From Nitrospinaceae bacterium (GTDB taxonomy: Bacteria > Nitrospinota > Nitrospinia > Nitrospinales > VA-1), in the NCBI GenBank assembly GCA_029261475.1, contig JAJDBG010000016.1, positions 1-58,204 of the forward strand: a stretch of DNA of 58,204 nucleotides. Direction: 5' to 3'. Shown piece by piece: positions 1-58,204 of the stretch. The notes beneath the pieces were generated by a model. That model saw nothing but the letters and a program-made list of their open reading frames with translations. It made no database searches and was not told the DNA's origin. A program made the position numbers and the translations under genes. Positions within the stretch are counted from its first letter, which is position 1. Each line of letters begins with the position of its first letter.

Positions 1-563
1 CTCCAAAGTTCCAAGGCCTTGACCATTGCTTTATCCAGACTCATTTCAGCGAAAGGAGTTTTTTCAATTTCCTTTCCTATCCATTCAGTCACATCCGAGT
101 TTCCCGCAATCACCGTTCCCTTGTCAAAGGTTTCCCAGTAACCGTCGTAATTGAGGCGGTAAAAATTTGCTTTTCCGTCTCTATCAATTTCGGTCAAAAT
201 CAACTGGATGAGGTAAGGTGCGCGTTGGACTTCTTCAAAATTCTGCTTTAATACCGGGGCAATTCCAAATTGCAGGAGTCGAAGGAGATTCACGTCTGAG
301 GCCGACCTATTGAAGCCTTCCATATGAGCCATTTCCAACAGTGTCATACGCAATCGCTCAACATCGGCGGGGTGACCCAAACCACCCATAGCGATGCGGT
401 CGTAAATTTCAGCTATCTTCCCCGGTTGCGGAGCAAAACCCAATAATAGAACACCTTCTTTAAAAGGAACGCAAAGGACGGGCTGACCCTTTAGCAATTT
501 TTCCTGAACGTAACTATGACGGACAGCTACTTCTTCCATCAAACGAAAGGGTTCTTCATACAT
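1..563 (-). CDS. Proteasome alpha-type subunit (PrcA-like), truncated by the window edge
   Basis: Hand translation of the minus strand from ATG at 563: MYEEPFRLMEEVAVRHSYVQEKLLKGQPVLCVPFKEGVLLLGFAPQPGKIAEIYDRIAMGGLGHPADVERLRMTLLEMAHMEGFNRSASDVNLLRLLQFGIAPVLKQ... open to position 1. The pattern (N-terminal helix, R/K..ARGxS-like start, 'GVLL', 'KIAEIYDRIAMGGLG', 'YRLNYDGYWE') matches 20S alpha-type subunits such as actinobacterial PrcA. Absent from the ORF track because it has no stop in the window. Confidence 0.7.
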   Translation of the reverse strand, partial: MYEEPFRLMEEVAVRHSYVQEKLLKGQPVLCVPFKEGVLLLGFAPQPGKIAEIYDRIAMGGLGHPADVERLRMTLLEMAHMEGFNRSASDVNLLRLLQFGIAPVLKQNFEEVQRAPYLIQLILTEIDRDGKANFYRLNYDGYWETFDKGTVIAGNSDVTEWIGKEIEKTPFAEMSLDKAMVKALELW

Positions 564-709
564 AATGAGGTGTTTCCTTAAATATATCAGTTTAGGTCCC
601 AGACAAATCGTCGGGAACACGAAAAAGTAAAAACAATGCCAGCTCTGAATCTTCTCACTCGCCAGCTAGCATGTCGATGATCGACAGCACTTCTTATAAA
701 ACAATCCGA

Positions 710-1849
710 CTAAAGTTCGGCTTCTTGATCTATTTTTAAGGGCAGTGTGAAACGGAAGGATGTTCCCTTTCCCGTTTCAGTATCGTACCAGAATCTACCT
801 TGATGTGACTCTTCAATAATATTTTTGCAGGACAGCAAACCCAGTCCATTGCCATCTTTTTTAGTCGTCAAACTTTCCTTCATTAAAAAGGGACGTATTT
901 CTTCCGGAATGCCGCCGCCGCGATCGATGACGCTGACTTCAAGCTCGTTCTCGTTATCGCGAAGGGAAACTCGAATCGATCCACCGTCTTCGGTAACACA
1001 ACCGGCGTTGATGATCAGGTTCTGCAAAACGCGTTTGATATCCAGCCCGTAACAATAAGGATGAGATAAACCCGCAGGTGCGTCAATATCGATGGTTTTT
1101 CCCGTCAAGTTTTTATGGCAGGAAAGCCCCAGAACTGTGTCCTGAACCACATCCTCTAAATCGGTTTTTGATTTAATATAGGGGGCTTTGATTTTTTTGA
1201 CCTGATTCAAACTGGCATCGAGCATGGACATAACCGTTTCTCGAACACCGATCACCACATCGTAACATTCTTCTGCCTCGTCCAGACCATCGCGAGCCAC
1301 TTGGTCAGGTTCAGTCCCCTTCAATTTATCAAATAATTCCGCTAACACTATTTCGGCTAAGCCCAGGGGAGTCATATTGTTTCTGACATCATGAGCGAAG
1401 ATACTCAGTTTTTGCATTTCCTGAACAGCATTGTCCAAGTCGCTTCGGATGCGGCCAGAAAGCGTCCGCATCATAGCCAATAGAGCTTTCGGCTCGGAAG
1501 CGAGAAACTCGTTGAATTGAGTCTCATCAATTTCCATTAGAGTGCTGTCTCGCAGAGCTTTGACCGAAGCCGAACGGGGTTTGGATTCGATCAGAGACAT
1601 CTCTCCCAAGTAATGCCCCGACGTCAACGTAGCTATTTGCTTGTTGCCTTTGGAGACAATCAACTCACCTGACATGATGAGGTACATTGCATTTTCAAGA
1701 GAGCCCTCCTCGAACAAAGTCTCGCCAGTTTCTAGAGAAATCTCTTTGCAATTGGCAACAACTTTTTCCAGAGTCGAACGATCGTAAAAATTCAAAAGAT
1801 CAATTTTTTTTAAAAGATCAATTTTTTCGTTTGAATCCATTTTCAACAA
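710..1849 (-). CDS. Cyclic-nucleotide-binding domain + histidine kinase (HisKA-like/HATPase) signalling protein
   Basis: N-terminal cNMP-binding pattern (LETGETLFEEGSLENAMYLIMSGEL...GHYLGEMSLIESKPRSASVKAL) and C-terminal HATPase motifs (NLIINAG, VIDRGGGIPEE, GNGLGLLSCKNII). Confidence 0.85.
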   Translation of the reverse strand: MLKMDSNEKIDLLKKIDLLNFYDRSTLEKVVANCKEISLETGETLFEEGSLENAMYLIMSGELIVSKGNKQIATLTSGHYLGEMSLIESKPRSASVKALRDSTLMEIDETQFNEFLASEPKALLAMMRTLSGRIRSDLDNAVQEMQKLSIFAHDVRNNMTPLGLAEIVLAELFDKLKGTEPDQVARDGLDEAEECYDVVIGVRETVMSMLDASLNQVKKIKAPYIKSKTDLEDVVQDTVLGLSCHKNLTGKTIDIDAPAGLSHPYCYGLDIKRVLQNLIINAGCVTEDGGSIRVSLRDNENELEVSVIDRGGGIPEEIRPFLMKESLTTKKDGNGLGLLSCKNIIEESHQGRFWYDTETGKGTSFRFTLPLKIDQEAEL

Positions 1850-1887
1850 ATAGCATAAGTCATAAAATCAGGCAATTTTTATATCTC

Positions 1888-3267
1888 TTAACAATCGGAA
1901 ATCCGTTGTAAACGTACTGCCGTTTCAATGTGCCGGGTATGTGGAAACATATCCGCCAAAACAACTTCTTCAACTCGGTACGCACTCAATAAATTCAAGT
2001 CACGAGCCAGAGTAGAAGGGTTGCAGGAAACGTAAATGATTTGTGCGGGTGCATTCTCTTCTATTGCTGTGAGGAATTCAGGACTGCAACCTTTACGCGG
2101 CGGGTCGAGAATCAGCGTTTGCAAATCTTTCAACTTTTTAAAAGATTCCACATAGCTCTCAACGGAACCTTCCCAAAATTCACAAGAGTCGGAACTGTTC
2201 AATTCCGCATTTTTTCTGGCGGCGTTCATGGAGTCACTCGATTCGTCGATACCAATGACACGCCGACCGTTTTGAGCCAACCAAAGGGAGATGCCGCCTG
2301 AACCACAATAAGCATCGACGACCAAACCTTTTCCCTCAGCCCATCCACCAATCAATTGATAGAGTTTTAGGGTGATGCCTGAATTGATTTGCGCAAAGGA
2401 ACCGAGCGATAAATGAAATTTCAGATCACCCAATTGATCGTATAAATAGTCTCGTCCCCAAAGGGTTTTGAATACAGAACCAAAAATCGCATTGCCGGGA
2501 TTGTTATTGATATTCTGAACGATCCCTTTGATATTGAATTTTTCGACGAATTCCCCCTCCGTCAATTTTTCAATGAAGCCCAGCGGAAAACTTCCTGACG
2601 TGGTCACAAATCCTAAAAGAGTTTCTCCCGTTGTTGGGGAACGACGAATGACGATGTGTTTTAGAAAGCCTCTTTTTTTCTTCTCGTTATATATTGTAAC
2701 GATGTATTGAAAGATGCGCTTGCGCAGACTTTCTTTGATCGCATTGATCGGTTCCACCATGACGTCGCATGAAGCAGAATTGATAACGAAGTGACTTTCC
2801 TTTTCATAAAAGCCAATGTTCAAATATTCTTTTCTCTGCTGAACGGGGAAAATACCCTTGTTGCGATAGCCAAAAGTTTCATCGGAAGGAATGACTTTTA
2901 TTTCAGGCAAAGAATCAAATTTCCCAATGCGCTTTAAGTTTTCCAGTAGTGTTTCTTTTTTGTATTCGATCTGCTTATCGTACTTCAGCCACAACAATTG
3001 GCATCCGCCACATTTAGGAAAAACTTCGCAAGGCGAATCGATGCGATCGGGAGAATTTGCCAGGCGTTCGATGGTCCTGACACTTCCCCAACGTGTCGTC
3101 GTTTTATTGACCTCTGCATACACACGGTCTCCCGGTAATCCTTCCGGAACAAATAGAGTGTAGCCTTCATGATGCGCAATGCCATCCCCCGAGGCCCCCA
3201 ACGTTTCAACTTTAAGTTCCAGTCGGGCACCGCATTTGACGGGAATTTGATATTTAATTTTTGCCAT
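1888..3267 (-). CDS. 23S rRNA (uracil-5-)-methyltransferase, RlmD/TrmA family
   Basis: TRAM-like N-terminus, Cys cluster (CEVFPKCGGCQLLWL), SAM motif (VVDAYCGSGGISLWLA), DPPRKGCSPEF and SCNPSTLARDL. Likely start is MAKIKYQIPV at 3267. Confidence 0.9.
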   Translation of the reverse strand: MAKIKYQIPVKCGARLELKVETLGASGDGIAHHEGYTLFVPEGLPGDRVYAEVNKTTTRWGSVRTIERLANSPDRIDSPCEVFPKCGGCQLLWLKYDKQIEYKKETLLENLKRIGKFDSLPEIKVIPSDETFGYRNKGIFPVQQRKEYLNIGFYEKESHFVINSASCDVMVEPINAIKESLRKRIFQYIVTIYNEKKKRGFLKHIVIRRSPTTGETLLGFVTTSGSFPLGFIEKLTEGEFVEKFNIKGIVQNINNNPGNAIFGSVFKTLWGRDYLYDQLGDLKFHLSLGSFAQINSGITLKLYQLIGGWAEGKGLVVDAYCGSGGISLWLAQNGRRVIGIDESSDSMNAARKNAELNSSDSCEFWEGSVESYVESFKKLKDLQTLILDPPRKGCSPEFLTAIEENAPAQIIYVSCNPSTLARDLNLLSAYRVEEVVLADMFPHTRHIETAVRLQRISDC

Positions 3268-3335
3268 GTTTCCTTTATGAATGTTATAAATTCCATACCC
3301 AACACTTGAAGTAGCCTCAACCAAGGCGGAAAGGT

Positions 3336-4106
3336 ATGGAGTCAGTGATCTGTATTTCGGCGGCGGTCAAAGAAGAACTAGCCGGTGTTAAAAGAGAAAT
3401 GGAAATTGAAGAGCAGTTACGTCACAAATCTGCAGAAATCTGGAAAGGACGCTGGTTAGGAAAAGATATTGTCCTGCTAAAAACCGGAATCGGTGGCACT
3501 AAAGCGCGACAAGCTCTGACCTATCTCCTCGAAAAATATTCCCCTGAATTGATCCTCTCTATTGGTTTTGCCGGCGGAACGATAAAAACACTTCAGCCTT
3601 CCAACCTGGTTTTAGCAAACAAAGTGTTGGCCCTGTCTCCCGGAAACGAAATAAACTTCTCTCAATGCCAACCCGTTTCAGCGGTCGACCTCAACTCCGC
3701 AGTTTTTCAAAAAGCCAAAGAGATCCTTCTGCAGGGAAAAGACACTCTACAAGAAGGTACCATATTATCAGTAGATCAGATTGTCTACAATCCCGAAAAC
3801 AAGCAAGCCATCGGTCATTTGTACGATGTTGTCGCTCTGGAAATGGAAACCTTTCAACTCGCACAAGCCGCTCAGGAGAAATCCATCCCTTTTCTTTCTC
3901 TTCGTGCCATTTCTGATTCGGCGGAAGAGGAATTGCTGAATGTGTCTCCCATGCTCACCGAAGATGGTAACGTCTCTTTTCTCAAAGCGGGTTGGTTCGT
4001 CTTAAGCCACCCCGGTTCTATGAAAGACCTGCTCAATTTGAAAAAACGCGCCGACCTCACCACTCAAACTCTGACCAATGCGCTAAAAAAATTACTGCGG
4101 GCCTAG
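3336..4106 (+). CDS. PNP/UDP-type nucleosidase (MTA/SAH nucleosidase- or futalosine hydrolase-like)
   Basis: GIGGTKARQALTYLLEKYSPELILSIGFAGG and VVALEMETFQLAQAAQEKSIPFLSLRAISDSAEE are typical of phosphorylase superfamily 1. Confidence 0.8.
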   Translation: MESVICISAAVKEELAGVKREMEIEEQLRHKSAEIWKGRWLGKDIVLLKTGIGGTKARQALTYLLEKYSPELILSIGFAGGTIKTLQPSNLVLANKVLALSPGNEINFSQCQPVSAVDLNSAVFQKAKEILLQGKDTLQEGTILSVDQIVYNPENKQAIGHLYDVVALEMETFQLAQAAQEKSIPFLSLRAISDSAEEELLNVSPMLTEDGNVSFLKAGWFVLSHPGSMKDLLNLKKRADLTTQTLTNALKKLLRA

Positions 4107-4551
4107 CCCGCTGTGAATAGAACCAGTCAAAATACCGTTCTATTAAACTGGATGATGTAGAGAGGACCCCGCTCCGACGGGCGTGTGTTAACGTCCTTGC
4201 GAGGAGGCGTAGCCAAAATGTAGGGCAAGCTTTAGCGAGCCCACTTAAATAAAACTTTCCTTACATTTCTAGGGATACACAGCTTGCTGTGATATTCCTG
4301 AACAGCGGCAATCCATTTTGACTTTAATTGCTTGCAGCGAACAGGCCAAGCCTGCTGACAATAGAGAATTTATGCTCGATAGGGAGGAAAAAAATTCCCT
4401 TTCCTTCCCGGCAAATTTTGACATCTTTCCTTCGAAAAGCGTTGTAATATTGACGAAAAGCCTCCCCAAAATCATCTCTCTGAAAAACATTAAAATAAAA
4501 AACCGTTTAAATATATGGGTTTACAATATTTACTATATTTAAATAACATTT

Positions 4552-4567
4552 TGGCACACTGATTGCT
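4552..4567 (+). promoter_or_regulatory. Sigma-54 (-24/-12) promoter
   Basis: TGGCACACTGATTGCT: -24 GG (4553-4554) and -12 GC (4565-4566) separated by exactly 10 nt; TGGCAC-N5-TTGC matches the consensus. Confidence 0.75.
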
Positions 4568-4579
4568 TTAAGAAGGGTG

Positions 4580-4715
4580 AAGATTCGAACTGGCACAGCC
4601 TCCTCCAACGGATTGGAAAACCTCCATGATCCAATCTGTGGCGTGCCAAATTTCGATGGGTCATTTTATCTCATTCCGGCTCCCCAATCTGGGGAGCCAC
4701 CCTCCCCCTTCTCTT
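4580..4715 (+). ncRNA. Candidate small RNA / structured leader with CCUCC-bearing loops, downstream of the sigma-54 promoter
   Basis: Hairpin 1 (4591-4648): TGGCAC/GTGCCA, GCC/GGC, ACGGATTGGA/TCCAATCTGT (one G-U), with bulge TCCTCCA (4601-4607) and apical loop AAACCTCCATGA (4618-4629). Hairpin 2 (4678-4698): perfect GGCTCCCC-AATCT-GGGGAGCC, followed by a pyrimidine-rich tail. Confidence 0.5.
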
Positions 4716-4857
4716 GATTTTTCCTCAAATTTAAATGATCTGCCGTTTCAAAAAATCCCACTTTTAAACACCCCATTTTTAGATCACAAGCCCAACCCGA
4801 TATCACTTCTCTGATATTGTTCAAACATCCCCCCTTTGTCCTTCCGGATACCCCATC

Positions 4858-5820
4858 ATGAGACCCAACGAAAACAGTCGAGAGCGTTACAAGGATTTAC
4901 AAATCCCTGCATTTCCATTTTTAGATATTTTTCAGGCTCAGGAAACAAACTTCAGTATGCAAAATGCATTCTGTTTGGCCTGTGCTTCACAATTGGCTTA
5001 TCAAGATCCCGAAGTTGTGGAAAATGTGGTTAGCTCGGAATGGGGCTTTAACGATTTTGAATTTTACGATCGTAGGGGAACACAAGCTTTTCTCGCCGCT
5101 AACGATGAAACCATCATTGTCTCGTTTCGAGGGACCGAGCCTGGAAATCTCGCCGATTGGATGACAGATTTTGATTTCAAACACACTCCCGGTCCCGCAG
5201 GAAAAATTCATGGAGGTTTTGCAAAAGCCCTCTCTTTTGTGTGGAAACAAATTGCAGATAAAATAAAGTCGCTTCGCAAACCCTACATAATTGATCTGCA
5301 AACCATGCCACGAGGGGATGAAAAAAAGGTCGTCACTGCGGGGAAAACCGTCCCCACTTTATGGATCACAGGTCATAGTCTGGGAGCGGCATTAGCAATG
5401 TTGGCAACAACCGAGTTGAAGTTGCGTGAAGATCGGCCCGTGCGTGGTCTCTACACCTTTGGGCAACCGCGTTCCGGCAATCGGGAGTTTGCCCGTGCCT
5501 TCAATTCTGTATTCAAACAAAGAACGTTTCGATTTGCGAACAACAACGATGTCGTCACCCGTGTTGCCCCTCGCGCTTTTGATTACAGCCACGCAGGCTC
5601 GGTCTATTACATTGAGCACGATGGGGAAATCCACCCCAATATCAATTTCTGGGAAAAATTTCTCGATAGATTGCAAGGCAGGTTCGAGGATTTCCTCGAT
5701 GTTTTACGCGGCAATTTGATGCCCGACGGCATTGAAGATCACAACATGGTGAAGGGCTACATCCCTGCGATCCAGAAAAACCTGAAGCCAGAGATACAAA
5801 AGTTGATAAAAAACCCTTAA
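4858..5820 (+). CDS. Class 3 lipase-like alpha/beta hydrolase
   Basis: VSFRGTEPGNLADWMTDFDF, GHSLGAALAMLA nucleophile elbow, LYTFGQPRSGN. Confidence 0.85.
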   Translation: MRPNENSRERYKDLQIPAFPFLDIFQAQETNFSMQNAFCLACASQLAYQDPEVVENVVSSEWGFNDFEFYDRRGTQAFLAANDETIIVSFRGTEPGNLADWMTDFDFKHTPGPAGKIHGGFAKALSFVWKQIADKIKSLRKPYIIDLQTMPRGDEKKVVTAGKTVPTLWITGHSLGAALAMLATTELKLREDRPVRGLYTFGQPRSGNREFARAFNSVFKQRTFRFANNNDVVTRVAPRAFDYSHAGSVYYIEHDGEIHPNINFWEKFLDRLQGRFEDFLDVLRGNLMPDGIEDHNMVKGYIPAIQKNLKPEIQKLIKNP

Positions 5821-5896
5821 TAAAAACAGCGGAGGAAATTAATTTTTTGCGGGTTAAATGAAATAGGGCAGGAGACTAAATTCTATATTCAAACTT

Positions 5897-6733
5897 TCAG
5901 CCTTTGACGATTTTGTCGATGGCTTTGATATGCTCCAAAAGCTTTGCCAATTGATCGAGAGGGAGCATATTGGGTCCGTCCGATAGAGCCTCAGCAGGAT
6001 TGGGGTGAATCTCCATGAACAAAGCATCACAACCCGTTGCAATTGCCGCACGTGTCATATCTGGAACCAGCTCACTTTGACCACCGCTTTTTGTTCCCTG
6101 GCCACCGGGCAATTGCAGGCTATGCGTTGCGTCATATACGATGGGGTAGCCGTATTCCCGCATGAAAATAAGAGAACGAAGATCGCTCACCATATTATTG
6201 TAACCAAACATGAACCCACGTTCGGTCAGCAATATTTTTTGTGTCCCACTCTGCTCCAGTTTTTCCACCACATTCTTCATATCCCAGGGAGCCATGAACT
6301 GACCCTTTTTGACGTTCACATGAACGCCGCTCTGCGCCGCCGCGATCAAAAGATCCGTCTGTCGACACAAAAATGCGGGGATCTGCAAAATATCGAGAAC
6401 CTTCGACGCTGGCTCAATTTGCTCGATGGAATGTACGTCGGACAAAATGGGGACATCGAGCTCGTCCTTTATTTTCTTCAGGACTTTCAAGCCCTCTTCA
6501 ATGCCGGGTCCACGGAAGGAGTCCAACGAAGAGCGATTGGCCTTGTCGTACGAAGCCTTGAAAATAAAAGGAACACCTTGTGCCGCTGTGATTTCCTTCA
6601 AACTTTTAGCCGTATCGTATGCGTGTTGAGCCGACTCAATCACACAGGGACCCGCGATGAGTGCGACAGGCAAGCCCCCGCCTAGAGCAACATTCCCAAT
6701 TTTCAATTCTCTGGTTTTTGAGATAAGAGACAT
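5897..6733 (-). CDS. kdsA: 3-deoxy-8-phosphooctulonate synthase
   Basis: AGPCVIES, FKASYDKANRSSLDSFRGPG, CRQTDLL, KKGQFMAPWDMKNVVEK and MEIHPNPAEALSDGPNMLPL are KdsA signatures. Likely start 6733 (MSLISKTRELKIG). Confidence 0.95.
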   Translation of the reverse strand: MSLISKTRELKIGNVALGGGLPVALIAGPCVIESAQHAYDTAKSLKEITAAQGVPFIFKASYDKANRSSLDSFRGPGIEEGLKVLKKIKDELDVPILSDVHSIEQIEPASKVLDILQIPAFLCRQTDLLIAAAQSGVHVNVKKGQFMAPWDMKNVVEKLEQSGTQKILLTERGFMFGYNNMVSDLRSLIFMREYGYPIVYDATHSLQLPGGQGTKSGGQSELVPDMTRAAIATGCDALFMEIHPNPAEALSDGPNMLPLDQLAKLLEHIKAIDKIVKG

Positions 6734-6746
6734 AGTAAAATCGATT

Positions 6747-7172
6747 CTAAATATTAGCCAAAGGATCGCCCAATTCACGATTGGGTGGTTTATCACCAGG
6801 CCATAAAAGGTTGTAAGTTATCTCCCGCGTTTGTTCCAGATCATTAGATATCTGAACCGAAGGAAAACCCTCTTCGCGCAATACATTGAGATCGACCGGG
6901 GCCGAGTCCACCGTCGGCACAAGAATAAAATGTTTGCCCCGCATTTTTTTCTTGAGATTGGTGAGATGGACACTCTCCGTTTTTCCGTTTCTCAGCACAA
7001 AAATCATGAGATCGAAGGGCATGTATTTGATTTGTTTCAGACAATCCGCCATAGCGGAAAACGCCATGATGAAGATATACTCCTGTTTGATTTGCTTTGA
7101 CAGATGTATCCTCTCACCCTTTTGCGGATCGACGACATAAACGGTTTTGAATTTTTCATCTACAGTTTTCAT
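6747..7172 (-). CDS. Uncharacterised protein, possible pseudo-receiver fold
   Basis: ORF with likely start MKTVDEKFKTVYVVDP at 7172. Alternating beta/alpha pattern resembles a receiver domain, but no clear phospho-acceptor Asp. Confidence 0.5.
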   Translation of the reverse strand: MKTVDEKFKTVYVVDPQKGERIHLSKQIKQEYIFIMAFSAMADCLKQIKYMPFDLMIFVLRNGKTESVHLTNLKKKMRGKHFILVPTVDSAPVDLNVLREEGFPSVQISNDLEQTREITYNLLWPGDKPPNRELGDPLANI

Positions 7173-7371
7173 AGTATTTGCTGGATTGCTACCACCCAAA
7201 ATAAAGCAAGAAAAGTATTGAACCACTCAAGAAGCAATGGTTTTTTCGACGTTTCATTAAACCTGGACACAAATAAAATCCCAGCTTACCATCAAAACAA
7301 CGGAGCCGAAACTGTAAAGGCGGGTGTTCCTTTCCTTTATAATGACTTTAAATCAACATCGGGATAACAGA

Positions 7372-8208
7372 ATGTCTTTTTTACAGATGTTTGCCTGTGC
7401 CGCTCTCGCACTTGTTTTATACACGGCGGTGCTCATAGGATTAGAAAACTCCATCATCTTCCATCCCAGCTCCTATCCCGAAGGCGATTGGGACGCATCG
7501 CGTTATGGGCTGACTCCAGAGGATGTTATTTTTCATGCCGAAGACGGCGTCGCATTGCATGGCTGGTTCTTCCCCACAGCCAACGCACGCGCAACTCTGT
7601 TGTGGTTTCACGGCAATGCCGGCAACATCAGCCATCGTTTGGATAACATACAAAGATTACAATCTCTGAAAATCAATATCTTCATTTTCGATTATCGAGG
7701 CTATGGCAAAAGTGAAGGCAAAGCCAACGAACAGGGCATCTATCTCGATTCACAATCCGCCTACAATTATTTGACCCAGACAAGAAAAATTGATCCGCGC
7801 CAGCTGATATTATTCGGTCGTTCGCTCGGCGGTGTCTGCGCAATTGAAACCGCCCGCACCCACCCATCAGCCGGGTTGATCGTGGAGTCCACCTTCACAT
7901 CTGCAAAGGACATGGCGAAGGAGATTTTTCCCTTCTTTCCTATAGGCTGGGCCTTGCGTTCAAAATTAAACGCTGAAGAAAACATTGCCCAATCAACCGT
8001 CCCAAAATTATTTTTTCACGGAAGCGAAGACGAAATCGTCCCTTTTCAACTAGGAGAAAAGTTATACTCCAAAGCGAAAGGACCCAAAGATTTTTATAGC
8101 ATCGAGGGAGCCGGACACAACGATACCTATATAGTCGGCGGCAAAGCCTACATCGACCGTCTCGACAGTTTCATCAACAGCGTGTTAAAATCCCAGAAAA
8201 AAGATTGA
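7372..8208 (+). CDS. Alpha/beta hydrolase, BEM46/YtxM-like
   Basis: LWFHGNAGNISHRL, FDYRGYGKSEGKANEQGIYLD, LFGRSLGGVCAIE, GSEDEIVPF, GAGHNDTY. Start at 7372 gives a membrane-anchor N-terminus. Confidence 0.85.
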   Translation: MSFLQMFACAALALVLYTAVLIGLENSIIFHPSSYPEGDWDASRYGLTPEDVIFHAEDGVALHGWFFPTANARATLLWFHGNAGNISHRLDNIQRLQSLKINIFIFDYRGYGKSEGKANEQGIYLDSQSAYNYLTQTRKIDPRQLILFGRSLGGVCAIETARTHPSAGLIVESTFTSAKDMAKEIFPFFPIGWALRSKLNAEENIAQSTVPKLFFHGSEDEIVPFQLGEKLYSKAKGPKDFYSIEGAGHNDTYIVGGKAYIDRLDSFINSVLKSQKKD

Positions 8209-8288
8209 GCAAAGAATCCCTATATTTGTTATAGATAACAAGTCTGTATCTGGGAAAAAATCATCAAAAAATAAAAATTATTATATAA

Positions 8289-9458
8289 ATGCCTTCCAAC
8301 GCCCGCAAAAACATTTTAAAAAATTTGAAGAGAGTCGTCATCAAGATCGGCAGTAGCGTGATCTCCCATCACGAACCCGGCAAAGGACTCACGCAGGGAT
8401 TGAATCCCGAGATGGTCCTTCATTACGCGAAGAAGATCAAAATGATCGTCGGTAAAAATTGCCAGCCCATCATCGTTTCCTCAGGAGCCATCATGGCCGG
8501 GCGAGCGCGCTTGGGAATCAATAGAGAGTTTCTTTCCATACCCGAAAAACAGGCTTGCGCATCCATCGGCCAAAGTTTTTTGATGCACACCTACGAAAAG
8601 AAACTGGACAAACAAGGCCTCAAAGCGGCGCAGATCTTATTGAGCCACGACGACCTCGGCAACCGAAAACGTTATCTCAATGCCAAACACACCATCGAAA
8701 CATTGATCGACTACGGTGTCATTCCCATCATCAATGAAAACGATACCGTGACTGTGGACGAAATAAAAATCGGCGACAACGACACCCTTTCAGCCACTGT
8801 CGCAAGTCTGGTCGATGCCCAGGCCCTCATCATCCTGTCCGATGTAAACGGACTCTACACCCGCGACCCCGGTCAGCGCGTTCCCAAAGGCGAAGCCCCC
8901 GCCGAGTTAATATCACAAGTCAACAGAATCACCCCCGAAATCGAAAAACTGGCAGGCAAGACCACCAACCGACTCGCCGTCGGAGGAATGTACACAAAAA
9001 TTCTTTCCGCCAAGAAAACCATGAACTCCGGCATACCCTGCCTGCTTCTGAACGGATTGGATAAAAAATCTCTCGATAGATTTTTTGACGGGGAAGAAGT
9101 CGGTACCTTATTTTGGTCCAACAAACGGAAATTTGGCAGTCGCAAACACTGGATTGCCCATACCTTGAAACCACAAGGAAGCCTGCTCCTAGACCCAGGT
9201 GCCTGCCGGGCCATCGCAAAAGGAGGGAAAAGCCTGCTTCCCGCCGGGATCAAAAATGTTGAAGGAAAATTTGAATTCGGCAACTGCGTCAGCCTGCTTA
9301 ACGAAAAAAGAAAAGAAATCGGACGCGGCCTGGTCAACTACAACTCAAGCAATTTAGATCAAATTAAAGGAATGAAAACACCCGCAGTTCGTACTCTGTT
9401 CAGCGACCATTTTTATGAAGAAGTCATCCACCGCGACGACCTGGCCCTGATAGAATGA
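8289..9458 (+). CDS. proB: Glutamate 5-kinase with C-terminal PUA domain
   Basis: RVVIKIGSSVIS, VSSGAIMAGRARLG, IINENDTVTVDEIKIGDNDTLSATVASLV, LSDVNGLYTRDP. Confidence 0.95.
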   Translation: MPSNARKNILKNLKRVVIKIGSSVISHHEPGKGLTQGLNPEMVLHYAKKIKMIVGKNCQPIIVSSGAIMAGRARLGINREFLSIPEKQACASIGQSFLMHTYEKKLDKQGLKAAQILLSHDDLGNRKRYLNAKHTIETLIDYGVIPIINENDTVTVDEIKIGDNDTLSATVASLVDAQALIILSDVNGLYTRDPGQRVPKGEAPAELISQVNRITPEIEKLAGKTTNRLAVGGMYTKILSAKKTMNSGIPCLLLNGLDKKSLDRFFDGEEVGTLFWSNKRKFGSRKHWIAHTLKPQGSLLLDPGACRAIAKGGKSLLPAGIKNVEGKFEFGNCVSLLNEKRKEIGRGLVNYNSSNLDQIKGMKTPAVRTLFSDHFYEEVIHRDDLALIE

Positions 9459-9871
9459 TATTTAGCAAATGGTGGAAAAAAGAACCGCTTCGTTTTGAGT
9501 GCCAGCCCGACTGTTTCAAATGCTGTTGCAAGCCCGGCTTCGTGTATTTTGATAAAGACGATATCCAGCGCGCCGCTGAATACCTCGACATCAGCCCGCA
9601 AAAATTCAAACAAACATTTTTAACTCAAGACGGCCGTTACTGGATGTTGGAAGTTGAAGAGAATCAGGCCTGCCTCTTTTTGACTCCCGACGGATGCAAT
9701 ATCCACCCCGCCAAACCCAAGCAATGCCAGACCTACCCCTTCTGGCCCGAGATCATGGACTCCAAAAACACCTGGGAACTGACCTCTGCCTTTTGCCCCG
9801 GAATAAATAAAGGCCCCGTCATCCCCACCGACACCATCAGCAAACTCCTGAAAAATAAAACCGACCTGTAA
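9455..9871 (+). CDS. YkgJ-type cysteine-cluster protein (CxxxCxxC)
   Basis: CQPDCFKCCCKPGFVYF...CLFLTPDGCNIHPAKPKQCQTYPFWPEI; ATGA overlap with proB. Confidence 0.75.
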   Translation: MIFSKWWKKEPLRFECQPDCFKCCCKPGFVYFDKDDIQRAAEYLDISPQKFKQTFLTQDGRYWMLEVEENQACLFLTPDGCNIHPAKPKQCQTYPFWPEIMDSKNTWELTSAFCPGINKGPVIPTDTISKLLKNKTDL

Positions 9872-9877
9872 TAGAAA

Positions 9878-10573
9878 TTACCCATTCCTTTCGAGCCAGT
9901 TTTTCAGGGCGGAGTGGGTGCATTCGTAAACGGCTTTGCCGATCCATTCGCCCAACAGCGTGTGCATGCCACAATAATTTTCATCGACTTCGCCGCTACT
10001 GGCAACGACGATGCAATCGGTCCCGGTGCCCGGCGAGGGTTTTCCACTTTTCACGCTCACGATTCCCAAGTCAAAAAAAGCCGCCGCTTTGGCCAATCCG
10101 GCGATGTGCATGGCCTCGGCCCGACCGCTCAAATGGGGCAGGGCATTGCTCACAAGGATGAGGTTAACCGTCCCCAAGGGACCCGACTCATTTTTCCAAT
10201 CTTCGGGAGTATCCGCAAGGTCGCCGGGGGAACGAGCATTTTCAACGCCAACCGTGACCAGAGCCTGCACCCACATTTGACCGTCGCCAATGAAGGATTC
10301 CCGGTACTCATTGACCTCAGCCCCGGTCAGCATTCCCACTGCATTTTCTGGAAGACCCTGCGCCTCAATCAACTCCAGAAACATTTCTGGCATGATGATT
10401 TCTTTAGCGCGGGTGACCTGATGGTTGAAGATGCAGGAAGTCTTTCCCGCGCCACCGTTGAAGGGGGCCCAGCTAAGCACAGGCCAGGCAGTCGGCAACT
10501 CTACCAGCAGAGTGCTGTCGAGCAGTTTTACTCTGACAGGACTCGGATTGTTTGAATGTTGCAGATCGTTCAT
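9878..10573 (-). CDS. cbiZ: Adenosylcobinamide amidohydrolase-like (CbiZ family)
   Basis: VTVGVENARSPGD, TVNLILVSNALPHLSGRAEAMHIAGLAKAAAF, GTGTDCIVVAS. Likely start MNDLQHSNN at 10573, overlapping the upstream AKR stop. Confidence 0.7.
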   Translation of the reverse strand: MNDLQHSNNPSPVRVKLLDSTLLVELPTAWPVLSWAPFNGGAGKTSCIFNHQVTRAKEIIMPEMFLELIEAQGLPENAVGMLTGAEVNEYRESFIGDGQMWVQALVTVGVENARSPGDLADTPEDWKNESGPLGTVNLILVSNALPHLSGRAEAMHIAGLAKAAAFFDLGIVSVKSGKPSPGTGTDCIVVASSGEVDENYCGMHTLLGEWIGKAVYECTHSALKNWLERNG

Positions 10574-11511
10574 TCTGAAAAAATAGAGTCGATTTCTTGT
10601 GCATCCGCCGGGTCCATCTGCCAACCTAGGGCACTCAGGTTTTCTTCCACTTGCGTTTCATTTTTGAAACCCAGAAGTGCCGTCGCCATGGCGGGCTGAT
10701 TCACGATCCAGTTGATCGCCATTTGCGTACAGGTTTTTCCTGCTTTTTTCGCCAGCTTTTTGAGACCTTCTACCTTGTCGATGTTTTTATAATAGCCTTC
10801 GCCCTTGAAGGTTCCGATGATGCCTTTCCCTCGCCAGTCCTTGAACTGGGTGTTCTTGTTGTACTTCCCGGTCAGGACACCCGAAGCCAGTGGACTGTAA
10901 GCAACGATGCCGATTTTGTGTTGCAGGCAATAAGGCACGATCTCTTTTTCTATCGTACGATTGAGCAAGCTATAGTCGGGTTGCAGGGAAACGATCGGTC
11001 CAAATTTCATGATCTCTGTCATCTGCTCAACAGAATAATTGCTGACGCCGATGTGTCGAATCTTGCCCGACTCCTGAAGCTTGAGAAGTGCTTCCATCGT
11101 CTCCTCCTGCGCCGTGTCATTATCCGGCCAGTGTACCTGATACAGGTCGATCCAGTCGGTTTGCAAACGTTTCAAGCTTCTATCCGCCTCTTCCAGAATG
11201 GAATCTCTCGACGCATGATGTTTGATAGAACCCAGTTCCTCCTTGTCCCAAACCAGCCCGCACTTGGTCGCATAGATCACTTTGTCGCGAACCGATTTTA
11301 GAGTTTTCCCGATCAGTTCTTCCGAGTGACCAAAACCATAGACCGGTGCCGTGTCGAAAAAATTGATTCCCATTTCATAGGCCTTCAGCATGGCCCGGCT
11401 CGAAGTTTCATCGCCCTCGTTATCCCAAAAAGGCGGACCGCCAACGCCCCAGGCACCAAAGCCCGCAACGGAGACCTTCAAATCACTTTCGCCAAGATTT
11501 TTGTATTCCAT
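10570..11511 (-). CDS. Aldo/keto reductase
   Basis: FDTAPVYGFGHSEELIGKTL, DWIDLYQVHWPD, IRHIGVSNYSVEQM, PLASGVLTGKY. Confidence 0.92.
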   Translation of the reverse strand: MEYKNLGESDLKVSVAGFGAWGVGGPPFWDNEGDETSSRAMLKAYEMGINFFDTAPVYGFGHSEELIGKTLKSVRDKVIYATKCGLVWDKEELGSIKHHASRDSILEEADRSLKRLQTDWIDLYQVHWPDNDTAQEETMEALLKLQESGKIRHIGVSNYSVEQMTEIMKFGPIVSLQPDYSLLNRTIEKEIVPYCLQHKIGIVAYSPLASGVLTGKYNKNTQFKDWRGKGIIGTFKGEGYYKNIDKVEGLKKLAKKAGKTCTQMAINWIVNQPAMATALLGFKNETQVEENLSALGWQMDPADAQEIDSIFSE

Positions 11512-11619
11512 GTATGTCTTCCTTGTATAATATAAAAATTATATATTGAATGCCTTCGATGCTTTTGAAAATAACATTTCTTGACCGTTGCGACACGGTC
11601 ATTTTTTATTCAGGAACCT

Positions 11620-13344
11620 ATGAAAACCCTGCTTCGTGTATTGAGTTACCTCAAACCCTATCGCGGTCCCGTCAGCATCACCCTGGGACTCGCCGTCTTG
11701 ACCACCCTCCTCGACATGCTTCCGCCCTGGCTCATCAAAGTCATAGTCGACAGCCTGGTGGAAGGCGAAGTGGATAATAGCGTCCAATGGTTTGTCGTTG
11801 CGCTCGTTCTCGCTTACTTTGCGCGCCATTACTCCAATCACCGCAGGATTTTGCTGAACAACGAAGTCGAACAAAAAATCGTATTCGACATGAGATCGCA
11901 AGTCTACCGGGCATTGCAAGGACTGTCGCTGAACTTTTTTGAGAACCGTTCCACAGGCGAACTCATGTCCCGCGTCAACGACGATGTCAACTACGTCGAG
12001 CGCATCTTCATCGATGGTGTCGAGCAGGCACTCACAGCGATTTTGACTCTCGTCGGCATCACCATCATCCTGTTTGCCATGCATTGGAAGCTCGCAGTTT
12101 TGGCCCTGCTACCGATCCCATTGCTGGTATACGGTGCCTGGAAGTACACCCAGCGCGCGCATTCCCAATACACGGTCGTGCGACAATCGGCAGGACGCAT
12201 GAACTCAATTTTACAAGACACGCTCTCTGGCATCCGCGAAACTTTTTCCTTCAACAGACAATCCTACGAGATCAAACGTTTCGAAGAACGAAGCAAGGAC
12301 TACTGTGACGGAACCCTCGAAGTGATGCGCCTGTGGTCCTATTATTCACCCTCGATGATGTTTCTCGGATCGCTCGGCACCGTGTTTATTTTATGGTATG
12401 GAATCGGTCTTGTGCAAATGGGCACCATCACCATAGGAACCCTGGTCGCCTTCATCGGCTACCTTGCCCTGTTTTACACACCCATCAACCAACTGCATTC
12501 CGTCAACCACATGTTGCAACATGCACTCGCCTCCAGCGAACGCTTGTTCGACATCATCGACCAGAAGCCACAGGTTGAAGACGCTCCCGACGCTTATCTC
12601 CCTTCGACGAATTGTCAGGGAAGAATCGTCTTCCGCGACGTATCCTTCTCATACATTCCAGATGTTCCCGTACTGCAAAATATTTCTTTCGACGTACAGC
12701 CGGGAGAACAGATCGCCCTCGCGGGCCATACAGGAAGCGGAAAATCCACACTCGTGAAACTGCTTCTGCGATTTTACGACCCCGGTTCCGGGCAAGTCGA
12801 ACTGGACGGACATTCTGTTGAGAATTTAAAAATTTCATATATCAGAGAGCAGATAGGACTGGTCTCCCAGGATCCTTTTCTATTCAACGGGACCATTGCC
12901 GAAAATATTTTATACGGAAACATCGAAGCCGATCGCGCGGATGTCGAACGCTCGGCAATAGCCGCAGGAGCGGATGATTTCATCCAGAAATTGCCGCAGG
13001 GTTACGACACCAAAGTGGGCGAACGCGGCATCAAGCTATCCGGTGGCGAAAAACACCGCGTCGCCATTGCGCGCGTTTTCCTCAAAAATCCGCCCATCAT
13101 CGTACTCGATGAGGCCACCGCCTCAGTGGATACCCAGACCGAAGCAAAAATAAAAACCGCTCTGGACACTCTCATGAAAGGCAGAACAACCTTCATCATC
13201 GCCCACCGGCTTTCCACACTCGAAGGTTGCACACGCATCCTTGTACTCAAAGGCGGAGTTTTGATCGAAAGCGGAAGCCATGAGGAATTGATCGAAAAGG
13301 ATTCAGAGTACAGCCGCCTGTTCAAAGACCAGGTTTATTTATAA
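11620..13344 (+). CDS. MsbA-like ABC transporter (TMD-NBD half transporter)
   Basis: ABC_membrane TMD; Walker A GHTGSGKST, signature KLSGGEKHRVAIARVFL, Walker B IIVLDEATASVD. Confidence 0.93.
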   Translation: MKTLLRVLSYLKPYRGPVSITLGLAVLTTLLDMLPPWLIKVIVDSLVEGEVDNSVQWFVVALVLAYFARHYSNHRRILLNNEVEQKIVFDMRSQVYRALQGLSLNFFENRSTGELMSRVNDDVNYVERIFIDGVEQALTAILTLVGITIILFAMHWKLAVLALLPIPLLVYGAWKYTQRAHSQYTVVRQSAGRMNSILQDTLSGIRETFSFNRQSYEIKRFEERSKDYCDGTLEVMRLWSYYSPSMMFLGSLGTVFILWYGIGLVQMGTITIGTLVAFIGYLALFYTPINQLHSVNHMLQHALASSERLFDIIDQKPQVEDAPDAYLPSTNCQGRIVFRDVSFSYIPDVPVLQNISFDVQPGEQIALAGHTGSGKSTLVKLLLRFYDPGSGQVELDGHSVENLKISYIREQIGLVSQDPFLFNGTIAENILYGNIEADRADVERSAIAAGADDFIQKLPQGYDTKVGERGIKLSGGEKHRVAIARVFLKNPPIIVLDEATASVDTQTEAKIKTALDTLMKGRTTFIIAHRLSTLEGCTRILVLKGGVLIESGSHEELIEKDSEYSRLFKDQVYL

Positions 13345-13516
13345 AGCAAACGGGCGGGACACACAGGCCAGACCTGCCCTAAGCCGAGCCTTCCAAAAAT
13401 ATTTAGCTTATTATTGGATGATCGCTCGCGTCTGCAATTATGGCAAACATTGAAATAAATAGTAATTCAAGATTTGACCCCCTATGACCTTTACGATGAT
13501 GTCGCGCGAAGAATAT

Positions 13517-14398
13517 TTACGACGTTCGGCCCATCATGATTTTTCTGAAGTCGTCTCCTTCCAATTCCAGAAACTGTGAGTTTTCGCTCAAACGCGAAAA
13601 AATCCTTTCTCCTACAACTTCTCCCAATGTTTCCTTTTCATAAGACTTCTGATACTCCCCGTCTGCCGTGTTCACGAAAGTAGTGTTCCCCATTTTAGAT
13701 TTTTTGCGCTTGGGCAGTTCGCTCTTGTAATTGGTCGTGTAGAGCGTGACCTTATTGCCAGCGTTGTAACGTGCGGAGATGAACTGATCCAGCATATCCA
13801 GTGCCCATTCTCCCTTTTTGCCTTTTCCCAATTCGTCAATGACTAGCACCCTGGATTCCACGAAAGGTTCTATGATCGACTTTTCCGCTTTCTCCTCGGA
13901 GTAACCCTGACGAATGTCAGACAATAAATGGAAAAAATCTACAAACTTGCAAGGGATGCCGAGCTTCATGACCAAATGTTTGACGACCCCAACGCAAAGA
14001 TGTGTTTTGCCTGTCCCGGGATTCCCCATATAAATCAAGCTTCCCATGAAATCCATGGGGCGGTTTTTAAAATCCGATAAAAAATCTTTCGTCCGCGACA
14101 AAGCAACTTTCTGCGTATTGTTCATAGGCTGATAGGTTTCAAGCGTCGCCCGAACGTATTTTCCCGGCAAGCCCGCTTCTGTCAGCATGTTGACACGTTT
14201 GCGTAAAGTCTGGCATTCACAATCGGCCATGAAAGACCGTCCTTGTTCATCTTCGCGAAATAATCTGCCTTCGTTATTGCAAAGTTCACATTTGAAACAG
14301 CCACAAACATCAGCCTTCAAATTGTTTTTTAAAATGGAAAGACGAACACCTTTACCGTGGCAATGCTCGCACGACTGATCGGCCTGAACAACGTTCAT
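13517..14398 (-). CDS. DnaC/IstB-like AAA+ ATPase with N-terminal Cys clusters (putative helicase loader)
   Basis: CEHCHGKG...CGCFKCELCNNEGRLF...CECQ; Walker A YMGNPGTGKTHL; VLVIDELGKGKKGEW. Confidence 0.75.
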   Translation of the reverse strand: MNVVQADQSCEHCHGKGVRLSILKNNLKADVCGCFKCELCNNEGRLFREDEQGRSFMADCECQTLRKRVNMLTEAGLPGKYVRATLETYQPMNNTQKVALSRTKDFLSDFKNRPMDFMGSLIYMGNPGTGKTHLCVGVVKHLVMKLGIPCKFVDFFHLLSDIRQGYSEEKAEKSIIEPFVESRVLVIDELGKGKKGEWALDMLDQFISARYNAGNKVTLYTTNYKSELPKRKKSKMGNTTFVNTADGEYQKSYEKETLGEVVGERIFSRLSENSQFLELEGDDFRKIMMGRTS

Positions 14399-14667
14399 CG
14401 CGTCGACCTCCCAATTTCATCTTCAATGAATCCTTCGATGCGTGAAAGGGAAAGACCCTGGGTGGCTGAGCCGTGTTTCTGTTTGAACTCAGCAACGCCG
14501 GTAGAAATGGCATGACACAATTGCCGCGCAGGAATTCCACGCTCTTCCCATTTCGAGATCAGGTCGTAATCCACTCCAGAGAGGGAAAGACCTGCGCCTT
14601 TGAGGGCGAGGAAAAACTGCTCCACCTCTGCCAGGTAACTGAGGTTATTTTGGTCGATCAAGCTCAT
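14395..14667 (-). CDS. Small uncharacterised protein translationally coupled to the DnaC-like ATPase
   Basis: 90-aa ORF overlapping the start of the DnaC-like gene by 4 nt. Confidence 0.5.
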   Translation of the reverse strand: MSLIDQNNLSYLAEVEQFFLALKGAGLSLSGVDYDLISKWEERGIPARQLCHAISTGVAEFKQKHGSATQGLSLSRIEGFIEDEIGRSTR

Positions 14668-14832
14668 AAGACAGACAGTAAAAAAGGGAATCTATAAAGG
14701 GCGCGTTGAATAAAGCTTCGAATGAATAAATTCAAAAATAGCATTGGCCCGCAAATCTATGCTTCTGTAGGTTTTAACTCAATGGGCGGGAAAACTCCAG
14801 TCAAATACACATCAAGAGAAGCTAAATTTGGA

Positions 14833-15549
14833 TCAAGCTTTGATGTCGAGGAGGGCACCGAGCATTTCGTCGGTGGCACGAATGATCTTGGTGTTGGCTT
14901 TGAAGGCGGCTTTGGACACCATTTGATCGACGATTTCTTCGGCAAGATCAACGTTGGAAGACTCCAGGAATCCTGAAACAATGCTTCCGAATCCGCCATC
15001 GCCGGGAGCACCCGCAACAGGCGCACCTGAAGCTGAAGACTCGCCAAGGGTGTTGCCGCCTTGCGCGCTAAGGCCTGAGGAGTTGTTGAAATTGGCCAAC
15101 TGAATTTGACCGAGGACTTCGTTGTTGCCGCCGACATTGGCACTGACCTGACCCTGTGAATCCACGTTTATCTGAGTTGCGTCACCGGGAACGTTGATTT
15201 CTGGAATCAATGCTTCACCGTTTGCAGTGGTCAGGCGACCGTCGCCTCCAACTTTGAAGCTACCAGACCGGGTGAAACTAGTCCCGCCGCCATTGGATTG
15301 CACTTGAAAAAAACCGTTGCCGCTGATGGCAAGGTCAAGCGGATTGGAGGTTGGGATCAACCCGCCGGGTGTGTTGGAACGGCTGATTGCCGTTACACTG
15401 GTCCCGCCAGATTTTAGGGAGGCACTGACGACATCGCTTTTTTTGAACCCGGGAGTTTGCAGATTGGCTACGTTATTGGCACTATTTTGCAAGCGTTTGG
15501 TCGCCGCATTCATTCCCGAAAGTGCATTAAACATTCCATTGATCAACAT
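14833..15549 (-). CDS. Flagellar basal-body rod protein family (FlgF/FlgG-like)
   Basis: N-terminal rod motif (MLINGMFNALSGMNAATKRLQNSANNVANLQTPGFKKSD), LDLAISGNGFFQVQ, C-terminal SNVDLAEEIVDQMVSKAAFKANTKIIRATDEMLGALLDIKA. Confidence 0.8.
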   Translation of the reverse strand: MLINGMFNALSGMNAATKRLQNSANNVANLQTPGFKKSDVVSASLKSGGTSVTAISRSNTPGGLIPTSNPLDLAISGNGFFQVQSNGGGTSFTRSGSFKVGGDGRLTTANGEALIPEINVPGDATQINVDSQGQVSANVGGNNEVLGQIQLANFNNSSGLSAQGGNTLGESSASGAPVAGAPGDGGFGSIVSGFLESSNVDLAEEIVDQMVSKAAFKANTKIIRATDEMLGALLDIKA

Positions 15550-15710
15550 GACTGGCTCCCTATTTGTAAGCGAGGTCTACTATCAATAGGCTAGCACAAA
15601 AAAATCAAAATTCCAATTCTACGGAACGATTTGAAGTAACTGACGAGATTTCAGAGAAATATAAAGGCAGGGGATCTAAAAGGAAGTGGAAAAAGCTTAA
15701 AGAATCTTTT

Positions 15711-16238
15711 TCAACTGAGCTCTGCGGTGATTGCTGGTTCGATGCTATAACCCAAAGTCGCCACGGTCTTTTTGACAAGAGGGCGTACCATTGCCGTTTC
15801 ATCGCAATTATCACGATGCAGACAATCTTTGCAGTCGTTCCATACTTTCGCGGGGAGCGTCGACTTTTCCACAATCTGGAAACCAAGATTTTTAAAAAGA
15901 CCCACCACGTAGGTGAACACAAATATCTGTTGTTCGACTTGTCCGGTGCCCAAACCTGCTTCGGCCTGCTCAATGGCTTCCTGCACCAGCGCGGTCCCGA
16001 TCCCACGCCTGTAATATCGGGGGTCTACGGCAAGGGATCGAATTTCGATACTTCGATCTCCATCAGATTTCAAGCTACAGGCACCCACGATCTCATCACC
16101 CGACTCGTAAACGAGAAAGGTTGAGATATGGTCTTCGATCTCTTTCAAAGGACGGTACAGCATTTTCCCGTCTTCTGAGTAGAGACGAATCAAATTTTGT
16201 ATGGATTCGGCGTCGCCTGGTCCTGCTATGCGTATCAT
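15711..16238 (-). CDS. GNAT amino-acid N-acetyltransferase (ArgA-type)
   Basis: MIRIAGPGDAESIQNLIRLYSEDGKMLYRPLKEIEDHISTFLVYE...IRSLAVDPRYYRRGIGTALVQEAIEQA. Confidence 0.75.
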   Translation of the reverse strand: MIRIAGPGDAESIQNLIRLYSEDGKMLYRPLKEIEDHISTFLVYESGDEIVGACSLKSDGDRSIEIRSLAVDPRYYRRGIGTALVQEAIEQAEAGLGTGQVEQQIFVFTYVVGLFKNLGFQIVEKSTLPAKVWNDCKDCLHRDNCDETAMVRPLVKKTVATLGYSIEPAITAELS

Positions 16239-16383
16239 TTTATGAGTCAATGCCTTTAAACGAAAGATCATCTCTTAAAAAGATATGATCTAAAAATACC
16301 CGTTTCGGCAGACGGGTAAAAATTAATGCGATTTATAGCAATTTCCAGGAAACTTGCAAAATTTGCCCCGGCAGATTCGCCAA

Positions 16384-17610
16384 TCAACCTGTAGCGGCAA
16401 GAATCAAACGATTACCGCCTTCTTCCAGTGCCGATGCCAGTCCCTTGCCAGCGAGCTGAATCAGGTCGTTGGGGGTGGCCACACCTACTCCGGGATATAC
16501 TGAGATACCCACGCTGATGGTTGGGTATTCGTAGCCTTTTAAATGGGGGTAACGCAGTGGCCCGAGTGCAGAGCGTATCTTATCTGCAAATTTTTGGGCA
16601 GAATCCCCATCAGCATCAGGCAATAATACAATAAATTCGCCTATCTCTATACGAAAAATAGTAGCACAAGACCCACAAACATCGCTAAGTATTTTTGAAA
16701 AATCTTGCAGAATTTTTTCTCCCATTTCTTCGCCAAAGCTTTCCAACAAGCTCAGAAAATAGTCTATATGTATTTTCAAGCAGGAAAGCGACTGCTTGCT
16801 CTCCTGCGCGCGTGCAAATTCTTTTTCCAAAGCTGGCTCAAGCATGGAGGAGTTGTACACGCCTGTTTGCTTGTCTGTTACGGGTTGCTTCCGCAAGCGC
16901 TCTATCAACAGGATGTTGCCAATGGCCATGCCAATTTTCTCAGCCATCCGCTCCAGATAGTCGGTGCGCAAGCCTTCGTGGAAATGATTTTTCCGTGCAC
17001 TCCCCAAGCCGATCAGCCCAACCACGTCGCCCCGCACTGTGATGGGAATGAGTGCCTCGGATTGGATCATCAACCGGTCGCCTGGACCGTCGAATAGTTT
17101 GGAGTCGCCCACCACTTCGCCGCGTAAGATGGGTTTATTTTGATCGCAGAAAATATTCTCAACAACGTTTCGGCAAACAAAACGCAGGGTTCCATTGATG
17201 CCATTGGGGTAACTTTCTTTTAATTTGTATTCCATGAAATGGTCGGCACCGTCTGCCAGACAAATTCGTACCAGAGCAATATCAAATCGACTGGTGATCT
17301 CGGACTTCAACTGCTCCATCATCTCTTCCAGATTGACCGTAGACAATATGGAACGCTCAATTTCGTATAAATGTCCGTGGATTTTCTCATTTGTCTCTGC
17401 CACTTCAACCAGCCATTCCAGCTTGTTTTTCAAATGCGCTTTATCGTCATGGACTCTTTTTATGATGCGATCGGCAATGCTAAGGGTATTGAGAGGCTCG
17501 ATGGGAAGGTCCTCTTCGTCAATGCCTTTGATTTTATGCAAAAGCTCGGGGAATTCGTTGAAAAATTCAGGATGTTCGTTCAGGTAAATAGCGATTTGGT
17601 CTTTTTTCAT
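16384..17610 (-). CDS. DUF484-like/GAF + degenerate GGDEF domain protein
   Basis: N-terminal IAIYLNEHPEFFNEFPELLHKI (DUF484-like), central GAF, C-terminal GGDEF fold with motif read as RIEIGEFIVLLPD. Start 17610. Confidence 0.7.
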   Translation of the reverse strand: MKKDQIAIYLNEHPEFFNEFPELLHKIKGIDEEDLPIEPLNTLSIADRIIKRVHDDKAHLKNKLEWLVEVAETNEKIHGHLYEIERSILSTVNLEEMMEQLKSEITSRFDIALVRICLADGADHFMEYKLKESYPNGINGTLRFVCRNVVENIFCDQNKPILRGEVVGDSKLFDGPGDRLMIQSEALIPITVRGDVVGLIGLGSARKNHFHEGLRTDYLERMAEKIGMAIGNILLIERLRKQPVTDKQTGVYNSSMLEPALEKEFARAQESKQSLSCLKIHIDYFLSLLESFGEEMGEKILQDFSKILSDVCGSCATIFRIEIGEFIVLLPDADGDSAQKFADKIRSALGPLRYPHLKGYEYPTISVGISVYPGVGVATPNDLIQLAGKGLASALEEGGNRLILAATG

Positions 17611-17858
17611 CCGTCGGCTTTCCTTCAAAAAGGGAAAATTAAAAAACAAAGCTCTCCACGCAACAAAAAATGAAGAGGGCTGGTTTAGAATTCTCGCATT
17701 ATATCAAAAAGACTAAAAAAATCAATCACTTATGGCTTTATTATGTGTTTTTTGCCCTCGGTCGAGGGTCCTTCGGCAGAAAAGCCTGTGGGAAGGGGGC
17801 CTCTAGCCAGCTAAACCACCATCAAATTAAAAATTTGAGGATAGTTTGGTTTTTCTTC

Positions 17859-19136
17859 TTATATTTCAAATACTTCCCGGTTTTTTAAATAGGGGCGCAG
17901 GGCAGGGGGGATGGCAACGCTTCCGTCGGCGCGCTGGTAATTTTCCAACAAGGCGACGAAGAGACGTCCGGCGGCGAGGCCGGAGCCGTTCAAGGTGCAA
18001 ATCCATTCAGGCTTGCCTGTTTTGCGTTTGAAGCGAATATTCCCGCGTCGGGACTGATAATCACCAAAACTACTACAGGAGGATATCTCGCGAAAGCATC
18101 CCTGTGCCGGTAGCCACACTTCCAGATCGTAGGTCTTGGTGGCAGAAAATCCAATATCCCCTGCACACAAAACGACCACACGGTAATGCAGTCCCAGCTT
18201 CTTTAAAATAGACTCGGCATCGGCGACCAATAGTTCCAGCTCGGTATCCGCATTTTCTGGTTCGACAAATTTGACCAGTTCAACTTTGTCGAACTGATGT
18301 TGACGAATCAAGCCCTGGGTGTCCTTGCCGTAGGACCCGGCTTCGCGTCGAAAACAAGGGGTGTAAGCTGTGTATTTAATAGGAAGATCTCCATCGGCAA
18401 GGGTCTCGTTGCGATGGTAATTGGTGACCGGTACCTCTGCGGTGGGGATGAGGTACAAATCATCGTCCCGCATGACAAAAAGATCTTCTTCAAATTTTGG
18501 CAGTTGTCCTGTCGCCGTCATGCTTTCTTTATTGACGAGGAAAGGGGGATACAATTCCTGATATCCATTTTCGTCGCACTGCACATCCAGCATGAAGTTG
18601 ATGAGTGCGCGCAACAATCGTGCGCCGTCATTTTTGTAAACAGCGAATCGCGAGCCTGCTATCTTTGCGGCGCGCTTTAAGTCGAGCATATCCAATCCTT
18701 CGGCTAGCTCTACATGATTTTTTGGCTCAAAATCGAATGCCGGCCTTTCACCAATGACACGCAGTTCCTCGTTGCCTGATTCATCCAAACCGTCGGGAAT
18801 AGAGGGGTCTGGAATATTGGGAATGTGTAAAAGAATTTCCCTGATCTGTATTTCAGATTCGGCAACCTTTGCGTCCCATTCTACGATTTCCAAATTGATG
18901 GATTTTACTTCCTCCATCTGGCTCTCGGCATCTGCGCCTTCTTTTTTCAAGCGGCCGACTTCGGCGGAGAGTTTTTTCTTCCTGTTTTTTAGATTTTCTG
19001 AATGTTGCAAGGAATTTCTGCGTTCGTTATCCAGTGCATCCAGTTTTTTAAGATCGCTTAAAAAGTCAGTTCCCCTGCGCTTCAAAGCTTCGGCTACTTT
19101 ATCGGTATCTTCGCGAATGAGTTTTATATCGAGCAT
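17859..19136 (-). CDS. serS: Seryl-tRNA synthetase
   Basis: MLDIKLIREDTDKVAEALKRRG, FRREAGSYGKDTQGLIRQHQFDKVELVKF, FREISSCSSFGDYQSRR. Confidence 0.96.
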   Translation of the reverse strand: MLDIKLIREDTDKVAEALKRRGTDFLSDLKKLDALDNERRNSLQHSENLKNRKKKLSAEVGRLKKEGADAESQMEEVKSINLEIVEWDAKVAESEIQIREILLHIPNIPDPSIPDGLDESGNEELRVIGERPAFDFEPKNHVELAEGLDMLDLKRAAKIAGSRFAVYKNDGARLLRALINFMLDVQCDENGYQELYPPFLVNKESMTATGQLPKFEEDLFVMRDDDLYLIPTAEVPVTNYHRNETLADGDLPIKYTAYTPCFRREAGSYGKDTQGLIRQHQFDKVELVKFVEPENADTELELLVADAESILKKLGLHYRVVVLCAGDIGFSATKTYDLEVWLPAQGCFREISSCSSFGDYQSRRGNIRFKRKTGKPEWICTLNGSGLAAGRLFVALLENYQRADGSVAIPPALRPYLKNREVFEI

Positions 19137-19951
19137 TATTTTTTCTTTTTGATTCTTTTTTTAATTCCATCCAACTTCATTTGTATTAAGGCTGGATAAG
19201 GGTAATTGTCTTCAAGTTCTTTGAATTTATCAAACGCTTTTTGTAAATCGCCTCTTTCTTCGATACAAGAGGCAAGGACAAATTCCATCTCTGGTTTGAA
19301 TTTACTGGCTGAGTTTTTTTCAAGGATGTGATTGTAGCGCTCTTCTACTTCTGAGCATCTCCCCAGTCCGTACAAAATCTCTAGGATTTTGAAGTCTGAC
19401 TCATCGCTGGTAGGGCTCGGTGAAAATTGTTCCAGCAGGACTTCATGCTCTGCAAGAGCCTGCTCATAATTATGCATCTTATAATAAATGGACGCGATAC
19501 GAAACTGTCGCTCGGCTTTTTTCGCGACATCTGTGTAAATATTTATCAGGCGCTGATTTTCAATGATGGCTTGTTCGTAATTTTTGAAATCATATTCCAG
19601 CAGGTCGGCAATGGATTTTTGAGCGTCGATGGCAAATTCACCTTTCGGGTTCAGCTCAATCAATTCCATGAAATAACCAACGGCTTTGATGTTGTCGTCT
19701 AAGCTGAGGTGGTGAATCTCCCCCAGTCGGAACAATGCTTCTTCGGCAAAACGCCCTGAAGGATTTTGTTTCAACACCGACTTGAATAATTCTATGGAGG
19801 AACTGTTTTGACCTTTGATCCATTCCTGATTGGCTTTCTGGATCAAATCTTCTGCACGTTCATCCTGACAGGACAGGGTGAACAGCAAAATAATAGAGCA
19901 AAGGATTGCTCTTAAACGGGGCCGCGAACAAGCGGGATGAGGATTTTCCAT
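19136..19951 (-). CDS. TPR-containing lipoprotein
   Basis: Lipobox ILLFTLSC; TPR-like repeats. Confidence 0.7.
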   Translation of the reverse strand: MENPHPACSRPRLRAILCSIILLFTLSCQDERAEDLIQKANQEWIKGQNSSSIELFKSVLKQNPSGRFAEEALFRLGEIHHLSLDDNIKAVGYFMELIELNPKGEFAIDAQKSIADLLEYDFKNYEQAIIENQRLINIYTDVAKKAERQFRIASIYYKMHNYEQALAEHEVLLEQFSPSPTSDESDFKILEILYGLGRCSEVEERYNHILEKNSASKFKPEMEFVLASCIEERGDLQKAFDKFKELEDNYPYPALIQMKLDGIKKRIKKKK

Positions 19952-19969
19952 AGAACGAGAATCAATCAA

Positions 19970-22447
19970 TCATCCGTTTTCAACATCATTTTCATCGACC
20001 TCTACCTCACCGTCGACCTCATCAGCATCTTCACTTTCAACAAGTTTTTCGACACTAACAACTCGGTTGCCTTCATTCAAAGCCACCAAACGCACGCCTT
20101 GAGTGTTTCTTCCAATGATAGAAATTTCCTTCACGTTCATTCGAACGATGTTACCGAGTGTGGTGATAGCAAGCAATTGATCGGTCTCGGTGACCTGATG
20201 GACAGCAACGACGGAACCTATTTTGTCATTGCACTTGATGGTGATTATGCCCGACCCACCACGACCTTGAACTCGATACTCTTCCAGAGAAGTGCGTTTT
20301 CCGTAACCGTTTTCGGTGACCGTCAACAACTCATTTCCAGGCTCGACCACTTCAACGCCCACGACTTTGTCGTCGCCTTTGAGGCGGATACCACGCACAC
20401 CTCTTGCCGTTCGACCCATTGCCCGCGCTTCTTCTTCTGAAAACCGGATCGAACTTCCGTTCCGGGTCGCTAATAAAATATCTCTGCCGCTCTCGCACAA
20501 TTCCGCCGCTATAACGCGATCGTCGTCTTCAATCGTCAAGCCGATGATGCCTCCCTGCCGTGGCTTGCTATAAGCCATGAGCGCGGTCTTCTTAACAAAG
20601 CCTCTTTCGGTGACGGACACAACGAATTGGTCTTCGCGAAACTCTCGAACGTCGAGGATGCTGGCAATATTTTCGCCCGGCTTCAGGTCCAGCAAATTAG
20701 CAATCGCTTTGCCTTTTGAAATACGGGTGACTTCTGGAATATGAAATACCTTCAACCAATGGACCTTGCCTATATTGGTGAAGATGAGCAGATAACTGTG
20801 AGTCGATGCCACGAATAATTTTTCAACCACATCTTCGTCGCGCAAGTCCATACCTTTGATGCCCTTGCCGCCTCGCCTCTGGGACTTGTAATTGTCCATG
20901 TCCTGACGCTTGATATAACCGCTTCGGGAATAGCTGACCACAACATCTTGTTCTGCGATCATATCCTCTATATCGATGTCTTCAAGATCGCCTTCAACGA
21001 TTTCTGTGCGTCGTTCGTCTCCGTACTTTTCCTTGATGACATTGAACTCGTCGCGAATTATTTGCAACTTCACTTCGTCGTGGGAAAGGATATTCTCGCA
21101 CTCTTTGATTTTCTCAACAATCATCGCCAATTCGTCGATGATTTTTTGGCGCTCCAATCCTGTGAGTCTTTGCAAACGCATCTCAAGGATGGCTTTCGCC
21201 TGAATTTCAGAAAGTTGAAAACTTTCCATCAAACCATCTTTAGCCGCGTTTGGATTTTCTGCACTGCGGATCAGCTTTACGACCTCGTCCATATTGTCGA
21301 TGGCGACTTTCAAGCCTTCGAAGATATGTTCTCTTTCGCGTGCTTTTCTCAGGTCGAACTCTGTTCGCAAGGTAACGACTTCTTTGCGGAACAAAATAAA
21401 GGTGTGTAAAATTTCCTTTAGGTTCAATACCTGTGGCTGCTGATTGACAAGAGCAAGCAGGATGACACCAAAGGTCTCCTGCAACTGCGTATTTTTATAA
21501 AGAGTATTGATGACGACATCGGCGATGGTCCCCTTCTTCAACTCCATGACCACTCGCACGCCTTCGCGATCGGACTCGTCGCGTAAATCAGAAATACCTT
21601 CGAGCTTTTTCTCACGCACGAGAGCGGCGATTTTTTCAACCATGCGTGCCTTGTTCACCTGATAAGGCAATTCGCGGATGATGAGACGCTCGCGCTCTCC
21701 GTTTTTATAAGTTTCAATTTCGACCCGGCCTCGGATTTTGATGATCCCGCGTCCTGTGCGATAAGCGGAACGTATTCCACTGGAGCCGTAGATGATTCCT
21801 TTGGTCGGGAAATCAGGGCCTGGAACGATATCGATCAACTCTTCTATACTGCAGTCGGGATTATCGATCACATGTATAGCGGCTGTTAAAATTTCAGCAA
21901 GATTGTGCGGCGGGATATTGGTCGCCATCCCGACAGCAATTCCTGAGGAACCGTTGACCAGTAATTGCGGGAACACCGCAGGTAGAACAACCGGTTCTTC
22001 GAGAGATTCATCGTAGTTGGTCGCCCAGCGAACAGTGTCTTTTTCGAGATCACGCAATAATTCCTGGGTGATCTCCGCCATGCGTATTTCGGTGTATCTC
22101 ATGGCGGCGGCAGAGTCGCCGTCGATAGAACCAAAGTTTCCCTGACCATCTACGATAGGATAACGTTGTGAAAAATCCTGAGCCAGACGAACGATCGTAT
22201 CGTAAACAGCGGTGTCTCCATGCGGATGGTATTTACCGATCACGTCACCGACGATGCGAGCAGATTTTTTATAAGGTCTGTTGTACAGATTGCTCACTTC
22301 GTGCATGGCAAATAACACGCGGCGATGGACAGGTTTCAATCCATCTCGTACATCCGGCAAGGCTCTCCCAATGATCACGCTCATAGCGTAATCAAGATAG
22401 GAGGTTTTCATTTCCTCATCAATATTGATGGGTTCTATAGATGACAT
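19970..22447 (-). CDS. gyrA: DNA gyrase subunit A
   Basis: [52 protein letters not shown]-terminal GyrA boxes including [10 protein letters not shown]. Confidence 0.97.
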
Positions 22448-22580
22448 TCTTTCTTTATCCCTTTATTTTTCTTCTACTAAAAACCGTCGCAAACCTTAAT
22501 TTTAAGTGGAGCGGAAAAAACTATTTTCAAAACCGATGAAGCTCGTTTATTGCTCCCTGTCTCCTGTCGGCGAGGCCGAC

Positions 22581-25193
<2,613 letters not shown>

Positions 25194-25386
25194 TTAGTTT
25201 AATTGAGAAAATAGTAAATAAAACCCAGTAGAAACAGTAGGGCTTGTTAGCACTGTGCAAAAATTCTATAAATCATTGAATTATAATGAATAGTCTAACA
25301 GTGATCGTGTTTAAAAATCTGTTAGTAAAGCGGTATGGATGGGTACTACTTAATGTGGATTCCATTATACCTTAATTTTGAAGGTT

Positions 25387-25428
25387 TTATTCACATTTTT
25401 TATACAGCTTTTCTACAGTTTATCCACG
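25387..25428. promoter_or_regulatory. Cluster of DnaA-box-like 9-mers in the dnaA-gyrB gap
   Basis: TTATTCACA (25387-25395), TTATACAGC (25400-25408, weak), TTATCCACG (25420-25428); the last begins on the dnaA stop codon complement. Confidence 0.5.
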
Positions 25429-26790
25429 TTCTATTTGTTTGATAATAGTTTCGATAGAATGAGATATTTCATTGTTTTCTTTGATCAAATTTGTGATCTG
25501 TCGGTAGGAGTAAAGCACGGTGGTGTGATCTTTACCGCCAAACTGTTTTCCTATCTCTGGAAGTGATGTGGGCGTGTATTCTCGAGAAAGGTACATGGCT
25601 ATTTGGCGTGGTAGAGAAATATTGCGAGAGCGTTTCTTGGATTTAAGGTCCGCTACTTTGAGATGAAAATGCGAAGCTACTTTTTTAAGAATCTTTGGAA
25701 CGGTGAACTGACGGTTCTTATCGTAGGTGAAATCCTTCAAGACTTCCTTTGCCAGTTCCAGTTTGATTTCTTTGTGTGTGAAAGAAGCGTAAGCGATGAT
25801 CCTCAATAACAGACCTTCCAATTCTCTGATGTTGGTCTTGATATTGTTTGCGATGAACAAATTCACATCATGTGGAATGATTTTTTTATGAAACTCAGCC
25901 TTACGTTCTAAAATAGCTACCTTGGTTTCAACATCAGGGAGCTTGATGTCAGTGATCAATCCCGACTCGAACCGGGAGCGCAACCGCTCTTCAATATCAT
26001 GCATATCCTTCGGATAACGATCGCTCGAAAGCACAACCTGCTTGTGCGACTCGTACAAAGCATTGAAAGTGAAAAAGAACTCTTCCTGTGTCCTTTCCTT
26101 ACCCGCAATGAATTGAATATCGTCCACCAGCAACACATCCAGAGGTCGGTATTTGGAACGAAACGCCGGCATACGGTCGTTGCGCAAAGATTCGATCAAA
26201 TCCACTGTAAATTCTTCAGCCGTTAGATACTGGACCCGAGCCGTTGGATTTTGCTGAAGTATTGCACCGCCAATGGCTTGTAACAAATGGGTTTTCCCCA
26301 AACCAACGCCGCTATATATGAACAAGGGATTGTAAGCCATGGCAGGATTTTTGGCCACAGCCTGGGCCGCCGCATGGGCAAATTGATTGCTGGAACCCAC
26401 GACGAAATTGGAAAATGTGAATTTCCCATCGGCGGAGGGGACCAAATTGTCCCTTTTTTCTTTCAATTCAACGGGAAAAGATTTTGCTTCGGCAGGTGTT
26501 TGTTTGACAACTTCGGGTTTGGTACTCAATTCTTCTTCGAACTGGCCTTCCAAAACGTATTTCAGGACCACACTCTTACCCAAAACTTCTTTTAGAGCCG
26601 ACTGGATCAACTCAGAATAATTGTCTTCGAGGCACTTTTTATAAAAATAGTTCGGAACTTCAATAATCAAGACCTCATTGTCCCACCCGCGGGCCTTTGT
26701 AGGGGCAAACCAGGTAGAAAAGTTATCGAAATGGATCTTGGTTTTTACGTAATCGAGACAACTGTTCCAGAGTGCTTCTTGGGACTTCAT
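25420..26790 (-). CDS. dnaA: Chromosomal replication initiator DnaA
   Basis: FTFSNFVVGSSNQFAHAAAQAVA, YNPLFIYSGVGLGKTHLLQAIG, VLLVDDIQFIAGKERTQEEFFFTFN, FGGKDHTTVLYSYRQI. Confidence 0.97.
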   Translation of the reverse strand: MKSQEALWNSCLDYVKTKIHFDNFSTWFAPTKARGWDNEVLIIEVPNYFYKKCLEDNYSELIQSALKEVLGKSVVLKYVLEGQFEEELSTKPEVVKQTPAEAKSFPVELKEKRDNLVPSADGKFTFSNFVVGSSNQFAHAAAQAVAKNPAMAYNPLFIYSGVGLGKTHLLQAIGGAILQQNPTARVQYLTAEEFTVDLIESLRNDRMPAFRSKYRPLDVLLVDDIQFIAGKERTQEEFFFTFNALYESHKQVVLSSDRYPKDMHDIEERLRSRFESGLITDIKLPDVETKVAILERKAEFHKKIIPHDVNLFIANNIKTNIRELEGLLLRIIAYASFTHKEIKLELAKEVLKDFTYDKNRQFTVPKILKKVASHFHLKVADLKSKKRSRNISLPRQIAMYLSREYTPTSLPEIGKQFGGKDHTTVLYSYRQITNLIKENNEISHSIETIIKQIERG

Positions 26791-27198
26791 TTAGGTTACC
26801 TGACAGCTGAATGTTGGGTGGGAGTTGATGTGGATACTATAAAACCCTTGCTGAAAAATCAACTCGAAAAGATGCCCTCATCTCTTTTTTAACGTAAACC
26901 CTGAAATTACAAATGCCTCTTTTTTGAAGATTCAGCCAACTCAAAATAAATTCACCCCTTGTTGGAAAAGATAGCCCCTTCCTTGTTTTTTTAAACAGAT
27001 AAATCTTTATATTTTAATATTTTAGCGAATTACTACCTTGATGATTCTGCTAAAGGGTAGGAAGCCTGGAGAGCCGATGCAGGCATTGGACTAATGTTTT
27101 CAAGAGATTTCATATGAGGTCCGGATTCAATTTTTTCAATCAACAGTGGGCCAGATTCGTTTTTGCTACGGACCCGGCTCGCACTGCCCGATCTTACC

Positions 27199-27223
27199 AA
27201 TCCACGATGCGCAGTGGATTTTT
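27199..27223 (+). terminator. Terminator-like hairpin
   Basis: AATCCAC-gatgcgca-GTGGATT followed by TTT. Confidence 0.45.
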
Positions 27224-27409
27224 CCTACCTGGACGAGCGAGGGAGAAATCCCTCGCTTCCCGCCCTTATTATTGTTTCGACGAAAAATGGTCCTGTTTGC
27301 ATCGCTTGGATTTTTCTTAATAATTTTTTCTGTTGTCTTTAAAACCACATCGCGTTTCTTACAAAGGATAAAAAATGATGTTGGCGATGGGTGGAGATTC
27401 CCATCGTCT

Positions 27410-27446
27410 AAAGGGGACGTGGTTGTGGGAGCCGCGTCCCCTTTTT
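27410..27446 (+). terminator. Rho-independent terminator-like hairpin upstream of the terminase genes
   Basis: AAAGGGGACG (27410-27419)/CGTCCCCTTT (27435-27444), 10 bp, ending in TTTTT; preceded by CGATGGG/CCCATCG hairpin (27385-27406). Confidence 0.6.
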
Positions 27447-27504
27447 CATTCCTGCCATTTTCAAATAATCATTGGTTCCCTGCGCAATTGAAACAGAGTC
27501 TGAA

Positions 27505-27945
27505 ATGAAAACCTCCTCCTTCAACAATGGGCTAGCCGGGTTGCATGAAGAGCTCGATCTCGCTCGCGAAGACATTCGCGAAATCATCCGCAGTTCGCCC
27601 GACGATCTGCAAGCCCATCGAGTGAATTGCCTGTATGCCGCAAAGATTCTTGAAGTCTATAAAACCGTATTGCAGGCCCGCTCCATCGACCCCGAAAAAA
27701 TTCTGATCGACGCTTTGATGAGCGTTGTCCTTGTGCTCAATGAAAAAGGCGAAACGCAATCCGCCGAGGCAGTGGGACGTCATCTGGAAATAATAGAAGA
27801 GAAAGCGAAAGAAAAATGGCGACTACAGGGAGAAGCAAATTGGCTAGCGGAAACGCAAGCATCCGAGCCGTCATCGAATCTTCCGTCGGGGCCTTCGGTG
27901 AATCGAGTGCCGAAGAAAAAGAAAAGCGCAAAGAAAAAGCCCTGA
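27505..27945 (+). CDS. Candidate terminase small subunit
   Basis: Position directly upstream of and overlapping TerL; helical, Lys-rich C-terminus. Likely start MKTSSFNNG at 27505. Confidence 0.45.
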   Translation: MKTSSFNNGLAGLHEELDLAREDIREIIRSSPDDLQAHRVNCLYAAKILEVYKTVLQARSIDPEKILIDALMSVVLVLNEKGETQSAEAVGRHLEIIEEKAKEKWRLQGEANWLAETQASEPSSNLPSGPSVNRVPKKKKSAKKKP

Positions 27946-29420
27946 CCGATCTTTTCTATTTTGCACGAACCTATTTTCCCCATCATATAACGGAGAAACC
28001 CTCCGTCATGCACCGGGAGTTGTACGCAAGCTACCAATCCATCATTTTACTGTCCGAAAAAACCGGGCAGGGCGCACGCGAAGTGAGAGCCGCACCGCGT
28101 GGCAACGCCAAGTCCACACTCAGCACTCTGATATTGCCCCTCTGGTGTGTCGTCGGAAAAAGGCGCCGGTTTATCGGTGTGCTTTCTGACACCACCGAAC
28201 AGGCCGAAGAATTTTTAGAATCCATCAAGGCCGAGCTGGAAGCCAACGAACGATTACGGGAAGACTTTCCCGACGCATGCACCAGAGGACGCACGTGGCA
28301 GGCCGGGCAAATCATCACCCAGTCCGGTGTGAAAATAAAATGCTGGGGCAAGCGCAAACGTCTGCGCGGCGCAAGACACGGCGCAAGGCGGCCCGATCTC
28401 ATCATCTGCGACGACCTTGAGGACGATGAGAACATCGACTCGCCGGAGCAAAGGGAAAAAGACCGCGCCTGGTTTTTCAAGGCCGTCATGAAAATCGGCG
28501 GACGTTACTCCGTTTATATTGTGATCGGCACCTTATTGCATTACGACTCTTTGCTCGCTCGCTTACTGAATCAGCCAGGCTGGCGCGGAAAAAAATGGCA
28601 GGCTGTCATCAAATGGTCCGCTTCGCCCTTATGGGAACGTTGGGAAAACATCTTCATTAAAGACGGAGAAGAAACAGCCGACGCATTTTTTAAAAAAAAC
28701 AAACGCGAAATGCTGAAAGGAACCCAGGAACTATGGCCTGAAGGGGAACCCTATTATTACCTGATGAAAATAAGGCTTGCCGACGGACCGGCCTATTTCG
28801 ATTCCGAAAAACAGAACGAGCCGATCCATCCCTCCGAACGATTGTTCAATGACGAATGGTTTCAGTATTGGAACGATGAAAACCTGTCTGTGAAAGGGGG
28901 GCTGGAAATATCATCCGATGAAACAATCATCGCCGCAGTTGACCCCTCCATGGGCGGAGCTTCCAGCAAGGCCGATCCATCAGCGATAGTCATCGCCATT
29001 GTCCGAAAAAACGGAGTCCTGGATATTCTCGAAGCAGACATTCAGAAGCGGCATCCCGATGGCATCATGGAAGACCTGTTCGTATGGCATCAAATGTATC
29101 GACTCGACCGGGTTGTCATCGAGGAAGTTCAATTTCAGGAATTGTTCAAAGAACATGTGACACGAGAAGGAGCCAAACGTGGATTGTACCTGCCCATAGA
29201 AGGCACGCGTCCGCACACCGACAAAACCCTTCGCATCTCAAAACTTCAACCCCATATAAAGAACGGCTTCATACGCTTCCGGCGCAAGCAGATAAGTCTG
29301 CTGAATCAATTGAAGTATTTCCCCAAAGCCGATCACGATGACGGACCCGACGCGCTTGAAATGGTATTCAGTCTGGCCCACGCGCAAAGCATCCAACCCC
29401 GCATCCGTCGCGTTCTCTAA
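27816..29420 (+). CDS. Phage terminase large subunit
   Basis: Walker A-like AAPRGNAKST, Walker B PDLIICDDLED, nuclease motif IAAVDPSMGGASSKADPSAIVIA. Confidence 0.88.
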   Translation: MATTGRSKLASGNASIRAVIESSVGAFGESSAEEKEKRKEKALTDLFYFARTYFPHHITEKPSVMHRELYASYQSIILLSEKTGQGAREVRAAPRGNAKSTLSTLILPLWCVVGKRRRFIGVLSDTTEQAEEFLESIKAELEANERLREDFPDACTRGRTWQAGQIITQSGVKIKCWGKRKRLRGARHGARRPDLIICDDLEDDENIDSPEQREKDRAWFFKAVMKIGGRYSVYIVIGTLLHYDSLLARLLNQPGWRGKKWQAVIKWSASPLWERWENIFIKDGEETADAFFKKNKREMLKGTQELWPEGEPYYYLMKIRLADGPAYFDSEKQNEPIHPSERLFNDEWFQYWNDENLSVKGGLEISSDETIIAAVDPSMGGASSKADPSAIVIAIVRKNGVLDILEADIQKRHPDGIMEDLFVWHQMYRLDRVVIEEVQFQELFKEHVTREGAKRGLYLPIEGTRPHTDKTLRISKLQPHIKNGFIRFRRKQISLLNQLKYFPKADHDDGPDALEMVFSLAHAQSIQPRIRRVL

Positions 29421-29627
29421 GTAAGTAGCAGAGCGACTCAACAAAACTCCCTTGCCTCCGGGGAGAAACCCGACTCGATGCTTGAGTCGGCGCAGGGTCC
29501 CGGTTTCGTTAAAGGCATGGCGGAACCGGGGCTCATATCAAAATCAAATATTAAGCGTATCCCATTCCAGCATTTCTGCATTTTTGTTAACCCCGTTTTT
29601 TTACTCTCATTCCAAAATGAAATTGCC

Positions 29628-30839
29628 ATGAAAATTTTTCCCTGGTTTCTAAACAAAGCGAGTGCAACGACACGCGCCATAACAATGGTCCTTCCCCTGG
29701 GTTCAAATCCGGTTCCGAGAACCAAGTACAAAGCATTGGCAGAGGAGGGCTACTCCGGCAACACCGTGGTCTTCGCCTGTATCCGGGAAATAGCCGAAGC
29801 CTGCGCAGGGGTCGAGTGGGGGATGTACCGAAAGTCCGCTTCAGGAGAAAGAGAGCGTGTGAGCGATCACCCCGCACTGGAACTGTTGCGCAAGCCCAAT
29901 CCTTTTCAGGGACGATTCGAGTTGTTTGAAAGTGCCATTTCCTACCTGTATCTCTCGGGCAATATTTATATGGAGTCTGTTGATAGCGGTACAGGTCAGG
30001 ACAAGACTTCGCCTCCCCGGGAACTTTATGTCCTGCGCCCCGACAGAGTGCGGATCATCCCACACCCCATTCATCGTATCGGCGGTTATGAATACGAAGT
30101 CGGTGGCAGAAAGCAAAAGTTCTCGGCCCGGCAAATTCTGCACTTGAAACTGTTCAACCCATTGGACGACTGGTACGGGCTTTCGCCAGTGCAAGTTGCC
30201 TCACTCGCGATTGACAAGTTGAATCAAGGCGATCGCTGGAACGCCTCGCTCCTGCAAAACTCAGCCGTCCCTTCTGGCGCACTGGTTTCCCGGCAAAGGT
30301 TGAGCGACGAACAATTTCGGCGTTTGCGGGATGAAATGCGCGAGCAGTTGCAAGGCGTTCGTCATGCTCGTGAGCCGCTTTTGCTGGAACAGGATCTGGA
30401 CTGGAAAGAGTTGGGTGTTTCTCCCAAAGACATGGATTGGATCGAAGGATTGAGACTCAGCGCGGCACAGATCGCGCAGGTGTTCAACGTACCGCCGGAG
30501 TTGGTCGGACTTCAGGAAGCGACCTATCAAAACCGCAAAGAAGCGCGCAAAGCTTTGTACAGCGAAGTGGTCTGCCCGGTGCTGAGTCGATTGCGGGATG
30601 GTTTGAACCAGTGGTTGAGTCCCCGCTACGGGCCGGAATGGACGCTGGAATACGACCGCGACTCGATACCCGCCTTAGCGGAAGACCAGGAGAGTCTCTG
30701 GAATCGAGCCAACCAGTCGGATTTCTTAACCGTCAATGAAAAGCGTCGCATGGTGGGTTATGGAGAACTCTCCGATGGCGACTCGTTAACTTTTTCCAGG
30801 ACAAAGAAAAAAAAGGAAGATCACACAAATGAAAAATAG
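29628..30839 (+). CDS. HK97-type phage portal protein
   Basis: NTVVFACIREIAEACAGVEWGMY, LYLSGNIYME, LLLEQDLDWKELGVSPKDMDWIEGLRLSAAQIAQVFNVPPELVGL. Confidence 0.92.
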   Translation: MKIFPWFLNKASATTRAITMVLPLGSNPVPRTKYKALAEEGYSGNTVVFACIREIAEACAGVEWGMYRKSASGERERVSDHPALELLRKPNPFQGRFELFESAISYLYLSGNIYMESVDSGTGQDKTSPPRELYVLRPDRVRIIPHPIHRIGGYEYEVGGRKQKFSARQILHLKLFNPLDDWYGLSPVQVASLAIDKLNQGDRWNASLLQNSAVPSGALVSRQRLSDEQFRRLRDEMREQLQGVRHAREPLLLEQDLDWKELGVSPKDMDWIEGLRLSAAQIAQVFNVPPELVGLQEATYQNRKEARKALYSEVVCPVLSRLRDGLNQWLSPRYGPEWTLEYDRDSIPALAEDQESLWNRANQSDFLTVNEKRRMVGYGELSDGDSLTFSRTKKKKEDHTNEK

Positions 30840-31533
30840 AAAATATCCATCCGGCAACCACGAACAGGATATCAAATCGTTCCCATTCAAAATGGACTCG
30901 GTCAGCACCGAAGGCAGTTTCTCCGGCTACGCCGCCGTGTTTGGGAACATTGATTTGGGTGGCGACATCATCGAACGCGGTGCCTTCAAAAAAACGCTCA
31001 ATGACAATCAAGGCAAGGTTCCTTTACTGGACCATCACGATCCCCAAAAACAGATCGGATGGAACGTGTCTGCGATGGAAGACGGACGCGGATTGCTCGT
31101 GCAGGGAAAACTCAATTTGCAAGTGCAGGGCGCACGCGAGAAACACGCACTGATGAAGCAGGCACTGGAGATGGGGGCGCGGATGGGACTTTCGATAGGC
31201 TTCCGCGTTATACGCGAGGAGTTGGACAAAAAAGATCCGAACATTCGCAGACTCAAGGAAATACAGTTGCTGGAATACAGCATCGTCACCTTTCCAATGA
31301 ACCCGTCGGCACAAGTGACGGGTGTGAAAGGGCGCCGTGACTCGCTTCATCAATTTTTATCGCGTGAATTGGGACTGCCCGAAAGCCAGGCAGATCGCGC
31401 CTGTGAAACCCTCACTCCCTTCCTTCAATCCGCGCCGGCGAAGATCCACGCGGTCGATTCGGAATACGGTGCCGAGGATTTGGAACCGCTGAAACGGTCC
31501 CTGAACCATTTGATCGAACAATTAACGTCCTGA
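30829..31533 (+). CDS. HK97-type prohead protease
   Basis: GSFSGYAAVFGNIDLGGDIIERGAFKKTL, LLDHHDPQKQIG, GLSIGFRV, LLEYSIVTFPMNPSAQV. Confidence 0.9.
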   Translation: MKNRKYPSGNHEQDIKSFPFKMDSVSTEGSFSGYAAVFGNIDLGGDIIERGAFKKTLNDNQGKVPLLDHHDPQKQIGWNVSAMEDGRGLLVQGKLNLQVQGAREKHALMKQALEMGARMGLSIGFRVIREELDKKDPNIRRLKEIQLLEYSIVTFPMNPSAQVTGVKGRRDSLHQFLSRELGLPESQADRACETLTPFLQSAPAKIHAVDSEYGAEDLEPLKRSLNHLIEQLTS

Positions 31534-31572
31534 AAAAACACTGCGGACGAATTTTAACTCAAGGAGAATTCA

Positions 31573-32769
31573 ATGAACGAAGTGAAACAATTGGTCGAGG
31601 AAGTCAACCGCGCGTTCCTCGAGCACAAAAACAAAAACGACCAACGCCTCAAAGAACTGGAGGAAAAAGGACACGTCGATCCGCTCCTGGAGAAACAGGT
31701 GGAGCGCATCAGCGCAGAGATTCAGAATTTGAACGACATGAAGGGAAGGGTGGAAAAGCTCCACACCGCACTCAATCGACCGGGCATGGAATTCACAAAT
31801 GATGTGTCGGTCGATCCCGAGCGCAGTTCACAGCGCAAGGCAATGCTCCAATACATTCGCAAAGGTGAAGGCGCACTCAGCCCGCAAGAAGTCAAACTAC
31901 TCTCCTCCGACAGCGATCCCAATGGCGGCTACTGGGTAGCTTCTGCCATGTCCGATCAAGTTGTGCAGAAAGTTTTTGAAACATCAGCGATGCGCAAACT
32001 GATAGCGGTGGAAACCATTTCGGGAGACGCGCTGGAAGTTCCTGAAGATGTCAATGAAGCATCCGCAGGTTGGACCGCAGAGCAGGCGACGCGCCCGGAA
32101 ACGGCGACACCCGATATCGGCGTGCGGCGCATCCCGGTACACGAATTGTACGCTCAGCCAAAAGCCACACAGACATTGCTCGACGACGCACGAATCGACG
32201 TTGAGAATTGGCTGGCCAACAAGATCGCCGATAAAATTTCACGAATGGAGAACACAGCATTCATCAGCGGAGACGGCATTGGCAAGCCGCGCGGTATCCT
32301 CACGTACCCGGCTGGTACGAGCAATCCCGGCCAGGTACAACAAATCAATTCCGGTTCCGCCTCGGCCCTGACCGCAGATGGATTGCGCTCGGTGTATTAC
32401 GCACTGAAAAGTCCTTATGCAGACAATGCCAGCTGGCTACTGTCACGCAGTTCCGTGGAAGCCGTCTCCAAATTGAAAGACTCCAACGGTCAATACCTTT
32501 GGCAACCGGGCCTGCAAGCAGGCGAACCGCAAACGCTCATGGGCCGTCCCATCGAACGCATGGAAGACATGCCCAACGTCGCATCCAATTCCCTCTCCGT
32601 AGCATTCGGTGATTGGAAGCAAGCCTATACGGCAGTCGATCGAACGGGCGTGCGCATCTTGCGCGATCCCTTCAGCGCAAAACCTTTCGTCATGTTCTAC
32701 ACGACGAAGCGAACCGGAGGAGATGTTCTCAACTTCGAAGCGTTCGTACTCCAAAAGACAGCCGCATGA
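31573..32769 (+). CDS. HK97-type major capsid protein
   Basis: N-terminal coiled coil (delta domain), SSDSDPNGGYWVASAMSDQVV, AFISGDGIGKPRGIL, GRPIERMEDMPN. Confidence 0.92.
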   Translation: MNEVKQLVEEVNRAFLEHKNKNDQRLKELEEKGHVDPLLEKQVERISAEIQNLNDMKGRVEKLHTALNRPGMEFTNDVSVDPERSSQRKAMLQYIRKGEGALSPQEVKLLSSDSDPNGGYWVASAMSDQVVQKVFETSAMRKLIAVETISGDALEVPEDVNEASAGWTAEQATRPETATPDIGVRRIPVHELYAQPKATQTLLDDARIDVENWLANKIADKISRMENTAFISGDGIGKPRGILTYPAGTSNPGQVQQINSGSASALTADGLRSVYYALKSPYADNASWLLSRSSVEAVSKLKDSNGQYLWQPGLQAGEPQTLMGRPIERMEDMPNVASNSLSVAFGDWKQAYTAVDRTGVRILRDPFSAKPFVMFYTTKRTGGDVLNFEAFVLQKTAA

Positions 32770-32892
32770 CAATGACGGGCTGATCCCGCGATTGCTGTCT
32801 CGACTTGATTGAAACAGAATTCTTCACTGCCTGTCTTTTTGAAGCAGTGAAGAATTTATTTAACATTTTAAAAAATACATGGAGTCCAAAAT

Positions 32893-33276
32893 ATGAAAGA
32901 TGCAAAAAATAATTTATCCGCTTCGAAGAGTCTGGCACCGGCGATTTATTCCACCAATCAGGCGGAAAACGGAGCCAGTGTCGATCTACTGGGATTCGAC
33001 GGAGCGATTGCAGTGTTCACAGCCGGAACCTTGACCGATGGAACCTACGTCCCGAAATTGCAAGAGTCGGAAGACGATGCGACCTGGAGCGATGTGGCCT
33101 CTGCCGATATGGAGGGCAGTCTCGTTTCCATGACCGCCAACTCCATCCAGCGCGTGGGCTACAAAGGTGAGAAACGCTATCTGCGCCCGGTAGTCACCGT
33201 ATCGTCAGCGACCTCTGGCGGCGCACTTTGTGCCATGATGATCCGTAGCATCCCGCACCTTGCACCTGTGGCATAA
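32893..33276 (+). CDS. Small virion protein, possible head decoration/fibre
   Basis: Position after MCP; beta-rich sequence (GFDGAIAVFTAGTLTDGTYVPKLQESEDDATWSDV). Confidence 0.45.
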   Translation: MKDAKNNLSASKSLAPAIYSTNQAENGASVDLLGFDGAIAVFTAGTLTDGTYVPKLQESEDDATWSDVASADMEGSLVSMTANSIQRVGYKGEKRYLRPVVTVSSATSGGALCAMMIRSIPHLAPVA

Positions 33277-33375
33277 AGAAAATATTTTCATGTGGAGGAG
33301 GCGAATTTTTCCTCCTCCACATTTTAAATTATATTAAAACAAGATTTGACCCTAATTTTCGTAAAGGAGAGAGTG

Positions 33376-33765
33376 ATGCCATTCAATATCAGTCCCAATT
33401 TCCAGGAATTCAAGATTCCCATAGGTGACTACAAAATCGTGCTCAAGACAAGGCGTTACACAACAGAAGAATTCAACGCCTTTTTGAATTCGCGGCAGAC
33501 GGTTACAGAAAACGATGTAGAAAATCGAGAAGAGTCAGCCCATATAGATTTCATCAACGAACTTCTGGTTGGAATCTCGGCGACCGATGCGGAAGGCAAA
33601 GATGAAAAGGTGACCTATTCGGACCCGCAAAGCGGAGAGGAAAAGGATCTGAGTCCAGAGGTTCCTGATTGGAAATCGTTCATCGATCCACTTTTCAAAC
33701 TGAGAGCGGGAATTGAGTTACTCAGGGGACAGGGATTGCTGGAGAATCGCCAGCTAAAAAACTGA
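33376..33765 (+). CDS. Tail assembly chaperone (gpG-like)
   Basis: Position upstream of tape measure and slippery A_AAA_AAC immediately before TGA at its 3' end. Confidence 0.6.
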   Translation: MPFNISPNFQEFKIPIGDYKIVLKTRRYTTEEFNAFLNSRQTVTENDVENREESAHIDFINELLVGISATDAEGKDEKVTYSDPQSGEEKDLSPEVPDWKSFIDPLFKLRAGIELLRGQGLLENRQLKN

Positions 33766-34073
33766 TCGCCTACCTACAGGACGATGCGGCGGGGCTGGAG
33801 GTAGAGTACAAAAATTTTCTTCAAAGGGTCGAGTTGGAATGTGAAGACCCGGAGTGGAATATAGAAAATCACCCGGCGCGCAACAAACTAAAACAGTACA
33901 GCCCAGCCTTCAAGGACTGGGTTGCAAATCTGGAACGAATCTATCAATGGAAAAGCATTGCTTATCCTTTCGACAAAAACGATTTATCGCCCCTTCAATG
34001 GTCGGGTCTTTCCATACTGGAACGTTTCAGAAAAACAAGTGAACAAAGTTCATGTGCGGGCAGGCCCCCGTGA
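33376..34073 (+). CDS. Predicted -1 frameshift product of the tail chaperone (gpGT-like)
   Basis: -1 frame is open from 33756 (K-K-L-I-A-Y-L-Q-D-D-A-A-G-L-E-V-E-Y-K-N-F-L-Q-R-V-E-L-E-C-E-D-P-E-W...) to 34073; slippery AAAAAAC at 33756-33762. Confidence 0.6.
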
Positions 34074-34099
34074 CTGCCCGCAGTCGAGAAGCTGGAAAG

Positions 34100-34340
34100 A
34101 CACAGGCTGTTTGTTCGGCATGCCTTTAATAAAACCAATGGTTATACGACTTATAACATATCCGGCAGTTGCACCAAACACAAACATCATTCCAGGATAG
34201 GTGATGCCCTCAATCTATGTGGATTTCCTTATGGCATTCCGAGCAGGTGGCAATGGAGTCGCCGATGGGTTTGAAAAATAGTTCTTCGCAGAGTCGCTGA
34301 CTTGCTTTTTACAACCGTAGCATTCAATGAAGGCCATTTA
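34100..34340 (-). pseudogene. Degenerate copy of the adjacent zinc-ribbon/TM protein gene
   Basis: 34215-34340 closely resembles 34630-34760 (GTGGATTTCCTTATGGCATTCCG.GCAGGTGGCAATGGAGTC.CCGATGGGTTTGAAAAAT) but lacks the segment coding for ...CPHCRF and shifts frame. Confidence 0.65.
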
Positions 34341-34372
34341 TAATTTCTATTATTAGAGAATGAAGAGGCAGG

Positions 34373-34759
34373 CTATTTGGATCGCCCGTCTTTCAAAAGA
34401 TTGAAGATTAAGCCGCCCAAGGCTGAACCAATAAACAAACCCACTACAGTCCCAAGGTAAAGACCAGAATTTCCGCTCCACTTTTCACCCTTAAATGCAA
34501 AATAAAAGGAAAGAGCAATACCAGGCCCAAAGATAATCAGATCTCTAAAACGATACAAAACGGGATTTTTGGCTTTTTCGCCAAAGGGATCGTTCGATCC
34601 GCAGTTGTAGCATTCCTCGGAATCGCTGTGGATTTCCTTATGGCATTCCGCGCAGGTGGCAATGGAGTCCCCGATGGGTTTGAAAAATCGGCAATGCGGG
34701 CAGTTCTCCGCAGAGTCACTGATTTTCTTTTTGCATCCGTAGCATTCAATAAGAGCCAT
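34373..34759 (-). CDS. Double zinc-ribbon membrane protein (moron-like, antisense within tail operon)
   Basis: CYGCKKKISDSAENCPHCRF, CAECHKEIHSDSEECYNCG, then hydrophobic C-terminal helices. Confidence 0.65.
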   Translation of the reverse strand: MALIECYGCKKKISDSAENCPHCRFFKPIGDSIATCAECHKEIHSDSEECYNCGSNDPFGEKAKNPVLYRFRDLIIFGPGIALSFYFAFKGEKWSGNSGLYLGTVVGLFIGSALGGLIFNLLKDGRSK

Positions 34760-34820
34760 CTTTTCTCCAATAATTTCTATAAAGCAAACGTATTCATATC
34801 TTCATATCAAGGAGTATACT

Positions 34821-35990
34821 ATGTCGATTTCCGGAATGGCAACGGCCAGGATAAGGGTAGAATTTGAAGATAAATTCTCTAAAGAATCCAGCAAAGCATT
34901 GGCAGAATTCAAAAAAAAATATCTGGATATGTCAAAGGCTCTTGAAGAAAACGGGCTCTTTCAGATACCAAAAGTATCCAATGATTCAGGCAGTGAGAAA
35001 ACGGTTCTGGATACTGCTTTAAAATGGTTAGGTGCGGGCGGTAGTTTAGCTGGGATAGCGGGTTTTTTTGGGAAAGATTCAAAAAATCTGGGTGGTGTAG
35101 TTGAAAAATTCTCCGCTCAGAGGATGGCTGGAGCTGGTCTCGCTAATGCGGATAAATTTGTTCTCCCTGGATTAGCTTCGGCAACGCCCGTTGGTTTGGG
35201 GCTGACTACGATGGGGTGTTTGCTCTCTCAAACGCAGTGGTATGAGGACATGCAAGAGAAGGCCAAAGGTTTTTTCACTGAAGAAAAAAAGCAGGAAGAA
35301 ACTCAAAAAAAGAAGCAAGCGAATCTTGAAGCGGAAAAAAACATTCGCGAGGAGATCCTCACTAAAAAAAGGAGCGGTCTGGAGGTAGAGCAAAATATCG
35401 TTGCCAGGAATAATGAATCTCTGGTCACCCTTCAGGCTCTGAAAAATGAACAGGCTTCGGTCGAAGCGATGGATTTTAGCGTTCGTTTGAAAGACGGTGA
35501 CAAGTTGCTAAAGGAATCCGCCGACTTGAGAGCGGAAATAAATAAAATTTTTTCCAAACCGGTTTTTCAGGAAGTAAAAATTCGCCAGTCCGGCAGTGTA
35601 GCGGGCAGTTTGCTCGGCGATGGTTTTTCACTTCTGCAAGAGGAGACAGGCGGTTTGGGTCAATCTGTTTCAGAGCAGGCTGAAAGCAGTAACAAATCCA
35701 GTAAAGGTCTTCCGGGTCCTGCCGGGTCGGGTGGTCCGGTATCAAAACTGGCGAAGGGTGCGGACTTTATTCCCTACGACAATTTTCCCGCCAGTCTGCA
35801 CAAGGGCGAAGCGGTACTGCCTTCGGACGTGGCTGAGCAGTATCGGCGGGGGGCAAGCGGACGAACCATCAATATAGATAAATTCAACGTAGAAATCAGC
35901 GGGAATAACAAGCGACCCGAGGATTTGGCCCGCGAACTTTATTTCCACTTGAAAAGAATCGAGCAACATATTGATGAAAGCGTTTTTTAG
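34821..35990 (+). CDS. Short tape-measure-like tail protein
   Basis: Hydrophobic central segments, helical coiled coil, C-terminal 'FPASLHKGEAVLPSDVAEQYRRG' motif common in tape measure proteins; follows the tail chaperone. Confidence 0.65.
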   Translation: MSISGMATARIRVEFEDKFSKESSKALAEFKKKYLDMSKALEENGLFQIPKVSNDSGSEKTVLDTALKWLGAGGSLAGIAGFFGKDSKNLGGVVEKFSAQRMAGAGLANADKFVLPGLASATPVGLGLTTMGCLLSQTQWYEDMQEKAKGFFTEEKKQEETQKKKQANLEAEKNIREEILTKKRSGLEVEQNIVARNNESLVTLQALKNEQASVEAMDFSVRLKDGDKLLKESADLRAEINKIFSKPVFQEVKIRQSGSVAGSLLGDGFSLLQEETGGLGQSVSEQAESSNKSSKGLPGPAGSGGPVSKLAKGADFIPYDNFPASLHKGEAVLPSDVAEQYRRGASGRTINIDKFNVEISGNNKRPEDLARELYFHLKRIEQHIDESVF

Positions 35991-36085
35991 ATTGAAAAGA
36001 GATCATTAAGATTTCTTTTGTCATTGGCTCAGTACAAAAATTTTATCTCCCCATTTTTCATCCACCTACCCATTCGGAAAAAATC

Positions 36086-36706
36086 ATGTCACTCAAATTG
36101 AAATCTGCTCCTGCTACAGGAGCAGTGACTTTGGCTGAGGCCAAGGATTATCTACGTATCGCGGATTCTCAAAACGATGCTGAAATCGCATCACTGGTGT
36201 TGGCTTTGACAGAACGGGCCGAGTTGTGGACGGGTCGATCTTTTGTCGATCAAAGTTGGACCTTCTGGCTGGACTCCTTGCCGATCACAAAAAGTTGTTA
36301 TGCACGCCAAATTGAAATCCCGCGTCCTCCCCTGCAATCGGTCACACATATCAAGACCTACGACGCAGTAGGGACGGGCGCGGTGTTTCCTGCCAGTTCC
36401 TATTTTGTTGATACCGTGAGCTCGCCGGGTCGCATTGTTTTGCAAGAAGGGCATAGCTGGCCTGCGGGTGGCTTGCGTTTGGCAAATGCGGTGGAGATCG
36501 AATTCATTGCGGGTTATGGCAGTGTGGGAGCGGTACCGCCGGCTCTGCGAGAGGGAATACTGTTGTGGATGAAGGTCTTGTTCTCTGGAAAAACAAAATT
36601 ATTTGAGTCGGATGAATCAACACCGGGTCTTGCAGATTTGCACCGGGGTGAAATACCACCACAGACTTTGACACTCTGGAAACCCTATCAACTCATGCGC
36701 TTGTGA
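36086..36706 (+). CDS. Head-tail connector (gp6-like)
   Basis: VTLAEAKDYLRIADSQNDAEIASLVLALTERAELWTGRSFVDQSW; PRPPLQSVTHIKTYDAVG. Confidence 0.8.
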   Translation: MSLKLKSAPATGAVTLAEAKDYLRIADSQNDAEIASLVLALTERAELWTGRSFVDQSWTFWLDSLPITKSCYARQIEIPRPPLQSVTHIKTYDAVGTGAVFPASSYFVDTVSSPGRIVLQEGHSWPAGGLRLANAVEIEFIAGYGSVGAVPPALREGILLWMKVLFSGKTKLFESDESTPGLADLHRGEIPPQTLTLWKPYQLMRL

Positions 36707-37161
36707 AAGGTCGGATCATTTTGAAAATCTCTGTAAAAAATTATGTTTTACTCAAAGCTCTATTCAAAAGTCTCAACCGAAAGATCGACGCTACGATTGA
36801 GGATACAGCGCAGGGACTGATAGCTGAAGCCGAGCGCAGAGCGAAAGTGAGGGTACTCGATCCCACACGCAAGCCAAACAATGTGAGTGGAAAATATTAC
36901 CGATCGATAAAAGGCTCGACTCAACAAAAATCGGGTTTTTATATCGCCGAACTTTCGAGCGATGTGCCTTATTCGGGCGCGATTGAGTTTGGACATTCGC
37001 GGAAGAAATCTGCTCGAAATAATAAAAAAAATGTTTCTTTCAAAATTCCCCAGGGCAATCGAAGCAGGAAAGGGTTCCGCGTTCTGGGTGATTCGGTTGA
37101 GGAAGCAGTTTTGGATACAGAGCGCATTTTAAAGGAAAGATTCAAGAAAAATTTTGAATGA
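36703..37161 (+). CDS. HK97 gp10-like head-tail/tail completion protein
   Basis: LIAEAERRAKVRVLDPT...GKYYRSIKG...VPYSGAIEFGHSRKK; position after connector. Confidence 0.65.
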   Translation: MKGRIILKISVKNYVLLKALFKSLNRKIDATIEDTAQGLIAEAERRAKVRVLDPTRKPNNVSGKYYRSIKGSTQQKSGFYIAELSSDVPYSGAIEFGHSRKKSARNNKKNVSFKIPQGNRSRKGFRVLGDSVEEAVLDTERILKERFKKNFE

Positions 37162-37210
37162 GAATCGGGCTTAGTGCATACGCATGATTTGTAAAAGAGG
37201 AGGTATTCGC

Positions 37211-37687
37211 ATGACAGATTACACGCAGTTGGCATCGGCCATAAAGACAACGTTCAATGCCGACGCTTATTTGGGGAACACGGCAAACATCAAAAAAATT
37301 GAAACGAATAAGCGTGGCTTTTCAATACAAGACAATCGAGACGCTTTGTTTTATGGAGAACTCGATTTACCGGCGATTGCAATCGTTCCCAATTCCGACC
37401 CCAAGGAATCTTCTTTGGGGGCGACCAACGAGCAGATAGATGCGGTCAAGGTCGAAGTCGTTGCTGTGAGCAGGCATCGCTCTGCTCAGGAAGGCCTGGA
37501 CGCGCATTACACGATTGTCAAAAATATTGAATCGCTATTAGAGAAGCAAAGGAGTTCCACGCAGGACTTGGGACTCGATGCTTTTGTGCGCCAGGTCTCA
37601 ACAAGGCATGAGCAATTCAAAAAAGGCGAGTTCTATTATTTTGTATCGACTAGCACGGCGGTGGTTGAACTGACTGCAAGTTTCTAA
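37211..37687 (+). CDS. Tail terminator/completion-like protein
   Basis: Position between gp10-like and tail tube genes; size ~158 aa. Start MTDYTQLAS. Confidence 0.45.
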   Translation: MTDYTQLASAIKTTFNADAYLGNTANIKKIETNKRGFSIQDNRDALFYGELDLPAIAIVPNSDPKESSLGATNEQIDAVKVEVVAVSRHRSAQEGLDAHYTIVKNIESLLEKQRSSTQDLGLDAFVRQVSTRHEQFKKGEFYYFVSTSTAVVELTASF

Positions 37688-37807
37688 ATTCCTTCAGTCG
37701 TCTAGTTCCTGCAAAGACAGTTCCTCATTGGATCATCCCGGTTTTACAATCCCCCCCAAAAATTATCAGTGCGAAATCATTCGCATCCATTTAAGGAGAT
37801 ATTTTTT

Positions 37808-38851
37808 ATGAGCACCAAACGTATATCCACTGGCTGGCGAGCCTTTTCGACCGCTAAAGAATCTGTCTATGGAAGCCCTGCGACGGTGACGACAGCCCTC
37901 AATTTTGAAGGTTCCCCGACAGACATTGAAGCCAATGAGACACAGAACGACGAAAAAGAGGTGACGGGTTTTGTCGAAGCGACAGAGCATGCAACCTTGA
38001 ATTGGAAATTGGATGGCAATCACAAGCAACGGGCAATGCCGCATAACCTGGCAATATTTTTTGGATTGGTGATGGGTAAGGTGAGCACCGATCAACCGGA
38101 CAATGTGAACGATCCCGATGTTTATCGTCATTACATAGAGCGGGATCTAACAGACGCTGTTATGAAGTCGGTGACACTTGTGGAATACGATGGGGTCGCA
38201 CAGAAACAGTTCCCGGGCGTGTTTGGCAAGTCGGTAAAAATTTCTGGAGAGCGCGGTCAGTTCCTGCAACTGGAAGCGGAATTCGGCGGCATGGGAAAAG
38301 AGCTTGCCAGTGCTGTTTCCAAACCATCGGCTGTTGCGGAATCGTATTTGCGCTATGGCGATGTGGAATTCACGCGTGGTGGCGCACTCAGTGGTTCCGT
38401 TGCAGGTGGAGACCTGGCGGTGGGTTCTGGCCCGACATCATTCAAGGGAGCATTGAAAAGTTTTGATTATTCCATCAATGCCGAGCCGACGACTTTGTAC
38501 GAGATGGGGGACAACAGTGGTTATGTGACCCGCGCCGAACGTGGAGAGCGCTGGAAACAGGAATTGTCAGCCGTGTTTGAAATGGCAGACGATGCGCATA
38601 AAACAGGACTGACATCGGGAGCAGAATACGTGCTGAATATTCCGATCCAGGGTGCTGTGATTGCTGGTGGTTCGGGCAATTTAAAATACGAAGTCGATCT
38701 CATTTTTCCCAAGGCGGTGTATCGGGAAGCGAAGAAAGATTTGGATGGCTCAATCGTGACGGTGAACGGGCGTTTTCAAGTTCTGGAAGATGCGACCTAT
38801 GGCTCCGTGATTGTGAAAATTCAGAACAAGCAATCTTCCTACCTCGCTTAA
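37808..38851 (+). CDS. Major tail tube-like protein
   Basis: Position and composition (MSTKRISTGWRAFSTAKESVYGSPATVTTALNFEGSPTDIE...); beta-rich. Confidence 0.5.
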   Translation: MSTKRISTGWRAFSTAKESVYGSPATVTTALNFEGSPTDIEANETQNDEKEVTGFVEATEHATLNWKLDGNHKQRAMPHNLAIFFGLVMGKVSTDQPDNVNDPDVYRHYIERDLTDAVMKSVTLVEYDGVAQKQFPGVFGKSVKISGERGQFLQLEAEFGGMGKELASAVSKPSAVAESYLRYGDVEFTRGGALSGSVAGGDLAVGSGPTSFKGALKSFDYSINAEPTTLYEMGDNSGYVTRAERGERWKQELSAVFEMADDAHKTGLTSGAEYVLNIPIQGAVIAGGSGNLKYEVDLIFPKAVYREAKKDLDGSIVTVNGRFQVLEDATYGSVIVKIQNKQSSYLA

Positions 38852-38872
38852 CCATAAACAGGGAGATCAAAC

Positions 38873-39250
38873 ATGGCGGTTGGATTTTATTACCCGAGCA
38901 AGGCAGAACCGACTTCGCAGTGGGTTCCTTCGACACAACCTGTTTTCCCATTGCAGGAGACAGTGGATTATCCCTATCAGCTAAGTGGGGAAACGGCAGG
39001 CGGCGCGCTTTATGTTCAGGAGAAGGGTCAACAGATGAAGACCTTCGAGCTGAATTTCGTTCGCATGTCTGTTGCAGACAGGGATTCGGCATTGGCATTT
39101 TTCACGGCAGTGAAAAAATCGTTTCATGCTTTTGAGTATGAAAATCCTTCGGGAGAACTGGAATCGGTGCGCTGGATGAATGCCTTCAATTTTCAGCATG
39201 TGGTGCAGGGGAAGTATTCGGCATCGATTCAATTGCGGAAAGAAGTGTGA
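38873..39250 (+). CDS. Phage tail protein, uncharacterised
   Basis: ORF within the tail module: TFELNFVRMSVADRDSALAFFTAVKKSFHAFEYENPSGELESVRW. Confidence 0.5.
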   Translation: MAVGFYYPSKAEPTSQWVPSTQPVFPLQETVDYPYQLSGETAGGALYVQEKGQQMKTFELNFVRMSVADRDSALAFFTAVKKSFHAFEYENPSGELESVRWMNAFNFQHVVQGKYSASIQLRKEV

Positions 39251-39311
39251 GTTTGGAGAGATCAACAATTTAGTAAGAACTGATTTGAAATTCATAGACT
39301 GGGAGAATTTT

Positions 39312-39632
39312 ATGATTGATTGGAAGCGGGCGGTGCCTGCTGATTTTGATTGCTCATTTGAGGGAGAGGACATTACGGAGTCGGGAACTCATATCCAGAT
39401 TCCTGTTCGTGTCATGCATAGATCGTCGGGGGCAACGGCGTTTACGAAGTCTGTTCCTATCCGATCTGATTTTTATCGGGACTTGAAAAAACGTCCAGAT
39501 TATTTGCAGGCCCTGGTCAAGATTGTCAATCGACGTTGCAGAGAAACAATTTTACAAAAAATCAGCCAGGACTCAATGGACACGGGAGACAAGGTGGACT
39601 TGATCAATCTGGGAACGCAGGCCATGGAGTAG
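39312..39632 (+). CDS. Phage-associated hypothetical protein
   Basis: ORF within tail module, start MIDWKRAVP. Confidence 0.4.
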   Translation: MIDWKRAVPADFDCSFEGEDITESGTHIQIPVRVMHRSSGATAFTKSVPIRSDFYRDLKKRPDYLQALVKIVNRRCRETILQKISQDSMDTGDKVDLINLGTQAME

Positions 39633-39718
39633 CAAAGCTAGCAAGCGCGGTTTGCGTGGGATGAAACGATTGGGAAAATCGTTCACTTATAAATAATCAG
39701 ATCATCAGGAATGGAACT

Positions 39719-39946
39719 ATGTTGAAAATTATCATGTTACAAAATCAGAATGCGGCACCGGATGGTATAGACGTTCGCTCCTACAAAGAGGGAAGTGTGT
39801 ACTCAGTGCCGCGAGATTTGACAGAGGCATTAGCCCAAATATTTCTGCAAGAAAAATGGGCGCAAGAAGTTACAAAAAATTCAAAAGTCGTAAAACGTCG
39901 AAGCAGGAAAAGTCTGGCCTCTGCTCCCGAAAATAAATCTATCTGA
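39719..39946 (+). CDS. Small phage-associated hypothetical protein
   Basis: 75-aa ORF, basic C-terminus, within tail module. Confidence 0.4.
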   Translation: MLKIIMLQNQNAAPDGIDVRSYKEGSVYSVPRDLTEALAQIFLQEKWAQEVTKNSKVVKRRSRKSLASAPENKSI

Positions 39947-40078
39947 AAAAATGGAGCAGACCGCATCTGATTACAGCCCGTTCATGCACGCAGGTTATTC
40001 GGTCAAAAAAGCTTGCAGGTTCAGGACCTCCCGCCAAAGATTTTTCTTCTTTCTATAAATCCAAACAGAAAAAATATT

Positions 40079-43060
40079 ATGCGATCTGATTTTAGTTTGA
40101 CCAATGCAATGGTCATGGCTTCGGCTTCCAAGATACCTATCGCCTTGATAAAACTGGAGTGGCCCGCCCAACCTTTGGGTGCGCCTGCATTGAGTTTGTT
40201 TTTGAGTGACAAGCCGGGGATTGTCATTGATGGCAGGACCTGGTTTCATTTGATTGAATCTCAGGGGATGCTGGAACAACTGGTGGATGCTTCGAGTGGT
40301 GAATCTGGGTCCAACGGCAAGGTGACAGTGTCAGTCCTCAATCATCGGACAGACTTATTTTCGCCTTCTAAATCATTCTCTCATATCTTCCGTGAATACA
40401 GGCCGGAGGCAGGTCTGGCAACTGTTTATCAGTGGTTCGAAAATGAAGGAATGATATCAGAAGACTTGACCCCTATGTTCATCGGTCGCCCGGCGGACCC
40501 AATCACTTTTGATGAGAGTTCTTGCTCCTTTAGCATTGTCGATGTCGCAACGATTTATGGTGAGCAAAAACTTGGTGCCTTGGTAAATCATGATGTCTAT
40601 CCTCTGGCACCGGAAGCGTCTGTCGGCAGGATGAAGCCCATTGTATTTGGCAAAGTCCCCATGGCACCTGCTATCCCACTTCGCAAGACGCAGGAGACGC
40701 GGGTGAAGTCTGTGGTATTGAGTGGAGGATCGCTTGTGGACGTAGCGGATACTTCGGGGTTTGCGGATGCGGGTAGCATCATCATCAACGATGATGAGAT
40801 CGCTTACACAAGCAAGAATGCCACACAGTTTCTGGGTTGCACGGGCATCAATGAATTTCATTACGCCGACGATGTGGTGCTGGAGAAGGTGACGGGGCAT
40901 CGGTATTTGTTGAGCGATCCTGTTTATCCGATCCAAAGTATTGGCGCGGTCAGGGCGGGCGGTCACTTGGTGGATAGTGGCGATTACACCGTCGATCTTG
41001 TGAACGGGGAAGTTGTTTTTCCTGACAAGCCGAAGAAAACAGATTCCATCGACACCAAGTTTTTGCAGGCTCAAATGGACGCAGTCGCCTCGGCAAATAA
41101 CGCGACCGATCCGGGCAATGCCTTCATTCCAAACAGTCCGGCGACCTACGCCAAGCTCAGTCAGGGAGCGACCCCGCTTGCTTTGAAACAGACGGATGAT
41201 CTTGCGAATGTGGGTGAGATCGCAAGTGCTTTGGTGCGTGTGGAGCATTTCATGGAAGAAAAGTTGTCGTCCGATTCCTTGACTGTAGAGATACCGGGGA
41301 TCGGCGAGCTGGGCACACTTCCTCCCCCTTCCGTTGATGATCTGGCGGTGGTGACGGGCGATGTGGATATCACCCATGACACTTTGATCGGTACGCTTGA
41401 TTTTCCTGTCACCGACCCGCAACACGAGCATGCCTTACCGCAAAAAACAACCTTTACACAATTAGCAGTGGGCGGGATAGATCCAGAGAACTCATTTAAT
41501 TTGGGCAGTGGCACGAGCCATGCGATCACTTTCCCGTCTTTGCCAGCGGGAACAATAGATACGGGCGAATACAATTTCAATATTGTGGGACCAACGGGTT
41601 GGTCAACCACAACAGGTACTCTGGATGGGCATATCGGCACGTCCCCGGGAGCCAATACTCATAAATATTTCACCAATCCGCTCACAGGTAGCCCCAGTGT
41701 TTATACGCCCTACGGGACCATGAACAGTTTCACTGGAACGACGGTTTATTTGAGCACCAATGCAACCACCACGGCGACCGATATCACCGTGCGCTCGGCG
41801 GTGCGGATCATCACGATGACCCCGGTCGAAGATGTGGGAACACAGTCAACGGGCATCAGCACAAGCAATACCGGATCACTGGCTCAAACCACTGGCAACC
41901 CGGCCCTCAATACAAGCAGTGAGAAAGCCACCAAGACGGTGGTGAAGCATTTCGATATCACGAGCTACGTCAATGGCGATTGGGGCTGGTTCAAGGATAA
42001 AGAGATTCATGTGAAGTACAACGGCTCTGCGGATGGTCGGACGGCATTCATCATCCACACGGCTTTTGAGATCGAATACGCAAGAAGGCGTGTGAGTTTC
42101 ACCGATGAAGTCAGTGCCGATGTGAACGGAGTGATTGATGATGCGAGTGGGACGATTACGGGTACGCCATTGGCTTTGATCGAAAGGCCAGATCATATTT
42201 ATAAGTGGTCTGTTTTGAAGGGCCTTCAAAAAACGGTATCTGAAATCGACGGAGCGTCCTTCACCAGTGCGGGTTCGTTTTATGCGGCGCAAGCGAGTGG
42301 ATATAAGTTTGCCGGGATCGTCCAGGGTCAAAAATCATGGCGGGATTTATGGAAGGAATGGGGGCGTTCTTGCCGATCCTCATTTTACTGGGATTTGGGC
42401 AAAGCTAAAATTCTGATACGTCCGCTCAACCGCGTGGACTTGGGCACGACCTACGATAAGGCGATTCATCCCGACGATCTGCGTCTGGATGACAATTCAC
42501 GTTTGATATTCAAAACTCAGCGCGGGGCTTCGCGCAATATTGTCAATGCCATCGATTTGAAATATCAGAAAAACTGGAGCGGTGGCGAGAGCGAACCTTA
42601 TTCCGCCATTGAATCTGTCAGCGATGCCGATTCGATTTTGCGATATGAAAAACGCGAGGACGGGAGCCGATTCCAATTCGACTGGCTGCGCGATCAGGCG
42701 ATGGCTGGCGACCTTGCAGAATTTTATCTGGAGGAATACGCCGAGCCGTTGGATGTCTACGACTTCGATTTGTTCTTGCCCTACATGGCTTTGGAACGAG
42801 GCGATATCATTCGCATGAATCCGCCATCGCATGATTTGGACAACCTGCTTTGCGTGGTACTCGGCGTGGGCCGTGTCTTTGGATCGGGCAAGGAGGGTCG
42901 GATGGATTCTATCCCCATCACCGCGCGCGCGATGCGTGGTTTGTATATGCCAAAAGACGGATTTGGTTTTACAGGTTTTGGTTTCGATTTTGGTGACCCG
43001 TCGGGTTTTGGTTTGAGCGAATTTGGCGTGACCGGATTCGGCGGCGTAGAAAAAATATGA
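40079..43060 (+). CDS. Large tail tip/hub (host-specificity-like) protein
   Basis: ~993 aa from MRSDFSLTN; follows tail genes and precedes tail fibre; GF-rich C-terminus DGFGFTGFGFDFGDPSGFGLSEFGVTGFGG. Confidence 0.6.
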   Translation: MRSDFSLTNAMVMASASKIPIALIKLEWPAQPLGAPALSLFLSDKPGIVIDGRTWFHLIESQGMLEQLVDASSGESGSNGKVTVSVLNHRTDLFSPSKSFSHIFREYRPEAGLATVYQWFENEGMISEDLTPMFIGRPADPITFDESSCSFSIVDVATIYGEQKLGALVNHDVYPLAPEASVGRMKPIVFGKVPMAPAIPLRKTQETRVKSVVLSGGSLVDVADTSGFADAGSIIINDDEIAYTSKNATQFLGCTGINEFHYADDVVLEKVTGHRYLLSDPVYPIQSIGAVRAGGHLVDSGDYTVDLVNGEVVFPDKPKKTDSIDTKFLQAQMDAVASANNATDPGNAFIPNSPATYAKLSQGATPLALKQTDDLANVGEIASALVRVEHFMEEKLSSDSLTVEIPGIGELGTLPPPSVDDLAVVTGDVDITHDTLIGTLDFPVTDPQHEHALPQKTTFTQLAVGGIDPENSFNLGSGTSHAITFPSLPAGTIDTGEYNFNIVGPTGWSTTTGTLDGHIGTSPGANTHKYFTNPLTGSPSVYTPYGTMNSFTGTTVYLSTNATTTATDITVRSAVRIITMTPVEDVGTQSTGISTSNTGSLAQTTGNPALNTSSEKATKTVVKHFDITSYVNGDWGWFKDKEIHVKYNGSADGRTAFIIHTAFEIEYARRRVSFTDEVSADVNGVIDDASGTITGTPLALIERPDHIYKWSVLKGLQKTVSEIDGASFTSAGSFYAAQASGYKFAGIVQGQKSWRDLWKEWGRSCRSSFYWDLGKAKILIRPLNRVDLGTTYDKAIHPDDLRLDDNSRLIFKTQRGASRNIVNAIDLKYQKNWSGGESEPYSAIESVSDADSILRYEKREDGSRFQFDWLRDQAMAGDLAEFYLEEYAEPLDVYDFDLFLPYMALERGDIIRMNPPSHDLDNLLCVVLGVGRVFGSGKEGRMDSIPITARAMRGLYMPKDGFGFTGFGFDFGDPSGFGLSEFGVTGFGGVEKI

Positions 43061-43070
43061 CCGTCATTCT

Positions 43071-43141
43071 GAACGAAGTTAAGAATCTCTGTTTTTGAAT
43101 TTATATTTTGCCGTCATTGCGAGCGTCAGCGCGGCAATCAA
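43071..43141. repeat. Interspersed REP-like sequences
   Basis: CGTCATTCTGAACGAAGTTAAGAATCT followed by CCGTCATTGCGAGCGTCAGCGCGGCAATC; related copy at 57114-57152. Confidence 0.55.
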
Positions 43142-43212
43142 TTTTTAATTTTGTAAGCCCCCGGCGGCTCGCCGGATTTTGACTTTGAATTTTATTTAGA
43201 GGTTTAAAAAAT

Positions 43213-44277
43213 ATGACAGACACATACACAACCAATTTTAATATCACCAAACCGCAGGCGGGGAAGAACAATTGGGATGTCGATTACGCGGCCCTCTGCG
43301 ATCTGATCGATTCCCGCCTGGCTCTGCGCTTTCGCAATCTAATCGTCAACGGGGCTTTTGATATATGGCAACGTGGGACCAGCTTTGCCGCAATAGCGGC
43401 CGGATTGTACTCGGCAGATCGTTTTGAAATGTATCGGTCAGCGTTTGCTTTAGGCGCAACCTTGTCACGCCAGTCCAGCAGTGGGATTGTTCGCAGCGAA
43501 TACGTTGCTCGACTGCAACGCGACAGCGGTAATAGCACTACCGACGCACTGTGCTTATCGAGTGCCTTGAAATCGAGCAACAGTCGGCACTTGGCGGGGC
43601 AAAGTGTAACGCTTTCGCTGAAACTTCGTAAGGGCGCGAACTATTCAGGTGGCGACGTTTCTTTCAAGATCGTAAATGGTACGGGAACTGATGAGGGACT
43701 TGGAGGCGTAAATTTCACAGGACACAATGAACTTGCAACGGGGCTTGCCGCGACCACTACGGACTTCCAAATTTTTCAAGTTTCTGGAACGGTTCCCTCA
43801 AGTGCGACACAACTCGGAATTATCTTGTCCTACACGCCGACTGGGACAGCAGGGGCCGATGACTGGATTGAGATTGCAGAAATGCAATTAGAAGAAGGCA
43901 GTGTTGCGACTGCTTTTGAGTATCGTGACGATGGGTTGGAATTGTGGTTTTGCCAGTCTTATTACGAGAAATCATACAATCGTGATACCTCCCCGGGGAC
44001 AGTAACGAACCTGGGAAAAGAGAGTGTTGCCGCACATAGCCTGACTGGATATTTTCGTCACTCCTCTCAATTTAAAACGAGGAAAAGGGTGGTTCCGACG
44101 GTCACCACATACTCAACGGGAACCGGCCTGGCAGGAAAATTGTGGGTTGCTAATACACTTGATGTCGCGCCCTCGCTAGAGGATATAGGAGAAACAGGTT
44201 TTAGTTTCTATCACAACAGGACATGGGACCCCTCTGACTTTATCTGGTGGCATTGGACCGCTGACGCAGAACTTTAA
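43213..44277 (+). CDS. Tail fibre / receptor-binding-like protein
   Basis: RNLIVNGAFDIWQRGTSFAAIAAGLYSADRFEMYRS and EIAEMQLEEGSVATAFEYRD are typical of phage fibre carbohydrate-binding modules. Confidence 0.75.
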   Translation: MTDTYTTNFNITKPQAGKNNWDVDYAALCDLIDSRLALRFRNLIVNGAFDIWQRGTSFAAIAAGLYSADRFEMYRSAFALGATLSRQSSSGIVRSEYVARLQRDSGNSTTDALCLSSALKSSNSRHLAGQSVTLSLKLRKGANYSGGDVSFKIVNGTGTDEGLGGVNFTGHNELATGLAATTTDFQIFQVSGTVPSSATQLGIILSYTPTGTAGADDWIEIAEMQLEEGSVATAFEYRDDGLELWFCQSYYEKSYNRDTSPGTVTNLGKESVAAHSLTGYFRHSSQFKTRKRVVPTVTTYSTGTGLAGKLWVANTLDVAPSLEDIGETGFSFYHNRTWDPSDFIWWHWTADAEL

Positions 44278-44291
44278 AAAGGAAAAAAGAA

Positions 44292-44714
44292 ATGTCTGAT
44301 TATAAATTAACTAGCAGTGATGATGTTATTGAGATTGGAACAGGGAGAGTGATCCCAAGTGACATGAGGAACCGTCATCGTATCAAATTCGATGCCTGGA
44401 TTGCGGCGGGCAATACCCCCGACCCGGTCGATCCTGTCATTGTCACGACCGATATGGTAAAGGCCGAAGCGCGTCGGCGTATTCTCGATAATTTCCCGGA
44501 ATGGAAACAGGCCAATATGACTGCGAGAATGGTCGAGTTGAATAAAATACGCGCCGATGCGGGTAGCTGGACGGCGAACGAGCAAACAGAAGTGGCCGCA
44601 ATTCAAAGCGCGTGGGATTGGGTTAAGTCGGTTCGCGCCGCATCAGACGGGCTTGAGCTGAGCTTGCCTGCCGATTATCTGGACGATGGGCATTGGCCAG
44701 CTCCTGTGGTTTAA
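44292..44714 (+). CDS. Tail-fibre-associated protein
   Basis: Follows the fibre; MSDYKLTSSDDVIEIGTGRVIPSDMRNRHRIKFDAWIAAGNTPDPVD... Confidence 0.5.
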   Translation: MSDYKLTSSDDVIEIGTGRVIPSDMRNRHRIKFDAWIAAGNTPDPVDPVIVTTDMVKAEARRRILDNFPEWKQANMTARMVELNKIRADAGSWTANEQTEVAAIQSAWDWVKSVRAASDGLELSLPADYLDDGHWPAPVV

Positions 44715-44732
44715 ACAATGAAAGGGTAGAAG

Positions 44733-44990
44733 ATGACTATTTCCAGGGATGAATTGGACGCGGTTTTGGAGCGTCATGTGAAATCGATCAAGGAACATAT
44801 CAGCGATAAGCTGGAACCAATCACTGACAACCTTCAAGGCCACAGTGCGACATTGTATGGCAAAGATGGGCGCAATGGACTGGTGGGCGATGTGACGACG
44901 ATCAAAACGACAGGGCTGGCGTTCAAGTGGTTTGCTGGCTCTGGTTTTTTTGCGGGAATCTCAAAGTGGATTCACGAATTTTACAAGTAG
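44733..44990 (+). CDS. Small phage protein, possible holin/XhlA-like
   Basis: 85 aa: N-terminal helix plus one C-terminal hydrophobic stretch (GLAFKWFAGSGFFAGISKWI). Confidence 0.35.
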   Translation: MTISRDELDAVLERHVKSIKEHISDKLEPITDNLQGHSATLYGKDGRNGLVGDVTTIKTTGLAFKWFAGSGFFAGISKWIHEFYK

Positions 44991-45043
44991 GGGTTTGATG
45001 AAAAGAGAAAAATCAGTGCGTGCGGGTAAGATGGTGTGTCGGT

Positions 45044-45439
45044 TTACTTATCGTAGGAATCGATAACGTCTTTGATATCCTGCACGATGGTTTTGATACT
45101 GAAGGGTTTGGTTATCACTGCGTTCATACCTGATGCGAGATAGAGTTGCTTGTCTTCTTCGGAATTATTGGCTGTCAGGGCAATGATGGGGATGGGCTTT
45201 TTTTCAGGATGTTCGCTTTCAAATGCGCGGATGTTTTTTGTGGATTCAATGCCACCCATGACAGGCATTTGTACGTCCATCAAAATGACATCAAAGACCT
45301 CTGCCTTGTAAGCCTCGAATGCTTGAAGTCCGTCTTCAGCTTCCGTCACCTTGTGACCGCGCCGAGTCAGGAGTTTCACGCCGAGGGAACGGTTCATTGG
45401 TGTATCGTCTGCAAGAAGAATGTTCATAGAATCAGTCAT
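45044..45439 (-). CDS. Stand-alone CheY-like receiver domain
   Basis: MNILLADDTPMNRSLGVKLL, VILMDVQMPVMGGIES, IIALTAN, VITKPFS. Confidence 0.9.
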   Translation of the reverse strand: MTDSMNILLADDTPMNRSLGVKLLTRRGHKVTEAEDGLQAFEAYKAEVFDVILMDVQMPVMGGIESTKNIRAFESEHPEKKPIPIIALTANNSEEDKQLYLASGMNAVITKPFSIKTIVQDIKDVIDSYDK

Positions 45440-45506
45440 AACCTTATTATACAGTGTGTTGCAATGAAAGTGAATGAAAAGTTTTGAAACTGGAACTTAG
45501 AGTGAT

Positions 45507-46394
45507 CTACAGTTCCTTCCAGGCTCCTATGATTCTGCCGACGATGGGGTCGGGTTCTTCTGCCAGATTGATGATCTGTACTTCGGAAATAGGATTAATA
45601 GGGCGCAGGATGAGCAATTCCTTATGGACTTCTAAATATTTTGCGGTCAATCCGTCCTGATAGTAGATGGCGAAAATTTTGTTTTTCTGGATGCTTTTGT
45701 CATCGCGATCGATCACAACGATATCGCCCGAGTGCAACATGGGTTCCATGGATTGACCCTCGACCCGGCTGGCGACCAGGTTATTGCGTTTGCCAGCGGC
45801 TCGTATATGAAGCAGGACATAGTCTTCAATATTGTCTTCCTGAATGATGGGCTGGCCGGCGGCAATGAACGATTCGGTGAGTGGGATGGAGACATAGTCC
45901 TCGGCAGAAATTTTGGGTTCCTTGCGCGAACTTGAGGTTTTGAATACTTTGATCTCGGGCACCGGAGCGTGGTGTTGCTCGACGATGAAAAAGTAGTGCG
46001 GCAAAATATCGAGGGCCTTAGCGAGAGCCTCAATTTCTGCTGTTGTAGCAGGCCATTCCCCCTTTTCGATCAAGTCATAGACGGGTGTGCTCAACCCTAT
46101 TTTCGCGGCGAGTTCTTCGCGGCTCCAACCCTTGTTCCTCCTGAAAAACAAAATATTTTTTAAGACCGTTTTTTGAAGATCTGTTTTAGGGAGTTCCCCG
46201 GCGACAAGCCATTGCAGATTGACTTTGGAATGCTCGGCAATTTTTACCAAAGTTGCGGAACCAGGTGCTCTGCGCCGACTGGTGGATTTTTGCATGGCAG
46301 GATAATTCAAATCGTAATCTTTGCAAAAATCTGCCAGCGACTGCTTTCCCTTCAAATACTCAATTCTGGCAAGAATAGGTTCGTCTTCGTTCAA
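45507..46394 (-). CDS. CI/LexA-type repressor: two N-terminal HTH-like regions + S24 peptidase
   Basis: HTH-like N-terminus plus ILFFRRNKGWSREELAAKIGLSTPVYDLIEKGEWPAT; S24 cleavage A-G (FIAAGQPI), Ser (VEGQSMEPML), Lys (LTAKYLEV). Confidence 0.85.
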   Translation of the reverse strand: MNEDEPILARIEYLKGKQSLADFCKDYDLNYPAMQKSTSRRRAPGSATLVKIAEHSKVNLQWLVAGELPKTDLQKTVLKNILFFRRNKGWSREELAAKIGLSTPVYDLIEKGEWPATTAEIEALAKALDILPHYFFIVEQHHAPVPEIKVFKTSSSRKEPKISAEDYVSIPLTESFIAAGQPIIQEDNIEDYVLLHIRAAGKRNNLVASRVEGQSMEPMLHSGDIVVIDRDDKSIQKNKIFAIYYQDGLTAKYLEVHKELLILRPINPISEVQIINLAEEPDPIVGRIIGAWKEL

Positions 46395-46412
46395 GGCAAT
46401 GATTCCCCTTTT

Positions 46413-46469
46413 ATATTTTCGCTATATTTTCGCTTTTTGGTTGACATGATGAGAAAAGTGTCCGATATT
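46413..46469 (+). promoter_or_regulatory. Candidate repressor operator direct repeats and divergent promoter
   Basis: Two adjacent 11-mers TATATTTTCGC (46413-46423, 46424-46434), then TTGACA (46441-46446), 17-nt spacer, GATATT (46464-46469). Confidence 0.5.
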
Positions 46470-46687
46470 GTTATTCGGAAAAAGACAGCAGTGTTAATTC
46501 TTTTGAATGGCTTGTTGTTGTCAAAAGGCATAGGGGTCGAGGGCGTATGGGATCGGTCTCATGAACAAAATCAAATGGTATCAACGGAGCAGTGGGGATG
46601 GATGGCCGAAATCACTTCAGGCCTGATGTGGCAAATCCAAACCGGGGGCTTCCGTTCCTTGTTAATTTTAAGAATAGGGGAAGGTTT

Positions 46688-48886
46688 ATGATCAAGCAAT
46701 TAAAAATTGAGGGATTCAAGGATCAATGGCGAGACATTCAGTTAACGGGTCTGGATTTGTTCACTTCGGATAATGTCAATGGTGTTGGCAAGTCGGCGGT
46801 TCTGGAATCGTTCAAACTTGCGGTTTTGGGGGAACTGCCGGGTCGGGCAAAAAATTTGGACGATATTATGAAATTCACTTCTATGGATGAAATGTCTGTA
46901 GGTGCTGAGTATGACGATGGGAATCGGTCGGTTTTTTTCAAACGAAAGTTTTGCCGGGATGGAAAGCAGGGCGAGAAGCGTCCGATTTGGATCGACCGTA
47001 TTTCTTTGAAGTACGAGGAAGGCAACCACTGGATTCGGCAGAACATCGGTGCGGCTTCTATAGGCTTTGATCCGAATGAATTTTTGAATTTGAATGGCCC
47101 GAAGAAACTTCAGTGGATCATTTCAAACTCTCCTGAATCCTGGGCGATGACTCGGGAGTGGGTGCATTTGGTCTTCCTGGCAAAGTTGACGGAAAAATAT
47201 TTGGGAGCGGGTCTGGTTGCTCATCTATTAGCTCCCTTCGATATCAAAGGCTCGGAGGAATTGTTCGATCCGAAATCCTCAAGGCCATTGTCTGCAATGA
47301 CGCGTGTTTTGGAGGAGGCCTTTAAGGGGCAGGAAACAGACTCATGGAAGATCATTGAAAAAGTTCTCACTGCTTGCTGGCAGGTTTGGTCGGAGTCGGC
47401 ATCGGGAGAAGAAAATCTGAAGTCGATCCAAAAATTTTTAAAATCGGTCATTGCAGAGCGTAAGGGTGCCATTCGCGAACAGAGCTCTGCGATTGCCTGC
47501 ATGAAAAAGGACAATACTCAGAATGCTTTAGGGTCTGCTGATACGGAACGCAATGAGGTTCGGCGTTTGGCAGAGGAGATAGAGAAAGTATGCATTTCTC
47601 TGGAGAGGGTGAAGGTCGAACATCAGTCGGCAAGGGAGCGTGAGGGGCGTAAAGACTGGTTGAGAGAGGAAATCTCTCGTCTTGCAGGGCAAATTCCTTC
47701 TGCCAATGATGATTTTGATGGAAGGGTCGCGGAATTGACCGGGGCCTTGGTGGATGTCCTTCCTATCGAGAAGGAATTGGAAGAGGTCGGAGAGGAATAC
47801 GATCATCTTTGCGAGAATTTAAAGTTGGCAAAGTTGGAGGGGGAGAAAATTTCGAATCTGGCACTATTGAAAAAGGAGAAATCCGAGGCTGTGGATTCGG
47901 CCCTCATTCGATGCCCGGTAGCGGAATCTATTGTCTGCGATACAAATATGGAACCTCACCGAATTGCTTTGCGTGCAGAATTGAAAGAGCTCGATTCACG
48001 TTTGCGTGAGGTTCAGGAATGGATTGATGAACTTCAACAGCAGAAGGAAGCTCAGGCTTTGAAAAAAAATGCTGTGGCGGAGCGGTTGAACTCGGCGAAG
48101 ACCTGGAACGAAAGTCTCAAAATCCAGTTGGAAGAATTGAAAGAGAAGCGTTCTTCTATTCAAAGAGAAGAGTCACGTTTGACAGGGATGTCGAACGCCT
48201 ACCGAAAGGAGTTGTTTGAACTGGAAAAAAATTTCCCGATTGAGGAAGAAAAATCTGAGCCGGAGAAAGAGCTGGAGGAGAGAAGAGAACGGCTTCTGAA
48301 AGAAAAAAAGAGCCACGAGGAAAGTTTGGAGTCGATCCTGCGCGAAGAGGGACAAAGGCGAAGTCTGATGGAGCTGAGTGCCAAAAAAAAGTTGTCAGAA
48401 AATGAATTGGAAGTTCTCCAAAGGCTTGAGTCCTTGGCTGGCCCGGGTGGGTTGAGTCGGGACATTGCGGTTTCTGCCGCTTTAGGACTGGAGAAGGATG
48501 TCGGCGATGCTTTGCGTTTGCTGGACGATCGATTGAAATTTGCGGTGGATTTGCGCGGTCGGGAATTGGTGATGGGTTGGAACTGTGAAGAAAAACTCAT
48601 TCCTTTTTTCACGATCAATTCGGGACACTTTGTATTATTCATCGTTCCCTTTCTGGCAACACTGGTTGCGCGTTTGGCACGGGTTCGGAAGAAGGGTCGT
48701 ACGCTGAGGGCTCTTTGTATTGAAGCGGAAGCTTTGACTCCTTCCAATCTAAAAATTTTACTGGAAGGTTTATCGAAAATGAAAGAAGCGGGTTACCTGG
48801 ACAACATATTGGTGGCGCATTACACCTCGGTCAAGGACCCGACAGCATTGCATGGTTTTTGTGAGCACATACTTACGGCGAACTGA
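46688..48886 (+). CDS. SMC/SbcC-like coiled-coil ATPase
   Basis: MIKQLKIEGFKDQWRDIQLTGLDLFTSDNVNGVGKSAVLESFKLAVLGE (Walker A), long coiled coil with CPVAESIVC Cys hook-like motif, C-terminal ATPase half. Confidence 0.75.
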   Translation: MIKQLKIEGFKDQWRDIQLTGLDLFTSDNVNGVGKSAVLESFKLAVLGELPGRAKNLDDIMKFTSMDEMSVGAEYDDGNRSVFFKRKFCRDGKQGEKRPIWIDRISLKYEEGNHWIRQNIGAASIGFDPNEFLNLNGPKKLQWIISNSPESWAMTREWVHLVFLAKLTEKYLGAGLVAHLLAPFDIKGSEELFDPKSSRPLSAMTRVLEEAFKGQETDSWKIIEKVLTACWQVWSESASGEENLKSIQKFLKSVIAERKGAIREQSSAIACMKKDNTQNALGSADTERNEVRRLAEEIEKVCISLERVKVEHQSAREREGRKDWLREEISRLAGQIPSANDDFDGRVAELTGALVDVLPIEKELEEVGEEYDHLCENLKLAKLEGEKISNLALLKKEKSEAVDSALIRCPVAESIVCDTNMEPHRIALRAELKELDSRLREVQEWIDELQQQKEAQALKKNAVAERLNSAKTWNESLKIQLEELKEKRSSIQREESRLTGMSNAYRKELFELEKNFPIEEEKSEPEKELEERRERLLKEKKSHEESLESILREEGQRRSLMELSAKKKLSENELEVLQRLESLAGPGGLSRDIAVSAALGLEKDVGDALRLLDDRLKFAVDLRGRELVMGWNCEEKLIPFFTINSGHFVLFIVPFLATLVARLARVRKKGRTLRALCIEAEALTPSNLKILLEGLSKMKEAGYLDNILVAHYTSVKDPTALHGFCEHILTAN

Positions 48887-48951
48887 ATGACAACGATCGT
48901 ACGATGGATAGAAATTCACGAAACTAATGAAGGGATTCCCGGTTGTACCTT

Positions 48952-49377
48952 ATGAAAAAACTCAGAGTTCGGAAATTGAATCAAAGGCGTTCGCGTGTAT
49001 TCAATCGATGCCCCATTGTCAATCGCGTTATGGAAACGGGGGAAAGGTTGACGCGCGGATGTGGCGGCCTCAGCATGGTCACCGATGAAATTGGAGGGCA
49101 TTGTTTGTATTGCGGCAATTTTTATTACAAAAAACAGGCTTCACTGGAGGTGCTTTGGTTCCATTTCAAAATATCGCGAGAATATTGGAGTGTCCGTCGT
49201 GGACCCGAGCAGGAGTATATCAACGGATTTCCTGTCGATGGGATAGCCGACTCGCTTCCGGGAATTTTGAAGTCTGATCTGGATGAGGCTCATCCACCAG
49301 AATGGTTCTCGTATTTTATGAATTCCGATGAAGAACAATTCAAAAAATATCTGCAAGAAAGATGGAAAGGAAATTAA
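48952..49377 (+). CDS. Small zinc-ribbon hypothetical protein
   Basis: RGCGGLSMVTDEIGGHCLYCGNFYYKK. Confidence 0.5.
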   Translation: MKKLRVRKLNQRRSRVFNRCPIVNRVMETGERLTRGCGGLSMVTDEIGGHCLYCGNFYYKKQASLEVLWFHFKISREYWSVRRGPEQEYINGFPVDGIADSLPGILKSDLDEAHPPEWFSYFMNSDEEQFKKYLQERWKGN

Positions 49378-49380
49378 AAA

Positions 49381-49736
49381 TGGAACTCAAAGAAGCTGGC
49401 AAATGGGGCGATTCATTTTCATCGAGTATGGGTTTGGTGGAAGATCGGAACATGAGGTACTTTGCACCGAACCAATTAGAATATATTCAAAGTGGATGCA
49501 GGGATGAGCGTTGGGGTGGAGAATATTTTCCACGCGAAAAATACGATTATCTAAAAAAAGTGCGAGTGGACCTGGAAGGATTTCAATTGACCGACAAGCA
49601 ATTGATTGCCGTAAGCCTGGTATTTTATGGTGGCTTGAAAAAAAATCGGGCGGCGGGAGTTATGAAAATAAGTGCTCAGGCAGTGGACGAACACCTGAAA
49701 GCGGCTCTAAAAAAAATTGGTGCAGGTTTGGCCTGA
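49381..49736 (+). CDS. Sigma-70 region 4-like HTH protein
   Basis: C-terminal LTDKQLIAVSLVFYGGLKKNRAAGVMKISAQAVDEHLKAALKKIGAGL resembles sigma region 4. Confidence 0.55.
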
Positions 49737-49797
49737 CAATCGTCAGTGGATTTATGAGGAGTGAGTTGTGGGGGGTACCGCTGACTGCGCGTAGGGA

Positions 49798-51654
49798 TTA
49801 AGAACTGGAAAACATTTTTTCCAAATAGGCTTTGCAATTTTGATTTTGTGACATTTGCAGAATGACGCTTTCATTGACGGCAACATTGGGCAATGCATTT
49901 TTTCTTACGTAATAAGAGAAGGCACCCCACAAGGCGTTGATATCATGAAATTTATTATAGGTGGAGAGTATGTCGGTCATATTGGTAATGGTTTTCCCTT
50001 CTACACCATCAAACAATATAAAAGTTTGCATTGCAAGGTCATACAATAATTGATTGAGTTCTTCAGAGGCCGATTTCAAAAAAGAAAATTTGTTGACGTT
50101 CTTTTTTAGAGAGGCACTCCCCGAAGAGAGTATGGACAGGTTACTGGAGACGCTCTTGAGTAGAGGATGTATAAAATCCCATATCTCCTTGTTCTCCAAT
50201 CGCCGTTCCAGACGCTGTCTGTCTAGCTTGCCGCCGAATGTTTTCTGAAAGGTCATCAATACGTTGTTCAGTTCGCGGGCTTTTTCTGGATAAGATTTTC
50301 GAATATTGGTTTCGATCTCTTTATCGTATTTTTTCATCAAAGTCAGAAACTCATTTTTATCAATGGGCTCGTCGTTTTGAATTTTCTTTGTTACTTTTGA
50401 AAGATTTTTAAAAAGGTTTTCTTTTGTATCGTCAGGATACCAGAAGTCAATTTCTTGAATGATGAGGTTGATACGTTCAAGAATATCTCGTCCGAATTTT
50501 CTTTCGTGATGAGGGGTGATAGTGATGGTTATATCATCCTCCTCTTTTTCTTTAACGATGATATTAAAATTTTTCGATTCGAGTTTCTTGAAAATCATTT
50601 CCAGTCTTGCAAAGGAAATTTGTCTGTCTGCAATGCATTCCCTGGTTTCTTGAAGAATTGTCTTCAGGCGACTTTTTTCTGCTTCGTTGGTCGATTGGGC
50701 GTACAGGGTGGTTTCCAAGTTATCGATTTTGTCATCATTATATACGATGAGTTCTTTTTGGAATTTTTCAAAGTCGATCAGCATAGCGCAAATACTTTTT
50801 ACTGCTTTTCTGTAGCAATACCGTTTGCCAGTTTTTTTGACCAGTTGTTTTAAAAATTCATGGGTCTTGAAAATATCGTTCATCTTAATGATTGAAAAAT
50901 CTTTATCACGAACGCGGTGTAAAAACTTTTGTAAATCCGGTTCGGATTTTCTCTCATTCAACAGAGGTTCGATAGTTTTGCAAATTTGTTGGTACTTTGT
51001 GTTGATTGGCCAGTAAGCTTCGGGAGAATTTTCGTAAAACTGGAAGCTGGAAAACTGCCCATTGAGCGTTCTTAATTCGTTATAGCCGCGTATGGTTTCT
51101 TTGTCGTCGATGTAACCATTGAGGAATTGCCTGATTGTGATTTCTCGATCTTCGACCTTTTCAACAATACTGCGGATTTCGGGAAGAAGAGAAATTTCTG
51201 AATTGGAGGGGCGGGAATAAAATTTTTCCAAGTGTACGAGCTCATAGCGAATCGAGGGTATCAACATATCGATCGGGTCGAGAATGATATCGATCGATTT
51301 GAAAATTTCCTGGCGGTACATATCCAGCTTGGCTTCGTATTGCTCTTCTACAATCTGGGCTATGACTTGCTTCATATTCGTGAACAACTGACCCAGATCA
51401 TTGAGGTGGTTCAGTTCCATCTTGGAACTCAAGCCGGGTTTGGCTAGAGTTTGTTCCACGAGTTTTAGCACACCAATGAGTTTTGGCTTTTGCTCATTGA
51501 TAACGGAGATCAGGCGCGCCCTCTCCTGTTCAGGAGTATTGCCTTTGGGCTCTATAACAGGAACGGATGTTATTTTTTCTACGCAGAGAGAAAACTGTCC
51601 ATCCAGAATTTCAGCCTGATTCTTTATTATTTTAATTTGCTCAGGGTTCAGCAT
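49798..51654 (-). CDS. Large uncharacterised helical protein (618 aa)
   Basis: Intact ORF, no family recognised. Confidence 0.7.
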   Translation of the reverse strand: MLNPEQIKIIKNQAEILDGQFSLCVEKITSVPVIEPKGNTPEQERARLISVINEQKPKLIGVLKLVEQTLAKPGLSSKMELNHLNDLGQLFTNMKQVIAQIVEEQYEAKLDMYRQEIFKSIDIILDPIDMLIPSIRYELVHLEKFYSRPSNSEISLLPEIRSIVEKVEDREITIRQFLNGYIDDKETIRGYNELRTLNGQFSSFQFYENSPEAYWPINTKYQQICKTIEPLLNERKSEPDLQKFLHRVRDKDFSIIKMNDIFKTHEFLKQLVKKTGKRYCYRKAVKSICAMLIDFEKFQKELIVYNDDKIDNLETTLYAQSTNEAEKSRLKTILQETRECIADRQISFARLEMIFKKLESKNFNIIVKEKEEDDITITITPHHERKFGRDILERINLIIQEIDFWYPDDTKENLFKNLSKVTKKIQNDEPIDKNEFLTLMKKYDKEIETNIRKSYPEKARELNNVLMTFQKTFGGKLDRQRLERRLENKEIWDFIHPLLKSVSSNLSILSSGSASLKKNVNKFSFLKSASEELNQLLYDLAMQTFILFDGVEGKTITNMTDILSTYNKFHDINALWGAFSYYVRKNALPNVAVNESVILQMSQNQNCKAYLEKMFSSS

Positions 51655-51993
51655 TATTAGTTTACGGAAATACTTAAAGGACGTTTCTATAAATTTCTTA
51701 ATTTACCCTAGGGCAACTTTTGGGCCTTATTCTACGAAGGACCGTTCGTGACTAAAACACTTTAAATAGATACTTTGAATTTTAGATACTCTCCTAAACT
51801 ATTAAGAGATGACACGATTTAGTTGCAAATACGAACTAGCGGGAAAAACTGAATCTTTTCTTTTAGAGAATCTCGCAGGTTCGCCTTATAATCATTTTTG
51901 TAAACAGTGTTTGAATAATGAATCACTTATAAGATTTACCATGATAATTTAAATCCCAATGGCTTGGCAAGAAAAAAATTTTGTAAGTAACTC

Positions 51994-52017
51994 AAAAAGC
52001 AAGCGTTTTGCTTTTTT
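51994..52017. terminator. Rho-independent terminator (bidirectional)
   Basis: AAAAAGCAA-GCGTT-TTGCTTTTT, 9-bp perfect stem, 5-nt loop, flanking A/T tracts. Confidence 0.65.
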
Positions 52018-52354
52018 AAATTTTAACTATTAATGTTTATCTAATCTAGATTTTATAGCTAATCGAATGGTATTTTTTGGCGGATAAATTATCGGATGCT
52101 TTTTATGATAAATATTTTATAAAAATAGAAAGCGGCTTTCAGCAAAATATATTTTGAATCGGAGACTTTTTTCCCTTTGGATGATTCAAGAAGAACACAC
52201 TATGAAATCACATTGTTCAATTTTTTGACGATTTGGAGCGCATTTTTTTTAAAAATTAGGATATATATGAAAATATTCAATGATTCTGGTGTAAAAGTTG
52301 TAAATATAGCCTAAAAACTAAAGGTATTTATCTGATTCTAATGATTTTACAGTA

Positions 52355-52370
52355 TGGCACCAGAATTGCT
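52355..52370 (+). promoter_or_regulatory. Sigma-54 (-24/-12) promoter
   Basis: TGGCACCAGAATTGCT: GG (52356-52357) and GC (52368-52369) separated by exactly 10 nt; 53 nt upstream of the lipoprotein ATG. Confidence 0.8.
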
Positions 52371-52422
52371 TATTACTTTGAAAGACTTTAACTTTCATTA
52401 AGATTGACTGGGATTGAATGTT

Positions 52423-52980
52423 ATGAATGCTATGAAAATGATGTACTTGGTTTTCCTTTTGTTATTTTTAACCGCTTGTGAGGTAAAACTTGGACCTTCG
52501 GACTATTGGTCCAAAATGTTTCGAACGCAATCGGACTCTAGTTATTACAAAGAGAAAATGGAAAACCTTGTCGAGGCCTTGTCAAAAAATATTTCAGATT
52601 ATGAAATCAACAAGGTTGCAGTTTTGGATTTGACGGACGAAGTAGGCGAAGCTCCTATCTTGGGAGAGTATCTGGCTACCAGAATTGTCGAAGCGGTTAC
52701 CAATGAAAAAGTATTCCGAGTCGCTCAAAAAGGGGAAGTCAACCAGGCTTTAACGCAGTTAAATTTGAAGCCTTCTTTTGTTTTTTCAAAAGGGGAGTTG
52801 GCAAGTTTGGGAAAAGTTCTTAATTCTCAGGCTGTATTGACGGGAAAAATTACAGATTTGGGAACGAATATTGATGTGCATTTGGCTTTGACAGATGTGG
52901 CTACGGGCGAAGTGATTTCCTCTGCTACGGAAAACTTGAACCGTACTAAATTTGCCGTTGAAATGTTGCGTCATCATTAA
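52423..52980 (+). CDS. FlgO/CsgG-like outer-membrane lipoprotein
   Basis: Lipobox LLFLTAC; INKVAVLDLTDEVGEAPILGEYLATRIVEAVTNEKVFRVAQKGEVNQAL and AVLTGKITDLGTNIDVHLALTDVATGEVISSA. Confidence 0.75.
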   Translation: MNAMKMMYLVFLLLFLTACEVKLGPSDYWSKMFRTQSDSSYYKEKMENLVEALSKNISDYEINKVAVLDLTDEVGEAPILGEYLATRIVEAVTNEKVFRVAQKGEVNQALTQLNLKPSFVFSKGELASLGKVLNSQAVLTGKITDLGTNIDVHLALTDVATGEVISSATENLNRTKFAVEMLRHH

Positions 52981-53111
52981 ACAGAAGATAGCTCTTGATT
53001 GATTCCTGCGGGAAAGGCTAAAGGAACTTGGCATTTTTTTCTGTTTTGCTTTATTCTGATGCCTGTTTTTATCATCGTTATAATTTGGCTTGATTAGGAA
53101 GGAGTAAATCA

Positions 53112-53438
53112 ATGTCTTCGCTTCGCTATTTCTTTCTGGTTCTATTGGTTCTCATGACCACAGCTTGTGGTTCCGTCGGTAGGGATTTTGATCCTCAACT
53201 TGTCAGCGGAATCGTGAAAGGTGGAACTACCCAAACGGAAGTTTTGGATATGTTTGGTCTTCCCTTCAAAGAGGGCGTTGAAGATGGTCGAACGATGTGG
53301 ACTTATCAATGGGATTACTGGACCATGATTGGTGATAATAAATCCAAAGGTTTGGTGATATTGTTTGACGATAAAAACCGCGTCTTGGCTTACCGTTACA
53401 CTTCTACCAATTTTGAACAGGAAACTCCAAAAGATTGA
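53112..53438 (+). CDS. SmpA/OmlA (BamE)-like small lipoprotein
   Basis: Lipobox LMTTAC; IVKGGTTQTEVLDMFGLPFKEGVEDGRTMWTYQW. Confidence 0.75.
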   Translation: MSSLRYFFLVLLVLMTTACGSVGRDFDPQLVSGIVKGGTTQTEVLDMFGLPFKEGVEDGRTMWTYQWDYWTMIGDNKSKGLVILFDDKNRVLAYRYTSTNFEQETPKD

Positions 53439-54100
53439 CGGCCTCGAACAAATGCCAGGTATCTTTACTGATATACGATTTTGACGGCACCTTAGTAGAT
53501 ACTCTGGAAGACATTGCATGGTCGGTCAACCGGGTTCTTCAAGACCTTCAACTTCAGACCCTGCCTGTGGAAACCATCCGCAGTTTTGTCGGCAAAGGGG
53601 TTGTCCCTTTGATGACTCATTCCCTGAAAGCGGCGGGTGGCGAGGGGGTGGGAGCAGAACGCGCTGTCGATCTATTCAAATCCTGTTATGCCGGGCATTT
53701 GCTGGACCGAACTTGTTTTTATCCTCACTGTCGGGAAACCGTCGACGCTTTCTCTGAAAAATTTCAAGCCATTCTTTCCAACAAACCGGAACAGTTCATA
53801 GAACAGATTTTGACAGGCCTGAACTTTCGTTACCCTTTTCAGGCCATTGTGGGTGGAGACACTTACGCGACTAGAAAACCAGACCCGGAAGGATTGCTCA
53901 AACTCATCGAAAAATTTCAGGTAGCCCCTGAAAATGTTGCGCTCGTTGGCGACAGTGCCGTAGATGTGGAAGCAGGGAAAAGAGCAGGGGTGTTGACGGT
54001 GGGAGTGAGTTACGGGTTTTGTGATCCTTACTCTAATGCAGACTATGCGCCGGATCATGTGATCGACGATCTTTCCAAACTAAAGGACCTGATTCAGTAG
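53435..54100 (+). CDS. gph: Phosphoglycolate phosphatase-like HAD hydrolase
   Basis: LLIYDFDGTLVDTLEDI, AILSNKPEQF, VALVGDSAVDVEAGKRAGVLTVGVSYGF. Confidence 0.85.
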   Translation: MTASNKCQVSLLIYDFDGTLVDTLEDIAWSVNRVLQDLQLQTLPVETIRSFVGKGVVPLMTHSLKAAGGEGVGAERAVDLFKSCYAGHLLDRTCFYPHCRETVDAFSEKFQAILSNKPEQFIEQILTGLNFRYPFQAIVGGDTYATRKPDPEGLLKLIEKFQVAPENVALVGDSAVDVEAGKRAGVLTVGVSYGFCDPYSNADYAPDHVIDDLSKLKDLIQ

Positions 54101-54120
54101 AGAATTGTTGATTTCCTCAA

Positions 54121-55782
54121 TCAACAGATGCCGCAGATTTTACAAACCGCCGTGTCGCAGACAGGCGTTCGACCTGCCTTGAGTCCGCGCTGATAATCTT
54201 CCCAGAGAAAATTGTTCCGATAGCCGTGATCGATGATGTCCCAAGGCAGAACGCTGTCCTTTTCGTATTGCCTGTAGACAAAGGACTCGACCAAAGGGTG
54301 AAAGCGTTTGAGAGCTTGTTTGTCATCGTAACCGTTGTCGAGATATTCCAGGAAAAAATCCAGAAGACGCCGATCGCCACGCGACAAACAGGTCTGCAAA
54401 TAGGCTTCGTTGGGAGATCCAAAACTCATCTTTAAATTTTTCATACGCCCCAGAGCCTTGCGAATCTTCATGAATTTTTTCTTAAGAGACGCAACCGGTT
54501 CCATCGTATGCCACTGAAAGGGAGTGCCGGGTTTGGGAACCAAAGGACTCAAACCGATCGTCACGCGACCGATTTTCCCATTCTTTTTAGACTCATCAAT
54601 GTATGCGTCCATCACCCGTTCTGTCAGGCGAATGAATTGGTCGATGTCTTCATCCGTTTCCCCTGGCAAGCCGATGATGGAATAGATCTTCAAATGCAAG
54701 ATGCCCTTCTGTGTGAGGAAGCGACATTTTTCGACGATGAAGTCATCCGTCGCGGCCTTGTTGATAACGTCCCGCATCCGTTCAGAAGGTCCGTCCACAG
54801 CTACCGTGAGCGTTTTTTGTCCGCTTTGCAAAATCAAATCCACCAACTCGTCGGTCAAAGTTTCCATACGCAGTGAGGAAAAAGACAAAGTCTTGCCCTC
54901 TTTGATGATGCGCTTGGCAAGGCCCATCAAGTCGGGATGATCCGTCACAGAAGGCCCGATGAGGCCGATGGTTTTTGTTTCTGCTCCCGCGCTTTTGAGA
55001 GATTCGGATAATGAGTCGTAAGTCCGGTCTAGGTCGGGAACACGAGGCGGGCGATAAATAAAACCAGCGGTGCAAAATCGGCAAGCCCAAATACAGCCCC
55101 GAGTAGCCTCTAATAAGGCCATGTCCTTGAAAGTTGAGTCCCCGTCATGAATGACGGAATGCGAGCAGAGGTCTTCCTGCTTGGGTGTCCAATAGCGAAT
55201 CACCCGTTCGGGTGCTTTTTCGGCAACATCAAAACCTGAAAAATTGAAACCGTCGTATTTTGGCTCGTAAAGCTGAGGAACGTAAACGCCGGGAATTTGA
55301 ACGCTGTTTTCTACGGCTTCTTTGATGGTTTGATTTCCGCGTGCGCTCAATGCCTGAAAAAACGATTCAGCCATTTGCTCTGCTTCCCCTACGAGGAAAG
55401 CATCCATACAATCGGCCAAAGGTTCGGGGTTGATGAAAATCGCCGAACCGCCAGCGAGTACCAAGGGCTGGTCTGCGCTCCGTACCCGCCGCTCCAAAGG
55501 CAAGCCCATATACTTCATGATGCGAACGACATTCAAATAATCGGGTTCAAAGGAAATCGAAAAAGCGATGATGTCGAAATCTTCCAGAGCCAAACCTTCT
55601 TCGTGGGAACGTATATCGCAGGGGAGAATATCTTCTGAATCGGGTGTCCATTCTTTGGGCAGACTGTAACGATCGCAGGCCACACCTTCAATCGTATTCA
55701 GTAAACCGTAAACTCTTTGAAAGCCCAGGTTGTCGAGAGCAACGTCGGCGGTATTTGGATAAACCAGTAAAACTTTTAACAT
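54121..55782 (-). CDS. B12-binding-like/radical SAM protein
   Basis: LLEATRGCIWACRFCTAGFIYRPPR (CxxxCxxC) with N-terminal cobalamin-binding-like region; IYSIIGLPGETDEDI. Confidence 0.88.
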   Translation of the reverse strand: MLKVLLVYPNTADVALDNLGFQRVYGLLNTIEGVACDRYSLPKEWTPDSEDILPCDIRSHEEGLALEDFDIIAFSISFEPDYLNVVRIMKYMGLPLERRVRSADQPLVLAGGSAIFINPEPLADCMDAFLVGEAEQMAESFFQALSARGNQTIKEAVENSVQIPGVYVPQLYEPKYDGFNFSGFDVAEKAPERVIRYWTPKQEDLCSHSVIHDGDSTFKDMALLEATRGCIWACRFCTAGFIYRPPRVPDLDRTYDSLSESLKSAGAETKTIGLIGPSVTDHPDLMGLAKRIIKEGKTLSFSSLRMETLTDELVDLILQSGQKTLTVAVDGPSERMRDVINKAATDDFIVEKCRFLTQKGILHLKIYSIIGLPGETDEDIDQFIRLTERVMDAYIDESKKNGKIGRVTIGLSPLVPKPGTPFQWHTMEPVASLKKKFMKIRKALGRMKNLKMSFGSPNEAYLQTCLSRGDRRLLDFFLEYLDNGYDDKQALKRFHPLVESFVYRQYEKDSVLPWDIIDHGYRNNFLWEDYQRGLKAGRTPVCDTAVCKICGIC

Positions 55783-55874
55783 TCAATACTCAAATATATT
55801 AAGGGGATAGCGGTTGTCAGATGATAGAAACAAGGCTAACATGAATCGACCTCAAACTGCCATAAACTAAAACG

Positions 55875-56984
55875 ATGCGAGAAAAAATTTCAAAAACTGC
55901 AGGTCCCGAAGAGCGCATGAAAAGCTATATTGAACTCATCGCCGCCGGACCTCGCCTGAGCAAAGACCTCTCCACAGAAGAATCCGAAGATGCCTTGGAG
56001 ATGATCTTGAATGGCGGTGTCTCAGACATCCGCGCCGCAGTATTTTTGATCGCGCAACGCATGAAGCACGAAACCCTGGAAGAAAATATCGGTGCCTGGA
56101 AAGCTCTGGCTAAAACCGCAACGAGCTTCCCACTTCCATTTGAGAAAGTCTTGCAAATTGCCGATGCATTTGATGGCGTCTCCCGTGTTCCCTATTTTGG
56201 TTTTTACGCCATCCCGCTCATTGCAGAACTGGGTTTGCCGACCTACGGATTTTCTGCGCAATCCTTACCGCCCAAGTTTGGCGTTACCTTCGAAGATCTG
56301 CTCATCAAACATTATGGCTGTCCTCTCCCTGAAGAAGGTGACCGGTCACGAATCTCGGCACTGGAAAAATTTAAATGGGGTTATATTCCCCTGAGCTTGG
56401 CACATCCAAAATTGAATCGACTGGCTCCGCTGAGAAAAGAAATCGTCAAACGCACTTTGCTGTCCACCCTGGAAAAACTGCTTCAGCCTGTGAGAGTTGA
56501 ATCCGGCGGAAATTTTCTTGCCTCAAGCTATTTCCACAAAGGTTACGAAGAATCCATGCTCAGCGTTTCCGAGTTGGGCGAATTCGACCGAGTCGTTTTT
56601 GGCAACGGACAAGAAGGAACCACGCTTTACGGCATCCACAAACCCGCAAAAATTTTTCGCAGGAAAGACAAATCAGATGCTGAAGAAATTGGCATCACCT
56701 GCGAGAAAATTTTTTCAGCAGAAATTGCAAAAAATATCAGCGAAGCACACGAGGCAGTGAAAAAAATAGAAGCCACATCCGCAAACATCGCCCAAATGGG
56801 AGAAGAAGCCCTCAAGCAAGGGAGCGGCCCCGCAGTTCCCCTCATCGCGAGTCAAACCGCGACCCTCTGCACCCTGTTCGAGCAATGCAACGACTACTCA
56901 TCGACTTACGATAAAGCCCTCGACTTGATGAAAAAAGGCCGTCTCCATCAATCGCTCATGGACTACCTGTCCTTCCTTTGTTGA
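55875..56984 (+). CDS. Anthranilate phosphoribosyltransferase-like (TrpD2/YbiB-type) protein
   Basis: ALEMILNGGVSDIRAAVFLIAQRMKHETLEE, ADAFDGVSRVPYFGFYAIPLIAELGLPTYGFS, plus C-terminal variant of the PRT fold. Confidence 0.7.
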   Translation: MREKISKTAGPEERMKSYIELIAAGPRLSKDLSTEESEDALEMILNGGVSDIRAAVFLIAQRMKHETLEENIGAWKALAKTATSFPLPFEKVLQIADAFDGVSRVPYFGFYAIPLIAELGLPTYGFSAQSLPPKFGVTFEDLLIKHYGCPLPEEGDRSRISALEKFKWGYIPLSLAHPKLNRLAPLRKEIVKRTLLSTLEKLLQPVRVESGGNFLASSYFHKGYEESMLSVSELGEFDRVVFGNGQEGTTLYGIHKPAKIFRRKDKSDAEEIGITCEKIFSAEIAKNISEAHEAVKKIEATSANIAQMGEEALKQGSGPAVPLIASQTATLCTLFEQCNDYSSTYDKALDLMKKGRLHQSLMDYLSFLC

Positions 56985-57113
56985 TTTAGGGTCCAGCGTC
57001 AGGCGGCCCTGCTCTGGAGGACGTGTGTTGAAAAATAAAACCCCACCCAACCGTCATTCAGCTCAATGGGCTAGAAATATAAGGAGGGTTATGAATGTGT
57101 GCGTTGAACATTT

Positions 57114-57152
57114 GTCATTGCGAGCCGCCAAAGGCGGCGCGGCAATCCATTT
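57114..57152. repeat. REP-like sequence
   Basis: GTCATTGCGAGCCGCCAAAGGCGGCGCGGCAATCCA; same core (GTCATTGCGAGC...GCGGCAATC) as 43114-43140. Confidence 0.55.
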
Positions 57153-57290
57153 TAAGGGTGTCTGTTTATAGAGGAAGAATATCGTATGAAATGGATTTAA
57201 ACGCCATTTTAAGTTCTAGCGATTTGGCGGAAGATAATGCGGTAGAAAATCGTTTTTGTGAAGGAATATCGATGTAGACAGAAAAAAATA

Positions 57291-57368
57291 CAGTTTGGTT
57301 TTGTAGAGGGAACCCCCCTAGGTTGCCCACATTTGATTGGAGAACCAAGGGGCCTGCCCCTACGAAAC
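57291..57368. repeat. Palindromic MITE/REP-like element
   Basis: Terminal inverted repeat GTTTTGTAGAGG... / ...CCCCTACGAAAC, GC-rich internal arms. Confidence 0.4.
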
Positions 57369-57369
57369 A

Positions 57370-58204
57370 CTACTCCATATTCATTTTCTTTTTTGTATCT
57401 GCAATCGATTTATCGACATCAAGGACTTTATGTTTCAAACCAATGTTGTAAAAAATCGATCGTGCCTTTTCAAAGTACTCCAAAGCACGAGCATAATCTC
57501 TCTTTGAATAAAACGCGGCTCCCAGATTATTTCGATCTCTGGCGACAGAAGGATGTTCGGAACCGAAGGTTTTGATGTCGCTGGCAATAGCTAGCTCGAT
57601 ATATTTGATGGCCTTATTGTATTCGCCTTTAGCACGCCAAGATTTTCCCAGATTGTTCCAACGGCTAGCTACTTTAGGATGTTCGGAACCAAAAGTTTTG
57701 ATGCCGTTGGCAAGGGCTAGTTCGAAATATTCGATGGCCTTGTCGTATTCGCCTTTAGCATGACAAGCCTCTCCCAGATTGTTCCAACGACCCGCTACTT
57801 TAGGATGTTCGGAACCGAAGGTTTTGATGTCGCTGGCGATAGCTAGTTCTAAATATTCGATGGCCTTGTCGTATTCGCCTTTCGAGAGCCAAGCTCCTCC
57901 CAGATTGTTCCAAAGGTTAGCCACGTTAGGATGTTCGGAACCAAAAGTTTTGATGTCGCTGGCGAGGGCTAGTTCGAAATATTCGATGGCCTTGTCGTAT
58001 TCGCCTTTAGCATGCCAAGCCACTCCCAGATTGTTCCAACGGCTAGCTACTTTAGGATGTTCGGAACCAAAGGTTTTGATGCCGTTGGCGATAGCTAGTT
58101 CTAAATATTCGATGGCCTTGTCGTATTCGCCTTTCGAGAGCCAAGCTCCTCCCAGATTGTTCCAACAACTCGCTACGTTAGGATGTTCGGAACCAAAGGT
58201 TTTT
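57370..58204 (-). CDS. Kinesin-light-chain-type TPR repeat protein, truncated by the window edge
   Basis: At least six 42-aa repeats (GEYDKAIEYFELALASDIKTFGSEHPKVASRWNNLG) encoded by near-identical 126-bp units; frame open to 58204. Confidence 0.85.
   Translation of the reverse strand, partial: KTFGSEHPNVASCWNNLGGAWLSKGEYDKAIEYLELAIANGIKTFGSEHPKVASRWNNLGVAWHAKGEYDKAIEYFELALASDIKTFGSEHPNVANLWNNLGGAWLSKGEYDKAIEYLELAIASDIKTFGSEHPKVAGRWNNLGEACHAKGEYDKAIEYFELALANGIKTFGSEHPKVASRWNNLGKSWRAKGEYNKAIKYIELAIASDIKTFGSEHPSVARDRNNLGAAFYSKRDYARALEYFEKARSIFYNIGLKHKVLDVDKSIADTKKKMNME

Follow-up and report, generated by a model that had tools for sequence, protein, structure and literature searches.

A putative sigma-54-dependent antisense RNA of Nitrospinota that very probably switches off one flagellin

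We propose that a conserved intergenic element in a 58,204-nt stretch of DNA from a Nitrospinaceae bacterium (contig JAJDBG010000016.1, here called the window) encodes a stand-alone, trans-acting antisense small RNA (sRNA) of the flagellar regulon, which would repress flagellin B during the building of the hook and basal body. We put the probability of this reading at roughly 0.85. Its complementarity to the beginning of a flagellin gene makes it very probable that the RNA turns off the production of this one filament protein during construction of the flagellar base. The proposal draws on a conserved promoter, a fold with compensatory changes, complementarity to the target, selection on the target codons and a linkage between flagella and sigma-54, all observed by computation. 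The elements of the RNA are listed in Table 1.

Table 1. Elements of the predicted RNA and its promoter, in window coordinates.
Feature	Position	Strand	Basis
Sigma-54 promoter, -24/-12 element TGGCAC-N5-TTGCT	4552..4567	+	Exact match; GG and GC kept in copies
Conserved sRNA core, 71 nt	4578..4648	+	Covariance model match 4578-4648; promoter spacing; no Rfam family
13-nt single-stranded 5' seed UGAAGAUUCGAAC, antisense to flagellin codons 3-7	4578..4590	+	Invariance; unpaired in folds; complementarity
Lower-stem 5' arm UGGCAC, antisense to flagellin AUG-CCA	4591..4596	+	Partner 4643-4648 when free
7-nt 5' bulge UCCUCCA (anti-SD)	4601..4607	+	Predicted pairing with GGAGGA of the flagellin SD (cofold); retained family-wide
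Upper stem and apical loop AAACCUCCAUGA	4608..4639	+	Still folded in most predicted complexes
Lower-stem 3' arm GGCGUGCCA	4640..4648	+	Mimics the target; displaced on binding (predicted)
GC-rich 8-bp 3' hairpin, possible terminator	4678..4698	+	Sequence; C/U-rich tail to about 4715

The promoter, TGGCACACTGATTGCT, has the GG-N10-GC spacing of sigma-54 sites and lies where the first-pass annotation of this DNA had placed it. Exact sigma-54 matches occur twice in the window, a count that alone is not above chance. The -24 GG and the -12 GC are present in all 39 copies of the RNA that were compared; the count is free of bias for the -24 half only, since the search pattern included TTGC but not TGGCA. 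In these copies the GG/GC element is found 11 or 12 nt 5' of the conserved block of the RNA, which places the predicted transcription start at the first bases of that block and the predicted 5' end of the sRNA at about 4577-4579. The second exact site in the window (52355-52370, plus strand) precedes a gene (52414-52980) for a lipoprotein whose similarity to FlgO/LpoB is borderline (22.1 bits for FlgO, cut-off 22.6).

Downstream of the promoter, the main hairpin (4591-4648) folds as the earlier annotation had described, with the stems TGGCAC/GTGCCA, GCC/GGC and ACGGATTGGA/TCCAATCTGT, a 7-nt 5' bulge and an apical loop as unpaired parts. The region 4579-4715 has a folding energy of -52.4 kcal/mol (z -5.25), and none of 200 shuffled sequences folded as well. 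The conserved part begins 5' of this hairpin, at 4578, and its 13-nt leader is the best-conserved piece; the first 12 nt are invariant in an alignment of 24 genomes, and this seed is left unpaired in nearly all individual folds. CCUCC had been noted in both the bulge and the apical loop, which is correct for the copy in the window, but within the family the motif is present in many apical loops and missing from some, and the bulge region reads CCACCUCCA, CCUCCUCCA or CCAACUCC depending on the genus. Likewise, the second hairpin is in place with its tail but belongs to a part of the family only (genera g1, g3, g5, g6 and g8), and it is not a canonical terminator because the tail is C-rich rather than U-rich.

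The element is widely distributed within the phylum. Of 41 relatives, 26 gave a BLAST match, but in a few cases what was matched is the flagellin target rather than the RNA, namely a flagellin gene start on the opposite strand. A covariance model gave strong matches (E < 1e-9) in 40 of 77 Nitrospinota genomes. Among 29 distinct copies, both-sided changes occur at 13 of 20 base pairs (10 of 11 in the upper stem), and 93% of the pairing cells are paired, compared to 26-41% with a slid partner strand. The compensatory stem changes that the first-pass annotation had proposed to look for were thus found. A promoter-plus-seed pattern scan of GTDB r220 returned 70 matches. Those with a full sigma-54 site all come from Nitrospinota metagenome-assembled genomes (MAGs), save one contig labelled Chloroflexi, while matches in other phyla come without a sigma-54 site and without the hairpin. 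The strictness of this search may inflate the apparent invariance of the seed; the covariance search gave only a few seed variants. The sample as a whole is dominated by MAGs. The contig titled Chloroflexi SP188 (PBNM01000018.1) carries the RNA together with Nitrospinota-like neighbours, and its label is probably mistaken. In five genomes of genus g6 (G013, G017, G021, G060 and G062) there is a second copy of the RNA, whose stem is longer and which lacks a sigma-54 site. It sits immediately 5' of a 62-63 aa open reading frame (MRITDDYQDYRF...) that matches nothing in Pfam, and gives the impression of the same element put to use as a leader. A search of Rfam 15 gave no match to the element at gathering level or at E<=1, and no report of the RNA was found in the literature searched, from which subscription journals were mostly absent. 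A small protein-coding frame at the start of the RNA (MKIRT...) was considered and is unlikely in view of out-of-frame loop lengths, co-varying stems and a CTG in 2 of 24 genomes.

The target is indicated by the best-conserved part of the molecule. The first 19 nt of the RNA, UGAAGAUUCGAACUGGCAY, are antisense to the flagellin start AUG CCA GUU CGA AUC UUC A, and the CCUCC bulge continues the same antisense site as the complement of the flagellin Shine-Dalgarno (SD) sequence GGAGGA. Several flagellin_N genes, including a tandem cluster, are found in most flagellated relatives; their leader sequences served to name the paralogues A, B and C. In each RNA-bearing genome where the gene was available, the best flagellin pairs at 16-19 of the 19 positions, with position 13 of the sRNA mismatched in some genera. 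In RNAduplex the flagellin A/B starts reach -36 kcal/mol in the genome of the window and down to -48 kcal/mol elsewhere. With the RNA's own antisense left out of the comparison, the best flagellin start outbinds all ~4650 unrelated 75-nt windows in six of seven genomes tested, while in G001 two of the ~4650 bind better. When cofolded with the full hairpin, flagellin B has a ddG of -19.7, whereas the best among 315 other starts, those of the window, reaches -15.2; in these complexes the seed, start codon and SD are paired, and the upper hairpin is kept in most. The ranking of targets covers the window and the pattern search, and its energy scores leave conditions in the cell out of account. The flagellins of the window's genome lie on another contig (C39), so that the conserved complementarity is to an unlinked mRNA start, as expected of a trans-acting sRNA. 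Flagellin B of this genome has GUA AGA in place of GUU CGA, which reduces the pairing to 16/19 with a 2-nt internal loop. The seed is nevertheless invariant there, and a second target besides flagellin B may exist. Elsewhere, the inspected sites of the seed 11-mer fall in assorted coding regions and none recurs, with the exception of one gene start in G031 (contig C97): this non-flagellin start, GGAGGATACAATGGATATTCGAATCTTCAA (MDIRIFNQF...), is possibly another target.

Selection keeps the pairing in the codons of paralogue B, and does so in a paralogue-specific way. Codons 2-6 of flagellin B have the highest codon conservation in the gene (excess 0.309, next best 0.173, 0 of 220 windows higher), and conservation is ordinary from codon 7 on, where the 5' end of the sRNA would fall. 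The same test gives no peak in A (40/196 windows) or C (26/224 windows). In 2000 synonymous redraws, B out-pairs every draw (z=+6.6), A is neutral (z=+0.7) and C is worse than every draw (z=-4.3); as the genomes are related, these z values are not independent-sample statistics and the contrast between paralogues of the same genome is the safer reading. True double changes of RNA and target are few, namely position 14 in one family and the apical loop in genus g10. The former is seen in G026, a member of a different family, where U14 of the sRNA is changed to A, codon 2 of flagellin A is changed from CCA to CCU, and 18 of 19 positions pair. U14 is also the first base of the stem, and all 29 distinct copies keep it, 12 of them in spite of having lost the base opposite it in the stem; a hold by the target would account for this.

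The promoter, too, points to the flagellum. In the complete sister genome G002, the pattern used finds five strict sigma-54 sites, ahead of flgC/fliF, fliK, flgJ-flgK, a DoxX-like gene (named by eye) and the RNA, so that three of the other four precede hook/basal-body operons. Control of the RNA by nitrogen or stress through RpoN, as suggested earlier, finds no support in this distribution. RpoN is present in the genomes examined, and most flagellins have sigma-28-like promoters 170-280 nt upstream. Two genomes (G009 and G015) possess neither fliG nor the RNA, whereas G007 has both and its assembly lacks flagellin; the flagellated genera g2 and g14 are without the RNA, and their flagellins start differently. 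Hfq was not found in six genomes in which the controls were detected.

Based on these elements, we propose the following mechanism. The sigma-54 RNA polymerase, which also transcribes the hook/basal-body operons, would make an RNA with a 13-nt unpaired toehold at its 5' end. This toehold would pair with codons 3-7 of a sigma-28-class flagellin mRNA, i.e., that of paralogue B and in some genomes also A. The sRNA's lower stem, in which the 3' arm imitates the target, would then be invaded and the AUG covered by strand displacement, and the freed CCUCC bulge would clamp the flagellin SD. About 25 bp of the initiation region would be blocked and that flagellin repressed as long as hook and basal body are made. 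We infer here that the RNA is transcribed, that it represses rather than activates or protects, and that it has a role in timing.

The same RNA and target could also serve the opposite purpose, with the flagellin B mRNA being protected or activated, e.g., by blocking CsrA at GGA sites in its leader. In favour of this, csrA and fliW stand next to each other in 6/6 genomes, and the flagellin B leader contains two conserved hairpins with GGA loops. This double hairpin, GGGUUA-[ AGCUUGGAGGCU ]-[GUUUUGGYAUGGAGGYCAAAAC]-UAACCC, is seen at about 4395-4450 of locus L061 and in other B leaders, and its GGA loops are likely CsrA sites. Nine nucleotides of the apical loop are complementary to CAUGGAGGU in this leader, and 8-9 nt match one GGA-loop hairpin in many genomes (CCUCCAAG with CUUGGAGG; in genus g10, CCUCCCA with UGGGAGG), a match that other genomes lack. 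The apical loop was therefore rejected as a universal kissing partner of the leader and kept as a secondary feature, which may be a second contact or an interplay with CsrA. The strongest and best-conserved pairing covers the SD and AUG and should thus block ribosomes, which makes protection or activation improbable. A CsrB/RsmZ-type sponge for CsrA is not indicated either: in the window's copy, GGA occurs only inside the stem of the main hairpin.

The first-pass annotation had read the element as an independent class of anti-SD sRNA, with the alphaproteobacterial cuckoo RNAs as precedent; as a general anti-SD RNA of that style, it would silence many mRNAs through CCUCC. The sigma-54 sRNA-type element, its compensatory stems and the fit of the CCUCC bulge to GGAGG have been retained from that proposal, and CCUCC in many apical loops speaks for it as well. 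The general class has been given up, since the seed matches flagellin codons 1-7: the invariant part is this flagellin-specific seed, accompanied by selection on flagellin codons, whereas the bulge varies by genus and some apical loops are without CCUCC. The triple CCUCCUCCC motif that defines cuckoo RNAs is also absent (PMC10746234). We regard a general anti-SD function as very unlikely, and the seed and codon evidence rules out a chance anti-SD motif. Least probable of all is a cis-acting 5' leader of the lipase gene, which in the window follows after about 210 nt in the same orientation. The 3' hairpin stands in between, and in most relatives the lipase is not conserved in this place and the downstream gene (a kelch-like protein or kdsA) is convergent, which speaks against a part of the lipase mRNA. 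The antisense RNA would accordingly be intergenic, outside any mRNA and under its own promoter, judging from the 39/39 sigma-54 sites and the convergent downstream genes.

Among known systems, CJnc230/FlmE of Campylobacter is closest in wiring and FliX of E. coli in target. CJnc230/FlmE of C. jejuni is RpoN-dependent, processed from the flgE mRNA, and represses flgM and Cj1387c, thereby raising flagellin (PMC11187230). Similar to this RNA, the Nitrospinota element would be a small RNA of an RpoN-type flagellar cascade that represses translation by base pairing; yet, it has a stand-alone sigma-54-type promoter of its own, with a nucleosidase and kelch/kdsA/lipase genes as neighbours, rather than being processed from a hook-gene mRNA, and flagellin itself is the predicted target, a distinction drawn by description. 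FliX is sigma-28-dependent, derives from the fliC 3' UTR, pairs inside the coding sequence and lowers flagellin (PMC10578931). Both RNAs pair with a flagellin mRNA, here by prediction, but the present one is intergenic with a sigma-54 promoter, would cover the SD and AUG, and occurs where no Hfq was found. CjNC1 and CjNC4 of Campylobacter are flagellar-sigma-factor sRNAs with predicted pairing to flagellar 5' UTRs, Hfq-independent in a reporter assay (PMC4626219); their wiring is opposite, with sigma-28 RNAs acting on sigma-54 mRNAs. The cuckoo RNAs alpha-r14/NfeR1 have three hairpins, each with an unpaired CCUCCUCCC, and many targets (PMC10746234). An unpaired CCUCC able to cover ribosome-binding sites is shared, whereas the Nitrospinota RNA has one main hairpin, one bulge (CCUCCA or variants) and a gene-specific 19-nt seed. 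Finally, CsrA-FliW is a protein-based post-transcriptional brake on flagellin translation (PMC4894983). As csrA and fliW are also present in these genomes, the RNA, predicted to brake the same step, would be an additional layer.

Taken together, we consider it likely, with less assurance than for the main reading, that this is a previously undescribed RNA family of Nitrospinota, with no members in the other phyla searched: a toehold RNA made by sigma-54 would selectively silence one of several flagellin paralogues and, next to CsrA-FliW and with no Hfq, order or ration the filament subunits, and paralogue C would have evolved to escape the pairing. In bacteria with multiple flagellins, the choice of flagellin and its timing are mostly unknown, and flagellar regulation has mainly been described via proteins. 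The RNA offers a concrete switch at the RNA level, with a predicted target and predicted bases. Its toehold, self-displacing stem and anti-SD clamp resemble designed toehold repressors, of which it may be a useful natural example. The Nitrospinota include environmentally important nitrite oxidisers, a phylum in which we found no regulatory RNA of such kind described.
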